Positions 1 through 50,673 of a stretch of DNA of 50,673 nt are shown one piece after another. Numbering within the stretch: the first letter of the stretch is position 1; every line of letters starts with the position of its first letter. Source of the stretch: Rhodospirillales bacterium. Lineage in GTDB: Bacteria > Pseudomonadota > Alphaproteobacteria > Acetobacterales > Acetobacteraceae. A model generated the notes under the pieces. The model was given only the letters and a program-made list of their open reading frames with translations, was not told where the DNA came from and ran no database searches. Both the position numbers and the translations under genes were made by a program. The stretch is from positions 1 through 50,673 of the forward strand of contig JAGWSV010000031.1 in the NCBI GenBank assembly GCA_028869315.1, read 5' to 3'.

Positions 1-626
1 AATTCCGCGAGGGTCTTTTGCCCTGGGCCTTGCAGCATCCGGTGGCGTTGTGCTTTGACGAATACGATGCCGGACGCCCCGACGTCATGTTCGTGATCCA
101 GCGGGTGCTGGAGGTCGAGGGCAAGCTCACCCTGCTCGACCAGAACCGGGTGATCCGCCCGCACCCGAGCTTCCGGCTGTTCGCGACCTCGAACACGGTC
201 GGTCTCGGCGACACGACCGGGCTCTATCACGGCACGCAGCAGATCAATCAGGGGCAGATGGACCGCTGGAACATCGTCGCCACCCTGAACTACCTGCCGC
301 ACGCGATGGAGACCGGGATCGTCCTGTCGAAGATGGGCGTCGCGGCCTCCGACACGAAGATGAAGAAGCAGGTGGAGGCGATGGTGGCGCTGGCCGACCT
401 GACCCGCGCCGGCTTCATCAACGGGGATATCTCCACCGTGATGTCCCCGCGTACCGTGATCACCTGGGCGGAGAACGCGCGGATCTTCGGCGATATCGGC
501 TTCGCCTTCCGCATGACGTTCCTCAACAAGTGCGATGAGGCCGAACGCAGTACGGTGGCGGAATACTACCAGCGCTGCTTCAACGAAGAGATTCCGACCG
601 GGGCGTTCGCGCGCAAGATGGGATGA
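1..626 (+). CDS. cobS: Cobaltochelatase subunit CobS, C-terminal part (5' end outside window)
   Basis: This is the AAA+ ATPase subunit of the aerobic cobaltochelatase CobNST, which inserts cobalt into hydrogenobyrinic acid a,c-diamide in the cytoplasm during cobalamin synthesis. The frame is already open at base 3, so the start codon and Walker A motif lie off the left edge. About 207 residues remain, against roughly 330 in complete family members. A Walker B segment ([10 protein letters not shown]) is visible close to the edge, and a sensor-1 stretch (RLFATSNT) follows about 45 residues later. The gene ends in TGA ten bases before cobT, its ring partner in the chelatase, and the two are very probably co-transcribed. 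The assignment rests on the motifs plus the adjacent cobT. Confidence 0.93.
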
Positions 627-636
627 GCTCGTTGGC

Positions 637-2514
637 ATGAGCGCCACCACCAAGGACAACGCCCGCACCGAGGACTTCAAACGCGCGACCGCCGGCGTGC
701 TGCGCGCGATCGCCGAAGTTCCCGATGTGCAGGTAAACTTCCAGCCCGGCCCGTCGGGCGTTTCCGGCAAGCGCGCCCGCCTACCGCTGCCGACCCGCGC
801 CTTGCCGCCCACGGAGATGGCCAAGCTCCGCGGCGCCTCGGATGCGATCGCGCTGCGGCTGCGTCATCACGACGACGCCGTGCACAACGCCCGTATGCCA
901 AACCGGCGCGAGGCACGGGACGTGTACGACGCGCTGGAGCAGGCGCGGGTGGAGACGGTCGGTGCCCGCCATATGGCGGGCGTGGCCGCCAATCTCCGCG
1001 CCAAGCTCTCGGAGGAGTGCGAGACCGAAGGCTACGACCGCATGACGCGGAAGGACCAACTGCCGGTCACCGCCGCGCTGTCGCTGCTCGCCCGCGAACG
1101 GATGTCGGGCCAGGCGGCACCGGAGGCGGCGCGACGGGTGCTTGACCTGTGGCGCACCAGCCTCGATCCCGCTGCCGAGGCAGCACTGACCGAACTGGGC
1201 CGCACCCAGGAAGATCAGCGCGCCTTCACCCGGGCGGCGCGCAAATTGCTCGCCGCGATGGAACTGGCCGAGGCCGAGGCGGATGCCGAACCCGAGGATC
1301 AGGACCAGGACGGCGAGCAGGGTGGCGAGCAATCCGGCGAGCAGGACAACCCCGAACAGGGGGAGGGCCAGTCGGAGTCCGACCAGGAAAGCATGCTGGG
1401 GGCCCAGCCGGAGGAGATGGAAGGCGAGGCCGCCGATGACACCGGCGAGGAATCCGAGGAGGAAGCCGCCATCGCCGAAGGCGACGACCGACCCGGCGGC
1501 CCGCAGCCGCGGCGCGAACGCCCGAGCGCCGATGACGGCACCGCGTACCGTGCCTATACCCGTCAGTATGACGAGGAGGTCTCGGCCGAGGATCTCTGCG
1601 ACGCCGACGAGCTGACACGCCTGCGCCAGCAACTCGATCAGCAGTTGCAGCACCTGCAGGGCGTCATCTCCAAGCTTGCCAACCGTCTGCAGCGTCGCCT
1701 GCTGGCGCAGCAGACCCGTGCCTGGGAATTCGACCTCGACGAGGGGTTGCTGGACGCAGGGCGTCTGTCGCGCGTGGTGGTGAACCCGATGCAGGCGCTG
1801 TCCTACAAGCGTGAGCAGGAGATGGAGTTCCGCGACACCGTCGTAACCCTGCTGATCGACAATTCCGGTTCGATGCGCGGCCGGCCGATTACCGTGGCGG
1901 CGATGTGCGGCGATATCCTGGCCCGCACCCTCGAACGCTGCGCGGTGAAGGTCGAAGTGCTCGGCTTCACCACGCGCGCCTGGAAGGGCGGGCAGTCGCG
2001 GGAGAAGTGGGTGCAGGACGGCAAGCCGCGCAATCCCGGGCGGCTGAACGACCTCCGCCACATCATCTATAAGGCGGCGGATCAGCCGTGGCGCCGGGCG
2101 CGCAAGAATCTCGGGTTGATGCTCCGTGAAGGGCTGCTGAAGGAAAACATCGACGGCGAGGCGCTCCTGTTCGCCTACCGTCGCCTGCTGGCGCGTCCCG
2201 AGCACCGGCGCATCCTGATGGTGATTTCCGACGGCGCGCCGGTGGATGATTCGACGCTGTCGGTGAACCCTGGCAACTATCTCGAAAAGCACCTGCGCGA
2301 CGTGATCCGCGATATCGAGAGCCGCGAACTGGTGGAGTTGATCGCCATCGGCATCGGCCACGACGTGACCCGCTATTACCGCCGTGCGGTGACCATCGTC
2401 GATGCCGAGGAACTCGGTGGCACGATGATGAAGAAACTGACCGAACTCTTCGACGAAGACGCAGACGCTGCATGGGCCCGTGCGGCCGCCGAGCGGGCTC
2501 CTCTGGTCGCGTAA
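637..2514 (+). CDS. cobT: Cobaltochelatase subunit CobT
   Basis: The product is 625 aa and partners CobS in the ATP-driven ring that activates CobN for cobalt insertion. The frame is open further upstream into cobS. The ATG at 637 was chosen because it lies just after the cobS stop and begins a CobT-like N-terminus. Order of parts: a mostly helical N-terminal region (about 1-210); a strongly acidic linker rich in Glu, Asp and Gln (about 215-310); and a C-terminal von Willebrand A domain. The MIDAS motif DNSGS is visible at 408-412, and a second metal-site segment (SDGAPVDD) lies further on. Length and domain order match the family. No cobN is visible in this window. Confidence 0.94.
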
Positions 2515-2519
2515 CGAAG

Positions 2520-2533
2520 CCGCGGCGCCGCGG
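2520..2533. terminator. GC-rich palindrome between convergent cobT and glycosylase genes
   Basis: A 14-bp perfect palindrome (CCGCGGCGCCGCGG) lies in the 33-bp space between the cobT stop and the stop of the opposing glycosylase gene. The position suits a shared terminator. There is no T-run and almost no loop, so intrinsic termination is doubtful. Confidence 0.25.
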
Positions 2534-2547
2534 GCGCGCCTGCCGCG

Positions 2548-3192
2548 TCACGCGATTTCGACAAGGGCCGGATCACGCCGGATCTCGCCATCCAGTGCCG
2601 TGGCCAGCGCGGTGCGCATGGTTGGCAACAACTCCTCAGCGAACCAAGGGTTCCGCCGCTCCCAGGCGAGGGTCCGCCAGGACGGGTGCGGCAGTGCGCA
2701 GCGGCCCGGCAGCAGCGCGCGGAACCGCCGGACCTGCGCGGTCATCGGCCCCGGACCCAAGGCATCGGCGATGGCGTAGCTGCCCACCAGCAAGGTCAGG
2801 CGCAGCTCGGGCAACAGCGCCAGCAGTCGCGCGCGCCAGAGCGGCGCGCATTCGGGACGTGGCGGGGCGTCGCCGCCGCGCGGCAGGCGGCCAGGATAGC
2901 AGAATCCCATCGGCACGACGGCAATTCGCGTCTCGTCATAGAACACGTCGGCGGACAGACCGAGCCAGCGCCGCAGCCGTTCCCCAGACGGATCGTTCCA
3001 GGGAATCCCGGTTTCGTGCACCCGGGTTCCCGGGGCCTGACCGGCGATCAGCACCCGCGCGGTGGCTGCGGCGCGGAACACCGGGCGTGGCCCCAGCGGC
3101 AGGTGTCTGGCGCAGGCGCGGCAGGCCCGGATGTCGTCCGCCAGGCTTGCGAGCTTGGCCGCCGTAGCGGCGCGGTCAGGTAATGATCCCAC
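2548..3192 (-). CDS. Uracil-DNA glycosylase family protein with predicted Fe-S cluster
   Basis: The product is 214 aa, predicted to remove uracil or related damage from DNA. Visible motifs are GQAPG (51-55, the position of the active-site loop), a GSYA segment (137-140) and LPHPSWR (167-173), the usual position of the His loop. Cysteines at 24, 27, 98 and 115 give spacing C-x2-C-x70-C-x16-C. This closely resembles the [4Fe-4S] ligand spacing of family 4/5 uracil-DNA glycosylases. The loop sequences differ from textbook family 4, so the exact class is open. The GTG at 3192 was chosen as start because conserved sequence begins soon after and a GGAG lies about ten bases upstream. The gene begins 17 bases inside the 3' end of cysNC, so it is probably translated from the same transcript. 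Confidence 0.8.
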
Positions 3193-5017
3193 GTTGCCGT
3201 AACTCCGCCACGACCTGCTCGGCCAGCCGTTCCGGTTCTGCCTCCAGGGTACGCAGCCGAAGCTCGGGGGCGTCCGGGGCTTCATAGGGCGCATCGACGC
3301 CGGTGAAGTTCCGCAACTGCCCGGCATCGGCCCGCGCGTAGAGCCCTTTGGGGTCGCGCCGACGGCACTCCTCCACCGGGGTATCGACAAAGATTTCCAG
3401 GAACTCGCCGACTGCGACCCGCTCGCGCGCCATGTTGCGCTCGGCGCGGTAGGGAGAAATGAAGGAGACGAGCACGATCAGGCCCGCGTCGACGAACAGC
3501 TTTGCCACCTCCGCGATGCGGCGGATGTTTTCCACCCGGTCCGCTTCGGTGAATCCGAGGTCACGGTTCAGCCCGTGGCGGATATTGTCGCCATCGAGGC
3601 TCATGGTGTGCAGCCCGAGTGCCTGCAGACGCCGTTCCACCAGGTTGGCGATGGTGGACTTGCCCGCGCCGGAAAGACCGGTGAACCAGAGCACGGCTGG
3701 CCGTTGCCCCTTGAGAGCTGCCCGGGCGGCCTTGTCCACGTCGAGCCGGTGCCAGTAGATTGCCCGCCCGTTCGGCTGGATGCGAATGATCATCCCGGCC
3801 CCCACGGTGGCCCGTGTCAACCGGTCGATCAGGATGAACCCGCCGAGCTCGCGGCTGGTCGCGTAGGTTTCGCAGACCAATGGCTGTGCCAGCGATAAGG
3901 TGACGGTGCCAATCTCGTTGCCCGCCAGTGCGCGCGTCGGCTCTTCCGCCATCCGGTCGAGGTCGAGCCGACCGGCAATATCGGTCACGGTGGCGACGCT
4001 GGTGGCCGCGCCGAGCATCAGCAGATACGCCCGGCCGCGGAACAGGGCGGTATCGTCCATCCACACGACGCGCGCGGTGATCTGCTGCGTCGGCTCCGGT
4101 GCCGGCGCGGTGGCGAGCACGTCGCCGCGGGAGACGTCGATCTCCCGGTCGAGCACCACGGTGACAGCGTCTCCCGGTGCTGCCGCGTCCCGGTCTCCGT
4201 CCATACTCGCAAGCCGGGCGACGCGCGCGGAGGTGCTGGCGCCGGCGTTTACAACGGTGTCGCCCACTCTCAGGCCGCCGCCCAACACCGTGCCGGCATA
4301 GCCGCGGAATGTGGCATTGGGGTGCAAGACGACCTGGATGGGCAGCCGAGCCGGCCCAGCCGCTGGCGGGAGCGGGATGGGAGCCGCCTCCAGCGCCTCG
4401 AGCAAGGAAACACCATGATACCAAGCCATCCGGGCGCTCGGCCGGGTGACGTTGTCCCCGTCGCGCGCCACCACCGGGATAGCGGTCAGGTTGTGGCCGC
4501 CCAGACGGTCGAGCAAAGTGCGAACCTCCGCCGCAGCCTCTGCGAACGGAGCTTCGGCGAAGCGGGCGAGATCCATTTTGTTTACCGCCAGCACGAACTG
4601 CCGCACGCCCATGAGCGCGGCGATCGCCGCATGCCGCCGCGTCTGCGCCAACACGCCCTTTGTCGCATCGACCAGCAGCACTGCGACCTCTGCGGTGGAG
4701 GCGCCGGTGGCCATGTTCCTCGTGTATTGCTGGTGGCCGGGGGCGTCGGCGAGGATGAAGCGGCGAAGCGGGGTTTCGAAGTAGCGATAGGCGACGTCGA
4801 TGGTGACGCCCTGTTCCCGCTCGGCGGCCAGGCCGTCGACCAGCAATGCGAAGTCGAGATCATCCGGCACGGTTCCGAAGCGCCGGCTGTCTTCCTCCAG
4901 CCCCGCCAGGATATCGTCCGGTACGGCGCCGCATTCGAACAGCAACCGCCCGATCAAAGTGGATTTGCCGTCGTCGACGCTGCCGCAGGTGAGGACGCGC
5001 AGGAGCTGCTCCGGCAT
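3176..5017 (-). CDS. cysNC: Bifunctional sulfate adenylyltransferase subunit 1 / adenylylsulfate kinase (CysN-CysC fusion)
   Basis: This 613-aa fusion carries out two steps of sulfate activation. The N-terminal CysN half is an EF-Tu-like GTPase that drives CysD to make adenosine 5'-phosphosulfate. It shows a P-loop GSVDDGKST (12-20), the G3 box DAPGHQQYT (about 91-99) and NKMD. The C-terminal half, from about residue 440, is APS kinase with a second P-loop GLSGAGKST near 446 and the DGDN/FTE segments; it makes PAPS. The fused form is common in alphaproteobacteria. The start overlaps the cysD stop by one base (TGATG), showing translational coupling. Two sulfotransferase genes lie upstream on the same strand, so PAPS for sulfation is a likely output in addition to assimilation. 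No PAPS reductase gene is seen here. Confidence 0.96.
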
Positions 5018-5925
5018 CAGAAGTAGCCCTCGCGCTTTTTCAGTTCCATCGACGCATCCTGGTCGCGGTCGATCAACCGGCCGGCGCGCTCCGATGACCG
5101 CGTGCTGCGCATCTCGGCGATGACAGCAGGGAGGTCGGCTGCGTCCGACAGGACCGCCGCCGACAGCGGGTAGCAGCCAAGCGAGCGGAAACGCACCATC
5201 CTGGTCACTGGTGTTTCACCGGGCCGCAGCCGCATCCGCGCGTCGTCCACCACGATCAGCGTCCCGTCGCGCTCCACCGTCGGCCGCGGCGCCGCGAAGT
5301 AGAGCGGGACCACGTCGATCTCCTCAGCAAGAATGTACGTCCACACGTCAAGCTCGGTCCAGTTCGACAACGGGAATACCCGCAACGTCTCCTCGGGTGC
5401 GCGCTGGCCGTTGTAGAGATGCCAGAGTTCCGGCCGTTGGCGTTTCGGGTCCCAGACATGATCGGGGCCGCGCACCGAGAAGATACGTTCCTTGGCGCGT
5501 GACCGCTCTTCCTCTCGTCGCGCACCGCCGATGGCGCAGTCGTAGCCGCCGGCGTCGAGCGCCTGCTTCAGGGCTTCGGTCTTCATGATCCGGGTATAGA
5601 TTCCAGGGTCATAGTCGAACGGGTTGACGTTCTGACGCAGGCCGTCCGGATTGGTGTGCACCCGCAGGTCCAGCCTGTAACGCGCTGCGATGGCATCGCG
5701 GAATGCGATCATCTCGCGGAATTTCCAGGTGGTATCGATATGCAACAACGGGAATGGCGAGGGCGCCGGATGGAATGCTTTGCGGGCGAGATGCAACAAG
5801 ACCGAAGAATCCTTGCCGATCGAGTACATCAGGACCGGACGTGCCGTCTGGGCTGCAGCCTCCCGCAGGATGTGCAGGCTTTCGGCTTCGAGGGCGCGCA
5901 GATGGGCCGGAAAATTGGGGGGCAT
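5017..5925 (-). CDS. cysD: Sulfate adenylyltransferase subunit 2 (CysD)
   Basis: The 302-aa product is the catalytic half of the ATP sulfurylase heterodimer. It belongs to the ATP pyrophosphatase family and joins ATP and sulfate into APS with energy from CysN. The PP-loop SIGKDSS is visible at 35-41, and a conserved basic segment ([15 protein letters not shown]) lies near the middle, as in other CysD proteins. Length is typical. Translation is coupled to cysNC by a TGATG overlap. The ATG at 5925 gives a standard N-terminus. The upstream 138 bp contain no clear sigma-70 promoter or CysB-like site that I can identify. Confidence 0.96.
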
Positions 5926-6063
5926 TGTAAGGGGCGGTTACCAGATCGGGACCAGGATGAGCGGTAAGGGAGACATTGACCTGTTCGTAGGAAACGCTCG
6001 CGGCCACGCTTGATCGCGTTGCATTGCGGGGGCTAGCTCTCTGATTGATTCGGATGATTCAGC

Positions 6064-6240
6064 ATGTTTCTGAGCACGGGGCCTGGTTTTGTGGTCCTAG
6101 CCAACGGACGGAAGTGCCCTTTGGCATCGGGCCACGAGTTCTATGTTTTCAGCGCCCTGCCCCTGAAATGCGAGGGCATTCCAGGGGCAGGACGCCAGCG
6201 CATTGCAGAAATTCAGAACAGGGTGGAAATACCCGGATCT
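6064..6240. repeat. Imperfect direct repeat, copy A (3' end and downstream flank of the first sulfotransferase)
   Basis: This stretch aligns with 7591-7745. Shared blocks in the same order include ATGTTTC, GGTCCTAG, CATCGGG..ACGAG, TTTTCA, CTG.CCCTGA.ATGC and TTCAGAA. Copy A carries about 35 extra bases after ATGC, which hold half of a hairpin. It covers the last nine codons of the sulfotransferase and about 150 bases beyond. Nothing else in the window resembles it by eye. Boundaries are approximate. Confidence 0.7.
6156..6191 (-). terminator. Strong hairpin just downstream of the first sulfotransferase
   Basis: Arms CCTGCCCCTG (6156-6165) and CAGGGGCAGG (6182-6191) pair perfectly. A further AATGC/GCATT helix lies inside after one mismatch, with a 4-base loop. 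On the minus strand it begins 21 bases past the stop at 6213. No T-run follows, so it may act as a Rho-dependent end or as an mRNA-stabilising structure. Confidence 0.5.
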
Positions 6241-7358
6241 CCAACGTGGTGGTCGCCGAGCAGATAGCAGTATCCGCCCTTCGGTCCAAGGCCGCGCAAC
6301 CGCGCCCGGTCCGCGCCGTCGCGCGCGATCATCTCGCGTACCCGCGGAAGCAGGGACATGGCGGCGTCGCGGATCGGGGCTGCCGCGAGCCACCCTTGGC
6401 GGTTCGACGCGTCCGATCGGCGCTCGGTGCCCCCGGTGACGTGGGCGAGCACATGGTCCAGGCGCGCCTGGATCGGCCGATCAACCGCAAGGCCGAGGAA
6501 CTTTATGACCCGCTCTAACTCGGTGGAGGGGCTTTCGCACAGCGCCTCGTAGCGTACGGTGATCACCCGGTCGGCTCGGCCAAGCATGACTGCCTTGAGG
6601 TTCCGTTCGATCGCCACGATAGCATAGAGGCAGTCTTCCACCGCGCGCAGGAATTCCGCCCGGTCACGATCCACTCCCGCTGCTTCCAGGCGTTCCAGCG
6701 CCCAGGCGGCCAGCATGTTGGAGATGCAAAGCTCCACCGGATCGCGGGTCAGGACCACACCCTGCGCCAGTGGAAACACCGCATCCAGGAATGCCAGCAG
6801 TTTCGGGTCGTGATAGCGGATTTCCTTGAAACCCCATCGTTGGTCCTGAGGCACGCCATGCGTGAACAGATCCCTCAGCAGGCGGCGGCATTGCGTGACG
6901 AAATCGTCGGGTCCGAACGGGTTCGCCCAGGGGTCGAAACCAGCCCGGGCCCGAGCGTCGAATGCGAGATAGCGGGCAATCGCAACGGGCGTCCGCTGCA
7001 TTAGGCCGGCGTGGTCGGCAAGCAGGGCGTATGCTTCCGCAAGCTTATTGAGAAAACCGGCATGCTCTCCCCAGATCACCAGATCCGGAAAGCAATTGAG
7101 GAGGCGGGAGAGCAAGGTGCCACCGGAACGATGCACGGTAAACAGAAACACCGGGTGGTCACTAGGTCCGGAACCGGTATATGGAAGGGAACGCTCAGGC
7201 GTGCGCCGCGCACTCTTTGACGCAACGAGAGGAACAAAACTGCCCGGTGATCTGCCATGGGTTCTTTTCCCATGCGGCTGACGGAAAAATCGGAGGGTGC
7301 CGGCAAAGTCTCGAAATGTCGTCATCGGATCCTGGACCCCGTAAGACCGTCCCATCAT
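6213..7358 (-). CDS. PAPS-dependent sulfotransferase family protein
   Basis: The 381-aa product is predicted to move the sulfuryl group from PAPS to an unknown acceptor. The 5'-phosphosulfate loop (TVHRSGGTLLSRLL) starts at residue 74. A GFKEIRY segment lies at 176-182, and the 3'-phosphate binding element with RDP (205-207) and Ser213 follows. The start is uncertain. ATG at 7358 gives the longest form; ATG at 7325 (residue 12) is preceded by AGGA at good spacing and may be the true start. Neighbouring cysD-cysNC could supply PAPS, and a second sulfotransferase lies upstream. Acceptor class (lipid, polysaccharide, glycopeptide or small molecule) cannot be read from the sequence. Confidence 0.85.
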   Translation of the reverse strand: MMGRSYGVQDPMTTFRDFAGTLRFFRQPHGKRTHGRSPGSFVPLVASKSARRTPERSLPYTGSGPSDHPVFLFTVHRSGGTLLSRLLNCFPDLVIWGEHAGFLNKLAEAYALLADHAGLMQRTPVAIARYLAFDARARAGFDPWANPFGPDDFVTQCRRLLRDLFTHGVPQDQRWGFKEIRYHDPKLLAFLDAVFPLAQGVVLTRDPVELCISNMLAAWALERLEAAGVDRDRAEFLRAVEDCLYAIVAIERNLKAVMLGRADRVITVRYEALCESPSTELERVIKFLGLAVDRPIQARLDHVLAHVTGGTERRSDASNRQGWLAAAPIRDAAMSLLPRVREMIARDGADRARLRGLGPKGGYCYLLGDHHVGDPGISTLF

Positions 7359-7677
7359 CCCGCGCGAGCGTCGTCATCCTTTTCGGGCGGCGACGCATCG
7401 AATAACGATGCAAATTAACAACAAACCCGTGCAGGACACACGCGATTTAGCGAACACTCGTGGTCTCCTGGATACGGACAGCATTGTCAACGACAATCGG
7501 CTCTGTAGAGCCGGCGGTAAACCGATTGTGCAGATTTCTGCGTACTGCTCCGTCAATCGGTATAAAGGCAGAAATCGCGCTCGGCCTTCAATGTTTCGGA
7601 TACTGTGAGTGTCGCGGTCCTAGTGTCCCGAATCACGAATAGCGTTGTCATCCATCGGGATACGAGCTCCCCAGTTT
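7359..7677. promoter_or_regulatory. AT-richer intergenic region between the two sulfotransferases, with an inverted repeat
   Basis: These 319 bases are visibly less GC-rich than the surrounding genes and hold no convincing gene. Near the first sulfotransferase start there is an inverted repeat GCATCG-AATAA-CGATGC (7395-7411), 37 bases upstream of the ATG at 7358. It could be an operator. The right third (7591-7677) belongs to copy B of the direct repeat. A promoter for the downstream gene is expected here, but no clear -35/-10 pair could be fixed. Confidence 0.4.
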
Positions 7678-7745
7678 TCACTGTCCTGTCCCTGACATGC
7701 AGGAATTTTCAGAAACAGGACACTGGGTAACGTCGGATCCCAGAT
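7591..7745. repeat. Imperfect direct repeat, copy B (3' end and downstream flank of the second sulfotransferase)
   Basis: Partner of the copy at 6064-6240 in the same orientation. It covers the last 22 codons of the second sulfotransferase and about 87 bases beyond. It contains its own 8-bp inverted repeat, TGTCCTGT (7682-7689) with ACAGGACA (7715-7722). Relative to copy A it lacks about 35 bases. Confidence 0.7.
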
Positions 7746-8844
7746 CAGGACAATACCGGGCGAGCCTGGTTCGTTGCAGGATCGCGTCCACACGTCGTTG
7801 ATCCCCAAGCGGCATTTCGTGGCGCCAACGATGCGGCGCCTGCGAGGCGTCGCGGAATACTCCATAGTAGCGTTCCGCGCCACGGAAGGTCGTGCTCTGC
7901 GCGATGAACGCCTCGGTCTGCCGATGCCAGGGCAGGCCGACGAAGTCGAAAATCTCGCGTGCAAGAGGGGCTGGCCGCTCGCATAACAGGTCGTAACGGA
8001 TCATGCGGGCGTTCGGTCGATCGCCGAAGGCATCAAGAAATGCTTCGTTCATCGCGGCCCAGTTCCAGGCCAACCGCTCCACGACGGGCATCTCCGTCAG
8101 CTCCGCCAGCGTGAGCCCGTACCGGCGGCCGGTCTCCGAGCCTGGAATCCAGTCGAGCACCGCATCGGAGACAAACTTGCCCTGCGCTGTGCCGCGCATA
8201 ACCGAACTCACGTAGCCCCAGGGATCCCGCAGGATCACGACGACGCGAGCCTGCGGCGCAGCCAGAGCGAAGGCTTGGGCGCGACCGTGAGCGCTGACCG
8301 ACTTCACCACCACCCATGGCTTCCCGGGTCGCTTGTTGACAAGATCAGGAATGGGGAACCGATCCATCCTACGCGGCGCTACCCGTAGCGCAAGCAGGCC
8401 GCGTATCGCCTGGACCAACCCGTTCCGCGCCGCTCCACGAAGCGGACCGCGGTAATTCTTAGGGAATGAGGGGCGAATGGCGGAGGTCTTGAGCGTCCCC
8501 GTCCTGATCAGACGGTCAAGATAATCTGCCGCCATCCCGCGCAACTCGGCCGAAATCGGCTGCGGGCAGACCCACGGCAAGCCGTCATCGGACTGCACAA
8601 GATCCGGTTCGTGGCGGTACAGGACATCCGGATGGCTGTCGAAAATCTTTCCAAGCCAGGTCGTGCCGGATCGCGGGGCTCCAAAGACCAGTATCGGGTC
8701 AAGGTTGGCGCCACCAGCGCCAAACCCACCGCTTCGGTACGCGGCGCTCGGCTCCGCTGGGTCGTGCCGCTCGGCTCCGTGCATGATCCCGGGCGCCACG
8801 CCAATCGCGCCCGATTCAAAGTTCACCGCATCACGCACGATCAC
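7678..8844 (-). CDS. PAPS-dependent sulfotransferase family protein
   Basis: The 388-aa product is a second predicted sulfotransferase. The 5'-phosphosulfate loop reads FGAPRSGTTWLGKIF from residue 54, a better match to the classical pattern than its neighbour. The 3'-phosphate element LRDPWGYVSS lies at 205-214. The two neighbours share few residues outside these motifs, so they probably use different acceptors. The start is uncertain: GTG at 8844 gives this length, and ATG at 8784 (residue 21) is possible. The C-terminal tail (about the last 11 residues) reads through DNA homologous to the untranslated flank of the first sulfotransferase, which suggests a shifted or lost stop. Confidence 0.86.
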   Translation of the reverse strand: MIVRDAVNFESGAIGVAPGIMHGAERHDPAEPSAAYRSGGFGAGGANLDPILVFGAPRSGTTWLGKIFDSHPDVLYRHEPDLVQSDDGLPWVCPQPISAELRGMAADYLDRLIRTGTLKTSAIRPSFPKNYRGPLRGAARNGLVQAIRGLLALRVAPRRMDRFPIPDLVNKRPGKPWVVVKSVSAHGRAQAFALAAPQARVVVILRDPWGYVSSVMRGTAQGKFVSDAVLDWIPGSETGRRYGLTLAELTEMPVVERLAWNWAAMNEAFLDAFGDRPNARMIRYDLLCERPAPLAREIFDFVGLPWHRQTEAFIAQSTTFRGAERYYGVFRDASQAPHRWRHEMPLGDQRRVDAILQRTRLARYCPDLGSDVTQCPVSENSCMSGTGQ

Positions 8845-8966
8845 GAGTCCATCGAGCAGAGGGCATGCTCAGGATACTCCAGGTTCGCCGAACTGCAGGC
8901 CAGCGTTCTGCCGCACAACGTGCCTACCTGTATGGATCAGAACTTAAGTGATCGCAACGCGTTGTT

Positions 8967-8990
8967 CATGTCATGCCATGGGATGACATG
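8967..8990. promoter_or_regulatory. 24-bp near-perfect palindrome between divergent genes
   Basis: Arms CATGTCAT (8967-8974) and ATGACATG (8983-8990) flank a core that is itself CCATGG, giving a 24-base palindrome with a single mismatched pair. It lies in the 237-bp gap between the second sulfotransferase (minus) and the TTC38-like gene (plus), about 120 and 90 bases from their respective starts. The position and symmetry fit an operator for a dimeric regulator. A cruciform or hairpin role is also possible. Confidence 0.45.
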
Positions 8991-9081
8991 GCTCTGCGCC
9001 GCGCCGATAGAGCGCGATGCCGCCGATGTGGTATGCAGGACGGGATCGTGCGGGAAGAACCATCCGGGGAAAGCCACCGCC

Positions 9082-10434
9082 ATGCAACGCGACGCTCAGG
9101 GGCTTGAATTGACAACCGATTCCGCCCCCGCTGCCGCGGCCTGGGACCAGACGATCGCCGCCTATCTCGGCTACCGCGCGGACACTGCGCAGCGCCTCGC
9201 TGCTACCCTGGCGGCTGACCCCGGCTTTGGCCTGGGGCAGTGTCTGTCTGGTTATGTCGCGCTGCTCGGGTTCAATGCCGCGATGCTGCCTGTCGCCGCC
9301 GCTGCCGCCGACCGGGCCCGCCCATTGCTTGCCGCGGCCACCTTGCGCGAGCGCGCGCATCTCGCCGCGCTGGAGGCGTGGCTGGCTGGGATGGCGGATC
9401 GTGCCGTGCGGATCTGGGAGCAGATCCTGGCCGACCATCCACGCGATGCTCTCGCTTTTCGTCTGGCCCATTTTGTCAACTTCTGGCTCGGACGGCCGGA
9501 GCGCATGCGGGCCTCGGTGTTGGCTGTTGAACCACACTGGGACCGCGATGCCGCCAGCTTCACCGCCCTACTTGCCTGCCGCTGCTTCGCCTTCGAGGAA
9601 TGCGGGCTTTACACCGAAGCCGAAGCCGCCGGACGCGAAGCGATCGCCCGCGACCCCACCGATGTCTGGGCCGCGCATGGCGTCGCGCATGTTCTGGAAA
9701 TGCAGGGGCGGCGCGCCGAGGGCGTCGCCTGGATCGAGCAACTCGCTCCGGGATGGGAGGCTGCCAACAATCTCCGCCATCATCTCTATTGGCACGCCGC
9801 GCTGTTCCATTTCGAGCGAGGCGCGTTCGACCGCGTGCTGGCGCTCTACGATACCGGGTTCCGCGACCTGGGCGCGCCGCTCACCGTGGCCCAGCCGGAC
9901 CTTTATATCGACGTACAGAACGCGGTCTCCATGCTCTACCGCCTCGCGCGCCAGGGCATCGATGTCGGCGCGCGCTGGGAGGAACTGGCCGACAAGGCGG
10001 AAGCGCGGATCGGTGACTGCCTCTCCGCGTTCACCTTGCCGCATTGGGCGATGGCGTTGGCTGCAACTCACCGCTGGGACGCGGCCGAGCGGTTTCTTCG
10101 CGCCATGCGCCATTGCGCCGCTGGAAGCGACACGATCGCAGCCCAGGTGCGTGCGGCGGCGCTGCCGGCCAGCGAGGCGGTGGTCGCCGCGGCGCGCGGC
10201 ATGCCGGCCGAGGCGGTGGCGTTGATGCGGCCCGCACTTGGAGCGATGCGCATGCTGGGCGGCAGTCATGCGCAGCAGGACGTGCTCGAACAACTCTTTC
10301 TCGATTGTGCCATGGCCGCGGGTGCCACGGAGGATGCTTGGATGCTGCTGGAGCGGGCCGCCGGCTGCCATCCGGTGCCGCCGCATCGGCGGCGCGGCTA
10401 TGTGGCGGCCGCGCGCGCGCTCGGCTTCGACTGA
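9082..10434 (+). CDS. TTC38-like tetratricopeptide repeat protein
   Basis: The 450-aa product matches the TTC38 family of helical TPR-like proteins in length and pattern. Repeated helix pairs with A-x3-G/A-x2-H/A spacing run through the whole chain; the family-typical HAVAHVLEM-like segment appears here as GVAHVLEMQGR (residues about 208-218), followed by a conserved NNLRHHLYWHAALFHFE stretch. No signal peptide or membrane segment is seen, so it is probably cytoplasmic. The frame is open well upstream, but ATG at 9082 was chosen: GGGGA lies about 11 bases before it and composition becomes coding-like there. The molecular role of bacterial TTC38 proteins is not established. It stands alone on its strand. 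Confidence 0.8.
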   Translation: MQRDAQGLELTTDSAPAAAAWDQTIAAYLGYRADTAQRLAATLAADPGFGLGQCLSGYVALLGFNAAMLPVAAAAADRARPLLAAATLRERAHLAALEAWLAGMADRAVRIWEQILADHPRDALAFRLAHFVNFWLGRPERMRASVLAVEPHWDRDAASFTALLACRCFAFEECGLYTEAEAAGREAIARDPTDVWAAHGVAHVLEMQGRRAEGVAWIEQLAPGWEAANNLRHHLYWHAALFHFERGAFDRVLALYDTGFRDLGAPLTVAQPDLYIDVQNAVSMLYRLARQGIDVGARWEELADKAEARIGDCLSAFTLPHWAMALAATHRWDAAERFLRAMRHCAAGSDTIAAQVRAAALPASEAVVAAARGMPAEAVALMRPALGAMRMLGGSHAQQDVLEQLFLDCAMAAGATEDAWMLLERAAGCHPVPPHRRRGYVAAARALGFD

Positions 10435-10523
10435 CCCCCGCCGCCCGGGCCGCCCCCATGGGCCGTATCCGTGGGAAGCCGCCGGGACGGAACGACGTGT
10501 CTGCGCGTCAGCGCGGCGGTTGA

Positions 10524-10961
10524 TCACGAACGACGGTCGAGATGCGGCTCGACCCGACCTTCCCGTCGGAGTGGGCGTGGCGCGGGTGGTGGCGGAACGT
10601 CCAGCGGTTCCCGCCGCGCGCGCGGCGCCGGCGGAGCCGGCGGGATGGGCGGGCGACTGAGGCCCGGCTGGCGGCGCGACGGACCTGCCGACGCTTCGGC
10701 GTGGGGCATCGCCGGGGAAGGGATCGTGTATTCGTCGTCAAACGGGATGGTGACCGCCTGCTCCGGCAGACGAAGGGCCAGGGTGCGGATCTCCTCCTGG
10801 ATTTCGTCCAGCCGTGCTTCCAGCCCTTCGAGCCGGGCCTTCACCCCGATCACGCTGAATGGAACCAGAATGAACGCCAGCACCCAAAGGCCGGCCGCCA
10901 CCAGGATCACGAGTGAGGCCCACCAGGGGAGCCAGCCGGGAAGTGCCACGGGAAGGTTCAT
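10524..10961 (-). CDS. Small membrane-anchored protein with coiled coil and Pro/Arg-rich tail
   Basis: I do not recognise this 145-aa protein as a named family. It has a single membrane segment at about 12-38, a charged helical stretch with heptad-like spacing at about 41-68 (predicted coiled coil), and a low-complexity tail rich in Pro, Arg and Ala from about 80 to the end. The hydrophobic start followed by a coiled coil is like small envelope scaffold proteins. It is separated by 110 bases from the cytochrome b561 gene on the same strand, so co-transcription with it is possible but unproven. Coding status is supported by the clean domain pattern. Confidence 0.6.
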   Translation of the reverse strand: MNLPVALPGWLPWWASLVILVAAGLWVLAFILVPFSVIGVKARLEGLEARLDEIQEEIRTLALRLPEQAVTIPFDDEYTIPSPAMPHAEASAGPSRRQPGLSRPPIPPAPPAPRARREPLDVPPPPAPRPLRREGRVEPHLDRRS

Positions 10962-11071
10962 GTTGGGTCCATGCCGAGCGTGCCCTCACGCTGCAAGCGC
11001 TCTAGCATCCGCCGGCCGCGGTCACCAGCGCCGGGCATACCGGCCCGCGCAGGCCCCCATCGGCGCGTCGG

Positions 11072-11632
11072 TCAGTTGGCGAATCGGCGCGGCAGCATTC
11101 GGCGCAAGGTCGGGTCACGCAGCAGGTAATGGTGCGCCAGCGCCGCGGCGGCGTGCAAGCCGGCGATAATCAACACCGCGTTGGCGCCGAGGCTGTGCAG
11201 GTCGAACAGGGTATGCGCCAGGTTCCGGTTCCCGGGGGCGAATGACGGCAGAGAGAATAAGCCGAATATGTTGAGACCCTGCGCGAATGCGGTCAGCAGC
11301 CCGAGCACGATGACCGCGGAAACCAGGACGTAGAGGGTCCAGTGCACCGCCCGTGCTGCGATCGCCATCACGCGGGGGCCTTCGACATCCGCCAAACGCC
11401 GTCCTCCGGTCGCGCGCCAGATCAGGCGGACAACGATCACGACGCCCAGGAGCGTGCCGAGAAGGACGTGGGACGACCGGTAGTCGACGCGGAGGGGGCC
11501 GCGCGGCCAGAAATCGATTGTCTGGCCGACGATCCAGAGCATTCCCACCAGGATCGCGGTGGTCCAGTGTAGCGCGATGGTCGCTGTATCGTAGCGCGCT
11601 GCGGCGGCGCGCACCGGGTCGATTCGGGCCAT
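11072..11632 (-). CDS. Cytochrome b561-type membrane protein
   Basis: This 186-aa protein has four predicted membrane helices (about 18-38, 53-71, 95-117, 144-170) and histidines at 22, 55, 146 and 160 in the places expected for ligands of two b-type hemes. A fifth His at 97 sits in helix three. Such proteins carry electrons across or within the inner membrane, usually from quinol to periplasmic partners or superoxide. It lies 13 bases downstream of the mbfA stop on the same strand, so the two are probably one operon. This suggests electron transfer linked to iron handling, which is an inference from context. Confidence 0.85.
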   Translation of the reverse strand: MARIDPVRAAAARYDTATIALHWTTAILVGMLWIVGQTIDFWPRGPLRVDYRSSHVLLGTLLGVVIVVRLIWRATGGRRLADVEGPRVMAIAARAVHWTLYVLVSAVIVLGLLTAFAQGLNIFGLFSLPSFAPGNRNLAHTLFDLHSLGANAVLIIAGLHAAAALAHHYLLRDPTLRRMLPRRFAN

Positions 11633-11645
11633 GCGGAAGGGGTTC

Positions 11646-12602
11646 CTAACTGCTGCCGATCAGGATCCCGCAAGCGAAGACCAGGGCGCCGCCCACCATC
11701 ACCTGAAACGCCGCCGAGATAGGCGGTGTGTCCATATATTTCCAGCGCACCCATGCGATCGCCGCCAGCTCGATGATAACAACCGCGATGGCAAAGGCGA
11801 TGGCGGTCCGGAAATTACCGATCAGAAACGGCAACGTGTGGCCGATGCCGCCGACGGTGGTCATCAGCCCGGTGATCGTGCCGCGCACCAGCGGCTGGCC
11901 GCGTCCGGTGAGGCTGCCGTTGTCGGACAGCGCCTCCGCGAAACCCATGGAGATGCCGGCGCCGAGCGAGGCCGCCAGCCCGACCAGGAACGCATCCCAC
12001 GAGTTGCCGGTGGCGAAGGCGGAGGCGAACACCGGCGCCAGGGTGGAGACCGAGCCGTCCATCAGCCCGGCAAGCCCGGGCTGCACCACGCGCAGAAGGA
12101 ATTGCCGGCGCTCGGCATGGTCTTCCTCGGCGCGCGCGCCCTCGGTCAGGTTCTTCGCCGTCAGTTGCTCGGCGATCGCCTCGTGATTCGCCTCGGCGTC
12201 GGCAAGGTCGCCAAGCAGGCTGCGGATCGAGGCGTCACTCGTGCGGGCGGCGGCGCGGCGATAGAACCGCTGCGTCTCCAACTCCATGCTCTCGGCGAGC
12301 GACCGCACCGCGTCGAGCCCGAGCGGGCGGATCTGCCAGATCGGCTTGTGCTGGATGAAACCACGTACGTCCTGGCGGCGGACGAGAGGAATGTGCTCGC
12401 CGAACTTCTGCCGGTAGAGCTCGATCAGGCGGCGGCGGTGCTCGCCCTCCTCCGCCAGCATCTCCGAGAAGACGCGCGCCGAGGCCGGGTAGGTCTCGCG
12501 CAGGCCCTCGGCGATATCGGCGTAGATCCGGGCGTCCTCCTCCTCGTTGGCGATCGCCAGAGCAAGGACTTCGCGTTCGGAGAGGTCGGAGAAATTGCGC
12601 AT
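11646..12602 (-). CDS. mbfA: Membrane-bound ferritin-like / Fe(II) exporter MbfA
   Basis: This 318-aa protein joins an N-terminal rubrerythrin/ferritin-like diiron domain to a C-terminal VIT1/CCC1 iron transport domain. Candidate diiron ligands are Glu20, Glu51/52 and His55 in the first helix pair, and Glu107, Glu137 region and His140 in the second. The transport domain starts near 172 ([14 protein letters not shown]) and holds about five membrane segments to the C-terminus. In rhizobia MbfA exports iron and protects against iron and peroxide stress under Irr control. I looked for an iron-control-element palindrome in the 140 bp upstream and did not see one. The cytochrome b561 gene follows closely, and an LLM oxidoreductase diverges upstream. 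Confidence 0.9.
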
Positions 12603-12742
12603 GGAGCCCTATGTGCGGGCATGCGGGGCGACGTCAAGTCACGCTCGCAACGATGCGAATGCCTCGCAGATGCGGGCGCCCCTTGCGCGGCGGAGGCGCC
12701 GCCCGCCATCTTGCCGGACCTCCGTCAACAGGGACTGCCGCC

Positions 12743-13786
12743 ATGCTCCGGCTTTCGGTGCTCGATCAATCCACGGTGGTGACCGGTCGCTCGCCGGATA
12801 CCTCGATCCGCGAATCGCTCGCGCTCGCCCGGCATTGCGAGGCACTGGGCTATCGTCGCTATTGGGTCGCGGAACACCACAACTCGGCCTCCATCGCCGG
12901 CACCGCGCCCGAGGTGCTGCTCGCTGCGCTGGCGGCCACGACCTCGCGCATCCGCCTGGGCAGCGCCGGCGTGATGCTGCCGCACTATGCCGCACTCAAG
13001 GTGGCCGAGCAGTTCCGCGTATTGGAAGCGATTGCGCCTGGACGGATCGACCTCGGTCTTGGCCGTGCGCCGGGATCCGACGGGCGCACCGCCTTTGCTC
13101 TCAACCCGTTGGCGGAGACCGCGGCGGCGGAGTTCCCCGCCCAGGTACGCGACCTGCTGGCCTGGCTCACGGGCGCGCCGCTGGTGTCCGGGCACCCGTT
13201 CCACGACATCGTCGCCCAGCCGCGGGGACCCGGCGCGCCCGAGGTGTGGATGCTCGGCAGTTCCGACTACGGCGCGCAGGTGGCGGCCTATTTCGGCCTG
13301 CCGTTCTGCTTCGCTCATTTCATCACCGACGGCCGCGGCGCGGAGGAAGCGCTGGCCCAGTATCGGGCCCAGTATCGGCCGAGTGCCCGCCATCCCGTGC
13401 CTCATGCGGCGCTCTGCGTCTGGGCGCTGGCGGCGGAGACCAGGGAGGATGCGGAGCGTCTGTTCGCGTCCCGGGCGTTCTGGCGGCTGGGGCGGGACCG
13501 CGGGATCTACGCGCCTTTGCCCTCGCCGGAGGAAGCCCTGGCCCATGACTATACCGACGCTGAGCGCGTGCGGGTCGCTCGGCTGCGAGAGCGTGCCCTG
13601 GCCGGTACCGCAGCAGAGGTGGGCGAGAAGCTGCGTGCCTTGGCCGCCGCGCACGGCGTGGATGAAATCGCGGTCCTGACCACGGTACACGACCCGGAGG
13701 CCCGCCGTCGATCCTACACGCTGCTGGCCGAGGAATGCGGGTTAGTGGGTGAACAAGTCGCCGCCGCCGCCGAAGTCGCGGCCTGA
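12743..13786 (+). CDS. LLM class flavin-dependent oxidoreductase
   Basis: The 347-aa product is a luciferase-like TIM-barrel enzyme using FMN. Family signatures are visible: an N-terminal LDQS segment, RYWVAEHHN (about 40-48), the TSRIRLGSAGVMLPHY segment (about 68-83) and the G-R-IDLGLGRAPGSD loop (about 105-118). This sequence pattern is that of the widespread MsnO8-type group rather than a defined monooxygenase, and substrate is unknown. The frame is open upstream; ATG at 12743 was chosen because GGGA lies eight bases before it and the conserved sequence begins there. It diverges from mbfA and converges with a small membrane-protein gene, overlapping it by 45 bases. Confidence 0.88.
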   Translation: MLRLSVLDQSTVVTGRSPDTSIRESLALARHCEALGYRRYWVAEHHNSASIAGTAPEVLLAALAATTSRIRLGSAGVMLPHYAALKVAEQFRVLEAIAPGRIDLGLGRAPGSDGRTAFALNPLAETAAAEFPAQVRDLLAWLTGAPLVSGHPFHDIVAQPRGPGAPEVWMLGSSDYGAQVAAYFGLPFCFAHFITDGRGAEEALAQYRAQYRPSARHPVPHAALCVWALAAETREDAERLFASRAFWRLGRDRGIYAPLPSPEEALAHDYTDAERVRVARLRERALAGTAAEVGEKLRALAAAHGVDEIAVLTTVHDPEARRRSYTLLAEECGLVGEQVAAAAEVAA

Positions 13787-14026
13787 GCGGCGGGCGCGCC
13801 ACAGCTGGAAGCGGATCGCCGCCCAGGCGACCAGCCCGGCGACTATGGCTACCGGGACCAGCGCCACCGCCAGCCAGAAGGCAAGCGCCGCGACGGCGAT
13901 CACCCCTGCCAGCACGGCGACCACGATTGCGGCTCCGGCCAGCCGAAGCGGCCAGGAGGGGGTGGGGCGAATGACCCCGCCGTCGAGTCGCATCTCGATC
14001 TGCGGCGGAACATGATGCTGAGCCAT
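13742..14026 (-). CDS. Small two-helix membrane protein
   Basis: This 94-aa product has a hydrophilic N-terminus, two adjacent hydrophobic segments (about 27-47 and 50-70) and a short basic tail ending in a Gly/Asp run. I do not recognise a family. Its 3' end overlaps the LLM gene by 45 bases in convergent orientation. The membrane pattern supports a real gene, but the overlap and lack of recognised homology keep confidence moderate. Confidence 0.55.
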   Translation of the reverse strand: MAQHHVPPQIEMRLDGGVIRPTPSWPLRLAGAAIVVAVLAGVIAVAALAFWLAVALVPVAIVAGLVAWAAIRFQLWRARRSGRDFGGGGDLFTH

Positions 14027-14092
14027 ACGTTCAATCTGGATCGCGCGGCCCGGCGGTTCAAGTCCTGCCGGGCTTGGAGGGCCCCCGGGAAA

Positions 14093-15511
14093 TTAACGTG
14101 CTGTCGCGGGGCGGTAGCCGTCCGTCAGTATTTGTAGAAAGGCAATGATATCGCGTTCGTCGGTCGGGCTCAACGCCGGCCGCGCGCCCGGGCGGCGGTT
14201 GAACGGCGGGTCGGTCGCGTCGATGTTGCCGCGATACCGGGCGGGAAGGTCGTTGAATTTGTCGGGATCTCCGTTCGGTCCGAGCGGATAGATCTTCTGC
14301 GGCTCGGTGTCGCGGAAGTCATAGAAATCGAGAACCTGCCGCAGCGTGTGATAGACGCCGTTGTGGAAGAACACGTGCCTTGTCGCGACGTTGCGTAAGG
14401 TCGGGGTCTGGAACAGTCCGCAATATCGCGTCTGGGCAGCCATATCGGTACGGTACGGCCCGCACAGGCCGAGGTCGAAATAGGCCGGGTTCCGGTTGAC
14501 CTGCAGGACCCGATTGCGCGGCACGCCGAGTGCCTCGAACTGGTGATCGGTGAACAGCGGCGGCCGGCCGTCGCCGCTGGGCCGATCGAGATGACAGGCG
14601 GCGCAGTCGCCTTTGCGGGGGTTGTTGAACAGCCTGTAGCCGCGCAACTCCGCCGGCGTCAGGCGCGCCCGGCCTTCGAGCCAGGCATCGTACTTGCTGG
14701 AGTAGGGATGGAAGCTCGGATCCTCGATCTCGTAGCGCGCCACCGCGAACAGCGCTTCCGCCACCGTCATGCGCGGACTGGAGAAGATCGCCGGCCCAAA
14801 CAATTGAACGAAGCCGGCCGCATAGGGTGCCTGCCGGAGCCGCGCCGCCACCCTTTCGATACTGCCGCCGCTCATCTCGAACGGACTGAGCAGCGGGCCC
14901 ATCGCCTGGCTTTGCAGCGTGTTGGCCCGTCCGTCCCAGAACAAGCCGCCTTGCGGCACCAGGTTGGCCGCGGTCGCCGCGGTGTCCTGCGCGGTCTTGC
15001 GGGCGCGGGCGGCGCGCTGCCCCCGCATCGCCATGCGCGCCAGGCTGACGTTCTCGTTTTCTTCGTTGTCGGGGCCGATGCTGAAATTCGGCTGTCTTTC
15101 CAGATACATCAGCGACGGGACCGCGCGCACGCCCTGGCGGTGCAGGTGCGGACCGCCGAACATCGCCGGCTGCGCGTTGGGTGGACCGTAGGCATGCTGC
15201 GGGCTGTGGCAGGACGCGCAGGATAGACGCCCGGAGCCGGACAGGCTGGGGTCGAAGAATATCCGCCGCCCCAACCGCGCCATGGCTGACAGGGGAGCGA
15301 TCGGCGGACGTACCAGCCGAACCGGGTGGGGGTTCTCTCCCTCCGCCATAAGGGAACTGGCGCGTGGATGACGGAGCCGGGCACGAAGGGGAAGCGGGCT
15401 TCGCGCGGCGACGGCCGCGCCGGCACCGACCAGTGCTGCGAGCACCAAGCCGGTACCGACACGTTGCCACAGGGGGCGCCCCGGTCGATGCCTTGGTCGG
15501 ACGAAGCGCAT
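14093..15511 (-). CDS. Diheme cytochrome c peroxidase / MauG family protein
   Basis: The 472-aa product is predicted to be a periplasmic diheme c-type peroxidase that reduces hydrogen peroxide with electrons from cytochromes, or a MauG-like oxidising enzyme. Two heme-binding CxxCH motifs are visible at 98-102 (CASCH) and 303-307 (CAACH). A hydrophobic segment at about 17-37 acts as signal anchor or signal peptide. The chain is longer than the classical CcpA (about 320-350 aa) because of an insertion after the first heme site (about 145-185). It starts 23 bases after the stop of the phosphoesterase gene on the same strand, so the two are probably co-transcribed. Confidence 0.9.
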   Translation of the reverse strand: MRFVRPRHRPGRPLWQRVGTGLVLAALVGAGAAVAARSPLPLRARLRHPRASSLMAEGENPHPVRLVRPPIAPLSAMARLGRRIFFDPSLSGSGRLSCASCHSPQHAYGPPNAQPAMFGGPHLHRQGVRAVPSLMYLERQPNFSIGPDNEENENVSLARMAMRGQRAARARKTAQDTAATAANLVPQGGLFWDGRANTLQSQAMGPLLSPFEMSGGSIERVAARLRQAPYAAGFVQLFGPAIFSSPRMTVAEALFAVARYEIEDPSFHPYSSKYDAWLEGRARLTPAELRGYRLFNNPRKGDCAACHLDRPSGDGRPPLFTDHQFEALGVPRNRVLQVNRNPAYFDLGLCGPYRTDMAAQTRYCGLFQTPTLRNVATRHVFFHNGVYHTLRQVLDFYDFRDTEPQKIYPLGPNGDPDKFNDLPARYRGNIDATDPPFNRRPGARPALSPTDERDIIAFLQILTDGYRPATAR

Positions 15512-15534
15512 CCGCCGAGGGCCGCCCGAAGTCG

Positions 15535-17244
15535 CTACCGGTGCGCCGTCCGCGCCAGGCCAGTGACCGGGCTCAGGTAGAGCGGCGCCACGTGGCCGCC
15601 GCCGGACGCGAAGTCGAACATGTCCATGATCGAGCCGGTCGTTGCGTCGAACGCGCCGCCGCCAAGCCGCTCGCGGTGCAGCCAGTTGTCCTCGATGAAG
15701 CGAACCACCGAGGCCTGGGTGATTTCAGTGTGGCTGACGAAGTTCGACTTCGCCCAGGGCGAGATCACCAGGAACGGAATGCGGGTCCCTGGACCACAGC
15801 GCCCGTTTACCGGCTTTCCCGCCACGCCGGGGAGCGGCGTGCCGCTGCCGCAGACGCCGGGCCCATCGAGCTGGTCGGCCTGCTTGTCGAAGGACGGGTT
15901 CGTCGTCTTGGCGAATACATGGTCGTACCAGCCATCCGAGTCGTCCCAGGTGATCACCACCGCGGTGTTCTTCCAGTCCGGTTGATGTTCCAGGAAGTTG
16001 ATCAGGCGCACAACCCCCGCCTGCTCGTCGAGCGGATCGGAATAGCCGGCGTGGGCATCCTGGTAAGCGGGCAGCTTGATGTAGGAGACTGCCGGATAGT
16101 TGCCCGCATGCACTGCGCGGTAGAAGTCCCGCAGGCCGTATTGGTGGTTCGCCGGATCCCTGGTCGTGCCGTCATGCTCGAAGCTGTAGCCGATATCGGC
16201 GAGCGCATGCGGCCGGGCATGGGTCGGGTTGGCGGTGGAAGCGAAGTACTGGAACCAGTTGTGGTGCGGGATGTAGTCGGTGACCTTGGCGCCGACGACG
16301 GCGGAATGCGTGCTGCGCTTGCAGCCGGTGGTGCCGTTCGGGTTCTTGCGACCGAGGTCGAACCCGCCCATGAACCCGCCCCACGTGATGCCGGCGGCGT
16401 TCAGAAGATCGCCGACGTTCCGCCCTTCCATCATGACCTGGTTCTTCGGATTTGAGCAGACATCATAGGCGGGGTCGACGTCGTTGATCATCGCCAGACC
16501 GCCCTGGCCGTCCTTGATATAGTAGGAGACGGCCGAGAGTGTGGAAGGCTTCTTGGTTGTCGCGACGATCCGCATGCCGTTGGTCTGGCCGGACACGACT
16601 TCCAGCGCGCCCGGTGTGGACGGCCCGTAGGTGTCGGTGTAGGCGTTGTCGCTCATCGCATAGCGCTGTGCGTAGCGCCACATCGCGCCGACGGTATTAC
16701 CGTCGAAGTAGCCCATCACCTGGCCCTTGGTGCCGAACGCGCCGACGCCGCCTGGTGTGCCCTTGCCGGTATATTTCGGGAACAGATCGGCTTTGCCGTG
16801 ATCGTAGGCCTGCTGCTCGGCCGTGTAGGCGTGGTTCTGGTCGGCGGTGGCGGCCTGTGTGCGATCAAGCCGGAACGGCTCCGCGGCGTCGGCGCCATTT
16901 TCGTGGTTGGTGGCGTTGGGATTGTTGGTCAGCAGGTGGGCCGTCGCCAGGTTGTTCACCCGGGGCGTGTTTGCCGCGGCGGTAAAGCCCGGCTCGCCCG
17001 GCGGATTGGCCGCTTTCGGATAGGTGGCGAAGTAGTGATCGAACGAGACGTTCTCGTCATAGATCACGACCAGGTGCTTGATCGGCGTGGCGGTCGCTGC
17101 CGCATCGGCCGGGTTGGGGTGACCGAGCCCGGCTGGCGCTATGGCGCCCGCCGTCGGGGCAGCAGCGTAGGTGCCGCCTCCCCAGCTCGCGAGACCGGCA
17201 AACAGCGCGCCGGCGGCGGCAAGTCGCATTCTGCGTTGACGCAT
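15535..17244 (-). CDS. Secreted phosphoesterase (phospholipase C / acid phosphatase superfamily)
   Basis: The 569-aa product belongs to the phosphoesterase family that includes bacterial phospholipases C and AcpA-type acid phosphatases. The metal-site start motif VVIYDENVSFDHYF is near residue 58, the segment GPSTPGALEVVSG holds the likely nucleophile, and DDSDGWYDHV provides later metal ligands. A signal peptide (MRQRRMRL followed by a hydrophobic stretch, ending near TYAAA) predicts export. The frame continues 66 codons upstream, but ATG at 17244 was chosen because it starts the signal peptide and a GGGG run lies about four bases before it. The substrate cannot be decided. It precedes the diheme peroxidase with a 23-base gap. 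Confidence 0.87.
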   Translation of the reverse strand: MRQRRMRLAAAGALFAGLASWGGGTYAAAPTAGAIAPAGLGHPNPADAAATATPIKHLVVIYDENVSFDHYFATYPKAANPPGEPGFTAAANTPRVNNLATAHLLTNNPNATNHENGADAAEPFRLDRTQAATADQNHAYTAEQQAYDHGKADLFPKYTGKGTPGGVGAFGTKGQVMGYFDGNTVGAMWRYAQRYAMSDNAYTDTYGPSTPGALEVVSGQTNGMRIVATTKKPSTLSAVSYYIKDGQGGLAMINDVDPAYDVCSNPKNQVMMEGRNVGDLLNAAGITWGGFMGGFDLGRKNPNGTTGCKRSTHSAVVGAKVTDYIPHHNWFQYFASTANPTHARPHALADIGYSFEHDGTTRDPANHQYGLRDFYRAVHAGNYPAVSYIKLPAYQDAHAGYSDPLDEQAGVVRLINFLEHQPDWKNTAVVITWDDSDGWYDHVFAKTTNPSFDKQADQLDGPGVCGSGTPLPGVAGKPVNGRCGPGTRIPFLVISPWAKSNFVSHTEITQASVVRFIEDNWLHRERLGGGAFDATTGSIMDMFDFASGGGHVAPLYLSPVTGLARTAHR

Positions 17245-17635
17245 GAGACCCCTGGAAGAATGACCAATAATTCGCGAGCCGTTAGAGCGAATCTCCGCGA
17301 CCGAGTATGAAGTTGCGATGACGTCGCCGGCGATCGCGTTCCCGCCCGTCGCATGGTCGCCGAATGTGCGGCGGGAGCGGCCCGCCGTCCAGCTAAAGCA
17401 GGCCGCCGGCCGCTGCCGCCCGCAGAGAGCGGCGGCATCCATAAATTTGCTGATTTGCGTATTTATGATATACGCCTTCCCGAGGCCGGAACCCGGGTGT
17501 GCGGCAGGGCTTCAGCGTGCCGTCACGTGCTCCTCTCATCATGCGGATCGTGCGGGAATTGGGGTGATGCGGGCGGACAGCCCCATTGGTGCCGCGCCCC
17601 GCCCGCGCCATAATGTGGCACTTGGATGAATCGCC
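17245..17635. promoter_or_regulatory. Intergenic region between phosphoesterase and proA, with AT-rich inverted repeat
   Basis: These 391 bases separate two divergent genes and hold no convincing gene. An AT-rich patch at about 17440-17475 stands out in the GC-rich setting. It contains the inverted repeat GCGTAT-N7-ATACGC (17457-17475), a possible operator. Promoters for both directions are expected here, but no -35/-10 pair is convincing. Confidence 0.4.
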
Positions 17636-18895
17636 ATGCACATTGAATCTGACGTCCCCCGTCAATTGCAGCGCTCCGCGACCTCCGCCCGGCTTGCGGT
17701 TCGCGCGCTCGCCCAGACGTCCGCCGCCCAACGCGACGCCGCGTTGCGGGCGATGGCTGCTGCCGTCCGGACCGAGGCCCCGCAAATCCTGGCGGCCAAT
17801 GCCGCCGATCTTGCCGCTTCGACGGCCGGTCCGGCGTTCCGCGACCGGCTTGCCCTCGACCCGCCCCGCGTGGAGGCGATCGCCGCAGGGCTCGAGACCT
17901 TGGCCGCATTGCCGGACCCGCTGACACGCGATCTCGGCCATTGGACGCGGCCCAACGGGCTCCGGATCGCGCGCATCCCGGCGCCGATCGGCGTCATCGG
18001 CATGATCTATGAAAGCCGCCCGAATGTCGGCGCCGACGCTGCCGGCATCTGCATCAAGTCCGGCAACGCGGTGATCCTGCGCGGCGGCTCGGACAGTGCG
18101 CGCAGTGCCGCAGCGCTCCATGTGGCGCTCGCGCAGGGCCTGCGCGCCGCCGGCCTGCCGGAGCAGGCGGTGCAGATCGCCGGCGTGACCGATCGCGCCT
18201 ATGTCGCCGCCATGCTCGGTGCGGTCGGCCTGATCGACCTCATCATTCCGCGCGGCGGCAAGTCGCTGGTCGAGCGGGTGCAACGAGACGCGCGTGTCCC
18301 TGTGCTGGCGCACGCCGAAGGCCTCTGTCACACCTTCGTCCATGCCGCCGCCGATCCGGCGATGGCGCGCGCCGTCGTCGCCAATGCAAAGATGCGGCGC
18401 ACCGGGATCTGCGCCGCCACCGAAACCCTGCTGGTCGACCGGGCCGCCGCCCGCGACTTGCTGCCGCTGCTGGTGGCCGATCTGCGCGCCCTGGGCTGCG
18501 ACTTCCGTGCCGATCCCGATGCGCGGGCCATCGTGCCGAGCCTGCGTGCCGCGGAAGCGGGAGATTTCGACACCGAATGGCTGGATGCCACGCTCTCGGT
18601 CGCCGTCGTCGACGGGGTGGACGGGGCGCTCGATCACATCGCCCGCCATGGCAGCCAGCACACGGATGCTATTGTCACGGAGGATCGTGCCGCCGCGCAG
18701 GACTTTCTGCGCCGGATCGACAGTGCGGTCGCGCTGTGGAACGCCTCGACCCAGTTTTGCGACGGTGGAGAATTCGGCTTCGGCGCCGAGATCGGCATCG
18801 CCACCGGCCGGTTGCAAGCGCGCGGGCCGGTCGGACCCGAACAGCTCACTACTTATCGTTATGTGCTGGAAGGCAGCGGCCAGGTGCGGCCCTGA
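17636..18895 (+). CDS. proA: Glutamate-5-semialdehyde dehydrogenase (gamma-glutamyl phosphate reductase)
   Basis: The 419-aa product is the second enzyme of proline synthesis. It reduces gamma-glutamyl phosphate to glutamate-5-semialdehyde with NADPH in the cytoplasm. It is a member of the aldehyde dehydrogenase superfamily; the catalytic cysteine is Cys259 in RTGICAATETLL. The segment GVIGMIYESRPNV (about 120-132) and the C-terminal GAEIGIATGRLQARGPVG are characteristic of ProA. Length is typical. It opens a plus-strand run with nadD and rsfS next, an arrangement often seen in alphaproteobacteria. proB is not in the window. Confidence 0.97.
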   Translation: MHIESDVPRQLQRSATSARLAVRALAQTSAAQRDAALRAMAAAVRTEAPQILAANAADLAASTAGPAFRDRLALDPPRVEAIAAGLETLAALPDPLTRDLGHWTRPNGLRIARIPAPIGVIGMIYESRPNVGADAAGICIKSGNAVILRGGSDSARSAAALHVALAQGLRAAGLPEQAVQIAGVTDRAYVAAMLGAVGLIDLIIPRGGKSLVERVQRDARVPVLAHAEGLCHTFVHAAADPAMARAVVANAKMRRTGICAATETLLVDRAAARDLLPLLVADLRALGCDFRADPDARAIVPSLRAAEAGDFDTEWLDATLSVAVVDGVDGALDHIARHGSQHTDAIVTEDRAAAQDFLRRIDSAVALWNASTQFCDGGEFGFGAEIGIATGRLQARGPVGPEQLTTYRYVLEGSGQVRP

Positions 18896-18975
18896 AAGCA
18901 GCGACCCGGAAGGCGCCGACGCGGGGTGCGGGGTTTGGGCCGGCGCCGCCGCCGCGCTTCGGCGATCGGCGGCGG

Positions 18976-19551
18976 ATGCGCATCGGCCTGCTCGGCGGCT
19001 CGTTCAATCCCGCGCATGCGGGGCATCGCCATGTCGCCGACCTGGTGCGCCGGCGGCTGCAACTCGATCAAGTCTGGCTCCTTGTCTCCCCCGGCAATGT
19101 GCTGAAGCCGCGTGCCGGGATGGCGCCGTTTAGCGAACGGCTGGGCAGCGCGCGGTCCATCGCCGACGAACGGCGGGTCGTCGCAACCGGGATCGAGGCG
19201 GCGTGGCAAACGCGATACAGCATCGACACATTACGCCGCCTGCGCATCCGCTTCCCCCGCGTCCGCTTCGTTTGGGTGATGGGCGCCGACATTCTGGCGC
19301 AGTTACCACGCTGGCGGCGCTGGGAAGATTTTGTCCGCGACGTCCCCATTCTTGTGATGCCGCGTCCGTCGTATAATCTGCGGGCGCTGTCCGGGCAGGC
19401 CGCGCGCCGATGGCGCCGGGCGCGGCGGCCTGACCGTGCAGCGCCCAGGCTCGTGGACGCGGCGCCGCCGGCCTGGCTCTTTCTTCCGGCGCCGCAACAT
19501 CCTGCTTCGGCCAGCGCGATTCGCGCCGCCCGCAAAGGAGCCGTGCCATAA
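18976..19551 (+). CDS. nadD: Nicotinate-nucleotide adenylyltransferase
   Basis: The 191-aa product joins nicotinate mononucleotide and ATP to give deamido-NAD in NAD synthesis. The nucleotidyltransferase motif GGSFNPAHAGH (7-17) matches the family GSF-P-H-GH pattern, and the late segment ASASAIRAA stands in for the usual SST-IR motif. The frame extends far upstream, but ATG at 18976 gives the standard MRIGLLGGSF start. It follows proA after 80 bases. The stop TAA overlaps a possible ATA start of rsfS (ATAA), as discussed at that site. Confidence 0.94.
   Translation: MRIGLLGGSFNPAHAGHRHVADLVRRRLQLDQVWLLVSPGNVLKPRAGMAPFSERLGSARSIADERRVVATGIEAAWQTRYSIDTLRRLRIRFPRVRFVWVMGADILAQLPRWRRWEDFVRDVPILVMPRPSYNLRALSGQAARRWRRARRPDRAAPRLVDAAPPAWLFLPAPQHPASASAIRAARKGAVP
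19534..19551 (+). promoter_or_regulatory. Strong Shine-Dalgarno followed by ATA at the nadD/rsfS junction
   Basis: AAAGGAG (19534-19540) is followed after seven bases by ATA (19548-19550), which overlaps the nadD stop as ATAA. This is exactly the geometry of an ATGA start/stop overlap, with A in place of G. The rsfS frame is open from this point. Either AUA is used as a rare start, or the site is a relic and rsfS starts downstream at 19686/19689. Confidence 0.5.
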
Positions 19552-19688
19552 CCAAGCCGCCCCCGTCCTCAGGCCCCCGTGCTCCTGGCACCCGCCCGTC
19601 CGGCACCCGCAAGTCGGCTCCGCGCAAGCCGCCGCGGCCGCTGCCGGCAGCGGACAAGTCGCCGGGCTCGCCACGCAAGAAGGCGGTG

Positions 19689-20153
19689 ATGGCGGGTCCC
19701 TCCCGCCGTACCGAGTCCCGTTCCGCCGCCGGTGCCGCCAATGGGGTCACCACGGGGGCCGATGACGTGCTCGATCGCGTCCAGTGGCTCATCGTTGCCA
19801 GCCTCGAGGATGACAAGGCAGAGAATATCGTCACGCTCGATCTCGCCGGCCGTGCCTCGTTCTGCGATCGCATGGTGGTGGCAAGCGGGCTCGCCGACCG
19901 CCAGATCGCGGCAATGGCCGAGCATCTGGTTGAAAAGCTGCACGCGGCGGGCTTGCGGCGCATCCAGGTGGAGGGGACCGGAGGATCGGACTGGGTGCTG
20001 CTCGATGCCGGCGATATCGTCGTGCATCTTTTCAAGCCTGAGGCGCGCGCGATGTACGCGCTCGAAAAAATGTGGAGTGCCGACCTCGACGAAGTGACGC
20101 CCGAAGACGTGGCCGGCGGCGTAGTGACCGGCGGCGAAGTGACCGGCGGCTGA
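19689..20153 (+). CDS. rsfS: Ribosome silencing factor RsfS
   Basis: RsfS binds ribosomal protein L14 and blocks subunit joining when nutrients are short. The conserved domain runs from about residue 27 (VLDRVQWLIVASLEDDKAENI) through DRMVVASG, the EGTGGSDWVLLDAGDIVVHLF segment and LEKMW near the end. The conservative start is ATG 19689, with AGAAGG five bases upstream; GTG 19686 is adjacent. This gives 154 aa. The same frame is open back to 19548, where a perfect Shine-Dalgarno precedes ATA; that form would be 201 aa with a basic, Pro/Ala-rich extension. A short Gly/Val repeat (GGxVTGGEVTGG) ends the protein. Neighbour nadD is the usual partner of this gene. Confidence 0.9.
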   Translation: MAGPSRRTESRSAAGAANGVTTGADDVLDRVQWLIVASLEDDKAENIVTLDLAGRASFCDRMVVASGLADRQIAAMAEHLVEKLHAAGLRRIQVEGTGGSDWVLLDAGDIVVHLFKPEARAMYALEKMWSADLDEVTPEDVAGGVVTGGEVTGG

Positions 20154-20185
20154 TCTCGCGAGGCACCCCCATCGGTTCGCAGCCT

Positions 20186-22822
20186 GTGCCCGCGGCCCGC
20201 GCGTTGCCGTCTGCCGCCGGGGCTTCCCCGGTCATGGCGCAGTGGTTCGCGCTGAAAGCGACGCAGCCGGACGCGCTGCTGTTCTTCCGCATGGGGGATT
20301 TCTACGAACTGTTCTTCACCGACGCCGAGGCGGCGGCGAGCGCGCTCGATATCGCGCTCACCGCGCGCGGCGAGCACGCCGGCGCGCCGATCGCGATGTG
20401 CGGAGTGCCGGTGCACGCCGCCGAGGCCTATCTGGCCCGGCTCATCCGCCGCGGCTTCCGGGTCGCCGTGGCCGAGCAGATGGAGGACCCGAAGACCCGG
20501 GCCGGCAAGGCCCCGATTCGCCGCGAGGTGGTGCGTCTGATCACGCCGGGCACCTTGACCGAGGACAGCCTGCTCGATGCCGCCCGCCCGAACCTGCTGC
20601 TTGCGCTCGCGGTCGCGCGCGCAGGGGTCGGCGCCGCTTGGCTCGACATCTCCACCGGCCTGTTTGAGACGGCAGCGCTGGCGGCGGGTGACTTGCCCGC
20701 GTTGCTCGGGCGGCTCGACCCGGCGGAAATCCTGGCCGGCACCGGCCTGGAACTGGGCGAGTGGGAGGGACGGCGCGGGCCGGAGAGCCTGCCCCCGCCA
20801 CCCGAAGCGGCCCGCCGGCGGCTGGCAGAGGCGTTCGCGGCCGCCAGCGTCGACGCGTTCGGCAGCTTCACCGATGTGGAAGCTCAGGCCGCGGCGGCGG
20901 CGCTCGACTATGTGCGGACCACATCAGCCGGCGCGCTGCCGCATCTGGGACGCCCGGTTCCGCGCGGGGCAGAGGGCGTGCTGGCGATGGACCCGGCGAC
21001 GCGGGCAAGCCTCGAGCTGCTTCGCACACGGGATGGCCGCATGCCGCACAGCCTGTTCGCCGCCATCGACCGCAGCGTGACGGCGCCCGGGGCGCGACTG
21101 CTCGGCGGCTGGATCGCCGCGCCGCTGACCGATGCGGAGGCGATCGCCGGGCGACAGGATGCGTGGTCGTGGATGGGCGCCAACCCGGCCGCCACGACCC
21201 GGTTGCGCGCGGCGCTGCGGGCAGCGCCGGACATGGCGCGCGCACTCGGGCGGCTGTCCGTGCAGCGCGGCGGACCCCGCGACCTCGCGGCCTTGCGCGC
21301 CGGCCTCGCCGCGGCCCGGGGCGCTGCCGAGGCATTGGCCGGGCCTCTGCCGGGCCTCCTGGCCACGGCGCGCGCGGCGCTGACGCCCGATCCGGCGCTG
21401 GAGGCGACCCTGGCCGCGGCACTGACCGAGCCGGCGCCGCTGCGGCTTGACGACGGGGCGGCCATTTGTCCTGGTTTCGATCCGGAACTGGATGCCGAGC
21501 GGGGCCTGCGAGACGACAGCCGCAAGGTCCTGGCCCGGCTGCAGCTCGACTACGCGCAGCGCTTCGGCGCTGCCAGCCTGAAGATCCGACATCACGCCCA
21601 GCTGGGCTACGTGATCGAGGTGCCGGCTGCGGCGGCCGAGCGGCTGCGCGCCGAGCCGGCCCTGACATTGCGCCAGTCGATGGCCAACGCCGCGCGCTTT
21701 TCCACCGCCGAGCTCGCCGATCTCGATCGCCGCATCGCGGAGGCGGCGGAACGGTCCGCTGCTCGCGAGCGTACGGTCTTCGCCCATCTCGTCCGCCTGG
21801 CGCTCGACCAGGCGGCGGCGATCGCCGCGGCGGCCGACGCGCTGGCGCTGCTGGACGTCGCGCAGTCGGCCGCCGCGCTGGCGCAAGGCGGGCGCTGGTG
21901 TCGCCCGGTGCTGACCGCGGAAGCCGACTTCATTGCCCGTGGCGCCCGCCATTCGGTCGTGGAGGCCGCTCTCGCGGGGTCGGCAACCGCCTTTGTTCCC
22001 AATGATTGCGACTTGTCGCCGGACCGACGGCTGCTGCTGCTGACCGGGCCGAACATGGCGGGCAAATCGACCTTCCTGCGCCAGAACGCGCTGCTGGTGG
22101 TGCTCGCGCAGGCCGGGCTGCCGGTGCCGGCGGAAAGCTTGCGTCTCGGCATCGTCGACCGGCTGTTCTCCCGCGTCGGCGCCGCCGACGATCTGGCGCG
22201 CGGGCGTTCCACATTCATGGTGGAGATGACCGAGACCGCCGCCATCCTGCACCAGGCCGGCCCGCGTTCGCTCGTGGTGGTCGACGAGATCGGGCGCGGC
22301 ACCGCGACCCTTGACGGGCTCGCAATTGCCTGGGCGGTGTTGGAAGCGCTGCACGGGGCGATCCGCTGCCGGACCATTTTCGCCACACATTTCCATGAAC
22401 TTGCGGCGCTGGCCGAGCGGCTGCCGCGCCTCAGGCCGCACACGATGCGGGTGAAGGAGTGGAAACGTACGGTGGTGTTCCTCCATGAGGTGGCGGAAGG
22501 TGCGGCGGGCCGGTCTTGGGGCGTGCATGTTGCGGAGCTTGCGGGCGTGCCGACCCCGGTGGTGCGCCGGGCGGCGGCGCTGCTGGCGGCGCTGGAGGCT
22601 GAAGCCGGCCCGCTGCGTGCCGGCGCCGCGCTGGGCGCATTGCCGCTGTTCGCCGCCGTCGGCTCTCCCACGCCATCTGCGCCCCCAGATACGACGAACG
22701 GGCGTCTGCTCGCCGAATTGGCCGGGCTCGATCCTGACCGCTTGTCGCCGCGTGAGGCGCTCGACGCGCTCTATCGTCTCAAATCGCTGCTTCCGGCTTG
22801 CGCCGGCGGCGATGCCGAGTAG
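20186..22822 (+). CDS. mutS: DNA mismatch repair protein MutS
   Basis: The 878-aa product recognises mismatches and starts repair. The mismatch-probing Phe-x-Glu is at 39-41 in GDFYELF. The ATPase domain has Walker A GPNMAGKST (621-629), the ARGRSTFMVEM signature and Walker B DEIGRGTATLDG. Length fits the family. The start is uncertain: GTG 20186 was chosen as the first canonical codon after the rsfS stop, but it lacks a good Shine-Dalgarno. ATG 20234 is an alternative. A GAGG lies seven bases before an in-frame ATC at 20171. glnD follows after nine bases, a neighbourhood common in alphaproteobacteria. mutL is 13 kb downstream. Confidence 0.96.
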   Translation: MPAARALPSAAGASPVMAQWFALKATQPDALLFFRMGDFYELFFTDAEAAASALDIALTARGEHAGAPIAMCGVPVHAAEAYLARLIRRGFRVAVAEQMEDPKTRAGKAPIRREVVRLITPGTLTEDSLLDAARPNLLLALAVARAGVGAAWLDISTGLFETAALAAGDLPALLGRLDPAEILAGTGLELGEWEGRRGPESLPPPPEAARRRLAEAFAAASVDAFGSFTDVEAQAAAAALDYVRTTSAGALPHLGRPVPRGAEGVLAMDPATRASLELLRTRDGRMPHSLFAAIDRSVTAPGARLLGGWIAAPLTDAEAIAGRQDAWSWMGANPAATTRLRAALRAAPDMARALGRLSVQRGGPRDLAALRAGLAAARGAAEALAGPLPGLLATARAALTPDPALEATLAAALTEPAPLRLDDGAAICPGFDPELDAERGLRDDSRKVLARLQLDYAQRFGAASLKIRHHAQLGYVIEVPAAAAERLRAEPALTLRQSMANAARFSTAELADLDRRIAEAAERSAARERTVFAHLVRLALDQAAAIAAAADALALLDVAQSAAALAQGGRWCRPVLTAEADFIARGARHSVVEAALAGSATAFVPNDCDLSPDRRLLLLTGPNMAGKSTFLRQNALLVVLAQAGLPVPAESLRLGIVDRLFSRVGAADDLARGRSTFMVEMTETAAILHQAGPRSLVVVDEIGRGTATLDGLAIAWAVLEALHGAIRCRTIFATHFHELAALAERLPRLRPHTMRVKEWKRTVVFLHEVAEGAAGRSWGVHVAELAGVPTPVVRRAAALLAALEAEAGPLRAGAALGALPLFAAVGSPTPSAPPDTTNGRLLAELAGLDPDRLSPREALDALYRLKSLLPACAGGDAE

Positions 22823-22831
22823 CATCATCAA

Positions 22832-25648
22832 ATGTTGAGCAACGCCCCTGTGCCGCAAACCGCCGACCACGCCGAGCCGTTGCCCGAGGCTCTGGCCGCG
22901 CTCGTCGCGGCGGACGGGACGGTTTCGCGGGACGCCGCGCTGGGGGCGTTCCGGCGCCATCTGGCCCGTATCCAGGCACAGGTGCGCGAAACCTTTGAAC
23001 AGGGCGAGATCACCGGGCTGGAGGCCGGACACCAGTTGTCTGGCCTGACCGACGGGCTGACGAGCGCGCTCTACGCGCACGCCGTGGCGGCGATGGGCGG
23101 GGTCGAAGCGCTGACGGTGGCGGCGACGGGCGGCTATGGCCGAGGAACCCTGGCGCCGTTCAGCGACATCGACCTGCTGTTCCTGACCGCGCACGAACCA
23201 TCTCCGCATACGCTCGCGGTGGTGGAATACATGCTCTATTTCCTCTGGGATCTCGGGCTGAAGGTCGGTCACGCCACCCGCTCGATCTCGGAATGCCTCA
23301 GCGAGGCGGCCAAGGACATCACGATCCGCACGGCCCTGCTGGATGCGCGTTTCCTTGCCGGCGATGGCGTGCTGTTCGACGACTTTCACCGACGTTTCCG
23401 CGCCGCCTGCAAGGAATCGGGCGCCGCCGAGTTCATTGCCGCCAAGCAGGCCGAGCGTGAGGCGCGTCATCGCCGCTTCGGCGACAGCCCCTACGTGGTC
23501 GAACCGAACATCAAAGAGGGGCGTGGCGGGCTGCGCGACCTGCAGACGCTCTACTGGATCGCCCGCTACGTTTTCGAAACCTACACGATGGGCGAGCTGG
23601 CCGACGTGGCCGGCGTACTCTCGGCGGAGGAAGCGCGCCACGCCCGCCGGTCGTGGGAGTTCCTGTGGACCCTGCGCTTCCATCTCCATTACGTCGCCGG
23701 TCGGGCGGAGGAGCGGCTGACCTTCGATCTGCAACCGGTGGTTGGCGCGCGCATGGGCTATACGCGCCACGGCCGGCAGGATGGGGTGGAGCGCTTCATG
23801 CGCCACTACTTCCTCACCGCCCGTGACATCGCCCGGCTGACGCGGGTGCTGGAGCCGGCCATCCTCCGCACCGCGCTCGGCCCGCCGGCCATCACGGCAG
23901 AGACCGACAAGGCGCTGATCGCCGCGGGCTTCGTCCTCGCCGAAGGGGATCTGATGCCGGTCGCTGGGCGCGACTTTACCGCCGAGCCGATCCAGATGCT
24001 GCGCATCCTCAAGGTGGCGCGCGATCGCGACCTCGCGCTGCATCCACTGGCGATGCGCGCGTTGATCCGCAACGAACGTGCCGCTTCCCGTCTGCGGGGC
24101 GATCCGGCGGCGGCGACCCTGTTCATGGACCTGATGTGCGGCCACCCGCCGTCGCCCTCCGTCGGGCATGGCGGCCACGGCCGCGAAAGCCGCCATCCGG
24201 ACGGCGCGCGATGGCTTGCTATCCTGAACGAAGCCGGGTTCCTGGGACGCTACCTGCCCGACTGGGGCCGTATCGTCGGCCAGATGCAGTTCGACACCTA
24301 CCATGTCTTCACCGTCGACGAGCACACGATCGAAGCGATCCGGATCCTGAACACGCTGGAACGCGGCGAGCTTGCTGAGGTGGCACCGATCGCCTCCGGC
24401 CTTGTCGACCATATCCAATCGCGCCGCGCGCTCTATCTGGCCATGCTGCTGCATGACATCGCGAAAGGGCGCGGTGGCGACCACTCCCGGATCGGTGCCG
24501 AAATCGCGCTGGATGTGGGCCCGACACTCGGCCTGTCGGCCGAAGAAACCGAAACCGTCTCCTGGCTCGTGCTCCATCACCTCCTGCTGAGCGAGACCGC
24601 GTTCAAGCGCGATATCGACGACCCCAAAACCATCCTCGATCTTGCTGATACGATCCAATCTCCGGAGCGGCTGCGCCTGCTGCTGGTGCTGACCGTGGCC
24701 GACATGCGCGCGGTGTCGAAGAAAGTCTGGAACGGCTGGAAAGCCACGCTACTGCGCGAGCTCTACAACCGGGTCGCCGAGGTGCTGGAAGGCGGGCTTG
24801 CCACGACGGAACGCGACGTGCGGGTGAGCCGTGCCAAGGACGCGGCGGCCGCGCTGCTTGCCGACTGGCCAGAGGAGGCGATCGGCGTCTTCCTGGCACT
24901 TGGTTATCCCGGCTACTGGCTCTCGTTCGATCCGGAAACCCACGCCCGCCACGCGCGACTGATCCGCGGGGCGGATCAGCGCGGCGCGCCGCTCACGGTC
25001 GATACCGAGCCGCTGCCGGCCCGCGCGGTGACGGAGGTCACTGTGTATTGCGCCGACCATGCCGGCCTGTTCAGCAAGATCTCGGGCGCGTTGGCGGTGG
25101 CCGGCGCGTCGATCGTCGATGCCCGTATCCACACCATGACCAACGGTATGGCGCTGGATACGTTCTGGGTGCAGGACGCCGCCGGCGGAACGTTCGAGGC
25201 ACCGCATCGGCTTGCCCGCCTCGCCGCGCTGATCGAGCAGGCCTTGTCCGGCCGGCTCCGGCTCTCGGCGGAAATCCACAAGCTGTCGAAAGCACTGGTC
25301 GGTCAGCGCATGCGCGCGATTCACGTGCCGCCGCGGGTGGTGATCGATAACCGGGCGTCCAACCGGTACACCGTCCTGGAGGTGAACGGCCGCGACCGTC
25401 CGGGCCTGCTCCACGACGTGACCGCGGCGATCAGCGAGCAGGGGCTGCAGATCGCCTCCGCCCATGTCACCACCTACGGCGTGCGGGCGGTCGACGTGTT
25501 CTACGTCAAGGACGTGTTCGGGCTGAAAGTGGAGAACGAGCAGAAGCTGCGGCAATTGCGCGAAGCGCTCCTTGTTGCGCTCGCCAATCCGGAGGAGGCG
25601 CCGGTGGCGGCGCCCGCGGTGCCGCGTCGCCGTCGTGCCGTCGGCTGA
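22832..25648 (+). CDS. glnD: [Protein-PII] uridylyltransferase / uridylyl-removing enzyme
   Basis: The 938-aa bifunctional nitrogen sensor adds UMP to PII proteins when glutamine is low and removes it when glutamine is high. Parts in order: a nucleotidyltransferase domain with GGYGRGTLAPFSDIDLLFL (100-118, metal ligands Asp112 and Asp114); a PII-UTase helical region; an HD domain with MLLHDIAKGRGGDH near 545 for deuridylylation; and two C-terminal ACT domains (around 735 and 850) that bind glutamine. Length and order are typical. It lies close to glnE across one opposing gene, so the two enzymes acting on PII and glutamine synthetase are near neighbours. Confidence 0.97.
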   Translation: MLSNAPVPQTADHAEPLPEALAALVAADGTVSRDAALGAFRRHLARIQAQVRETFEQGEITGLEAGHQLSGLTDGLTSALYAHAVAAMGGVEALTVAATGGYGRGTLAPFSDIDLLFLTAHEPSPHTLAVVEYMLYFLWDLGLKVGHATRSISECLSEAAKDITIRTALLDARFLAGDGVLFDDFHRRFRAACKESGAAEFIAAKQAEREARHRRFGDSPYVVEPNIKEGRGGLRDLQTLYWIARYVFETYTMGELADVAGVLSAEEARHARRSWEFLWTLRFHLHYVAGRAEERLTFDLQPVVGARMGYTRHGRQDGVERFMRHYFLTARDIARLTRVLEPAILRTALGPPAITAETDKALIAAGFVLAEGDLMPVAGRDFTAEPIQMLRILKVARDRDLALHPLAMRALIRNERAASRLRGDPAAATLFMDLMCGHPPSPSVGHGGHGRESRHPDGARWLAILNEAGFLGRYLPDWGRIVGQMQFDTYHVFTVDEHTIEAIRILNTLERGELAEVAPIASGLVDHIQSRRALYLAMLLHDIAKGRGGDHSRIGAEIALDVGPTLGLSAEETETVSWLVLHHLLLSETAFKRDIDDPKTILDLADTIQSPERLRLLLVLTVADMRAVSKKVWNGWKATLLRELYNRVAEVLEGGLATTERDVRVSRAKDAAAALLADWPEEAIGVFLALGYPGYWLSFDPETHARHARLIRGADQRGAPLTVDTEPLPARAVTEVTVYCADHAGLFSKISGALAVAGASIVDARIHTMTNGMALDTFWVQDAAGGTFEAPHRLARLAALIEQALSGRLRLSAEIHKLSKALVGQRMRAIHVPPRVVIDNRASNRYTVLEVNGRDRPGLLHDVTAAISEQGLQIASAHVTTYGVRAVDVFYVKDVFGLKVENEQKLRQLREALLVALANPEEAPVAAPAVPRRRRAVG

Positions 25649-25675
25649 GATCCGATCGAACCGCCGCCGGACGAG

Positions 25676-28600
25676 TCAAAAGAGCTTGAACAGCCCGCGC
25701 AGCACGCCTGGCGTGAGCGCGGTGAGCGGATCGACGGAAACGGCGGGTTTGTTCAGCCGTCCGTTCACCGCGTAGCTGGCAGCGAATACGCCGCCCCCGC
25801 GCTCGGGGCTGAACAACCGGCCGATCAGCGGCACGTGGCCGAGCAACGAATTGAAGAAATACGCGGGCACGATAGTGCCCTTGAGAGCGATCTGGCCGCG
25901 GTCGAAGTCGATCAGGCCCATGGCGGTCACTCCCAACGAAGCGCTGAATGCCCGCGCGTCCGTGAGCGTGAGCTTGCCATCATCCAGGCTGAACGGCGCG
26001 ATCAGGCGGCTGATGCCAAGCCCGGGCCCACGCAGCATTTCGACCACGCCGTAGAGCGTGACGGCTTGCAGCAATCGGGCGAGCACGGGGGCGTCGCGCA
26101 GGCGCAGATCCTGCGCAGTGGCGGTGCCCGTCAGGACCGATGACGGTTCGGGGCCATACCGTCCCGTGATGTGCAGTGTACCACCGTCGATCCGTCCGGG
26201 AAGTCCGAGGCCATGCGCGAGCGCGCCGACGTTGCTGGCGTCGATGAGCAGCGATCGCCCGGGTTTCGTGCCGGCCGTCCTGGCGACGGTGGGGTCGATT
26301 CGCGCGTCGATGCGACCGGCGGCGCCCAACCTGGCGGCAAGATGGAGTCGTTGCCATGCCAGCCCGTCATTCGCCCCGCTCGCGCGGAGATCGGACAAGA
26401 CCTCGCCGCCGGCCAGGCGCACGGCGGCGAACTGTGCCGTGAGGGTCCACGGTGCGCCGCGGCGCCTGGCGGCTGCCGGCTTGGGTGGCGGCGGGGATGC
26501 CGGCGCGGGCGTGGGCGGGCGGGTGGCGAACCGCGCCGCAAGGTCGAGCCTCGGCCCCGACACGTGCACCTCGATCGGCTGTCCGTCGCCCCGGAAACGC
26601 AGTTCCGCACTCAGGTCCGTGCCGCCGAGCCGCAGCCGGGACACGTGCAGCACCGCCAGGTGTCCGGCAATGAAGTCGGCACGTGCCGTTCCCGCCAGCG
26701 TGCCGGTGCCGGTCATGGTAATCGGTGCGGTACCGATCAGTTGATCGTGTCGCAAGGGGAGGTCGATGGCGAGCCGGGCGGCGGTCCCAGGCGGCTTGCG
26801 CCAACCCAGTTCGGCGACCGACAGGCTGGCATGCGTCAGGTCCGCCTTCGCCGCAACGGTGCCAGTCCCGTCGCGACGCTCCGTCACCGATGCGGAGACG
26901 CGCACCGGCCCGGTCGCGATACCGTCGGTACGAAGCCCGGCGGCGGCCAGCGCTGCCACCGTGGTGTCCGCCGTTGCGGTGAAGAGCTGCTGCACTTGGT
27001 CGGGTGGACCGGCACGGAAATCCATCTGCCCGGTGAGCGTCGCCGGAATGCCGCCAAGCCGCCCGGTTCCCGCAAACGAGAGCCCGTCGGTGTCGGCGGT
27101 GAGGTCGACGGTTCCGCCATCGAGGTCGCGTCCGGCCGCCACCCGGGACAGATGCACCGCGCTCAGGGCTGCCGAGGCGCCGATATGGACCTGGTCGAAC
27201 GAAAGATGTTTCACCAGGGGGAGTCCGACCTTGAGCCGCATCGAGACCTCGCCTGCCGGATCGACCAGCGGGAGCGGATGGCGGGCGAGCAGGCGCAATC
27301 CCGGCTCACGCAACAGCGCCAGTGCCGCGGGGAGCGAGCCGGAGATGCGTCCGTCGATTTCGGTGTCCTGGTCATGATGGTTGAGGCCACTGATCCGCAT
27401 CGTTCCGCCGGTCACGACAAGCCCGGACGGCGCCCCCCGCGCCGCGGTCTGCTTGCCGCCGTGGATCGCGATGTCCAGGACATCCGGGTTGCGGAGCCGC
27501 AGTTCGGCGGACCCGTCGATCAAGGGCGGGACCGGCCGAAACCAGTGCACCACGAGATCGCGACCCAGCAACGTGCCGGCGGCCTCCGAGAGATCGACGT
27601 GGGAGAAATCGCTCGCCGCGGTGAGGCGGAAGGTGAACCGTCCGTCCCGGGCCTCGCCGTGGGTGATGTTCTCGAGGATCCACCGCCGCGGGTCGGTGGC
27701 TAGTCCGGGCGGCCACAGCGCCGGCAGGCGCTCGAATGCCACCTGGTCCAGGTGCAGCGCCAGCGCGGCGACGATCCGGTCGCCGGTGCGCGTGACGCTG
27801 CCGCGCAGGGTCAGGTTCGATGGCGCCGCATTGCTTGCGCCCGGCAGAGTGAGGCGCAGCGAGCGCAGCGTGATCGCTTCCGACGTGCCGCCGGCCTTCA
27901 GCTGCGCCGCAGCGATCGGCACCGTACCGCCGGCGATCCGCAACGTGCCCGAGCCGCACTCGAGCGCAAGCGCGATGTGCCGCGGCTGCAGCGTGGGGCC
28001 CAAGGTGAAGCCGATGCTGCCGCCGATCGGCGCGGCGACTGCGGCGAGCGGGGCCAGCGCCGGGGCGCTGCCGGCCAGGGCAGCCGGGGATACCCGTTGC
28101 AGATGGGCGGTGATGCGCGCGGCCGACGCCTCCGCCGGCAGGTGCGCGGTGATCAGCAGATTGGCGGTGCTGCCGCCCAGGCTGAGACCGAGTCTTGCGG
28201 TGCCCTCGGCGCCGCCGCCGGCGGCGCGGAAGAGATCGAGAAACGCGTGCGGCGCGCGCCAGACGGCGCCCAGCTTCCGGTCGATCACGACGAGGGAGGC
28301 ATTCCGCACCAGCAGCCGGCGCAATTGCGACAGCAAGCCAAAACGGCCGGGGCTGCGCATGGCCGCCGGAGGGCGGGCAAGCTCCGCGAGGATTGTCGCT
28401 GGTTCAAGCGATTGCAGGCTCTGCTGCATGCCTCGCGGAGCGGCAGCGCCGCTACCCGCCTGCGTGCCGGTCGCACCCGTCGCCGCGCCGACGCCAACGC
28501 CAACGCCGATCCCGATCGTCCCTGCCGCGCTGCGCCGCAGCAGGAACCGCGGATGGTCGATCGCGAGGGTGCGCGGGGCGAGTCGGAAATGGAGCAGAGC

Positions 28601-28954
28601 CGGCAGCGACAGGGTGGTCGTCACCAGCGGCAGCGCCATGCGGACCCGGCCGGTGCCGTCGAGCACGACGGCCTTGCTGAGCCGCAGGTCGAGCGGCGCC
28701 CCCAGGCCGCTGCGGAACCCCTCCCAGGCCAGTGCCACCGCCCCCAGCCGCAGCCGGTCGGGCGCGAGCGCGCGATCTGCCGCGGCTTCGATCCGCGGCA
28801 GCAGCCACGGCAGGGTGATCGGCCCGTGTCCAAGGCGCCAGGCCAGCACGCCGAGCCCGGTACCCGCCAGCAGCGCTACGGTCAGGGCGATCGCGACAGC
28901 GCCATGCACGGCCCTCGCCAGCAGCCGCGCCGCTTGACCCGAGAGCCGCCTCAT
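25676..28954 (-). CDS. AsmA/YhdP-like inner-membrane-anchored protein (DUF3971 and AsmA-like C-terminus)
   Basis: This 1092-aa protein has an N-terminal signal anchor (about 13-38: HGAVAIALTVALLAGTGLGVLAW) and a long beta-rich periplasmic body. The domain order is that of DUF3971/AsmA-like proteins related to YhdP and TamB, which bridge the envelope and are thought to carry phospholipids to the outer membrane. The C-terminal part contains the typical RIDARI, GxLHITGRYGP and LLGHVPLIGRLFSPERGGG segments. The frame continues upstream for 32 codons; ATG at 28954 was chosen because the signal anchor follows at once. The gene converges with glnD (27-base gap) and diverges from glnE. Confidence 0.85.
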   Translation of the reverse strand: MRRLSGQAARLLARAVHGAVAIALTVALLAGTGLGVLAWRLGHGPITLPWLLPRIEAAADRALAPDRLRLGAVALAWEGFRSGLGAPLDLRLSKAVVLDGTGRVRMALPLVTTTLSLPALLHFRLAPRTLAIDHPRFLLRRSAAGTIGIGVGVGVGAATGATGTQAGSGAAAPRGMQQSLQSLEPATILAELARPPAAMRSPGRFGLLSQLRRLLVRNASLVVIDRKLGAVWRAPHAFLDLFRAAGGGAEGTARLGLSLGGSTANLLITAHLPAEASAARITAHLQRVSPAALAGSAPALAPLAAVAAPIGGSIGFTLGPTLQPRHIALALECGSGTLRIAGGTVPIAAAQLKAGGTSEAITLRSLRLTLPGASNAAPSNLTLRGSVTRTGDRIVAALALHLDQVAFERLPALWPPGLATDPRRWILENITHGEARDGRFTFRLTAASDFSHVDLSEAAGTLLGRDLVVHWFRPVPPLIDGSAELRLRNPDVLDIAIHGGKQTAARGAPSGLVVTGGTMRISGLNHHDQDTEIDGRISGSLPAALALLREPGLRLLARHPLPLVDPAGEVSMRLKVGLPLVKHLSFDQVHIGASAALSAVHLSRVAAGRDLDGGTVDLTADTDGLSFAGTGRLGGIPATLTGQMDFRAGPPDQVQQLFTATADTTVAALAAAGLRTDGIATGPVRVSASVTERRDGTGTVAAKADLTHASLSVAELGWRKPPGTAARLAIDLPLRHDQLIGTAPITMTGTGTLAGTARADFIAGHLAVLHVSRLRLGGTDLSAELRFRGDGQPIEVHVSGPRLDLAARFATRPPTPAPASPPPPKPAAARRRGAPWTLTAQFAAVRLAGGEVLSDLRASGANDGLAWQRLHLAARLGAAGRIDARIDPTVARTAGTKPGRSLLIDASNVGALAHGLGLPGRIDGGTLHITGRYGPEPSSVLTGTATAQDLRLRDAPVLARLLQAVTLYGVVEMLRGPGLGISRLIAPFSLDDGKLTLTDARAFSASLGVTAMGLIDFDRGQIALKGTIVPAYFFNSLLGHVPLIGRLFSPERGGGVFAASYAVNGRLNKPAVSVDPLTALTPGVLRGLFKLF

Positions 28955-29109
28955 GGCGACGCTCGTCCCGACGCCGCGGCTGCGGTGCGGCGTGATGCAA
29001 AGGACCGATCGTGGATGCCTGCCACCTTCATCCCGCTCTTGGCATCGCAAGGCCGCCTAACCCGGGCGCAACCTTGCCTTGGGTCGGCTTGTCCCCGGTC
29101 GGGCCGCTG

Positions 29110-32100
29110 ATGGTGCCCCCTTCGGACGCAGCCCGCCCGGCCGCAGCCCGATCGCCGGCCCGCCGATCGGGGGCCGGGCGATCGGGAGCAAGTTGGCCGG
29201 CGCCTTACGACGCCGCGGCGGCGGCACGGCTCGTCGAGCGCTTCGCCGCGCTCGGACCCGCCGAGGCGCGGTTGGCAGCCCGGCCGGACGCGGTGACGGT
29301 GCTGAAGGCGATCGGCGGCAACAGCCCGTTCCTCTCGGACCTCGTGTTGCGGGAGGCGTCGTCGTTGCGCGCGCTGCTCACCCGCGGTCCGGAGCCGGTG
29401 GTCGAGGGCGCGATGGCGGCGTTGGCCGCGACTCCGCTGGCATCGCCGCGCCCGCTTGTCGCCGCCGCCTTGCGCCAGGCCAAGCGGATCGTCGCGCTTT
29501 CGGTTGCGTTCGCCGATATCGGCGGGATCTGGCCGCTCGGCCGGGTCACGGAGGCGCTGTCCGACCTGGCGCAGGCGAGCCTTCGTCTCGCGGTGGCGCA
29601 TCTTCTGTGTGCCGCCGGGGCAGCCGGCACCATCGCGCCGGCTGATCCGGAACACCCGGCCGAAGCCAGCGGGCTCGTCGTGCTCGGCATGGGCAAGCTC
29701 GGCGCCCGCGAGTTGAACTATTCGAGCGATATCGACCTCATCATTATCTATGATCCCGGCTCCCCGATATACACGCCGGACGCGCGCGACGAGACCAGGA
29801 GCGATCTGGCGGCCCGAGTAACAAGTCGTCTCGCGCGCGATCTCGTGACCCTGATGGAAGCGCGGGACGCGGACGGCTACGTCTTCCGCACCGACCTGCG
29901 GCTACGCCCGGACCCGGCCGCAACCCCGCCGGCGATCGCGCTGCCGGCGGCGATCGCCTACTACGAGAGCATGGGCCAGAACTGGGAACGGGCGGCGATG
30001 ACCAAAGCCCGACCGGTTGCCGGTGATCTTGCTGCGGGGCAAGCATTTCTGGAGGCGATTCGTCCCTTTGTCTGGCGGCGCGGGCTCGATTTCGCCTTGA
30101 TCGCCGATATCCATGCGATCAAGCGTCGGATCGACGCCCATCGTTCGGATACCCGACGTTCCGCCAGCCCCCGCAACGACGCCGGGCGAACGGCCGGTGC
30201 GGCGGCCGATCCCGCCGCCCGGCTGGCCGGCTTCAACGTGAAGCTGGGGCAGGGGGGCATCCGCGAGATCGAGTTCCTGGCCCAGACCCTTGCCCTGGTA
30301 TGGGGCGGACGGGACCCGACGTTGCGCCAGCCCACCACGCTTGGCGCCCTCCAGGCGCTGGCCGAGGCGGGCCTGTTGTCGCGGCCCGCCGAGAGCGAAC
30401 TGGCCGAGGCCTACCGCTTCCTGCGCGCGGTCGAGCATCGGCTGCAGATGGTCGCCGACCGTCAGGTCCACGCCTTGTCGGCGCGCCCTGAGGAGCTCGC
30501 GGCCTTCGCTACCTTCATGGGCTATCCTGACGTGGCGTCCTTCGCCGGCGCCCTGAGCCACCGGCTCGATCGGGTACGCGCCCATTATGTCGCGGTGTTC
30601 GAGCGCATCCCGGATCCGCTTGGCGCGGCGAGCCGGGTGGGCGAAATCGATCTCAGCGGCGACGATCCGGCGCCGGCGGAGACGATCGCCAAGCTTGCCG
30701 GGCTCGGTTTCGCGGAACCGGCGCGCATCCTGGCCGCCTTGCGCGGCTGGCAGGCCGGGCGGGTGCGCGCCTTGCGCTCGGAGCGGGCCCGGGAACTGAT
30801 GGCCCGCCTCCTGCCGGCACTGCTCGATGCGCTGGCGCGGCAGCCGCAGCCGGATGCCGCCTTCGCCCGCTGCGACCAACTGCTGGCGCGCCTGCCGGCG
30901 GGGGTGCCGATTCTGTCGTTGTTCGAGCGCAACCCAGCGCTGATCGAGCGTATCGCTGCGATCCTGGGTGCAGCCCCCTCGCTTGCCGAGCACTTGGCCG
31001 GCCATCCCGCCGCGATCGACGGCTTGCTGGCTGTCGATGAACATCCGGCCGCCCCGGCGCGGCTGCTCCGCACCCGGCTGGCTGACGCGACCCGGCTGGA
31101 AGATGCCATCGCGATTACCCGCCGCAGCGTGCGCGAGGAGGATTTCGCGATTTCCGCCGCCACCCTGGAGGCACGCATCGACGCCGATATGGCCGGACTG
31201 CGGCGTTCCGCACTGGCGGATGCAGCCTTGTCCGCCCTGCTCGCGCCGGTGCTGAACGACTTCGCCAGCCGCTACGGGCGGGTGCGTGGGGGCGCGATGG
31301 CGGTGGCCGTGCTCGGCAAGGCCGGCGGGCAGGAAATGATGGCCGGCTCTGACCTCGACCTCATGCTGTTCTACGACCACCCGGAGGCGGTGACGGAGTC
31401 CTGGCGCGGGCCGCGCAAGCTGCCGGCAGGCCAGTATTTCATCCGCGCCGCGCACGCCTACGTGGCCGCGCTGACCGCGCCCGGGGCCGACGGGCAAATG
31501 TATGCGATCGACATGCGGCTGCGCCCGTCCGGCAACAAGGGACCGGTGGCGGTCTCGCTGGCCGGTTTCCGCCGCTACCACACGGAAGCGGCCTGGACCT
31601 GGGAGCGGATGGCACTCACCCGGGCCCGGGTGGTCGCCGGCCCGCCGGCGCTGCGCGCGCGCGTGGCCACGGCGATCGCGGCGGCGATGGCGGCGGCCGG
31701 CCCGCCCGCCCGTATCCGGGCCGATGCCGCTTCCATGCGGGCCAGGCTGGCGCACGACCTGCCGCCCGCGGGTCCGTGGGATGTGAAGCTGCGCGCTGGC
31801 GGGATGGTCGATGTGGAATTCATCGCCCAGGCGCTGCAATTGATCGCCGCTGCCGCCGGCCGCCTGGATCTCTGTCATCCGACCACCCGGCAGGCGCTGC
31901 GGAGGCTGCAAGCTGGCGGATTGCTGTCCGCTGCCGATGCCGCGGCGCTGCTGCGGGCCGACCGGCTTTGGCGCAGCGTGCAGGGCATGCTGCGCATCAC
32001 GCTCGGCCGGGTGCAGCCCGCAATCCTGCCCGAAGCGTCGGTCCGGGCGCTGCTGCGCGCGGTCGGCCCGCGAGCGCCGCTTGACCTCCCCGCGCTCTGT

Positions 32101-32172
32101 GCCAGCCTGGACGCGACGGCGAGTGACGTGCGCGCGATCTTCGTGCGCCTGATAGGAGAGGTGCGGTCATGA
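29110..32172 (+). CDS. glnE: Bifunctional glutamine synthetase adenylyltransferase / deadenylyltransferase
   Basis: The 1020-aa product adds AMP to glutamine synthetase to switch it off and removes it to switch it on, under PII and glutamine control. Both nucleotidyltransferase domains are present. The N-terminal adenylyl-removing site has GMGKLGARELNYSSDIDL near 192-209, and the C-terminal adenylylating site has LGKAGGQEMMAGSDLDLMLFYD near 735-756. ATG 29110 was chosen over ATG 29011 because the extra residues are low in conservation and the region is the likely promoter for this gene and the divergent AsmA-like gene. The stop overlaps bcp as ATGA. Confidence 0.95.
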   Translation: MVPPSDAARPAAARSPARRSGAGRSGASWPAPYDAAAAARLVERFAALGPAEARLAARPDAVTVLKAIGGNSPFLSDLVLREASSLRALLTRGPEPVVEGAMAALAATPLASPRPLVAAALRQAKRIVALSVAFADIGGIWPLGRVTEALSDLAQASLRLAVAHLLCAAGAAGTIAPADPEHPAEASGLVVLGMGKLGARELNYSSDIDLIIIYDPGSPIYTPDARDETRSDLAARVTSRLARDLVTLMEARDADGYVFRTDLRLRPDPAATPPAIALPAAIAYYESMGQNWERAAMTKARPVAGDLAAGQAFLEAIRPFVWRRGLDFALIADIHAIKRRIDAHRSDTRRSASPRNDAGRTAGAAADPAARLAGFNVKLGQGGIREIEFLAQTLALVWGGRDPTLRQPTTLGALQALAEAGLLSRPAESELAEAYRFLRAVEHRLQMVADRQVHALSARPEELAAFATFMGYPDVASFAGALSHRLDRVRAHYVAVFERIPDPLGAASRVGEIDLSGDDPAPAETIAKLAGLGFAEPARILAALRGWQAGRVRALRSERARELMARLLPALLDALARQPQPDAAFARCDQLLARLPAGVPILSLFERNPALIERIAAILGAAPSLAEHLAGHPAAIDGLLAVDEHPAAPARLLRTRLADATRLEDAIAITRRSVREEDFAISAATLEARIDADMAGLRRSALADAALSALLAPVLNDFASRYGRVRGGAMAVAVLGKAGGQEMMAGSDLDLMLFYDHPEAVTESWRGPRKLPAGQYFIRAAHAYVAALTAPGADGQMYAIDMRLRPSGNKGPVAVSLAGFRRYHTEAAWTWERMALTRARVVAGPPALRARVATAIAAAMAAAGPPARIRADAASMRARLAHDLPPAGPWDVKLRAGGMVDVEFIAQALQLIAAAAGRLDLCHPTTRQALRRLQAGGLLSAADAAALLRADRLWRSVQGMLRITLGRVQPAILPEASVRALLRAVGPRAPLDLPALCASLDATASDVRAIFVRLIGEVRS

Positions 32173-32636
32173 GTGTGGTGGAGGGCGATCCGGCGCCGGC
32201 GTTCGAGATGCCGGCCACGGGCGGGCGGATGGTCAGCCTGGCCGGGCTGAAAGGGCGGGCGTTCGTGCTGTATTTCTATCCGAAAGCGGATACGCCCGGC
32301 TGCACCAAGGAGGCCTGCGCCTTCCAGGAGGCGCTGCCGGCGCTGGGCGGGATCGGGGTGGAGGTGATCGGGGTCTCCCGGGACAAGATGCCGGCGCTGG
32401 AGAAATTCGCGGCCAAATACGGACTGTCCTTCCCCCTGGCCTCCGACGCGGAAGGCGGAGCATCCGAGGCTTATGGCACCTGGGTGGAGAAATCCATGTA
32501 TGGCCGCAGCTACATGGGAATGGAGCGCAGTACGTTCCTGATCGACCGCGACGGTCGGATCGCCAAGGCCTGGCGGAAGGTCAAGGTTCCCGGACACGCC
32601 CAGGCGGTGATGGCGGCGGTCAAGGCGCTGGCGTGA
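32169..32636 (+). CDS. bcp: Thioredoxin-dependent peroxiredoxin (BCP/PrxQ type)
   Basis: The 155-aa product reduces hydrogen peroxide and organic peroxides with thioredoxin as electron donor. The active-site segment DTPGCTKEAC gives a peroxidatic Cys45 and a resolving Cys50, the C-x4-C pattern of atypical 2-Cys PrxQ enzymes. Length is normal. Its ATG overlaps the glnE stop (ATGA), with GGAGAGG just upstream in the glnE coding end, so translation is coupled. This glnE-bcp pairing is frequent in alphaproteobacteria. A large hairpin follows 46 bases after the stop. Confidence 0.95.
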   Translation: MSVVEGDPAPAFEMPATGGRMVSLAGLKGRAFVLYFYPKADTPGCTKEACAFQEALPALGGIGVEVIGVSRDKMPALEKFAAKYGLSFPLASDAEGGASEAYGTWVEKSMYGRSYMGMERSTFLIDRDGRIAKAWRKVKVPGHAQAVMAAVKALA

Positions 32637-32682
32637 CTGGCGGCGTCGAACCGGCGGTCATGGCGCGGTCGTCGCGCAGCAC

Positions 32683-32727
32683 CGCGCCACCCTGAGACGT
32701 CGTGATACGACGCCTCAGGGTGGCGCG
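32683..32727. terminator. Long hairpin between convergent bcp and IclR genes
   Basis: Perfect 14-base arms (CGCGCCACCCTGAG and CTCAGGGTGGCGCG) enclose a further CGTCGT/ACGACG helix with a three-base GAT loop and one A/C mismatch. It can form in transcripts from either strand, so it is a candidate bidirectional terminator. The right arm contains the IclR stop codon and its last codons. No T-run follows on either side. Confidence 0.6.
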
Positions 32728-33659
32728 ACGTCGGCGCCCAGGCGCGTGACGGTGGCGCGGGATTTTGGCTCCGGCACCCGCGGCAGGTCCATCGCCGGGG
32801 CCCCGAGCAGCTGGGACAGCTTGGCTGCCGCCTCCAGTACCTGGGGCAACAGGGCACGTGGACGCGGCGGGCGCATGCGCATCGACGGGGCGGTGATGCT
32901 CAGGACCGCGATCACTTGGCCGCTGGCGTCGTACACCGGGGCGCTCACGGAAACCGCGCCCGGCGTGACCTCATCGGAGGTGATGAGGTAGCCGCGGGAG
33001 CGGATCCGCTGCAGATCGGCCGCGATCCAGCCGCGATCGGTTCGGGTGGCTGGGGTAAAGCGGGGCAGGCGCTGCGCCAGCACCTGGGTCTGTACCGCCT
33101 CCGGCGCATAGGCGAGGAGCAGGCGTGCGGCGCCGGCATGCAGCGGCTTGCGGTCACCCGCAACGGTGTAGAGCCGCAGCGTCGGTTCGGCCTGGAAAAC
33201 CGCCAGCGTCTCCGACTGCAACGCGTCCCGGCTGCGCAGGTAGACATTCTCTCCGACCGCTTGACCAAGCTCCGCAAGGAGCGGGGTTGCGGTCGCGACC
33301 AGCGCCCCCTGATCCTCGGCGGCTTGGCCAAGCATGCTCCAGCGGGCACCGAGGCGCCACACGCCGCGAGCCTCATCCTGGATGGCGAAGCCGCGGGCTT
33401 CGAGCGTGCGCAGCAGTCGGAACGCGGCAGTGCGGGTGCAGCCGGCCTGCTCGGCCAATGCCATCAGCGGCGCCGGTGCGATCCGGGCCAGCGCTTCCAG
33501 CAGGTCGAGGGCGCGATCGACCGCGGCGATGCTGTAGTCGGCGGATTTGGCCGACGTTGACGGGGCACGCGGCGCTGCGGCGGCGGCCGGCCGGGCCGGT
33601 CGCGTGGGGCGCGCAGACGTCCCTTTCAGCGGCTTCGTCACCGACACGTCACGACGCAA
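32715..33659 (-). CDS. IclR family transcriptional regulator
   Basis: The 314-aa product has the IclR layout: a winged helix-turn-helix at about 42-105 (AVDRALDLLEALA... TRTAAFRLLRTLEARGF) and a C-terminal ligand-binding GAF-like domain at about 120-295 (KPLHAGAARLLLAY, SVSAPVYD). A basic, Ala/Pro-rich leader of about 40 residues precedes the HTH. The start is uncertain: TTG 33659 gives this length, while GTG at 33647 or 33641 is equally possible. Such regulators usually control a catabolic or transport operon next door. No catabolic gene adjoins here, although a sugar-type ABC importer lies 4 kb downstream. The effector is unknown. Confidence 0.87.
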   Translation of the reverse strand: MRRDVSVTKPLKGTSARPTRPARPAAAAAPRAPSTSAKSADYSIAAVDRALDLLEALARIAPAPLMALAEQAGCTRTAAFRLLRTLEARGFAIQDEARGVWRLGARWSMLGQAAEDQGALVATATPLLAELGQAVGENVYLRSRDALQSETLAVFQAEPTLRLYTVAGDRKPLHAGAARLLLAYAPEAVQTQVLAQRLPRFTPATRTDRGWIAADLQRIRSRGYLITSDEVTPGAVSVSAPVYDASGQVIAVLSITAPSMRMRPPRPRALLPQVLEAAAKLSQLLGAPAMDLPRVPEPKSRATVTRLGADVAPP

Positions 33660-34025
33660 CGCGGGCGGATGGCAGAACCCCCGCGTCGAAGGAGAAATTT
33701 CGGATCATAATGAATTGGAACACGGCGACCGCGGCAAGAAATTCAACCCGGGAACACAGATACGACGACAGGCGCCCTGCCTGCGACGCAATTTTGTCAC
33801 TCTGCCGGCACGAGGTCAAAGGGGAAAGCGCGGGGAGATCCGCGGCGGACGCAGGCCAGGGTACCGTATCGCGAGCGGCGCCGTAGTCGGGCGCCGCGTT
33901 TCAGCGGTCGCCCGGCCGACGGGGGCCGCCCTGGGTTGCCCTCCGGGGGTCGCATTGCGGTGGCCGCGTTCTGATGGCGGCCGTCGGACTGGTCGCGGCC
34001 CGTTCGGGTGCCTATTCTCTGATCC
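33660..34025. promoter_or_regulatory. Intergenic region between IclR gene and pgi
   Basis: These 366 bases separate divergent genes. An AT-richer patch at about 33690-33720 contains the perfect palindrome GAAATTTC (33694-33701), 35 bases upstream of the IclR start; autoregulatory operators often sit in this position. The remainder is GC-rich with no convincing gene or RNA. pgi has no visible strong Shine-Dalgarno. Confidence 0.35.
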
Positions 34026-35705
34026 ATGAACCAGTCCGCTTGCAGCGATGCGCTTGCCCGCCTGGTCGCGTTGGCGCAGCGGCCCGGGGCGCAGCGGATC
34101 GGCGCGCTCTTCGCCGCCGACCCGGATCGAGCGCGCCGGCTGACCGTCTCGCTGGACGACCTCAGCCTCGACCTCTCCCGCACCGCGATCGATGGCCCTG
34201 TGTCGGAGGCGTTGTTCGCGTGGGCGGTGGCGGCCGATCTGGAAGGGTTCCGTTCACGGTTGTTCGCCGGTGCGCCTGTGAACGTGACCGAGCGGCGCGC
34301 GGCGATGCACATGGCCTTGCGGGCGCCAGCCGGCGTCCGGCTCGACGCGGCGCTGGCCGATGGCGGCAGCGAGGACGCGGCCGGAATTGCCGCCGCCGAG
34401 CGGGCGCGGATGCAGGCGTTCGTCACCGCGGTGCATGACGGGCATCTCCGCGGCGCCACCGGCCAGCGCTTCACCCATGTGGTGAATATCGGCATCGGTG
34501 GCTCCGATCTCGGTCCGCGCGTGGTGACCGAGGCACTGACGCTCGGTCGCACCGACGCACGGATGGAGGCGCGCTTCCTCGCCAATATCGACGGACATGC
34601 GTTCGAGGCCGCCATCGCCGGCCTGGACCCGGCGCAGACCCTGTTCCTGATCGCCTCCAAATCGTTCACCACCCAGGAAACCGCGGCCAACGCGGCCGCT
34701 GCGCGCGCCTGGGTAGCGGCGGCGCTGGGAGAGGCGGCGGTGGGGGCGCATTTCGTCGCGCTGTCCACCAATCTGAATGCGGTCGCAGCGTTCGGCATCG
34801 CGCCCGAGCGCGTATTCGGCTTCCGCGACTGGGTCGGTGGGCGCTACTCGCTCTGGTCGCCGGTCGGCCTGGTGATCGCGCTCGCCGCCGGGTGGGACAA
34901 GTTCCAGGCGCTGCTCGATGGCGCCTGGGCGATGGACTGCCATTTCCGCGACGCGCCGCTTGGCCAGAACCTGCCGGTGCTGCTGGCGCTGGCCGGGGTG
35001 TGGCACCACAACGCGCTCGGCTGCGCCACCCATTGCGTGCTTGCCTATGACGAACGGCTTCGCCGGTTGCCGGCACATTTCCAGCAGGTGGAGATGGAGA
35101 GCAACGGCAAGCGGGTGATGCTGGACGGCGGCAAGGTACCTTGGGCCACCGCGCCGGTGATCTTCGGCGAGCCGGGCACCAGCGCGCAGCACAGCTTCAT
35201 GCAGTTGGTCCATCAAGGCCCGGCGGTGATCCCGGTGGACTTCATCCTCGCGGCCGAACCCGACCACGACCGGCCGGATGCGCATCGCGCACTGGCCGCC
35301 AACGCGTTCGCGCAGGCGGCGGCGCTCGCCTTCGGCCGTGACGAGGCCGCGGTGCGGGCGGAGATGGCGGCTTCCGGCGTCGCCGCGGAGGAAATCGACC
35401 GTATCGCCCCGCACCGGGTATGCCCGGGCGACCGGCCGTCCGCCGTCATCCTGTTCCGCCGGCTCGACCCGTTCAGCCTCGGCCGGCTGATCGCCCTCTA
35501 TGAGCACAAAGTGGCGGTGCAGGGCTGTCTGTGGGGGATCGACAGTTTCGACCAATGGGGGGTCGAGCTCGGCAAGCAGCTTGCCGGCGGCATCCTGCCC
35601 GCGCTGCAGCCGGGCGCGACCCGGCGGGGAGCGACCGTCGCGACGCCGGACGCCGCGACCGAAGCGGTGATCGAACGGTTCCGGGCACTGCGCGGCGAGG
35701 CCTGA
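34026..35705 (+). CDS. pgi: Glucose-6-phosphate isomerase
   Basis: The 559-aa product interconverts glucose-6-phosphate and fructose-6-phosphate in the cytoplasm. Signature segments are present: GIGGSDLGPRVV (about 157-168), DWVGGRYSLWSPVGL (about 268-282) and EPGTSAQHSFMQLVHQG (about 382-398). The last differs slightly from the common PGTNGQHSF form, but the catalytic His is kept. Length matches the family. The TGA stop overlaps the mutL ATG by one base (TGATG), so mutL is translationally coupled to a glycolytic gene. Confidence 0.97.
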   Translation: MNQSACSDALARLVALAQRPGAQRIGALFAADPDRARRLTVSLDDLSLDLSRTAIDGPVSEALFAWAVAADLEGFRSRLFAGAPVNVTERRAAMHMALRAPAGVRLDAALADGGSEDAAGIAAAERARMQAFVTAVHDGHLRGATGQRFTHVVNIGIGGSDLGPRVVTEALTLGRTDARMEARFLANIDGHAFEAAIAGLDPAQTLFLIASKSFTTQETAANAAAARAWVAAALGEAAVGAHFVALSTNLNAVAAFGIAPERVFGFRDWVGGRYSLWSPVGLVIALAAGWDKFQALLDGAWAMDCHFRDAPLGQNLPVLLALAGVWHHNALGCATHCVLAYDERLRRLPAHFQQVEMESNGKRVMLDGGKVPWATAPVIFGEPGTSAQHSFMQLVHQGPAVIPVDFILAAEPDHDRPDAHRALAANAFAQAAALAFGRDEAAVRAEMAASGVAAEEIDRIAPHRVCPGDRPSAVILFRRLDPFSLGRLIALYEHKVAVQGCLWGIDSFDQWGVELGKQLAGGILPALQPGATRRGATVATPDAATEAVIERFRALRGEA

Positions 35706-37543
35706 TGCCCGCCATCCGCCTGCTGCCGGAGGGGCTGGTCAATCGCATCGCCGCCGGCGAGGTGATCGAGCGGCCGGCCGCCGCGGTGAAGGAACTCGTC
35801 GAGAACGCGCTGGATGCGGGGGCGCGCCGGATCTCCGTCGCGATGGCCGGCGGCGGGATCGAGCGTATCGAGGTCGCCGACGACGGCAATGGCATGGACG
35901 CCGCCGAGCTTGCATTGGCGGTGCAGCGCCATGCGACGTCCAAACTGCCCGATGACGACCTGGTGCGGATCGCGACATTGGGCTTCCGCGGAGAGGCGCT
36001 GCCGTCGATCGGTGCGGCGGCCCGACTCTCGATCACGTCACGTCCGGCTGAAGCGGCGCATGCCTGGTCGATTTCGGTGGAGGGCGGAGCGGTCACCGCG
36101 GTTGCCCCGGCTGCGGGCGCGCCGGGAACGCGGGCGGTGGTGCGCGATCTGTTCTTCGCCACCCCGGCGCGGCGCAAGTTCCTGAAGACTCCCCGCACCG
36201 AGGCGGACCATGCCGAGACGGTGCTGCGGCGCCTGGCCCTGGCGGCACCCGGTGTCGCCATACGGCTGGAGAGCGACGGACGGGTGATCTTCGACCTGCC
36301 CGCGCAGGAGCGCGCGGCACGGGCCGGCGCATTGCTCGGCGCCGACGCGGCGGCGGCGCTGCTGGTGGTGGAGGGCACGCGCGGGCCGCTGCGCCTGTCC
36401 GGCTTCGTGGCCGCGCCGTCGGTGACCCGCGTCTCCGCGGCGTCGCAGGCGCTGACCGTCAACGGCCGGCCGGTCGCCGACCCGGTGCTGAAAACGGCGA
36501 TTCGGGTGGCCTTCCGCCCCGTGATCCCGGCGGGACGGCATCCGGTGGCGGCGCTCTGGCTCGATCTGCCGGCGGATGAGTTGGATGTGAACGTCCATCC
36601 GGCCAAGGCCGAGTTGCGGTTCCGCGATGCGGCGGCGGTGCGCGCGCTGGTGATCGGCGCGATCGGGAAAGCCCTGGGCGGCGCGGCGGGCATCGACGTG
36701 CCTGCGCCGCGGCCGGCGTTGAGCCTGGCGTCGCGGCGAGGCTGGAGCAACGGCGGCGCGCGCTGGACGGGCATACCGCTGCCGGGCATGGCGGAGGCGC
36801 CGTTGCCGTTCGTCGCCGCGCCGTCCGCACGCCGCGCGGAGGCGGGAGACGGGGGCAACGCGCCGCCGTCGGATACCGAGACCGTCCCGGCCGCCATGAT
36901 TTCGCCAAGCGCGCCGCGGGAGGCGCCTTTGGGCGCGCCGTTGGGCCAGGTTGGGGATACCTACATCGTGTCGGTGGCGGCCGACGGAACGCTGGTCCTG
37001 GTCGATCAGCACGCCGCGCATGAGCGGCTGACCCAGGAAGCCCTGCAGGCGCAGCTGCTTGATGGCGGCGTGCGCAGCCAGCCGCTGCTGGTGCCCGCGG
37101 TCGTCGATCTGCCTGCCGGGGAGGCTGGCCGGCTGGCCTCCCGCGCCGAGGATCTGGCGCGCCTCGGGCTCGAGCTGGAAGCGTTCGGCCCCGGCGCGGT
37201 GCTGGTCCGTGCCTTGCCGGCGCTGCTCGGCGCGCCGGACCCGGCGCCGCTGCTGCGCGACTTGGCCGAGGAACTGGCCGAGTGGGATCAGGCCGGCGCG
37301 GCCGATCCGGACGGGAGCGGGGAGGGGCCGTTCGGCACGTTGCGCCGTCGGCTGGAGGCGGCGATCGCGCGTCTCGCCTGCCACGGATCGATTCGCGCCG
37401 GGCGGCGGCTGCTGCCCGCGGAGATGGACGCGCTGCTGCGCCAGATGGAGGCAACGCCGCGGGCGGCGACCTGCAGCCACGGTCGGCCTACGTTCCTGAC
37501 CTTCAGCGCGGCGGATCTGGCGGCGTTGTTTCAGCGCGGCTAG
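35705..37543 (+). CDS. mutL: DNA mismatch repair protein MutL (with endonuclease motif)
   Basis: The 612-aa product links mismatch recognition by MutS to strand removal. The N-terminal GHKL ATPase shows VKELVENALDAG with catalytic Glu33, the DDGNGM motif and GFRGEALPSI. The C-terminal domain carries DQHAAHERLTQE (434-445), the DQHA-x2-E-x4-E metal-binding endonuclease motif found in MutL of bacteria without MutH. This MutL is therefore predicted to nick DNA itself. ATG 35705 overlaps the pgi stop. A proline-poor, variable linker spans about 330-405. Confidence 0.96.
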   Translation: MPAIRLLPEGLVNRIAAGEVIERPAAAVKELVENALDAGARRISVAMAGGGIERIEVADDGNGMDAAELALAVQRHATSKLPDDDLVRIATLGFRGEALPSIGAAARLSITSRPAEAAHAWSISVEGGAVTAVAPAAGAPGTRAVVRDLFFATPARRKFLKTPRTEADHAETVLRRLALAAPGVAIRLESDGRVIFDLPAQERAARAGALLGADAAAALLVVEGTRGPLRLSGFVAAPSVTRVSAASQALTVNGRPVADPVLKTAIRVAFRPVIPAGRHPVAALWLDLPADELDVNVHPAKAELRFRDAAAVRALVIGAIGKALGGAAGIDVPAPRPALSLASRRGWSNGGARWTGIPLPGMAEAPLPFVAAPSARRAEAGDGGNAPPSDTETVPAAMISPSAPREAPLGAPLGQVGDTYIVSVAADGTLVLVDQHAAHERLTQEALQAQLLDGGVRSQPLLVPAVVDLPAGEAGRLASRAEDLARLGLELEAFGPGAVLVRALPALLGAPDPAPLLRDLAEELAEWDQAGAADPDGSGEGPFGTLRRRLEAAIARLACHGSIRAGRRLLPAEMDALLRQMEATPRAATCSHGRPTFLTFSAADLAALFQRG

Positions 37544-37574
37544 CTCGGGCCCTGCCGCTTCGCCGGCCGGCATC

Positions 37575-37587
37575 GTTATCATATAAC
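37575..37587. promoter_or_regulatory. AT-rich inverted repeat upstream of the ABC transporter
   Basis: GTTAT-CAT-ATAAC is a 13-base perfect inverted repeat in an otherwise GC-rich 128-base gap between mutL and the first permease. It contains TATAAC, a good -10-like hexamer at 37582-37587, though the matching -35 is poor. It may be an operator or promoter element for the transporter genes. Confidence 0.35.
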
Positions 37588-37671
37588 ATTGTCATCCGAT
37601 CGTCTTCGGTCCGTCATCGAACGTTCGCGCATCCGCCTCTATCAGGCGTCGCGTGCACGAACGGGGACGGT

Positions 37672-38613
37672 TTGGATCAGGTCACTCCACAGGCATTGAC
37701 GGCGCCATGGCCGGCTGGCGTCAGCCGGCTCCGGCTTCGTCTCGGGCCCCGACGGACCATGCTCGCGGCGGCCGCCCTGCTGGCACCGTCCCTCGTGTTC
37801 CTGGTCGCATTCACCTATTGGCCGGTGCTCGACGTCCTGCTGCGGTCTTTCATCGATCGGCAATACGGCCAGACCGCGCACGTGGGCTTCGGCAACTATG
37901 CCCGCCTGTTCGCCGATCCGCATTTCCGCCAGGCCGCCTGGAACAACATCGTCTACGCGCTCGGCACCATCGTGCCGAGCCTGGGGCTGGCGCTGCTGTT
38001 CGCGCTCGGGCTGCGCGACAACCGGCGTTTCACCGCCTTCCTCCGTACCTTGCTTGTGCTGCCGATGATGATCCCGCTGGTCGCGGCATCGGCGCTGTTC
38101 ATCTTCATCTTTCTGCCCGGCCAAGGCCTGCTCGATTACTACCTCGCATCGGTCGGTCTCGGGCAGGTCAACTGGCTCGGCAATCCGGCGCTGGCGCTGC
38201 CCTCGGTCATCGGGCTGACGATCTGGAAGAACACCGGCTATTACATGCTGTTCTTCCTTGCCGGCCTCGCCGGGGTGCCGGACGACCTGATCGACGCCGC
38301 GATGTTGGACGGCGCAAACGCGGTGCAGCGCTTCCGCCACGTGACCTGGCCGCTGCTCGGCCCGACCTTCGCCTTCGTGCTGGTGATCGCCCTGCTCAAT
38401 GTCCTGACGCAGGTGGACCATATCGTCGTGATGACGGATGGCGGGCCGTCCGACCAGACCAACGTTCTGCTGTTCTACATCTACCAGCAGGCGCACCAGA
38501 ACAACGACATGGGCCTGGCCGCGGCGGCGACGGTGGTGAGCGTGGCTGTCCTGTTCGTGCTCTCGATCGGGTCGCTGCGCAGCCTGGAGCGCGGGCTTCA
38601 CTATGAATCATAA
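37672..38613 (+). CDS. ABC transporter permease, UgpA-like (sugar/glycerol-phosphate importer type)
   Basis: The 313-aa product is an inner-membrane permease with six predicted helices, starting with MLAAAALLAPSLVFLVAFTYWPV. The cytoplasmic EAA-type loop reads DLIDAAMLDGANAVQRFRHVTWPLLGP, where the ATPase would dock. The start is uncertain: TTG 37672 gives a hydrophilic N-terminus, while ATG 37759 would begin at the first helix. It overlaps the next permease gene by 11 bases, and the binding protein follows, forming a three-gene operon. No ATPase gene is present. The class is CUT1-like; substrate cannot be assigned. Confidence 0.88.
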   Translation: MDQVTPQALTAPWPAGVSRLRLRLGPRRTMLAAAALLAPSLVFLVAFTYWPVLDVLLRSFIDRQYGQTAHVGFGNYARLFADPHFRQAAWNNIVYALGTIVPSLGLALLFALGLRDNRRFTAFLRTLLVLPMMIPLVAASALFIFIFLPGQGLLDYYLASVGLGQVNWLGNPALALPSVIGLTIWKNTGYYMLFFLAGLAGVPDDLIDAAMLDGANAVQRFRHVTWPLLGPTFAFVLVIALLNVLTQVDHIVVMTDGGPSDQTNVLLFYIYQQAHQNNDMGLAAAATVVSVAVLFVLSIGSLRSLERGLHYES

Positions 38614-39430
38614 GCGGATGGGCCCGCCACTGCTGCTGGCGCTGGCCGCGGCGGCGATGGTCTGGGCGATCCCGTTCGCCTGGATGGCGGTGGCGAGCCT
38701 GCGGCCCGACGACGCCGGCGCCGCCAACGTCGCCTCCCTCATGCCGTCCGGTCCGTTCGGCCTCGGCAATTTCCGCGAGGCCTGGAGCGAGGGCAGCTTT
38801 CCGGTCTGGTATCTCAACACCTTCCTGATGTGCGGCGGCATCCTGGCGGTGCAATGCGCGACCGTCAGCGCCGCCGGATACGCGTTCGCCCGGCTGCGGT
38901 TTCCCGGCCGCACCGCGCTGTTCTATCTGTTCCTGCTGCAACTGATGCTGGTGCCGCCCATCCTGATCGTGCCCAATCTCGGCACCATCGTGCGGCTGGG
39001 TCTCTATGACCGCCTGCCCGGCGTAATGGCGCCCTATTTCGCCTCCGCGTTCGGCACCTTCCTGATGCGCCAAACCTTCCGTGCGATCCCGCGCGATTAC
39101 GAGGATGCGGCGATGCTGGACGGGGCGAACCTGCCGCAGCTGGTGTGGCACGTGCTGCTGCCGCTGGCGCGGCCAGGGCTCGCGGCATTCGCGATCGTAT
39201 CGGTCAGTTATCACTGGAACGAGTTTCTCTGGCCGCTGATCGCGCTCGCCTCGCCGGCCAACCAGGTGCTGACCGTCGGGCTGGCGTCCTTCACCACCGG
39301 GGCGGAGAGCGCCAGCGAGTGGGGCGTGATCGCGGCGGGGACGCTGATGGTGGCCGCGCCGCTGATCGTCGTGTTCGTCGTGTTCCAGCGGCGCATCGTC
39401 TCGAGCTTCGTTTTCTCCGGCATCAAGTAG
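38603..39430 (+). CDS. ABC transporter permease, UgpE-like
   Basis: The 275-aa product is the second permease of the importer, with about six membrane helices and the EAA loop DYEDAAMLDGANLPQLVWHVLLPLARPGL. The C-terminal QRRIVSSFVFSGIK is typical of UgpE/MalG-type permeases. It begins 11 bases inside the first permease gene and is followed nine bases before the upstream ATG of the binding-protein region, so the three are one transcript. Substrate is unknown. Confidence 0.92.
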   Translation: MNHKRMGPPLLLALAAAAMVWAIPFAWMAVASLRPDDAGAANVASLMPSGPFGLGNFREAWSEGSFPVWYLNTFLMCGGILAVQCATVSAAGYAFARLRFPGRTALFYLFLLQLMLVPPILIVPNLGTIVRLGLYDRLPGVMAPYFASAFGTFLMRQTFRAIPRDYEDAAMLDGANLPQLVWHVLLPLARPGLAAFAIVSVSYHWNEFLWPLIALASPANQVLTVGLASFTTGAESASEWGVIAAGTLMVAAPLIVVFVVFQRRIVSSFVFSGIK

Positions 39431-39457
39431 GCCGGCATCATGGAAGGAGTTGCCTGC

Positions 39458-40777
39458 ATGCGAATCGTCTGGCGCGCCGCACTGGCTGCGGCGCTGTGGG
39501 TTTCCGTCTGGGGCGGCGGCGCGCGCGCCGCCACCGACATCGACCTCTATTTCCCGGTCCCGGTGCAGGGCCGGCTGGTGGTGGAGATCCGCAAACTGAT
39601 CGACGCCTTCAACAAGGGTCATCCGCAGATCAACGTCACTGCCGTCTATGCCGGCAGCTACGACGCGACCAACCTCAAGACCCAGGCGGCGATCAAGGCC
39701 GGGCATCCGCCGGCGGCGGTGATCATGAGCGCCAATTTCGTGCGCTCCTACCAGATCAATCACGAGATCGTCCTTCTTGATCCGCTGATCGAGAAGGACG
39801 GCCTGACGCCGAAACGCTTCATGGGCGAATTCTGGCCCGCCCTGGCCGACAATGCCACGGTGGGCGGCAAGGTGTACGGCGTGCCGTTCCAGAACTCGAC
39901 GCCGTTGCTGTATTATAGCGTCGATGCGTTCAAGCAGGCCGGGCTCGACCCCAACAAGCCGCCGGTGACCTGGAAGCAATTCATCGCCGACGCGCAGAAG
40001 CTGACGATGGTGAAGAACGGCAGCGTGCAGCGCTACGGCTTCGAGATGCCGGGCACCTACGACTATCTCGGCTGGATCGTGAGCGGGCTGGCGATGTCGA
40101 ACGGCGGCCAGTACTACAACCACGATTACGCCGGCGAAGTGTACTACGATCAGCCGAGCACCCTGGGCGCGGTGATGCTGCTCGACGAGATGGTGAACAA
40201 GCTGCACGTGATGCCGCCCGGCGTGACCAACGCAAGCGCCGTCTCCTCGGCGTTCTTCACGGGCCATACGGCGATGATGGTCCTCTCGACCGGTGCGCTG
40301 AGCTTCATCCGCAGCAACATGAAGGCGCCGTTCAAGGTCGCGTTCATGCCCTACAACGTGCGTCCAGCGGCGCCGATCGGCGGCGCCAGCCTGATCATTC
40401 CGGCCGGCAACTCGCCGGCGCGGGTCGCGGCGGCCTGGACCCTGATCAAGTGGCTGGTCAGTCCGAAGATCGCCGGCGAATGGAGCCGCTTCACCGGCTA
40501 TTTTGCGCCGCGGATCGCCGCCTACCAGCTGCCGGCGATGCAGGACTACCTTGCGAAGAATCCCGACGCCAAGGTGGCCCTGGCGCAGTTGAAGAACGCG
40601 GTGCCCTGGTTCGACACGTTCGAAACTGTGGCGGTGCGCAAGGCGATGGAAAACCAGGTGCAGGCGGTGCTGTCGGGCCGCACCACGCCGGAGAAGGCGG
40701 TAAAGGCGGCCCAGGCGGCGGCGGATACGCTGATGAAGCCGTATGTGGAGAAGACGGCCCTCGCGATCCCGCACTGA
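39458..40777 (+). CDS. Extracellular solute-binding protein, family 1 (UgpB-like)
   Basis: The 439-aa product is the periplasmic receptor of the importer. A signal peptide (MRIVWRAALAAALWVSV... ARA-ATDI) is clear with likely cleavage after residue 25. The mature part has the ligand-binding pattern of family 1 proteins, with GKVYGVPFQNSTPLLYYSVDAFKQAGLD and PPVTWKQF segments. An in-frame ATG lies 18 bases upstream, but ATG 39458 was chosen because GGAAGGAG stands eight bases before it. The protein resembles glycerol-3-phosphate and sugar binders; the exact ligand is not resolvable. Confidence 0.92.
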   Translation: MRIVWRAALAAALWVSVWGGGARAATDIDLYFPVPVQGRLVVEIRKLIDAFNKGHPQINVTAVYAGSYDATNLKTQAAIKAGHPPAAVIMSANFVRSYQINHEIVLLDPLIEKDGLTPKRFMGEFWPALADNATVGGKVYGVPFQNSTPLLYYSVDAFKQAGLDPNKPPVTWKQFIADAQKLTMVKNGSVQRYGFEMPGTYDYLGWIVSGLAMSNGGQYYNHDYAGEVYYDQPSTLGAVMLLDEMVNKLHVMPPGVTNASAVSSAFFTGHTAMMVLSTGALSFIRSNMKAPFKVAFMPYNVRPAAPIGGASLIIPAGNSPARVAAAWTLIKWLVSPKIAGEWSRFTGYFAPRIAAYQLPAMQDYLAKNPDAKVALAQLKNAVPWFDTFETVAVRKAMENQVQAVLSGRTTPEKAVKAAQAAADTLMKPYVEKTALAIPH

Positions 40778-40785
40778 TCGCTGGC

Positions 40786-40805
40786 GGGGCGGCGGCCGCC
40801 GCCCC
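40786..40805 (+). terminator. GC palindrome after the binding-protein gene
   Basis: A perfect 20-base palindrome begins GGGGCGGCGG, nine bases past the stop of the binding-protein gene. It can fold only with a small loop and lacks a T-run. It may be a transcript-end stabiliser upstream of the stronger terminator at 40863. Confidence 0.35.
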
Positions 40806-40862
40806 GGGAGCCTCGTACGATCAAGGCAGAAGGTGGCGCGGCAGGACCGGCGAACCGACGAA

Positions 40863-40902
40863 GAAGGCACTTTCAGTCCGGCTGAAGGCGCCTTCGGTTT
40901 TT
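40863..40902 (+). terminator. Rho-independent terminator of the ABC transporter operon
   Basis: GAAGGC (40863-40868) pairs with GCCTTC (40890-40895), and inside CTTTCAG (40870-40876) pairs with CTGAAGG (40882-40888) around a five-base loop. One A/C mismatch separates the two helices. The stem is followed by GGTTTTT, giving a classic intrinsic terminator 85 bases after the binding-protein stop. Confidence 0.8.
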
Positions 40903-40977
40903 CCGGCGGCCGGCGCCGCCTGGCCCGGGATGCCGGAAGCGCCCGATACGGGGCGGCCCGATCCGGAAGGTTCCGCC

Positions 40978-43620
40978 TTACCCGCCCAGCGCAGTGCGTA
41001 CCGCCGCCAGCGCCTCGTCCGCCTTGGTGGCGTCGGGCCCGCCGGCCTGCGCCAGGTCGGGCCGTCCCCCGCCGCCCTTGCCGCCCACCGCGGCGGCGGC
41101 CGCCCGTACCAGCTCGACGGCGCTGAAGCGGGGGGTGAGGTCCTTGGACACGCCGACCACGATGCTCGCCTTGCCTTCGGCGGTGGAAACCAGCGCGACC
41201 ACGCCGCTGCCGATCTGTTTGCCGATCGTCTCGGCGAGGCCCTTCAGTTCGCGCGCGGGCACGTCGCCCAGGTTGCGGGCCGCGAAGGCGGTGCCGGCGA
41301 CCGTTTCCGGACCCGTCGCGCCGGCGCCGCCGGTGGCGAGCTTCTTCTGCAACTCGGCGGACTGCCGCTCCAGCCGGCGGCGCTCCTCCTGGAGCGCGCC
41401 GATGCGCTCCGGCAGGTCGGCCGGGTTGGCGCGCAGCGCAGCGGCGGCTTCGCGCAGCAGGCGGGTTTCATCGGCGACTAGCTTCTCCGCCGCGAGTCCG
41501 GTGACCGCCTCGATGCGGCGTATCCCGGCGCTGACCGCGGTCTCGGACACGATGCGGAAATAGCCGATATCGCCGGTGCGGCGGACATGGGTCCCGCCGC
41601 ACAGCTCGATCGACCAGGCAAGCCGGTTACCTTCGGCCGCACCCATCGAAACGACCCGCACCTCTTCGCCGTATTTCTCCCCGAACAGCGCCATCGCGCC
41701 GAGCTCGACCGCAGCCGCCGGGGTCATCAGCCGGGTCACGACCTCGGAATTCTCCCGGATCCGGGCGTTCACCTCGGCTTCCACCGTGGCCAGCTCGTCA
41801 TCGGTGATCGGGCGCGGCTGGGAAATGTCGAAGCGCAGCCGGTCGGGCGCGTTCAGGCTGCCCTTCTGCGCCACATGGGTGCCGAGGGTGCGGCGCAGCG
41901 CCTCGTGCAGCAGGTGGGTCGCGGAGTGGTGCGCGCGGATCGCGCTCCGCCGCGCGTGCGCGACCTGCGCCACCACCGCCGTGCCGACCTGCGCGGTGCC
42001 CGCGGCCACCCGCCCGAGATGCACGATGAGGTCGCCGAGCTTGCGTTGGGTGTCGGTGATGTCGATGCGCAGTCCGCCTGGCCCGGTGATCGTGCCGGTA
42101 TCGCCGACCTGGCCGCCGCTCTCGCCATAGAACGGGCTCTGGTTCAGCACGACTGCGACCTCGGTCCCGGAGGGCGCGCTTTCCGCCGGCGTGCCGGCCA
42201 CGATCAGGGCCCGGATCTCGCCCTCGGCGGTCTCGGTGCTGTAGCCGAGGAACTCGCTGGCGCCGATGCGGTCGCGCAGTTCGTACCAGACGGTCTCGGT
42301 CGCGGCTTCGCCGGACCCGGCCCAGGCGGCGCGCGCACGGGCGCGCTGGGCGGCCATCGCCGCTTCGAATCCGGCGAGATCGACCTGACGGCCCTGCTCG
42401 CGCAGCGCGTCCTGCGTCAGGTCGAGCGGGAAGCCATAGGTGTCGTACAGCCGGAAGGCGATTTCGCCCGGCAGGGTGGCGCCTTCGCCGAGCCGGGCCG
42501 TTTCGTCGGCCAGCAGATGCAGGCCGCGTTCCAGCATGGCGGTGAAGCGGGTCTCCTCCAGCCGCAACGTCTCCTCGATCAGCGCCTCGGCGCGGCCGAG
42601 TTCGGGATAGGCGGCGCCCATCTGGCGCACCAGCGCAGGAACGAGCCGGTGCATCACCGGCTCCCGCGCGCCCATCAGGTGGATGTGGCGCATGGCGCGG
42701 CGCATGATGCGGCGCAGCACGTAGCCGCGGCCTTCGTTGGACGGCAGCACGCCGTCGGCCATCAGGAACGAGGTGCTGCGCAGATGGTCCGCCACCACCC
42801 GGTGGCTGATCCGATGCGGTCCATCCGGCTCTGTGCCGGTCGCTTCGGCGGAGGCGAGGATCAGGGCGCGGAACGTGTCCGTGTCGTAGTTGTCGTGCTT
42901 GCCCTGCAGAATGGCGGCGATCCGCTCAAGCCCCATGCCGGTGTCGATCGAGGGGCGCGGCAGGGCCACGCGGGTGCCCGGCGGACCCTCCTCGAACTGC
43001 ATGAACACGAGATTCCAGATCTCGATGAAGCGGTCGCCGTCCTCCTCGGCGCTGCCGGGCGGGCCGCCGGGGACGTCCGGCCCGTGGTCGTAGAATATCT
43101 CCGAACAGGGGCCGCAGGGACCGGTATCGCCCATGCGCCAGAAATTGTCGGAGGTGGGGATGCGGATGATGCGCTCCTCCGGCAGGCCGGCGACCTGCTT
43201 CCAATGGAGGGCGGCGGCGTCGTCCTCGGCGTAGACCGTGACCAGGAGCCGATCCTTGGGCAGGCCGTAATCGCGGGTTACCAGCTCCCACGCATAGGCG
43301 ATTGCTTGTTCCTTGAAGTAATCGCCGAAGCTGAAATTGCCCAGCATCTCGAAAAACGTATGATGTCGCGCGGTATAGCCGACGTTATCGAGATCGTTAT
43401 GCTTGCCGCCGGCCCGCACGCATTTCTGCGCCGTGGTGGCGCGATTGTAGGGACGCCTCTCCTGGCCGGTGAAGACGTTCTTGAACTGGACCATGCCAGC
43501 ATTGGTGAACAGCAAGGTCGGGTCGTTGCGCGGCACCAGCGGCGAGCTTTCGACCACCTGATGGCCGTGGCGGGCGAAGTAGTCGAGGAAGGCGGCACGG
43601 ATGTCGTTGCTGCTGGCCAT
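40978..43620 (-). CDS. alaS: Alanine-tRNA ligase
   Basis: The 880-aa product charges tRNA-Ala and edits mischarged Ser and Gly. The catalytic core begins with [20 protein letters not shown] and contains [16 protein letters not shown]. The editing domain has [12 protein letters not shown] and later [13 protein letters not shown], zinc-site residues. The C-terminal DHHA1 part has [18 protein letters not shown]. Length is standard. The frame extends 53 codons upstream, but ATG 43620 starts the conserved sequence. The gene lies divergent from the giant Hint-domain gene, with 198 bases between. Confidence 0.97.
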
Positions 43621-43818
43621 GGGGCGGCGGCGGGTCCTGGAAGCGGGGGCGGTCCGGAACGGACCGGGTCGAGCCGAGTTAACCCAATGGACAGGCTCTG
43701 TCACGCCGGAGCCGAGCGTGGGGCAGCGGATAGCGCCCATGGAGAATTCATTGATATTTGTTAAGGCGTCGATGAACAATGGCGCGTCATCCTAAGAAAC
43801 CGACCTGCGGAGTGCGGC

Positions 43819-46800
43819 ATGGCGGGCAATACTTTCTCCTGGATTGGCGGTACAGCCTCCGCCAACAGCCCCAGCGACTGGAGCCTGATCGCCGGACCGG
43901 TCGGGACGTCCGGGCCGCCGCACGCCGGCGATACGGTCATCATCACGTCCGGCGAGCCGATCTTGCCGCTGGACGCCACCCTGAGCGCCACCACCGTCGA
44001 GGTTGCCGGCACCGCCGGAGTCGCCTCGATCCTCTTTCAGGGCGATGGCGGCCTGACGCTGACGAACCCCACGGTCGACTCGCAGAGCGTGATCGAGTCC
44101 AGCGTGCAGGGGCAAAGCGGGCCGGGCGCGACGGTGCTGGACAGCCTCGGCACCTTCATCAACGAGGGCACGATCGCGGCCAACGGGACTCTCGGCAGCA
44201 GCTTCACCATCGACATCGCCCAGGGTACGTCCGGCAACGCCGGGATCTTCATCAACGACGGCGAGATCGATGTCGCCTCCGGCAACGCGATGACTATCGC
44301 GGTCGGCAACAACGCAGCCCTCTACAACGATTCCGCGATCCAGGTGCAGGGCGGGTCGCTGCTGATCACCGCTACCGGCACGCCGTTCGACGGCGGCTAC
44401 GCGCCGGTGCGCGGCGTCGTGGTGATCGGCGGCGGCGGCACAGTCGAGATCAACACCGGCTATACCGCATCGGCCGGCGGCGCGTTGCCGGTCTATGCGT
44501 TTGTCGACACCGCCAACAACTTGCTCAATCTCGACCAGGCGCCGCAGTTCAGCGGCGACATCGTCGGATTCGCCGCCGGCGACACGATCGACATCGGTGC
44601 GCAGGTGGTCACCGGGCTGAGCTACAGCGCCGCCGGCATCCTGACCCTGCAGGACGGCAGTGTCACCGTCGATTCGCTGCAACTGCTTACCGGTGGGTTC
44701 CAGACGGGTAGTTTCGCCGTCAGTGGCGGGGTTGCGGGCAGCTTTGCGATCACGACGTCCGGCACCGACACGGCGATCACGACCACGACGACCAACGAGG
44801 TCTGGAGTTCGACCACCGGCGGGTCCTGGGGGACAGCGAGCAACTGGGCCGGCGGCGTGGCACCGAGCGCAGGCGCCGCGGTCCAGATCGTGGGCGGTCA
44901 CGGCGGCAGCCAGACGATCACGACGGGAAGCACGGCCTATTCCCTGGCGTCGCTGCTGCTGGCCGGCGGCGGCACCACGCTGCAGGTGTCGGACAGCCTG
45001 ACCATCGGTCCCAACCTGCTGGCCCAGGGCGGCGGCCTGGTCGACGTCGCCAACGGCGGCTCGCTCACGGTCTCGGCGCTCAGCCAGGTCGGGTCCAGCT
45101 CGACCCTGCTGATCGAGGCAGGCGGGACCATGACGGCGACCGGTCATGCGAACCAAGGCTACGCCAACGCAGGAACGATCGCGATCACCAGCGGCGATAC
45201 CTACGCGCTGGGATTCACCGGGGGAGCCACGATCGATGGCGCGCTGAGCGCAGGCGGCGTGATCGCGCTCGGATTGGGCGGAGGCGGTTTCCCGGCGCAG
45301 GTCACGGTCGGGGCCGGTGGAACGGTCAGCGACACGTCCGCCGTGCTCGACGTCAACCCGACCAGTTCCAGCGTGCTGACCATCGCGGGGACGGGCGCGA
45401 GCTGGACCGACGCCATCGATCCCCATGACCCGCAGAATCAGCGTGGCTACATGCTGGTGGGGGTCAACACCCTCCAGGGCCCGGCGCCGATTGCGGGCGC
45501 GGCGACACTCACCGTCGGGGCCGGCGGCACTCTGACCGAACAGGCCTATGCCGACATCGGTGTAACGTCCAACAGTTCCGGCGTCGCTAACATCAACTCC
45601 GGCGGGGTCTGGAACATCGGCCTCACGACCGGAGGCTATATCGACGTCGGCGATTACGGCGCGGGAACGCTGAACATCGCCTCCGGCGGCAGCGTGGCGG
45701 TCGGGGGGATCGGCACGTTCCTGAACAATGGGACAAACTACACCGGTGGCGGCATCGGCATCGGTGCTGGGGCTCCGGGCGCCGGACTCGTCTCCGTCAG
45801 CGGCCGGCTCAGCACCAGCGGGTCCGGCATCGGCGTCGGCGTCAGCGGGTCCGGCACGCTGGACGTGTCCGGCAGCGGCACCGTTGCCGTTTCCGGCTCC
45901 GGCCACGGCATCGGCATTGCCCAGACGGTCGGGGCGTCGGGCACGCTCTCTGTGTCCGGGTCGCAGGCGCTGGTGACATTGGACAGTTCCTCGAACGGGA
46001 TCGGGGTCGGCAAGGCAGGAACCGGCCTTCTGGAAGTGCTTGGCGGCGGCACCGTCTCGGTGAGCGCGGGGGGGATCAGTGCCGGCGATTCGGCAGGTGC
46101 TGCGGGGGCGATCGTTGTGTCCGGTGCGGGCTCCAAGATCACAACCAACGGTACCAACGGTGGGATGGCCATCGGCAAAGCCGGGGCCGGCGCGCTGACG
46201 ATCACCGACGGTGGACTGGTCGCGATCCAGGGTACCGGCCACGACCTGCACATCGCCGGCACCGGCGCCGGACCGGGTGGCGGGTCCGGGGTGGTCGCGC
46301 TGGCGGCGGTCGGTTCCGGCCAGCCGGGCGGCACGCTCGACATCGGCGGCAACGCCTATGTCTGGGCCGGCGGCACCCTGACGCTGGACAGCGCATCGGG
46401 CGTCGATGTCGGCACCTCGGGTAGCTTCGCGGCTGGCGCGGTCGTCGTCGATGCCGGGCACATGCTGGCCGGTGACGGCAAGGTCTCCGCTGCTGTCGTT
46501 GACAGCGGCGAACTGGTCGCCACCAACTCGCCGACCCTGAGCGCCTCGACCGGTGGCACCCTGGAAATCGCAGGCACCGTCTCCGGCACCGGCAGCCTGG
46601 TGATGGCAGCGGGCGCCAGCCTGCAACTGGACAGCGCGCCCGCGGCCGGACCGACGATCGATTTCACCGCCGGAGCGCCGGAAAAGCTGATCTTCGGCAG
46701 CGGGCCGGGCACCATCGCCACCGCGATCTCCGGCGTGATCAACGGCGACGTGATGGCGTTTGGCGGCCTGACGCAGATTGCCAGCGCCGTTCTCAACGGC

Positions 46801-46941
46801 TCCACCCTGACGGTGAGCGGCACCTCGAGTCAGGGGGCGGCCAGCTACGAGTTGACCGGTTTGTCCGTCGCCACGGGGGTTGGCGCCAACCTGATCACCG
46901 GCACCGACCCGGCCAGCGGTGTTGCCTACGTGGCGTTCGCC
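43819..46941 (+). repeat. Super-repeat 1 of the giant protein (residues about 1-1041)
   Basis: Landmarks are VDSQSVIES (86), SSFTID..QGT, GNAMTI, GGGTVEINTG, the WGTASNWAGGVAP segment, RGYMLVG (542) and NGSTLTVSGT near the end. The same landmarks recur in order in super-repeat 2 at offsets of about 1041-1062 residues. A Ser/Gly-rich stretch (about 645-800) of short strand-loop units is longer here than in the second copy. Confidence 0.75.
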
Positions 46942-49900
46942 GGCAGCGATGTCTGGCAATGGATCAATCCGGGCACCGGCGCGGCCAACATTGCGAGCAA
47001 TTGGACCCTGCAATCCGGAGCGTCGACCACTGCCGGCTACCCGGTGGCGGGCGATACCGCGATCGTGCCCGTCGGCACCGTGCTCATCCCGCAGGACGCC
47101 CAATTCATCTCCAACACGATCGAAGTCGGCGGCACGGCCTCGGTCGCCGCGGCGGTTCTATCCGGCGATACGGCGGTGACCTGGGTTAATCCCAGCGTCG
47201 ATTCCAACTCCGTGATCGAATCCGCCAACACCGCCCAGAGCACGGCATCGCAGACCCTGCTCGACATCACCGGCCGCTTCGTCAACCAGGGCTCCATCCT
47301 CGCCAACGGCGCGCCGGGCAGCAGCTTCACGATCGATCTGGGCCAGGGCACGAACGGCGTCGCCGGGGCGTTCATCAACTACGACCGGATGATCGTGTCC
47401 GCCGGCAACGCGATGACCATTGTCGCCGGTCCGGGCGCCGCGTTCTTCAACGCCAGCCAGGTGGAGATCCAGGGCGGCACGCTCGATCTCACCACGAGCG
47501 GCACTGGCCAACTATACGGCGGCCTCGCACCTACCGACGGGCTCTATGTGATCTCCGGCGGCGGCACGGTGGAGGTGAACACCGGATTCCCGGCCGGGAC
47601 GGACGGCGCCAAGCCGCAGTTCGCCTTCGCCGATACCGCCGGGAACGTGCTGAAGCTCGACCAGCCGGGCCAGTTCGGCGGGCGCATCCTCGGGCTCGGT
47701 GCGGGCAACACGATCGACCTCGGCGCCGTCAACATCGGCACCCTGGCCTACGATCCCAGCGGGCTTTTGAAGGTCGAGGATGCGAGCGGCTCGCTGATCG
47801 CCTCGCTGGTGCTGTCGGCCGGGTCCTACGCCGCCGGCACGTTCACGGTCTCCGGCGCCAGCGCTACCGCCGGCAGTTTCGCGGTCACCGGCAACGGCAG
47901 CGACGCGCGGATCAGCACGTCCGGCAACACGGCCGCGTTCGAAACCTGGAACGGCGGCTCCGGGACGTTCACCGTCAACACCAACTGGTCGGGCGGCGTG
48001 GCGCCAGGCCCCGCCGACACCGCATTGATCGCCAGCAACGGCAACACCGCGTACGACGTGTCCACCGGGACCAGCGCGATCGCCGTTGACGGGCTGGTGG
48101 TGGCGGACGGCAACGCGACCTTGCAGGTTGCCGACTCGCTGTCCGTTACGCACGCCACCCTCGACGAATTCGGCGGCACCATCGACGTGCTGGGGACCGG
48201 CAGCCTCATCACCACGGCGCTGAACCAGAGTTCGGCACGCGCGAGCCTGCTGCTGGAGCAGGGCGCCACCCTCGATCTACTGGGCCATCCCAATCTCGGC
48301 TTCGCCAATGCCGGCACGCTGGTCGGCGCCACCGGCGGCACCGTCGGCCTGCTGGCGATGGGCAGCGTGGTGGTCGACGGCGCGGTGCTGAACGCCGGCC
48401 CCACCCAGGCCGCGTCGGGTGCGACCGGTGGGTTCATCGGCATCGGGGTGGACGGCGGCGGCACCGGTGCGTCCATGCTGGTACAGAGCGGCGCCACCCA
48501 GGGGGCCACCGTCACCGACACCTATGCCGTGCTTTCGTCCGACCCGACTTCGTTCGGCAGCCTGACCATCAGCGGGCCAGCGACCACCTGGACCGATGCC
48601 GGCGACCCCACGGATACCGGATCGACCCGCGGCTACATGCTGGTCGGGAACAACAACAGCGGCAGTCTGGTGCCGTATGCCGGAGCCGCCAGCCTGCTGG
48701 TGACCAACCAGGCGACCTTGACCGAAGCCAACTACGCCGTGATCGGCGATTCGGTCGACAGCGCCGGCAGCGTCACCATCGGCGGCCAAGCCGACTGGCA
48801 GATCGGCACCGGCCCAGGCGCGGCGGCGGGTTTCCTGACGGTCGGCCGCCACGGCCAGGGCGTGTTGACGATCGGCACGTCGGGGACGGGCGGGACGGTC
48901 TCGGTCGGCAGCGGCGGCACCTTCGTCAGCCAGGGGGTGACCAAGGTTGCGTCCTACGCGGTCGATATCGGGCAGAAGGCGGGCGCGGGCGGGTTCGTCT
49001 CGGTTTCACAGGCAGCGCAGTTGCTTGCCGCGGGCGACGTGATCGTCGGCGACGCCGGCCAGGCGCAGCTGGCAGTGTCGGGGACCGTCGCCGTCAGCGG
49101 CACGTCCGGCATCGTCATCGGCAAAAGCTTGGGTGCCGTTGGTCTGGCGCAGGTCAACGGCCCTGGCGGCGTTCTGGAAGCCCTGTCCGGCAGCCTGGTG
49201 GTCGGCGGCGTGGCCGGTTCTGGCAACGCCGCCGTCCTTGCCGTTGGCGGCTCCGCCCAGGTCATCGCCCAGCAGGTCACCATCAACGCGATCGCCGGAC
49301 TGGACTCCGGCGGCAGCCTGACCGGCACCGGCACCCTGACCGTGACCGCCACTGGCCACGTCACCGGCGCCAACGGCGCGAGCATCGATCCCACGGCCGG
49401 TGGTACAGCGACGGTGGTCAACGCCGGCACGATCGAGGCAACCTCCGGAGACTTCGAGGTCAACGGGGTTCTGGCCGGCTCGGGCACAGTGCAGATCGAT
49501 TCCGGCGCCACCATGGTGGTCGGCGGCCCGCTTATCGAAGGCCAAAGTTTCGACTTTGGTGCGACCACCGCCCCGACGGTGCTCGACTTCGTCTCGCCGA
49601 GCGCGACCATCACCAACGCGATCCAGAACCTGCAAGCCGGCGATGCCATCGTTCTGGAGAATTCTTCGACCATTTCCAACGTCTCGATAAACGGCTCCAC
49701 TTTGACCGTCACCGGGACGACTGCCGTAGGAGGCGGCGGTCCTCTCACCGAGACTTTCACCAACGTCACGCTGGCGCCGGGCGCGAGCCAAAGTTTCAAT
49801 ATCATATCGATATCGGATCCGTTCACCGGCGCGGCCACTGCCCAGGGGGTCGCACTGACGTTGCCCTGCTACGCTGCCGGCACGCGTATCGCCACCGTGC

Positions 49901-50673
49901 GTGGTGCGGTGCCGGTGGAGCGGCTGCGGATCGGCGATCTGGTGCGCACCGCCGGCGGCGCGCTGCGACCGGTGTGCTGGATCGGCTCGCGCCGCCTCGA
50001 CCTGGCGCGCCATCCCGAGCCGCGCAAGGCACGGCCGATCCGGATCCTGGCCGATGCCTTCGCCGACGGGGCGCCGACCCGCGATCTTGTGCTCTCGCCC
50101 GACCATGCGGTGTTCGATCGCGGGCGGCTGGTCCCGATCCGCCTGCTCGTCAACGACGCCACCATCCTGCGCGAGACCCGGCGGCGGACGGTGACCTATT
50201 TCCACGTGGAACTCGACAGCCACGACCTCCTACTGGCGGAAGGGCTGGCAGCCGAAAGCTATCTCGACACGGGAAATCGCGGCGTCTTCGAGAACGCAGA
50301 CGCTCCGATCGTCCTGCATCCTGATTTTACCGATCCGACCGAGCAGAACCGCCGCCGACTGGCGGCCTCGTGCGCTCCGCTGGTCGATGCGCCGCAGGAC
50401 GTGGAGCCGCTTTGGTGGCGGCTCGCCGATCGCGCCGCCGCGCTCGGGTTTGCGCTTCCGGCACCGGAAATGACCGACGAGCCGGCGCTGGCGCTGCAGT
50501 CGGGCGGGCGGCGCCTGCGCCCGCTCGCGCGCGACGGCGCCTGCTATCGCTTCGCCATGCCGGCGGGGCCGGCCTGGCTGGTGTCGCGCTCGGCCTACCC
50601 CTCCGATTCCCGGCCCTGGATCGAGGACCAGCGCCGGCTCGGCGTGATGGTGCGGCGCATGCAGCTGTCCTGC
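43819..50673 (+). CDS. Giant repetitive beta-rich protein with C-terminal Hint domain (3' end outside window)
   Basis: One frame runs without a stop from ATG 43819 (GGAG six bases upstream) to the window edge, at least 2285 residues. There is no signal peptide or membrane helix at the N-terminus (MAGNTFSWIGG...). The first about 2012 residues are rich in Gly, Ser, Thr, Ala and Val and poor in charge. They form two diverged super-repeats with W-x-x-x-N-W segments (for example WGTASNWAGGVAP, FTVNTNWSGGVAP) and short IGxGxxGxLxVSG strand-loop units of the kind found in beta-helical passengers. From about 2015 a Hint_2-type domain follows, with CYAAGT (Cys2017) and LSPDHAVF (His2096), then a Trp/Arg-rich C-terminal region. 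Such proteins are frequent in Acetobacteraceae and are thought to be secreted or surface-located, possibly by type I secretion. Function is unknown. Confidence 0.9.
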   Translation, partial: MAGNTFSWIGGTASANSPSDWSLIAGPVGTSGPPHAGDTVIITSGEPILPLDATLSATTVEVAGTAGVASILFQGDGGLTLTNPTVDSQSVIESSVQGQSGPGATVLDSLGTFINEGTIAANGTLGSSFTIDIAQGTSGNAGIFINDGEIDVASGNAMTIAVGNNAALYNDSAIQVQGGSLLITATGTPFDGGYAPVRGVVVIGGGGTVEINTGYTASAGGALPVYAFVDTANNLLNLDQAPQFSGDIVGFAAGDTIDIGAQVVTGLSYSAAGILTLQDGSVTVDSLQLLTGGFQTGSFAVSGGVAGSFAITTSGTDTAITTTTTNEVWSSTTGGSWGTASNWAGGVAPSAGAAVQIVGGHGGSQTITTGSTAYSLASLLLAGGGTTLQVSDSLTIGPNLLAQGGGLVDVANGGSLTVSALSQVGSSSTLLIEAGGTMTATGHANQGYANAGTIAITSGDTYALGFTGGATIDGALSAGGVIALGLGGGGFPAQVTVGAGGTVSDTSAVLDVNPTSSSVLTIAGTGASWTDAIDPHDPQNQRGYMLVGVNTLQGPAPIAGAATLTVGAGGTLTEQAYADIGVTSNSSGVANINSGGVWNIGLTTGGYIDVGDYGAGTLNIASGGSVAVGGIGTFLNNGTNYTGGGIGIGAGAPGAGLVSVSGRLSTSGSGIGVGVSGSGTLDVSGSGTVAVSGSGHGIGIAQTVGASGTLSVSGSQALVTLDSSSNGIGVGKAGTGLLEVLGGGTVSVSAGGISAGDSAGAAGAIVVSGAGSKITTNGTNGGMAIGKAGAGALTITDGGLVAIQGTGHDLHIAGTGAGPGGGSGVVALAAVGSGQPGGTLDIGGNAYVWAGGTLTLDSASGVDVGTSGSFAAGAVVVDAGHMLAGDGKVSAAVVDSGELVATNSPTLSASTGGTLEIAGTVSGTGSLVMAAGASLQLDSAPAAGPTIDFTAGAPEKLIFGSGPGTIATAISGVINGDVMAFGGLTQIASAVLNGSTLTVSGTSSQGAASYELTGLSVATGVGANLITGTDPASGVAYVAFAGSDVWQWINPGTGAANIASNWTLQSGASTTAGYPVAGDTAIVPVGTVLIPQDAQFISNTIEVGGTASVAAAVLSGDTAVTWVNPSVDSNSVIESANTAQSTASQTLLDITGRFVNQGSILANGAPGSSFTIDLGQGTNGVAGAFINYDRMIVSAGNAMTIVAGPGAAFFNASQVEIQGGTLDLTTSGTGQLYGGLAPTDGLYVISGGGTVEVNTGFPAGTDGAKPQFAFADTAGNVLKLDQPGQFGGRILGLGAGNTIDLGAVNIGTLAYDPSGLLKVEDASGSLIASLVLSAGSYAAGTFTVSGASATAGSFAVTGNGSDARISTSGNTAAFETWNGGSGTFTVNTNWSGGVAPGPADTALIASNGNTAYDVSTGTSAIAVDGLVVADGNATLQVADSLSVTHATLDEFGGTIDVLGTGSLITTALNQSSARASLLLEQGATLDLLGHPNLGFANAGTLVGATGGTVGLLAMGSVVVDGAVLNAGPTQAASGATGGFIGIGVDGGGTGASMLVQSGATQGATVTDTYAVLSSDPTSFGSLTISGPATTWTDAGDPTDTGSTRGYMLVGNNNSGSLVPYAGAASLLVTNQATLTEANYAVIGDSVDSAGSVTIGGQADWQIGTGPGAAAGFLTVGRHGQGVLTIGTSGTGGTVSVGSGGTFVSQGVTKVASYAVDIGQKAGAGGFVSVSQAAQLLAAGDVIVGDAGQAQLAVSGTVAVSGTSGIVIGKSLGAVGLAQVNGPGGVLEALSGSLVVGGVAGSGNAAVLAVGGSAQVIAQQVTINAIAGLDSGGSLTGTGTLTVTATGHVTGANGASIDPTAGGTATVVNAGTIEATSGDFEVNGVLAGSGTVQIDSGATMVVGGPLIEGQSFDFGATTAPTVLDFVSPSATITNAIQNLQAGDAIVLENSSTISNVSINGSTLTVTGTTAVGGGGPLTETFTNVTLAPGASQSFNIISISDPFTGAATAQGVALTLPCYAAGTRIATVRGAVPVERLRIGDLVRTAGGALRPVCWIGSRRLDLARHPEPRKARPIRILADAFADGAPTRDLVLSPDHAVFDRGRLVPIRLLVNDATILRETRRRTVTYFHVELDSHDLLLAEGLAAESYLDTGNRGVFENADAPIVLHPDFTDPTEQNRRRLAASCAPLVDAPQDVEPLWWRLADRAAALGFALPAPEMTDEPALALQSGGRRLRPLARDGACYRFAMPAGPAWLVSRSAYPSDSRPWIEDQRRLGVMVRRMQLSC
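46942..49854 (+). repeat. Super-repeat 2 of the giant protein (residues about 1042-2012)
   Basis: Matching landmarks are VDSNSVIES (1127), GSSFTIDLGQGT, GNAMTIV, GGGTVEVNTG, TVNTNWSGGVAP, RGYMLVG (1604) and NGSTLTVTGT. The copy is diverged at both protein and DNA level, so the duplication is old. It ends directly at the Hint domain, which suggests the repeat is a unit inserted or doubled in front of that domain. Confidence 0.75.
49855..50310 (+). other. Hint (Hedgehog/intein-type) domain within the giant protein
   Basis: Within residues about 2013-2164 the start block CYAAGTRIATVRG holds Cys2017, the predicted nucleophile. IGDLVRTAGG forms the following turn, and DLVLSPDHAVF provides His2096, equivalent to the conserved His of the second Hint block. 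The end motif of splicing inteins (HN followed by Cys/Ser/Thr) is not evident, so self-cleavage rather than splicing is more likely, if the domain is active at all. Confidence 0.8.

Follow-up and report, generated by a model that had tools for sequence, protein, structure and literature searches.

The analysed window comprises 50,673 nucleotides and belongs, as one of 360 contigs, to the 3.95-Mb draft genome of a Rhodospirillales bacterium of the family Acetobacteraceae. On the forward strand the gene of the nicotinate-nucleotide adenylyltransferase (nadD, 18976–19551; NF000843), whose true start may be located further upstream, precedes and overlaps rsfS. Read from a putative AUA start codon at 19548–19550 to a TGA stop, rsfS extends over 19548–20153 and encodes 201 amino acids, of which residues 82–176 correspond to PF02410 and residues 81–176 to TIGR00090. 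With 100.5 bits against PF02410 (cut-off 21.6, profile positions 3–98 of 98 covered) and 108.9 bits against TIGR00090 (cut-off 56.9) the whole domain is matched above the curated cut-offs, which places the protein in the RsfS/Iojap/YbeB family. Members of this family bind uL14 and block subunit joining, a function that is predicted for the present protein. At the C-terminus (20108–20153) a short imperfect repeat, VAGGVVTGGEVTGG, is encoded.

The junction of the two genes is exactly as described in the original prediction. A Shine-Dalgarno sequence AAAGGAG (19534–19540), located inside the 3' end of nadD, is separated by the seven nucleotides CCGTGCC from ATA, which shares bases with the nadD stop TAA (19549–19551) in an ATAA overlap. 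The rsfS reading frame is open over 19434–20153, and between the ATA and GTG19686 it encodes basic, Pro/Ala-rich residues, as had also been stated. Ahead of the RsfS domain the only ATG, GTG or TTG codons in this frame are GTG19686 and ATG19689 (19686–19691), with AGAAGG at 19678–19683 on their 5' side.

In a single genome such a junction might have arisen by chance, but its conservation shows otherwise, and the arrangement is shared by the closest relatives. AAGGAG followed after seven nucleotides by ATA is common to all six same-genus rsfS loci, the overlap being ATAG in five and ATAA in one. For the family Acetobacteraceae 162 distinct rsfS loci out of 191 were compiled, many of them from metagenome assemblies. 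After exclusion of 19 distant loci by locus number, the start site was placed in the remaining 143 with a motif picker that scores tail residues 2–6 only and is ignorant of codon 1 and of the Shine-Dalgarno sequence. In the 123 loci that could be placed the codon was ATC in 56, ATA in 50, ATT in 2 and another one in 15, so that 108 of 123 carry ATA, ATC or ATT at the homologous site. ATG is a single A-to-G step away from ATA, yet it was found in none of the 123. In 14 of the 15 loci with another codon, a picker that takes the Shine-Dalgarno sequence into account found AUA, AUC or AUU at a different place. The 20 loci without placement are truncated or have low-scoring tails; several of these (e.g. 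L009, L013, L016, L070) have ATA or ATC according to the Shine-Dalgarno-aware picker. In L092 (56% identity), one of the distant loci excluded, the codon at a similar place is ATG, with the N-terminus MARTPKTS.

Judged by the look of the junction alone, the ATA could have arisen recently by a G-to-A exchange in an ATGA of the ancestor, by which the original start might have been lost, or it could reflect a base error at 19550. Both origins are ruled out by the ATA and ATC of the relatives: the same ATA stands in all six same-genus loci and in 50 of the 123 placed family loci, most of the others have ATC, and an ATG at the homologous place is missing throughout. We consider the probability of either to be negligible, and the shared ATA likewise speaks against a lost start. 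Among the relatives ATGA occurs in L018 and L148 alone, where it precedes ATC by two codons and is not at the homologous place. In these two loci (gggagaATGAccATC) the ATG overlaps the nadD stop, and both the ATG and the AUC start may be in use.

The Shine-Dalgarno signal supports the placed site. For the 123 family picks the mean duplex energy with the anti-Shine-Dalgarno sequence is -6.8 kcal/mol at the site compared to about -1.8 kcal/mol at 3–12 codons upstream, giving a sharp peak at the motif position. Together with the AAAGGAG and its 7-nt spacer in the window, rsfS exhibits a strong Shine-Dalgarno sequence at working distance. Of the 108 Ile codons that occupy the start site 50 are ATA, whereas within the RsfS domains of these loci ATA is used for only 9 of 857 (Fisher P 9e-44). 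At least 15 changes among ATA, ATC and ATT are required on a quick tree built from the 108 domains, whose short sequences resolve it only roughly. A further test picked the codon with the best Shine-Dalgarno sequence and admitted only loci with a duplex energy of -6 or below (112 of 128 in the family, 69 of 112 in the class, 24 of 60 in other classes); here the best codon of family rsfS was a canonical one in 9 of 112 loci. By comparison of sequences, rsfS thus appears to have a conserved start other than AUG, GUG or UUG. The rare AUA start that had been proposed is probable in the light of the genus and family loci; rsfS very probably starts at AUA19548, and with high confidence we regard this start as real and ancestral in the genus.

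The substitution pattern indicates that the stretch behind the ATA evolves as protein in the rsfS frame. In 11 independent close pairs, compared with codon 2 as one limit and the first canonical start (or the domain) as the other, with overlap of nadD in some pairs, 23, 9 and 54 substitutions fell on codon positions 1, 2 and 3 (P 2e-8). Between start site and domain, 89 of 108 loci encode a basic peptide of the form [P/A/S]-x-[T/S]-x-R-K-K. In the window the conserved tail peptide SPGSPRKKAVMAGP (19659–19700) spans the GTG and ATG at 19686/19689. A true start at one of these two codons, with the upstream frame left untranslated, would have the advantage of using the sole canonical starts in frame, both with AGAAGG upstream. 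The AGAAGG is indeed present as had been noted, but as it encodes the Lys-Lys of the conserved PRKKA peptide, it says little in favour of a second ribosome-binding site. The column of ATG19689 reads A in 58, I in 19, V in 13 and M in only 4 of the 94 readable loci (of 108). With these data and the conserved peptide, it is the sequence 5' of the downstream start that is conserved, and not this start itself. We therefore disfavour GTG19686 and ATG19689 as true start, which we consider very unlikely, as well as the suggested second start at this position. In 8 of 108 family loci no ATG, GTG or TTG at all is present from the in-frame upstream stop to the domain. Both the upstream extension and the Shine-Dalgarno sequence are hence conserved in relatives, whereas the original prediction would have been contradicted by their absence.

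The relation of the start site to the end of nadD is variable. Where the nadD stop of an ATA locus could be located (n = 49), 36 loci showed the exact ATAA or ATAG overlap and 13 a stop upstream of the ATA; because of the latter, a TAA or TAG stop does not by itself account for the ATA. Among the relatives the nadD stop is found upstream, in four-base overlap or downstream of the start site, and all three frame relations of rsfS to nadD occur. Since stop position and frame vary, the conserved unit is the Shine-Dalgarno sequence with AUA, AUC or AUU and not the geometry of the overlap. The rsfS frame of some loci extends without a stop far into nadD, so that the upstream stretch could be produced by frameshift from nadD or from a canonical start located farther 5'. 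A conserved frameshift fusion is incompatible with the occurrence of all three relative frames; moreover, 14 of 108 loci have the frame closed by a stop no more than 10 codons 5' of the site, and 35 of 108 lack any canonical start upstream of it. A NadD-RsfS fusion by frameshift is therefore rejected, and the production of the stretch from further upstream by either route is extremely unlikely.

A negative control for the occurrence of non-canonical starts was sought in nadD, and a second one in the rsfS of other classes. The former did not prove clean: of the 72 strong-Shine-Dalgarno family picks of nadD 66 were non-canonical, 58 of these being CTG, whose high number is due to a CTG overlapping the proA stop. 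AUA, AUC or AUU were picked in 8 of 72. The comparison was therefore limited to AUA/AUC/AUU counts and the rsfS of other classes was added. In several relatives nadD itself has no canonical start near the domain. A nadD CTG overlapping the proA stop (CTGA) is seen in the window (18892–18978) and in L005, L008, L010, L013, L015 and others, an RFGDRRR peptide is conserved 5' of the nadD ATG at 18976, and in Roseomonas-like loci a GTG or ATG is located close to the position of the CTG. The start of nadD may thus also be non-canonical (CTG); this is uncertain since the Shine-Dalgarno-like CAGGTGCGGCC doubles as the C-terminus of ProA.

Beyond the family, a class sample of 110 Alphaproteobacteria loci, mostly one per family, and a phylum search sample of 64 loci, 60 of them from other classes, were investigated. 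No canonical start up to domain codon +2 was present in 25 of 112 Alphaproteobacteria compared to 2 of 59 loci of other classes (Fisher P 8e-4). Among strong-Shine-Dalgarno loci the best codon was AUA, AUC or AUU in 49 of 69 Alphaproteobacteria but only in 5 of 24 from other classes (Fisher P 3e-5). There, many loci have an ATG or TTG where the domain starts, and the share of non-canonical picks (8 of 24) marks the noise level of the best-Shine-Dalgarno test. CTG was the best codon in another 15 of the 69 Alphaproteobacteria loci; these picks are less certain, because nadD of the family also yields many CTG picks. Starts with AUA, AUC or AUU thus seem to recur in rsfS across the Alphaproteobacteria and much less in other classes. 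In six Parvibaculum-like loci (L085, L088, L089, L096, L097, L104) rsfS shows aaggag-n7-CTG-agcagacaatc, a possible conserved CUG start.

A similar signal is found at infC, the gene of initiation factor IF3. The host encodes IF3 (PF05198, 107.8 bits; TIGR00168, 245.3 bits), and its infC (L222:1440-1990, contig C347) reads caggagaagacc ATA gca aga gga, so that AGGAG-n7-ATA-GCA-AGA is the likely start. In the family the best-Shine-Dalgarno codon of infC (n = 66) is ATA in 51, ATC in 8, CTG in 5 and TTG in 2 loci; a separate tally gave ATA 43, ATC 8, CTG 5, TTG 1, ATG 1 and one unread. The N-termini are alike as well, mostly I-A-R-G-P or I-A-R-P-P for infC and I-A-R-K-P or I-A-R-P-P for rsfS. A search of the own genome for RGGAG-N5-9-ATA-GCN-MG returned one match, at infC (reversed control 3), and in 100 family genomes the AUA-start pattern was not enriched over the reversed control. 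The idea of a genome-wide AUA regulon was dropped with this outcome. An AUA start would accordingly not be a general habit of these genomes; the lack of enrichment fits an effect on few genes but adds no support to it.

In E. coli, infC has a rare start that is under the control of IF3. We propose that rsfS is translated from AUA19548 by ordinary initiation with fMet-tRNA, aided by the strong Shine-Dalgarno sequence and probably also by coupling to nadD termination through the ATAA overlap. Discrimination of IF3 against AUA, AUC and AUU would render this initiation weak and dependent on free IF3, and with the same AUA signal on infC, IF3 and RsfS would rise together whenever the supply of free IF3 falls behind that of 30S subunits. 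An infC-like, IF3-sensitive start would in this way limit RsfS and link two subunit anti-association factors. What comparison shows is the conserved site, the Shine-Dalgarno sequence, the coding extension, a parallel signal at infC and no ATG in any of the placed family loci; that initiation actually takes place at the AUA, under the control of IF3 and for the proposed physiological purpose, is inferred. As a whole, an IF3-sensitive AUA start of rsfS, shared with infC, is the best explanation and a likely one; the control of rsfS by IF3, taken separately, is the leading explanation with a somewhat better than even probability. In E. coli, IF3 and RsfS are reported to act together, and the levels of the two go up when rimM is mutated (PMC13246957).

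Alternatively, rsfS could start at AUA with the rare codon setting only a constant low level, or with re-initiation after nadD, in either case in the absence of IF3 regulation. The exact overlap with the nadD stop in 36 of 49 loci would suit this, as would the reported drop of reporter yield to about 10% with non-canonical starts in S. aureus in poor medium (PMC13009471). On the other hand, AUA and AUC sites are kept with the nadD stop upstream, overlapping or downstream and in all three frames, which means that the coupling geometry is not conserved, and infC bears the same AUA signal. We regard unregulated use of the AUA as possible but rather doubtful, and give preference to its control by IF3. 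A broader version of the IF3-linked reading, for which we see about even chances, is that the alphaproteobacterial rsfS start is under selection for AUA, AUC or AUU and forms a second target of IF3 proofreading besides infC. A shortage of free IF3 would then be sensed via the cell's own initiation errors, raising IF3 for the 30S and RsfS for the 50S subunit.

Few bacterial genes with conserved AUA, AUC or AUU starts are known. Similar to infC with its AUU, AUC or AUA start and IF3 autoregulation, rsfS has an AUN non-AUG start after a strong Shine-Dalgarno sequence, and in the own genome infC continues after AUA with GCA-AGA, much as rsfS does in relatives. The difference from infC is that IF3 would not be regulating its own gene here but a different one. 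UUG is a common minor start that is tolerated by IF3, unlike AUA. E. coli rsfS (ybeB) with its UUG start, as given in PMC10917681, offers the same gene with a weak start; apart from it, no earlier description of a non-AUG rsfS start was found in the titles and abstract openings of the open-licence PMC papers that literature searches brought up. According to PMC5472188, the Streptomyces gene sigR, likewise a gene other than infC, has a non-canonical start that is conserved and preceded by a strong Shine-Dalgarno sequence. It differs in that its start is GTC, confined to one genus, and that it encodes a sigma factor; repression by IF3 is experimental for sigR and inferred for rsfS. For S. aureus, where infC starts with AUA, conserved AUA and AUU starts with a strong Shine-Dalgarno sequence are described for ccpN and cvfC1, respectively, and lower expression there (PMC13009471). 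In contrast to rsfS here, these are other genes of another phylum, found by start-site profiling (PMC13009471).

An AUA start in both the ribosome silencing factor and infC of the same genome would constitute a simple circuit, tying the anti-association factors of both subunits to one sensor. In practical terms, gene callers restricted to ATG, GTG and TTG probably truncate or misplace rsfS in Acetobacteraceae and in part of the Alphaproteobacteria, and such miscalls lose the conserved basic tail. The length of this tail differs: in Roseomonas-like RsfS (L093, L098, L101, L103, L106) Lys/Ala/Pro-rich tails of 150–268 codons lie between AUA and domain, resembling the tails of histone H1.

What the first reader, a model, noticed from the sequence alone, without database searches (positions are those of the whole stretch)
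43819..50673. Giant Hint-domain protein built from two super-repeats of about 1000 residues
At least 2285 codons are open without a stop. Ordered landmarks (VDSxSVIES, GNAMTI, WxxxxNWxGGVAP, RGYMLVG, NGSTLTVxGT) occur twice at a near-constant spacing, and the second copy ends exactly where the Hint domain begins. Large internal duplications placed directly before a Hint domain suggest a modular passenger with a processing or attachment unit at the end. This could be a new adhesin, matrix or contact-dependent factor.
Basis: partly seen in the sequence, partly recalled or inferred. Interest (0 to 1): 0.65.

Follow-up and report, generated by a model that had tools for sequence, protein, structure and literature searches.

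The report
Giant adhesin-like protein with self-cleaving tail
An uncultured acetic-acid-bacteria relative encodes a 2361-residue adhesin-like protein made of two copies of a roughly 1000-residue unit, followed by a hedgehog/intein-type domain predicted to cut it off from a C-terminal domain not in Pfam; the same C-terminal pair sits on dozens of unrelated, apparently extracellular proteins in this family.

Summary
The ORF is intact and ends 76 codons beyond the window on an overlapping contig (2361 aa). Residues 1-1043 and 1044-2015 are homologous units (44% identity; score 1435 against a shuffled maximum of 332), and the second stops next to the Hint Cys1 (residue 2017). Each unit is a module A plus a module B, resembling autotransporter beta-helix passengers such as Ag43. 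Other Acetobacteraceae have A-B-Hint and A-A-B-Hint, so these are old shuffled modules, not a recent duplication.

Beyond the brief: Hint_2 plus a ~185-aa domain absent from Pfam (C-dom) forms a constant C-terminal unit (Cys1 to stop 309-362 aa) on passengers as different as adhesins, a cellulase, a matrixin and a trypsin-like protease. None of 62 relatives showed an N-terminal signal peptide by a crude test. Cys1, block B His and block F His are conserved, but the intein C-terminal His-Asn is Glu-Ser, predicting Hedgehog-like cleavage at the passenger/Hint junction only. C-dom also occurs on glycosyltransferases and NRPS-like enzymes.

Best reading: an exported, self-processed surface or matrix adhesin; hydrolytic release versus attachment is untested. 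Polymorphic-toxin architecture is not met. New variant of a known kind.

The parts
43819..50673 (+). CDS of the giant Hint_2 protein (2285 codons in the window; full protein 2361 aa, ending on contig C300)
43809..43812 (+). GGAG, probable ribosome-binding site 6 bases before the ATG
   Evidence: read by eye
43819..44841 (+). module A, copy 1 (residues 1-341)
   Evidence: A profile
44800..46956 (+). module B, copy 1 (residues 328-1046), with W..NW.GG.AP start, repeat zone and C-cap
   Evidence: B profile
46081..46221 (+). best of the TIGR04393 T5SS/PEP-CTERM-associated repeats (residues 755-801)
   Evidence: E 3.6e-6, over cut-off
46948..47982 (+). module A, copy 2 (residues 1044-1388), 48% identical to copy 1
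47944..49863 (+). module B, copy 2 (residues 1376-2015), lacking part of the repeat zone; ends next to the Hint domain
49864..50271 (+). Hint_2 domain PF13403 (residues 2016-2151)
49867..49869 (+). Cys1 (residue 2017), predicted nucleophile; predicted cleavage is just before it
50095..50106 (+). block B S-P-D-H (residues 2093-2096; His2096)
50203..50223 (+). block F H2129-V-E2131-x-x-x-H2135
50254..50259 (+). block G position: Glu2146-Ser2147 in place of intein His-Asn
50296..50673 (+). C-dom, ~185-aa C-terminal domain without Pfam match (truncated by the contig end; finishes at C300:7-330)

Best explanation
It is a secreted or surface-displayed adhesin or matrix protein. Two large beta-helical units (A-B-A-B) are the passenger. 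The last ~345 residues are a constant processing unit: a Hint_2 domain plus an accessory C-dom. After folding, and probably after export, Cys2017 attacks the preceding peptide bond (N-S acyl shift, helped by the block B and F histidines) and makes a thioester between the passenger and the Hint domain. Because the intein C-terminal His-Asn is missing, no splicing or C-terminal cleavage follows. The thioester is resolved by hydrolysis (release) or by an outside nucleophile (attachment), so the passenger parts from Hint and C-dom. Shown: the anatomy, homology, Hint fold (in a close relative's model), residue conservation, beta-helix-like passenger, constant unit on many passengers, and the presence of a type I exporter in the genome. 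Inferred: that it is exported by a signal in the C-terminal unit, that it cleaves itself, and that it works in adhesion or the matrix.
For: Hint_2 E 4.6e-44. Predicted constant unit (close relative, pLDDT 91) matches a bacterial intein-like domain (2lwy, Z 12.9, 116 residues, 2.1 A) and the Hedgehog Hint domain (1at0, Z 11.0). In sequences not gathered by a motif, Cys1 is kept in 47 of 48, the block B His in 98%, the block F His residues in 94 and 98%, and Glu replaces the block G His in all 49; Glu-Ser also in A3. Cys1 to stop is 309-362 aa whatever the passenger length. Passenger: T5SS/PEP-CTERM repeats; nearest solved structures Ag43b and TibA passengers (E ~5e-5); no Cys and very few Lys/Arg in 2015 residues. 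Relatives' passengers include AIDA repeats, GH5 cellulase, matrixin, trypsin-like and subtilase domains. None of 62 has a Sec-like N-terminus by a heuristic that a solute-binding-protein control passed. The genome has an ABC exporter plus HlyD pair at C130.
Against: Nothing here shows cleavage, export or adhesion. The passenger model is of low confidence (mean pLDDT 58.7). No secretion genes adjoin this gene, and no exporter family recurred beside 78 relatives. Type I exporters are near-universal in the family, so co-occurrence has no power. The Asp that is the general base in Hedgehog is not conserved.
Confidence: 0.6

Rival explanations
1. Hedgehog-like conjugation: C-dom is a recognition domain that presents a cell-envelope glycan hydroxyl or an amine to the Hint thioester, so the passenger ends up covalently attached to the surface or matrix.
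For: C-dom occupies the place that the sterol recognition region (SRR), or adduct recognition region, has in Hog proteins (PMC9163320, PMC2362128). The same domain is fused to glycosyltransferases, a methyltransferase-containing protein and NRPS-like enzymes, which suggests a glycan or envelope ligand. In this genome the second Hint_2 gene lies beside an O-antigen ligase gene, and the type I exporter beside glycosyltransferases.
Against: No ligand, no acceptor and no conjugate was observed. The Hedgehog general-base Asp is His or Arg in most members. C-dom fusions with AMP-binding enzymes do not point to glycans.
Confidence: 0.2
2. The Hint domain only removes the export signal: the C-terminal unit carries a type I secretion signal and is cut off by hydrolysis after export, with no attachment.
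For: No N-terminal signal peptide, the only shared part of diverse passengers is C-terminal, and a type I exporter is present.
Against: No linkage to exporter genes; most passengers carry no RTX repeats (one of 51).
Confidence: 0.4
3. Polymorphic (contact-dependent) toxin in which the Hint domain releases a C-terminal toxin.
For: Large repetitive N-terminal part followed by a Hint domain, as in some MafB-type proteins (PMC7738311).
Against: The region after the Hint domain is one conserved domain in all relatives and the variable part precedes it; no toxin family was matched.
Confidence: 0.03
4. A classical autotransporter that has lost its barrel: the protein is an unexported relic.
For: Autotransporter-like passenger without a beta-barrel or signal peptide.
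Against: Intact 2361-codon frame with conserved active site; the architecture recurs across many genera.
Confidence: 0.05

Closest known systems
Hint_2 (PF13403) proteins of Alphaproteobacteria
   Same: Same Hint family (E 4.6e-44), at the C-terminus of variable proteins.
   Different: Acetobacteraceae copies carry an extra ~185-aa C-dom that a genome with 17 Hint_2 matches in another family lacks; this member is unusually large with an A-B-A-B passenger.
Hedgehog C-terminal (Hog) domain
   Same: Hint fold, Cys1, block B His; N-terminal acyl shift only; a second domain follows the Hint fold.
   Different: No Asp at the Hint-46 position; C-dom is larger than the sterol recognition region and its ligand is unknown.
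Bacterial intein-like (BIL) domains
   Same: Closest solved structure by fold (2lwy, Z 12.9) and by profile (E 1.2e-4 over block A).
   Different: C-terminal His-Asn replaced by Glu-Ser, so no C-terminal cleavage is expected; the unit is terminal, not inserted.
Autotransporter adhesin passengers (Ag43, TibA, AIDA-I)
   Same: Beta-helix-like passenger, T5SS-associated repeats; five relatives carry AIDA repeats.
   Different: No barrel and no signal peptide; a Hint_2 plus C-dom unit sits where the barrel would be.
MafB and similar Hint-bearing polymorphic toxins
   Same: A Hint domain near the C-terminus of a large exported protein.
   Different: Constant region after Hint, variable passenger before it: the reverse of toxin architecture.

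Membership tests
Hint_2 (PF13403) | Profile match over the gathering cut-off | tested here: met
   150.8 bits against a cut-off of 28.4
Hint superfamily | Hint fold | tested here: met
   Close relative modelled at pLDDT 91; Z 11-12.9 to inteins, BIL and Hedgehog
Hint superfamily | Nucleophile at position 1 and block B His | tested here: met
Intein / BIL domain | C-terminal His-Asn for Asn cyclisation | tested here: not met
   Glu-Ser at the equivalent position, located by the structural alignment range of 6riy
Hedgehog Hog domain | Asp at Hint position 46 (general base) | tested here: not met
   His 29, Arg 19, others; Ser in this protein; position assigned by eye from sequence (role from PMC9163320)
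Hedgehog Hog domain | Sterol recognition region and cholesterol transfer | not testable with these tools
   A C-terminal domain is present at that place; its ligand is unknown
Type Va autotransporter | C-terminal beta-barrel | tested here: not met
   No Pfam barrel in the window protein; C-terminus is Hint_2 plus C-dom
Type Va autotransporter | Sec signal peptide | tested here: not met
   Heuristic only
Type Va autotransporter | Beta-helix passenger | tested here: inconclusive
   Low-confidence model; best hits Ag43b and TibA
RTX type I secretion adhesin | RTX repeats | tested here: not met
   No PF00353 match
RTX type I secretion adhesin | Adjacent exporter genes | tested here: not met
   exporter elsewhere in the genome
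Polymorphic toxin | Variable toxin domain after the Hint domain | tested here: not met
   Conserved C-dom instead

The most novel reading that the evidence does not exclude
Hint_2 plus C-dom is a Hedgehog-like conjugation unit of Acetobacteraceae: it exports diverse proteins without N-terminal signals and joins their C-termini covalently to an envelope or exopolysaccharide acceptor recognised by C-dom. This would be a bacterial sorting system based on a self-acting Hint domain instead of a sortase-like enzyme.
Probability: 0.13. Interest if true: 0.85.

Novelty: new variant of a known kind. Interest (0 to 1): 0.47.

Why it matters
Hint_2 proteins are abundant (up to 22 matches per genome in this family), and no functional study of them turned up in the open-access library searched. 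The anatomy makes concrete predictions: a cut before Cys1, no splicing, and a thioester that could be hydrolysed or conjugated. The constant C-terminal pair on adhesins, proteases and a cellulase, with C-dom also on glycosyltransferases, points to a general handling system for exoproteins that can be tested with one construct.

Tried and rejected
A first genome-contig scan with module A-B alone found no relative; the Hint plus C-dom alignment found over 500. Looked for a shared neighbourhood around 78 relatives: apart from generic ABC-transporter and histidine-kinase genes and further beta-solenoid genes, only CRP/FNR-like regulators (3 loci), TPR-type genes (3) and a dehydratase-like family (3) recurred. 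Considered co-occurrence with type I exporters: no power, since nearly all genomes have HlyD. Considered misassembly of the repeat: rejected, because the copies differ at more than half of their residues. Considered recent duplication: rejected, because B1 groups with a sister species' B (96/95 support) to the exclusion of B2, and A1 is 63% identical to that species' A against 48% to A2; the deeper A tree is unresolved. ORF 41587-43764 (+) was rejected as antisense to alaS.

Full report
Observation. The window is one contig (C166) of a 3.9-Mb, 360-contig genome. By family-level kinship and by named relatives it belongs to Acetobacteraceae. The + strand ORF at 43819 is open to the contig end. 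Contig C300 shares an exact 141-bp overlap with the window end and completes the frame at a TAA, for a protein of 2361 aa. The join is supported by an unbroken profile match through it (residues 2012-2338). Codon-position GC is of coding type. An ORF listed upstream (41587-43764) is antisense to alaS, which is divergent from this gene. Downstream are an acyl-carrier-like protein and an MBOAT acyltransferase.

The super-repeat. Residues 57-1036 and 1098-2006 align with 385 of 875 identities, score 1435 against a shuffled maximum of 332. A stricter control, shuffling 20-aa blocks, gave at most 501 against 1537 for the full halves. Landmark spacings are 1041, 1041, 1047, 1062 and 965. Each half is a module A of about 340 aa followed by a module B of 640-720 aa. 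Module B opens with the W..NW.GG.AP motif, carries T5SS/PEP-CTERM-associated repeats (TIGR04393) and ends in a cap that abuts the Hint domain.

The modules elsewhere. In 200 family genomes, module A was found strongly in a few proteins and weakly in others, 24 genomes in all. A same-genus protein (G004, 2045 aa) is A-B, then a further B-like repeat stretch, then Hint. Two others (G141, G225) are A-A-B-Hint, and G194 (the same contig as L076) is a partial A-B-Hint. In trees, B1 of this protein groups with the G004 B (96/95) apart from B2; A1 is 63% identical to the G004 A but 48% to A2. The two units therefore diverged before these species did, or the second came from a paralogue. The A-B-A-B order was seen only here, within the genomes searched.

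The passenger. It has no Cys and very few Lys and Arg in 2015 residues. A model of residues 1-1046 from three sequences is of low confidence overall (pLDDT 58.7), but the stretch 560-810 is a better-predicted run of short strands. The best solved matches are Ag43b, TibA and Ag43 autotransporter passengers. A beta-helix adhesin-like passenger is thus likely, not proven.

The C-terminal unit. Pfam finds only Hint_2. A profile with 70 relatives gave a model of pLDDT 91 for a 57%-identical relative. Its residues 9-146 match bacterial intein-like, intein, Vint and Hedgehog Hint domains (Z 11-12.9). Cys1 is residue 2017. Conservation was counted on two sets. A3 (70 rows) was fetched with a block F motif and only rows with a Cys1 pattern were kept, so its invariance at those positions is partly built in. 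The independent set has Cys1 in 47 of 48, block B His in 98%, block F His in 94 and 98%, and block G Glu in 49 of 49. By the structural alignment range, that Glu-Ser sits where inteins have His-Asn. A few copies (L180, L181 in one genome) lack Cys1 and look degenerate. The prediction is acyl shift and N-terminal scission without splicing. The Hedgehog general-base position is mostly His or Arg (role from PMC9163320).

A constant unit on varied proteins. In 78 relatives the distance from Cys1 to stop is 309-362 aa in complete genes while the part before it ranges from about 20 to 2170 aa. Passengers include AIDA-type repeats (5 of 51), TIGR04393 repeats (5), strand-loop-strand repeats (5) and single cases of GH5 cellulase, matrixin, trypsin-like, subtilase, lipase and RTX domains. 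Three were confirmed against solved structures: endocellulase E1/CelE2 (3e-33), matrix metalloproteinases (1e-13) and a glutamyl endopeptidase (2e-5). None of 62 tested N-termini looked like a Sec signal peptide by a hydrophobicity-and-charge heuristic that a solute-binding-protein control passed; a trained predictor was not available. Enzymes that normally work outside the cell, without an N-terminal signal and with one shared C-terminal unit, suggest that the export information is C-terminal. That is inference. This genome has an ABC exporter and HlyD pair at C130 among glycosyltransferases, but no linkage to Hint genes was found.

C-dom. The ~185 residues after the Hint domain match no Pfam family and no solved structure by sequence. 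They occur in 32 of 36 family genomes and in none of 24 genomes from other families, including one with 17 Hint_2 matches; in a class-wide sample only two weak matches lay outside the family (with a reduced number of candidates scored). Scattered named relatives in Methylobacterium and others show some spread. Ten family proteins carry C-dom without Hint_2: three have clear or weak glycosyltransferase domains, two are AMP-binding/PP-binding (NRPS-like) proteins, one has a methyltransferase domain, and four have no Pfam match. By eye, some of the unmatched ones look like glycosyltransferases. C-dom is therefore a mobile accessory domain of probably envelope-related enzymes as well as of Hint proteins.

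Mechanism. Most likely an exported adhesin or matrix protein whose passenger is separated from Hint and C-dom by self-cleavage (confidence 0.6). Whether the thioester is hydrolysed or captured by an acceptor is open; the two sub-readings are listed as rivals and are not exclusive of the main one. The position of C-dom is that of the sterol or adduct recognition region of Hog proteins (PMC9163320, PMC2362128), which makes conjugation a fair but unproven possibility (0.13-0.2). Toxin architecture is contradicted.

What is known. Hint_2 is a catalogued family. The RTX review noted nine putative RTX proteins with weak Hedgehog/intein homology (PMC3034196), and a bloom study found Hint and RTX domains over-represented in fast-responding Rhodobacteraceae (PMC12487129). 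I found no functional study of Hint_2 proteins or description of C-dom in the open-access library; subscription papers were not searchable, so 'undescribed' is not claimed. Verdict: a real feature, a new variant of a known kind.

Noticed in passing
L170-L179: C-dom occurs without Hint_2 in glycosyltransferases, NRPS-like AMP-binding/PP-binding proteins and a methyltransferase-containing protein; it has no Pfam model.
   Followed up: partly
L072 8263-9039, L073 8196-8969, L089 191-997: CRP/FNR-like regulator genes lie 40-354 bp from a Hint_2 gene in three loci, two of them Rhodopila.
   Followed up: no
L183 (G028:C35) and L184 (G034:C1): Three Hint_2 plus C-dom genes stand in tandem in each of these loci.
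   Followed up: no
L180 2984-4129 (-), L181 2771-4201 (-): Degenerate Hint domains without Cys1, still followed by C-dom, both in one genome (G025).
   Followed up: partly
L026 10389-12611 (-), contig C249 of the same genome: Second Hint_2 protein of this genome; its passenger has HEITEVLGR, which looks like a metalloprotease zinc site, and an O-antigen ligase (Wzy_C) gene follows it.
   Followed up: partly
L088 3338-17094: Row of several beta-solenoid-like genes around one Hint_2 gene.
   Followed up: no
L100 14274-16547: By eye a HlyB-like ABC exporter with a C39-like N-terminus, 7.5 kb from a Hint_2 gene; the only such case noticed.
   Followed up: no
L093 and L113: Contigs labelled Solirubrobacterales and Terriglobia carry the Acetobacteraceae-type unit: binning error or gene transfer.
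   Followed up: no
window 41587-43764 (+): Long open frame antisense to alaS, an effect of high G+C; many other long antisense frames in the window are probably of this kind.
   Followed up: yes
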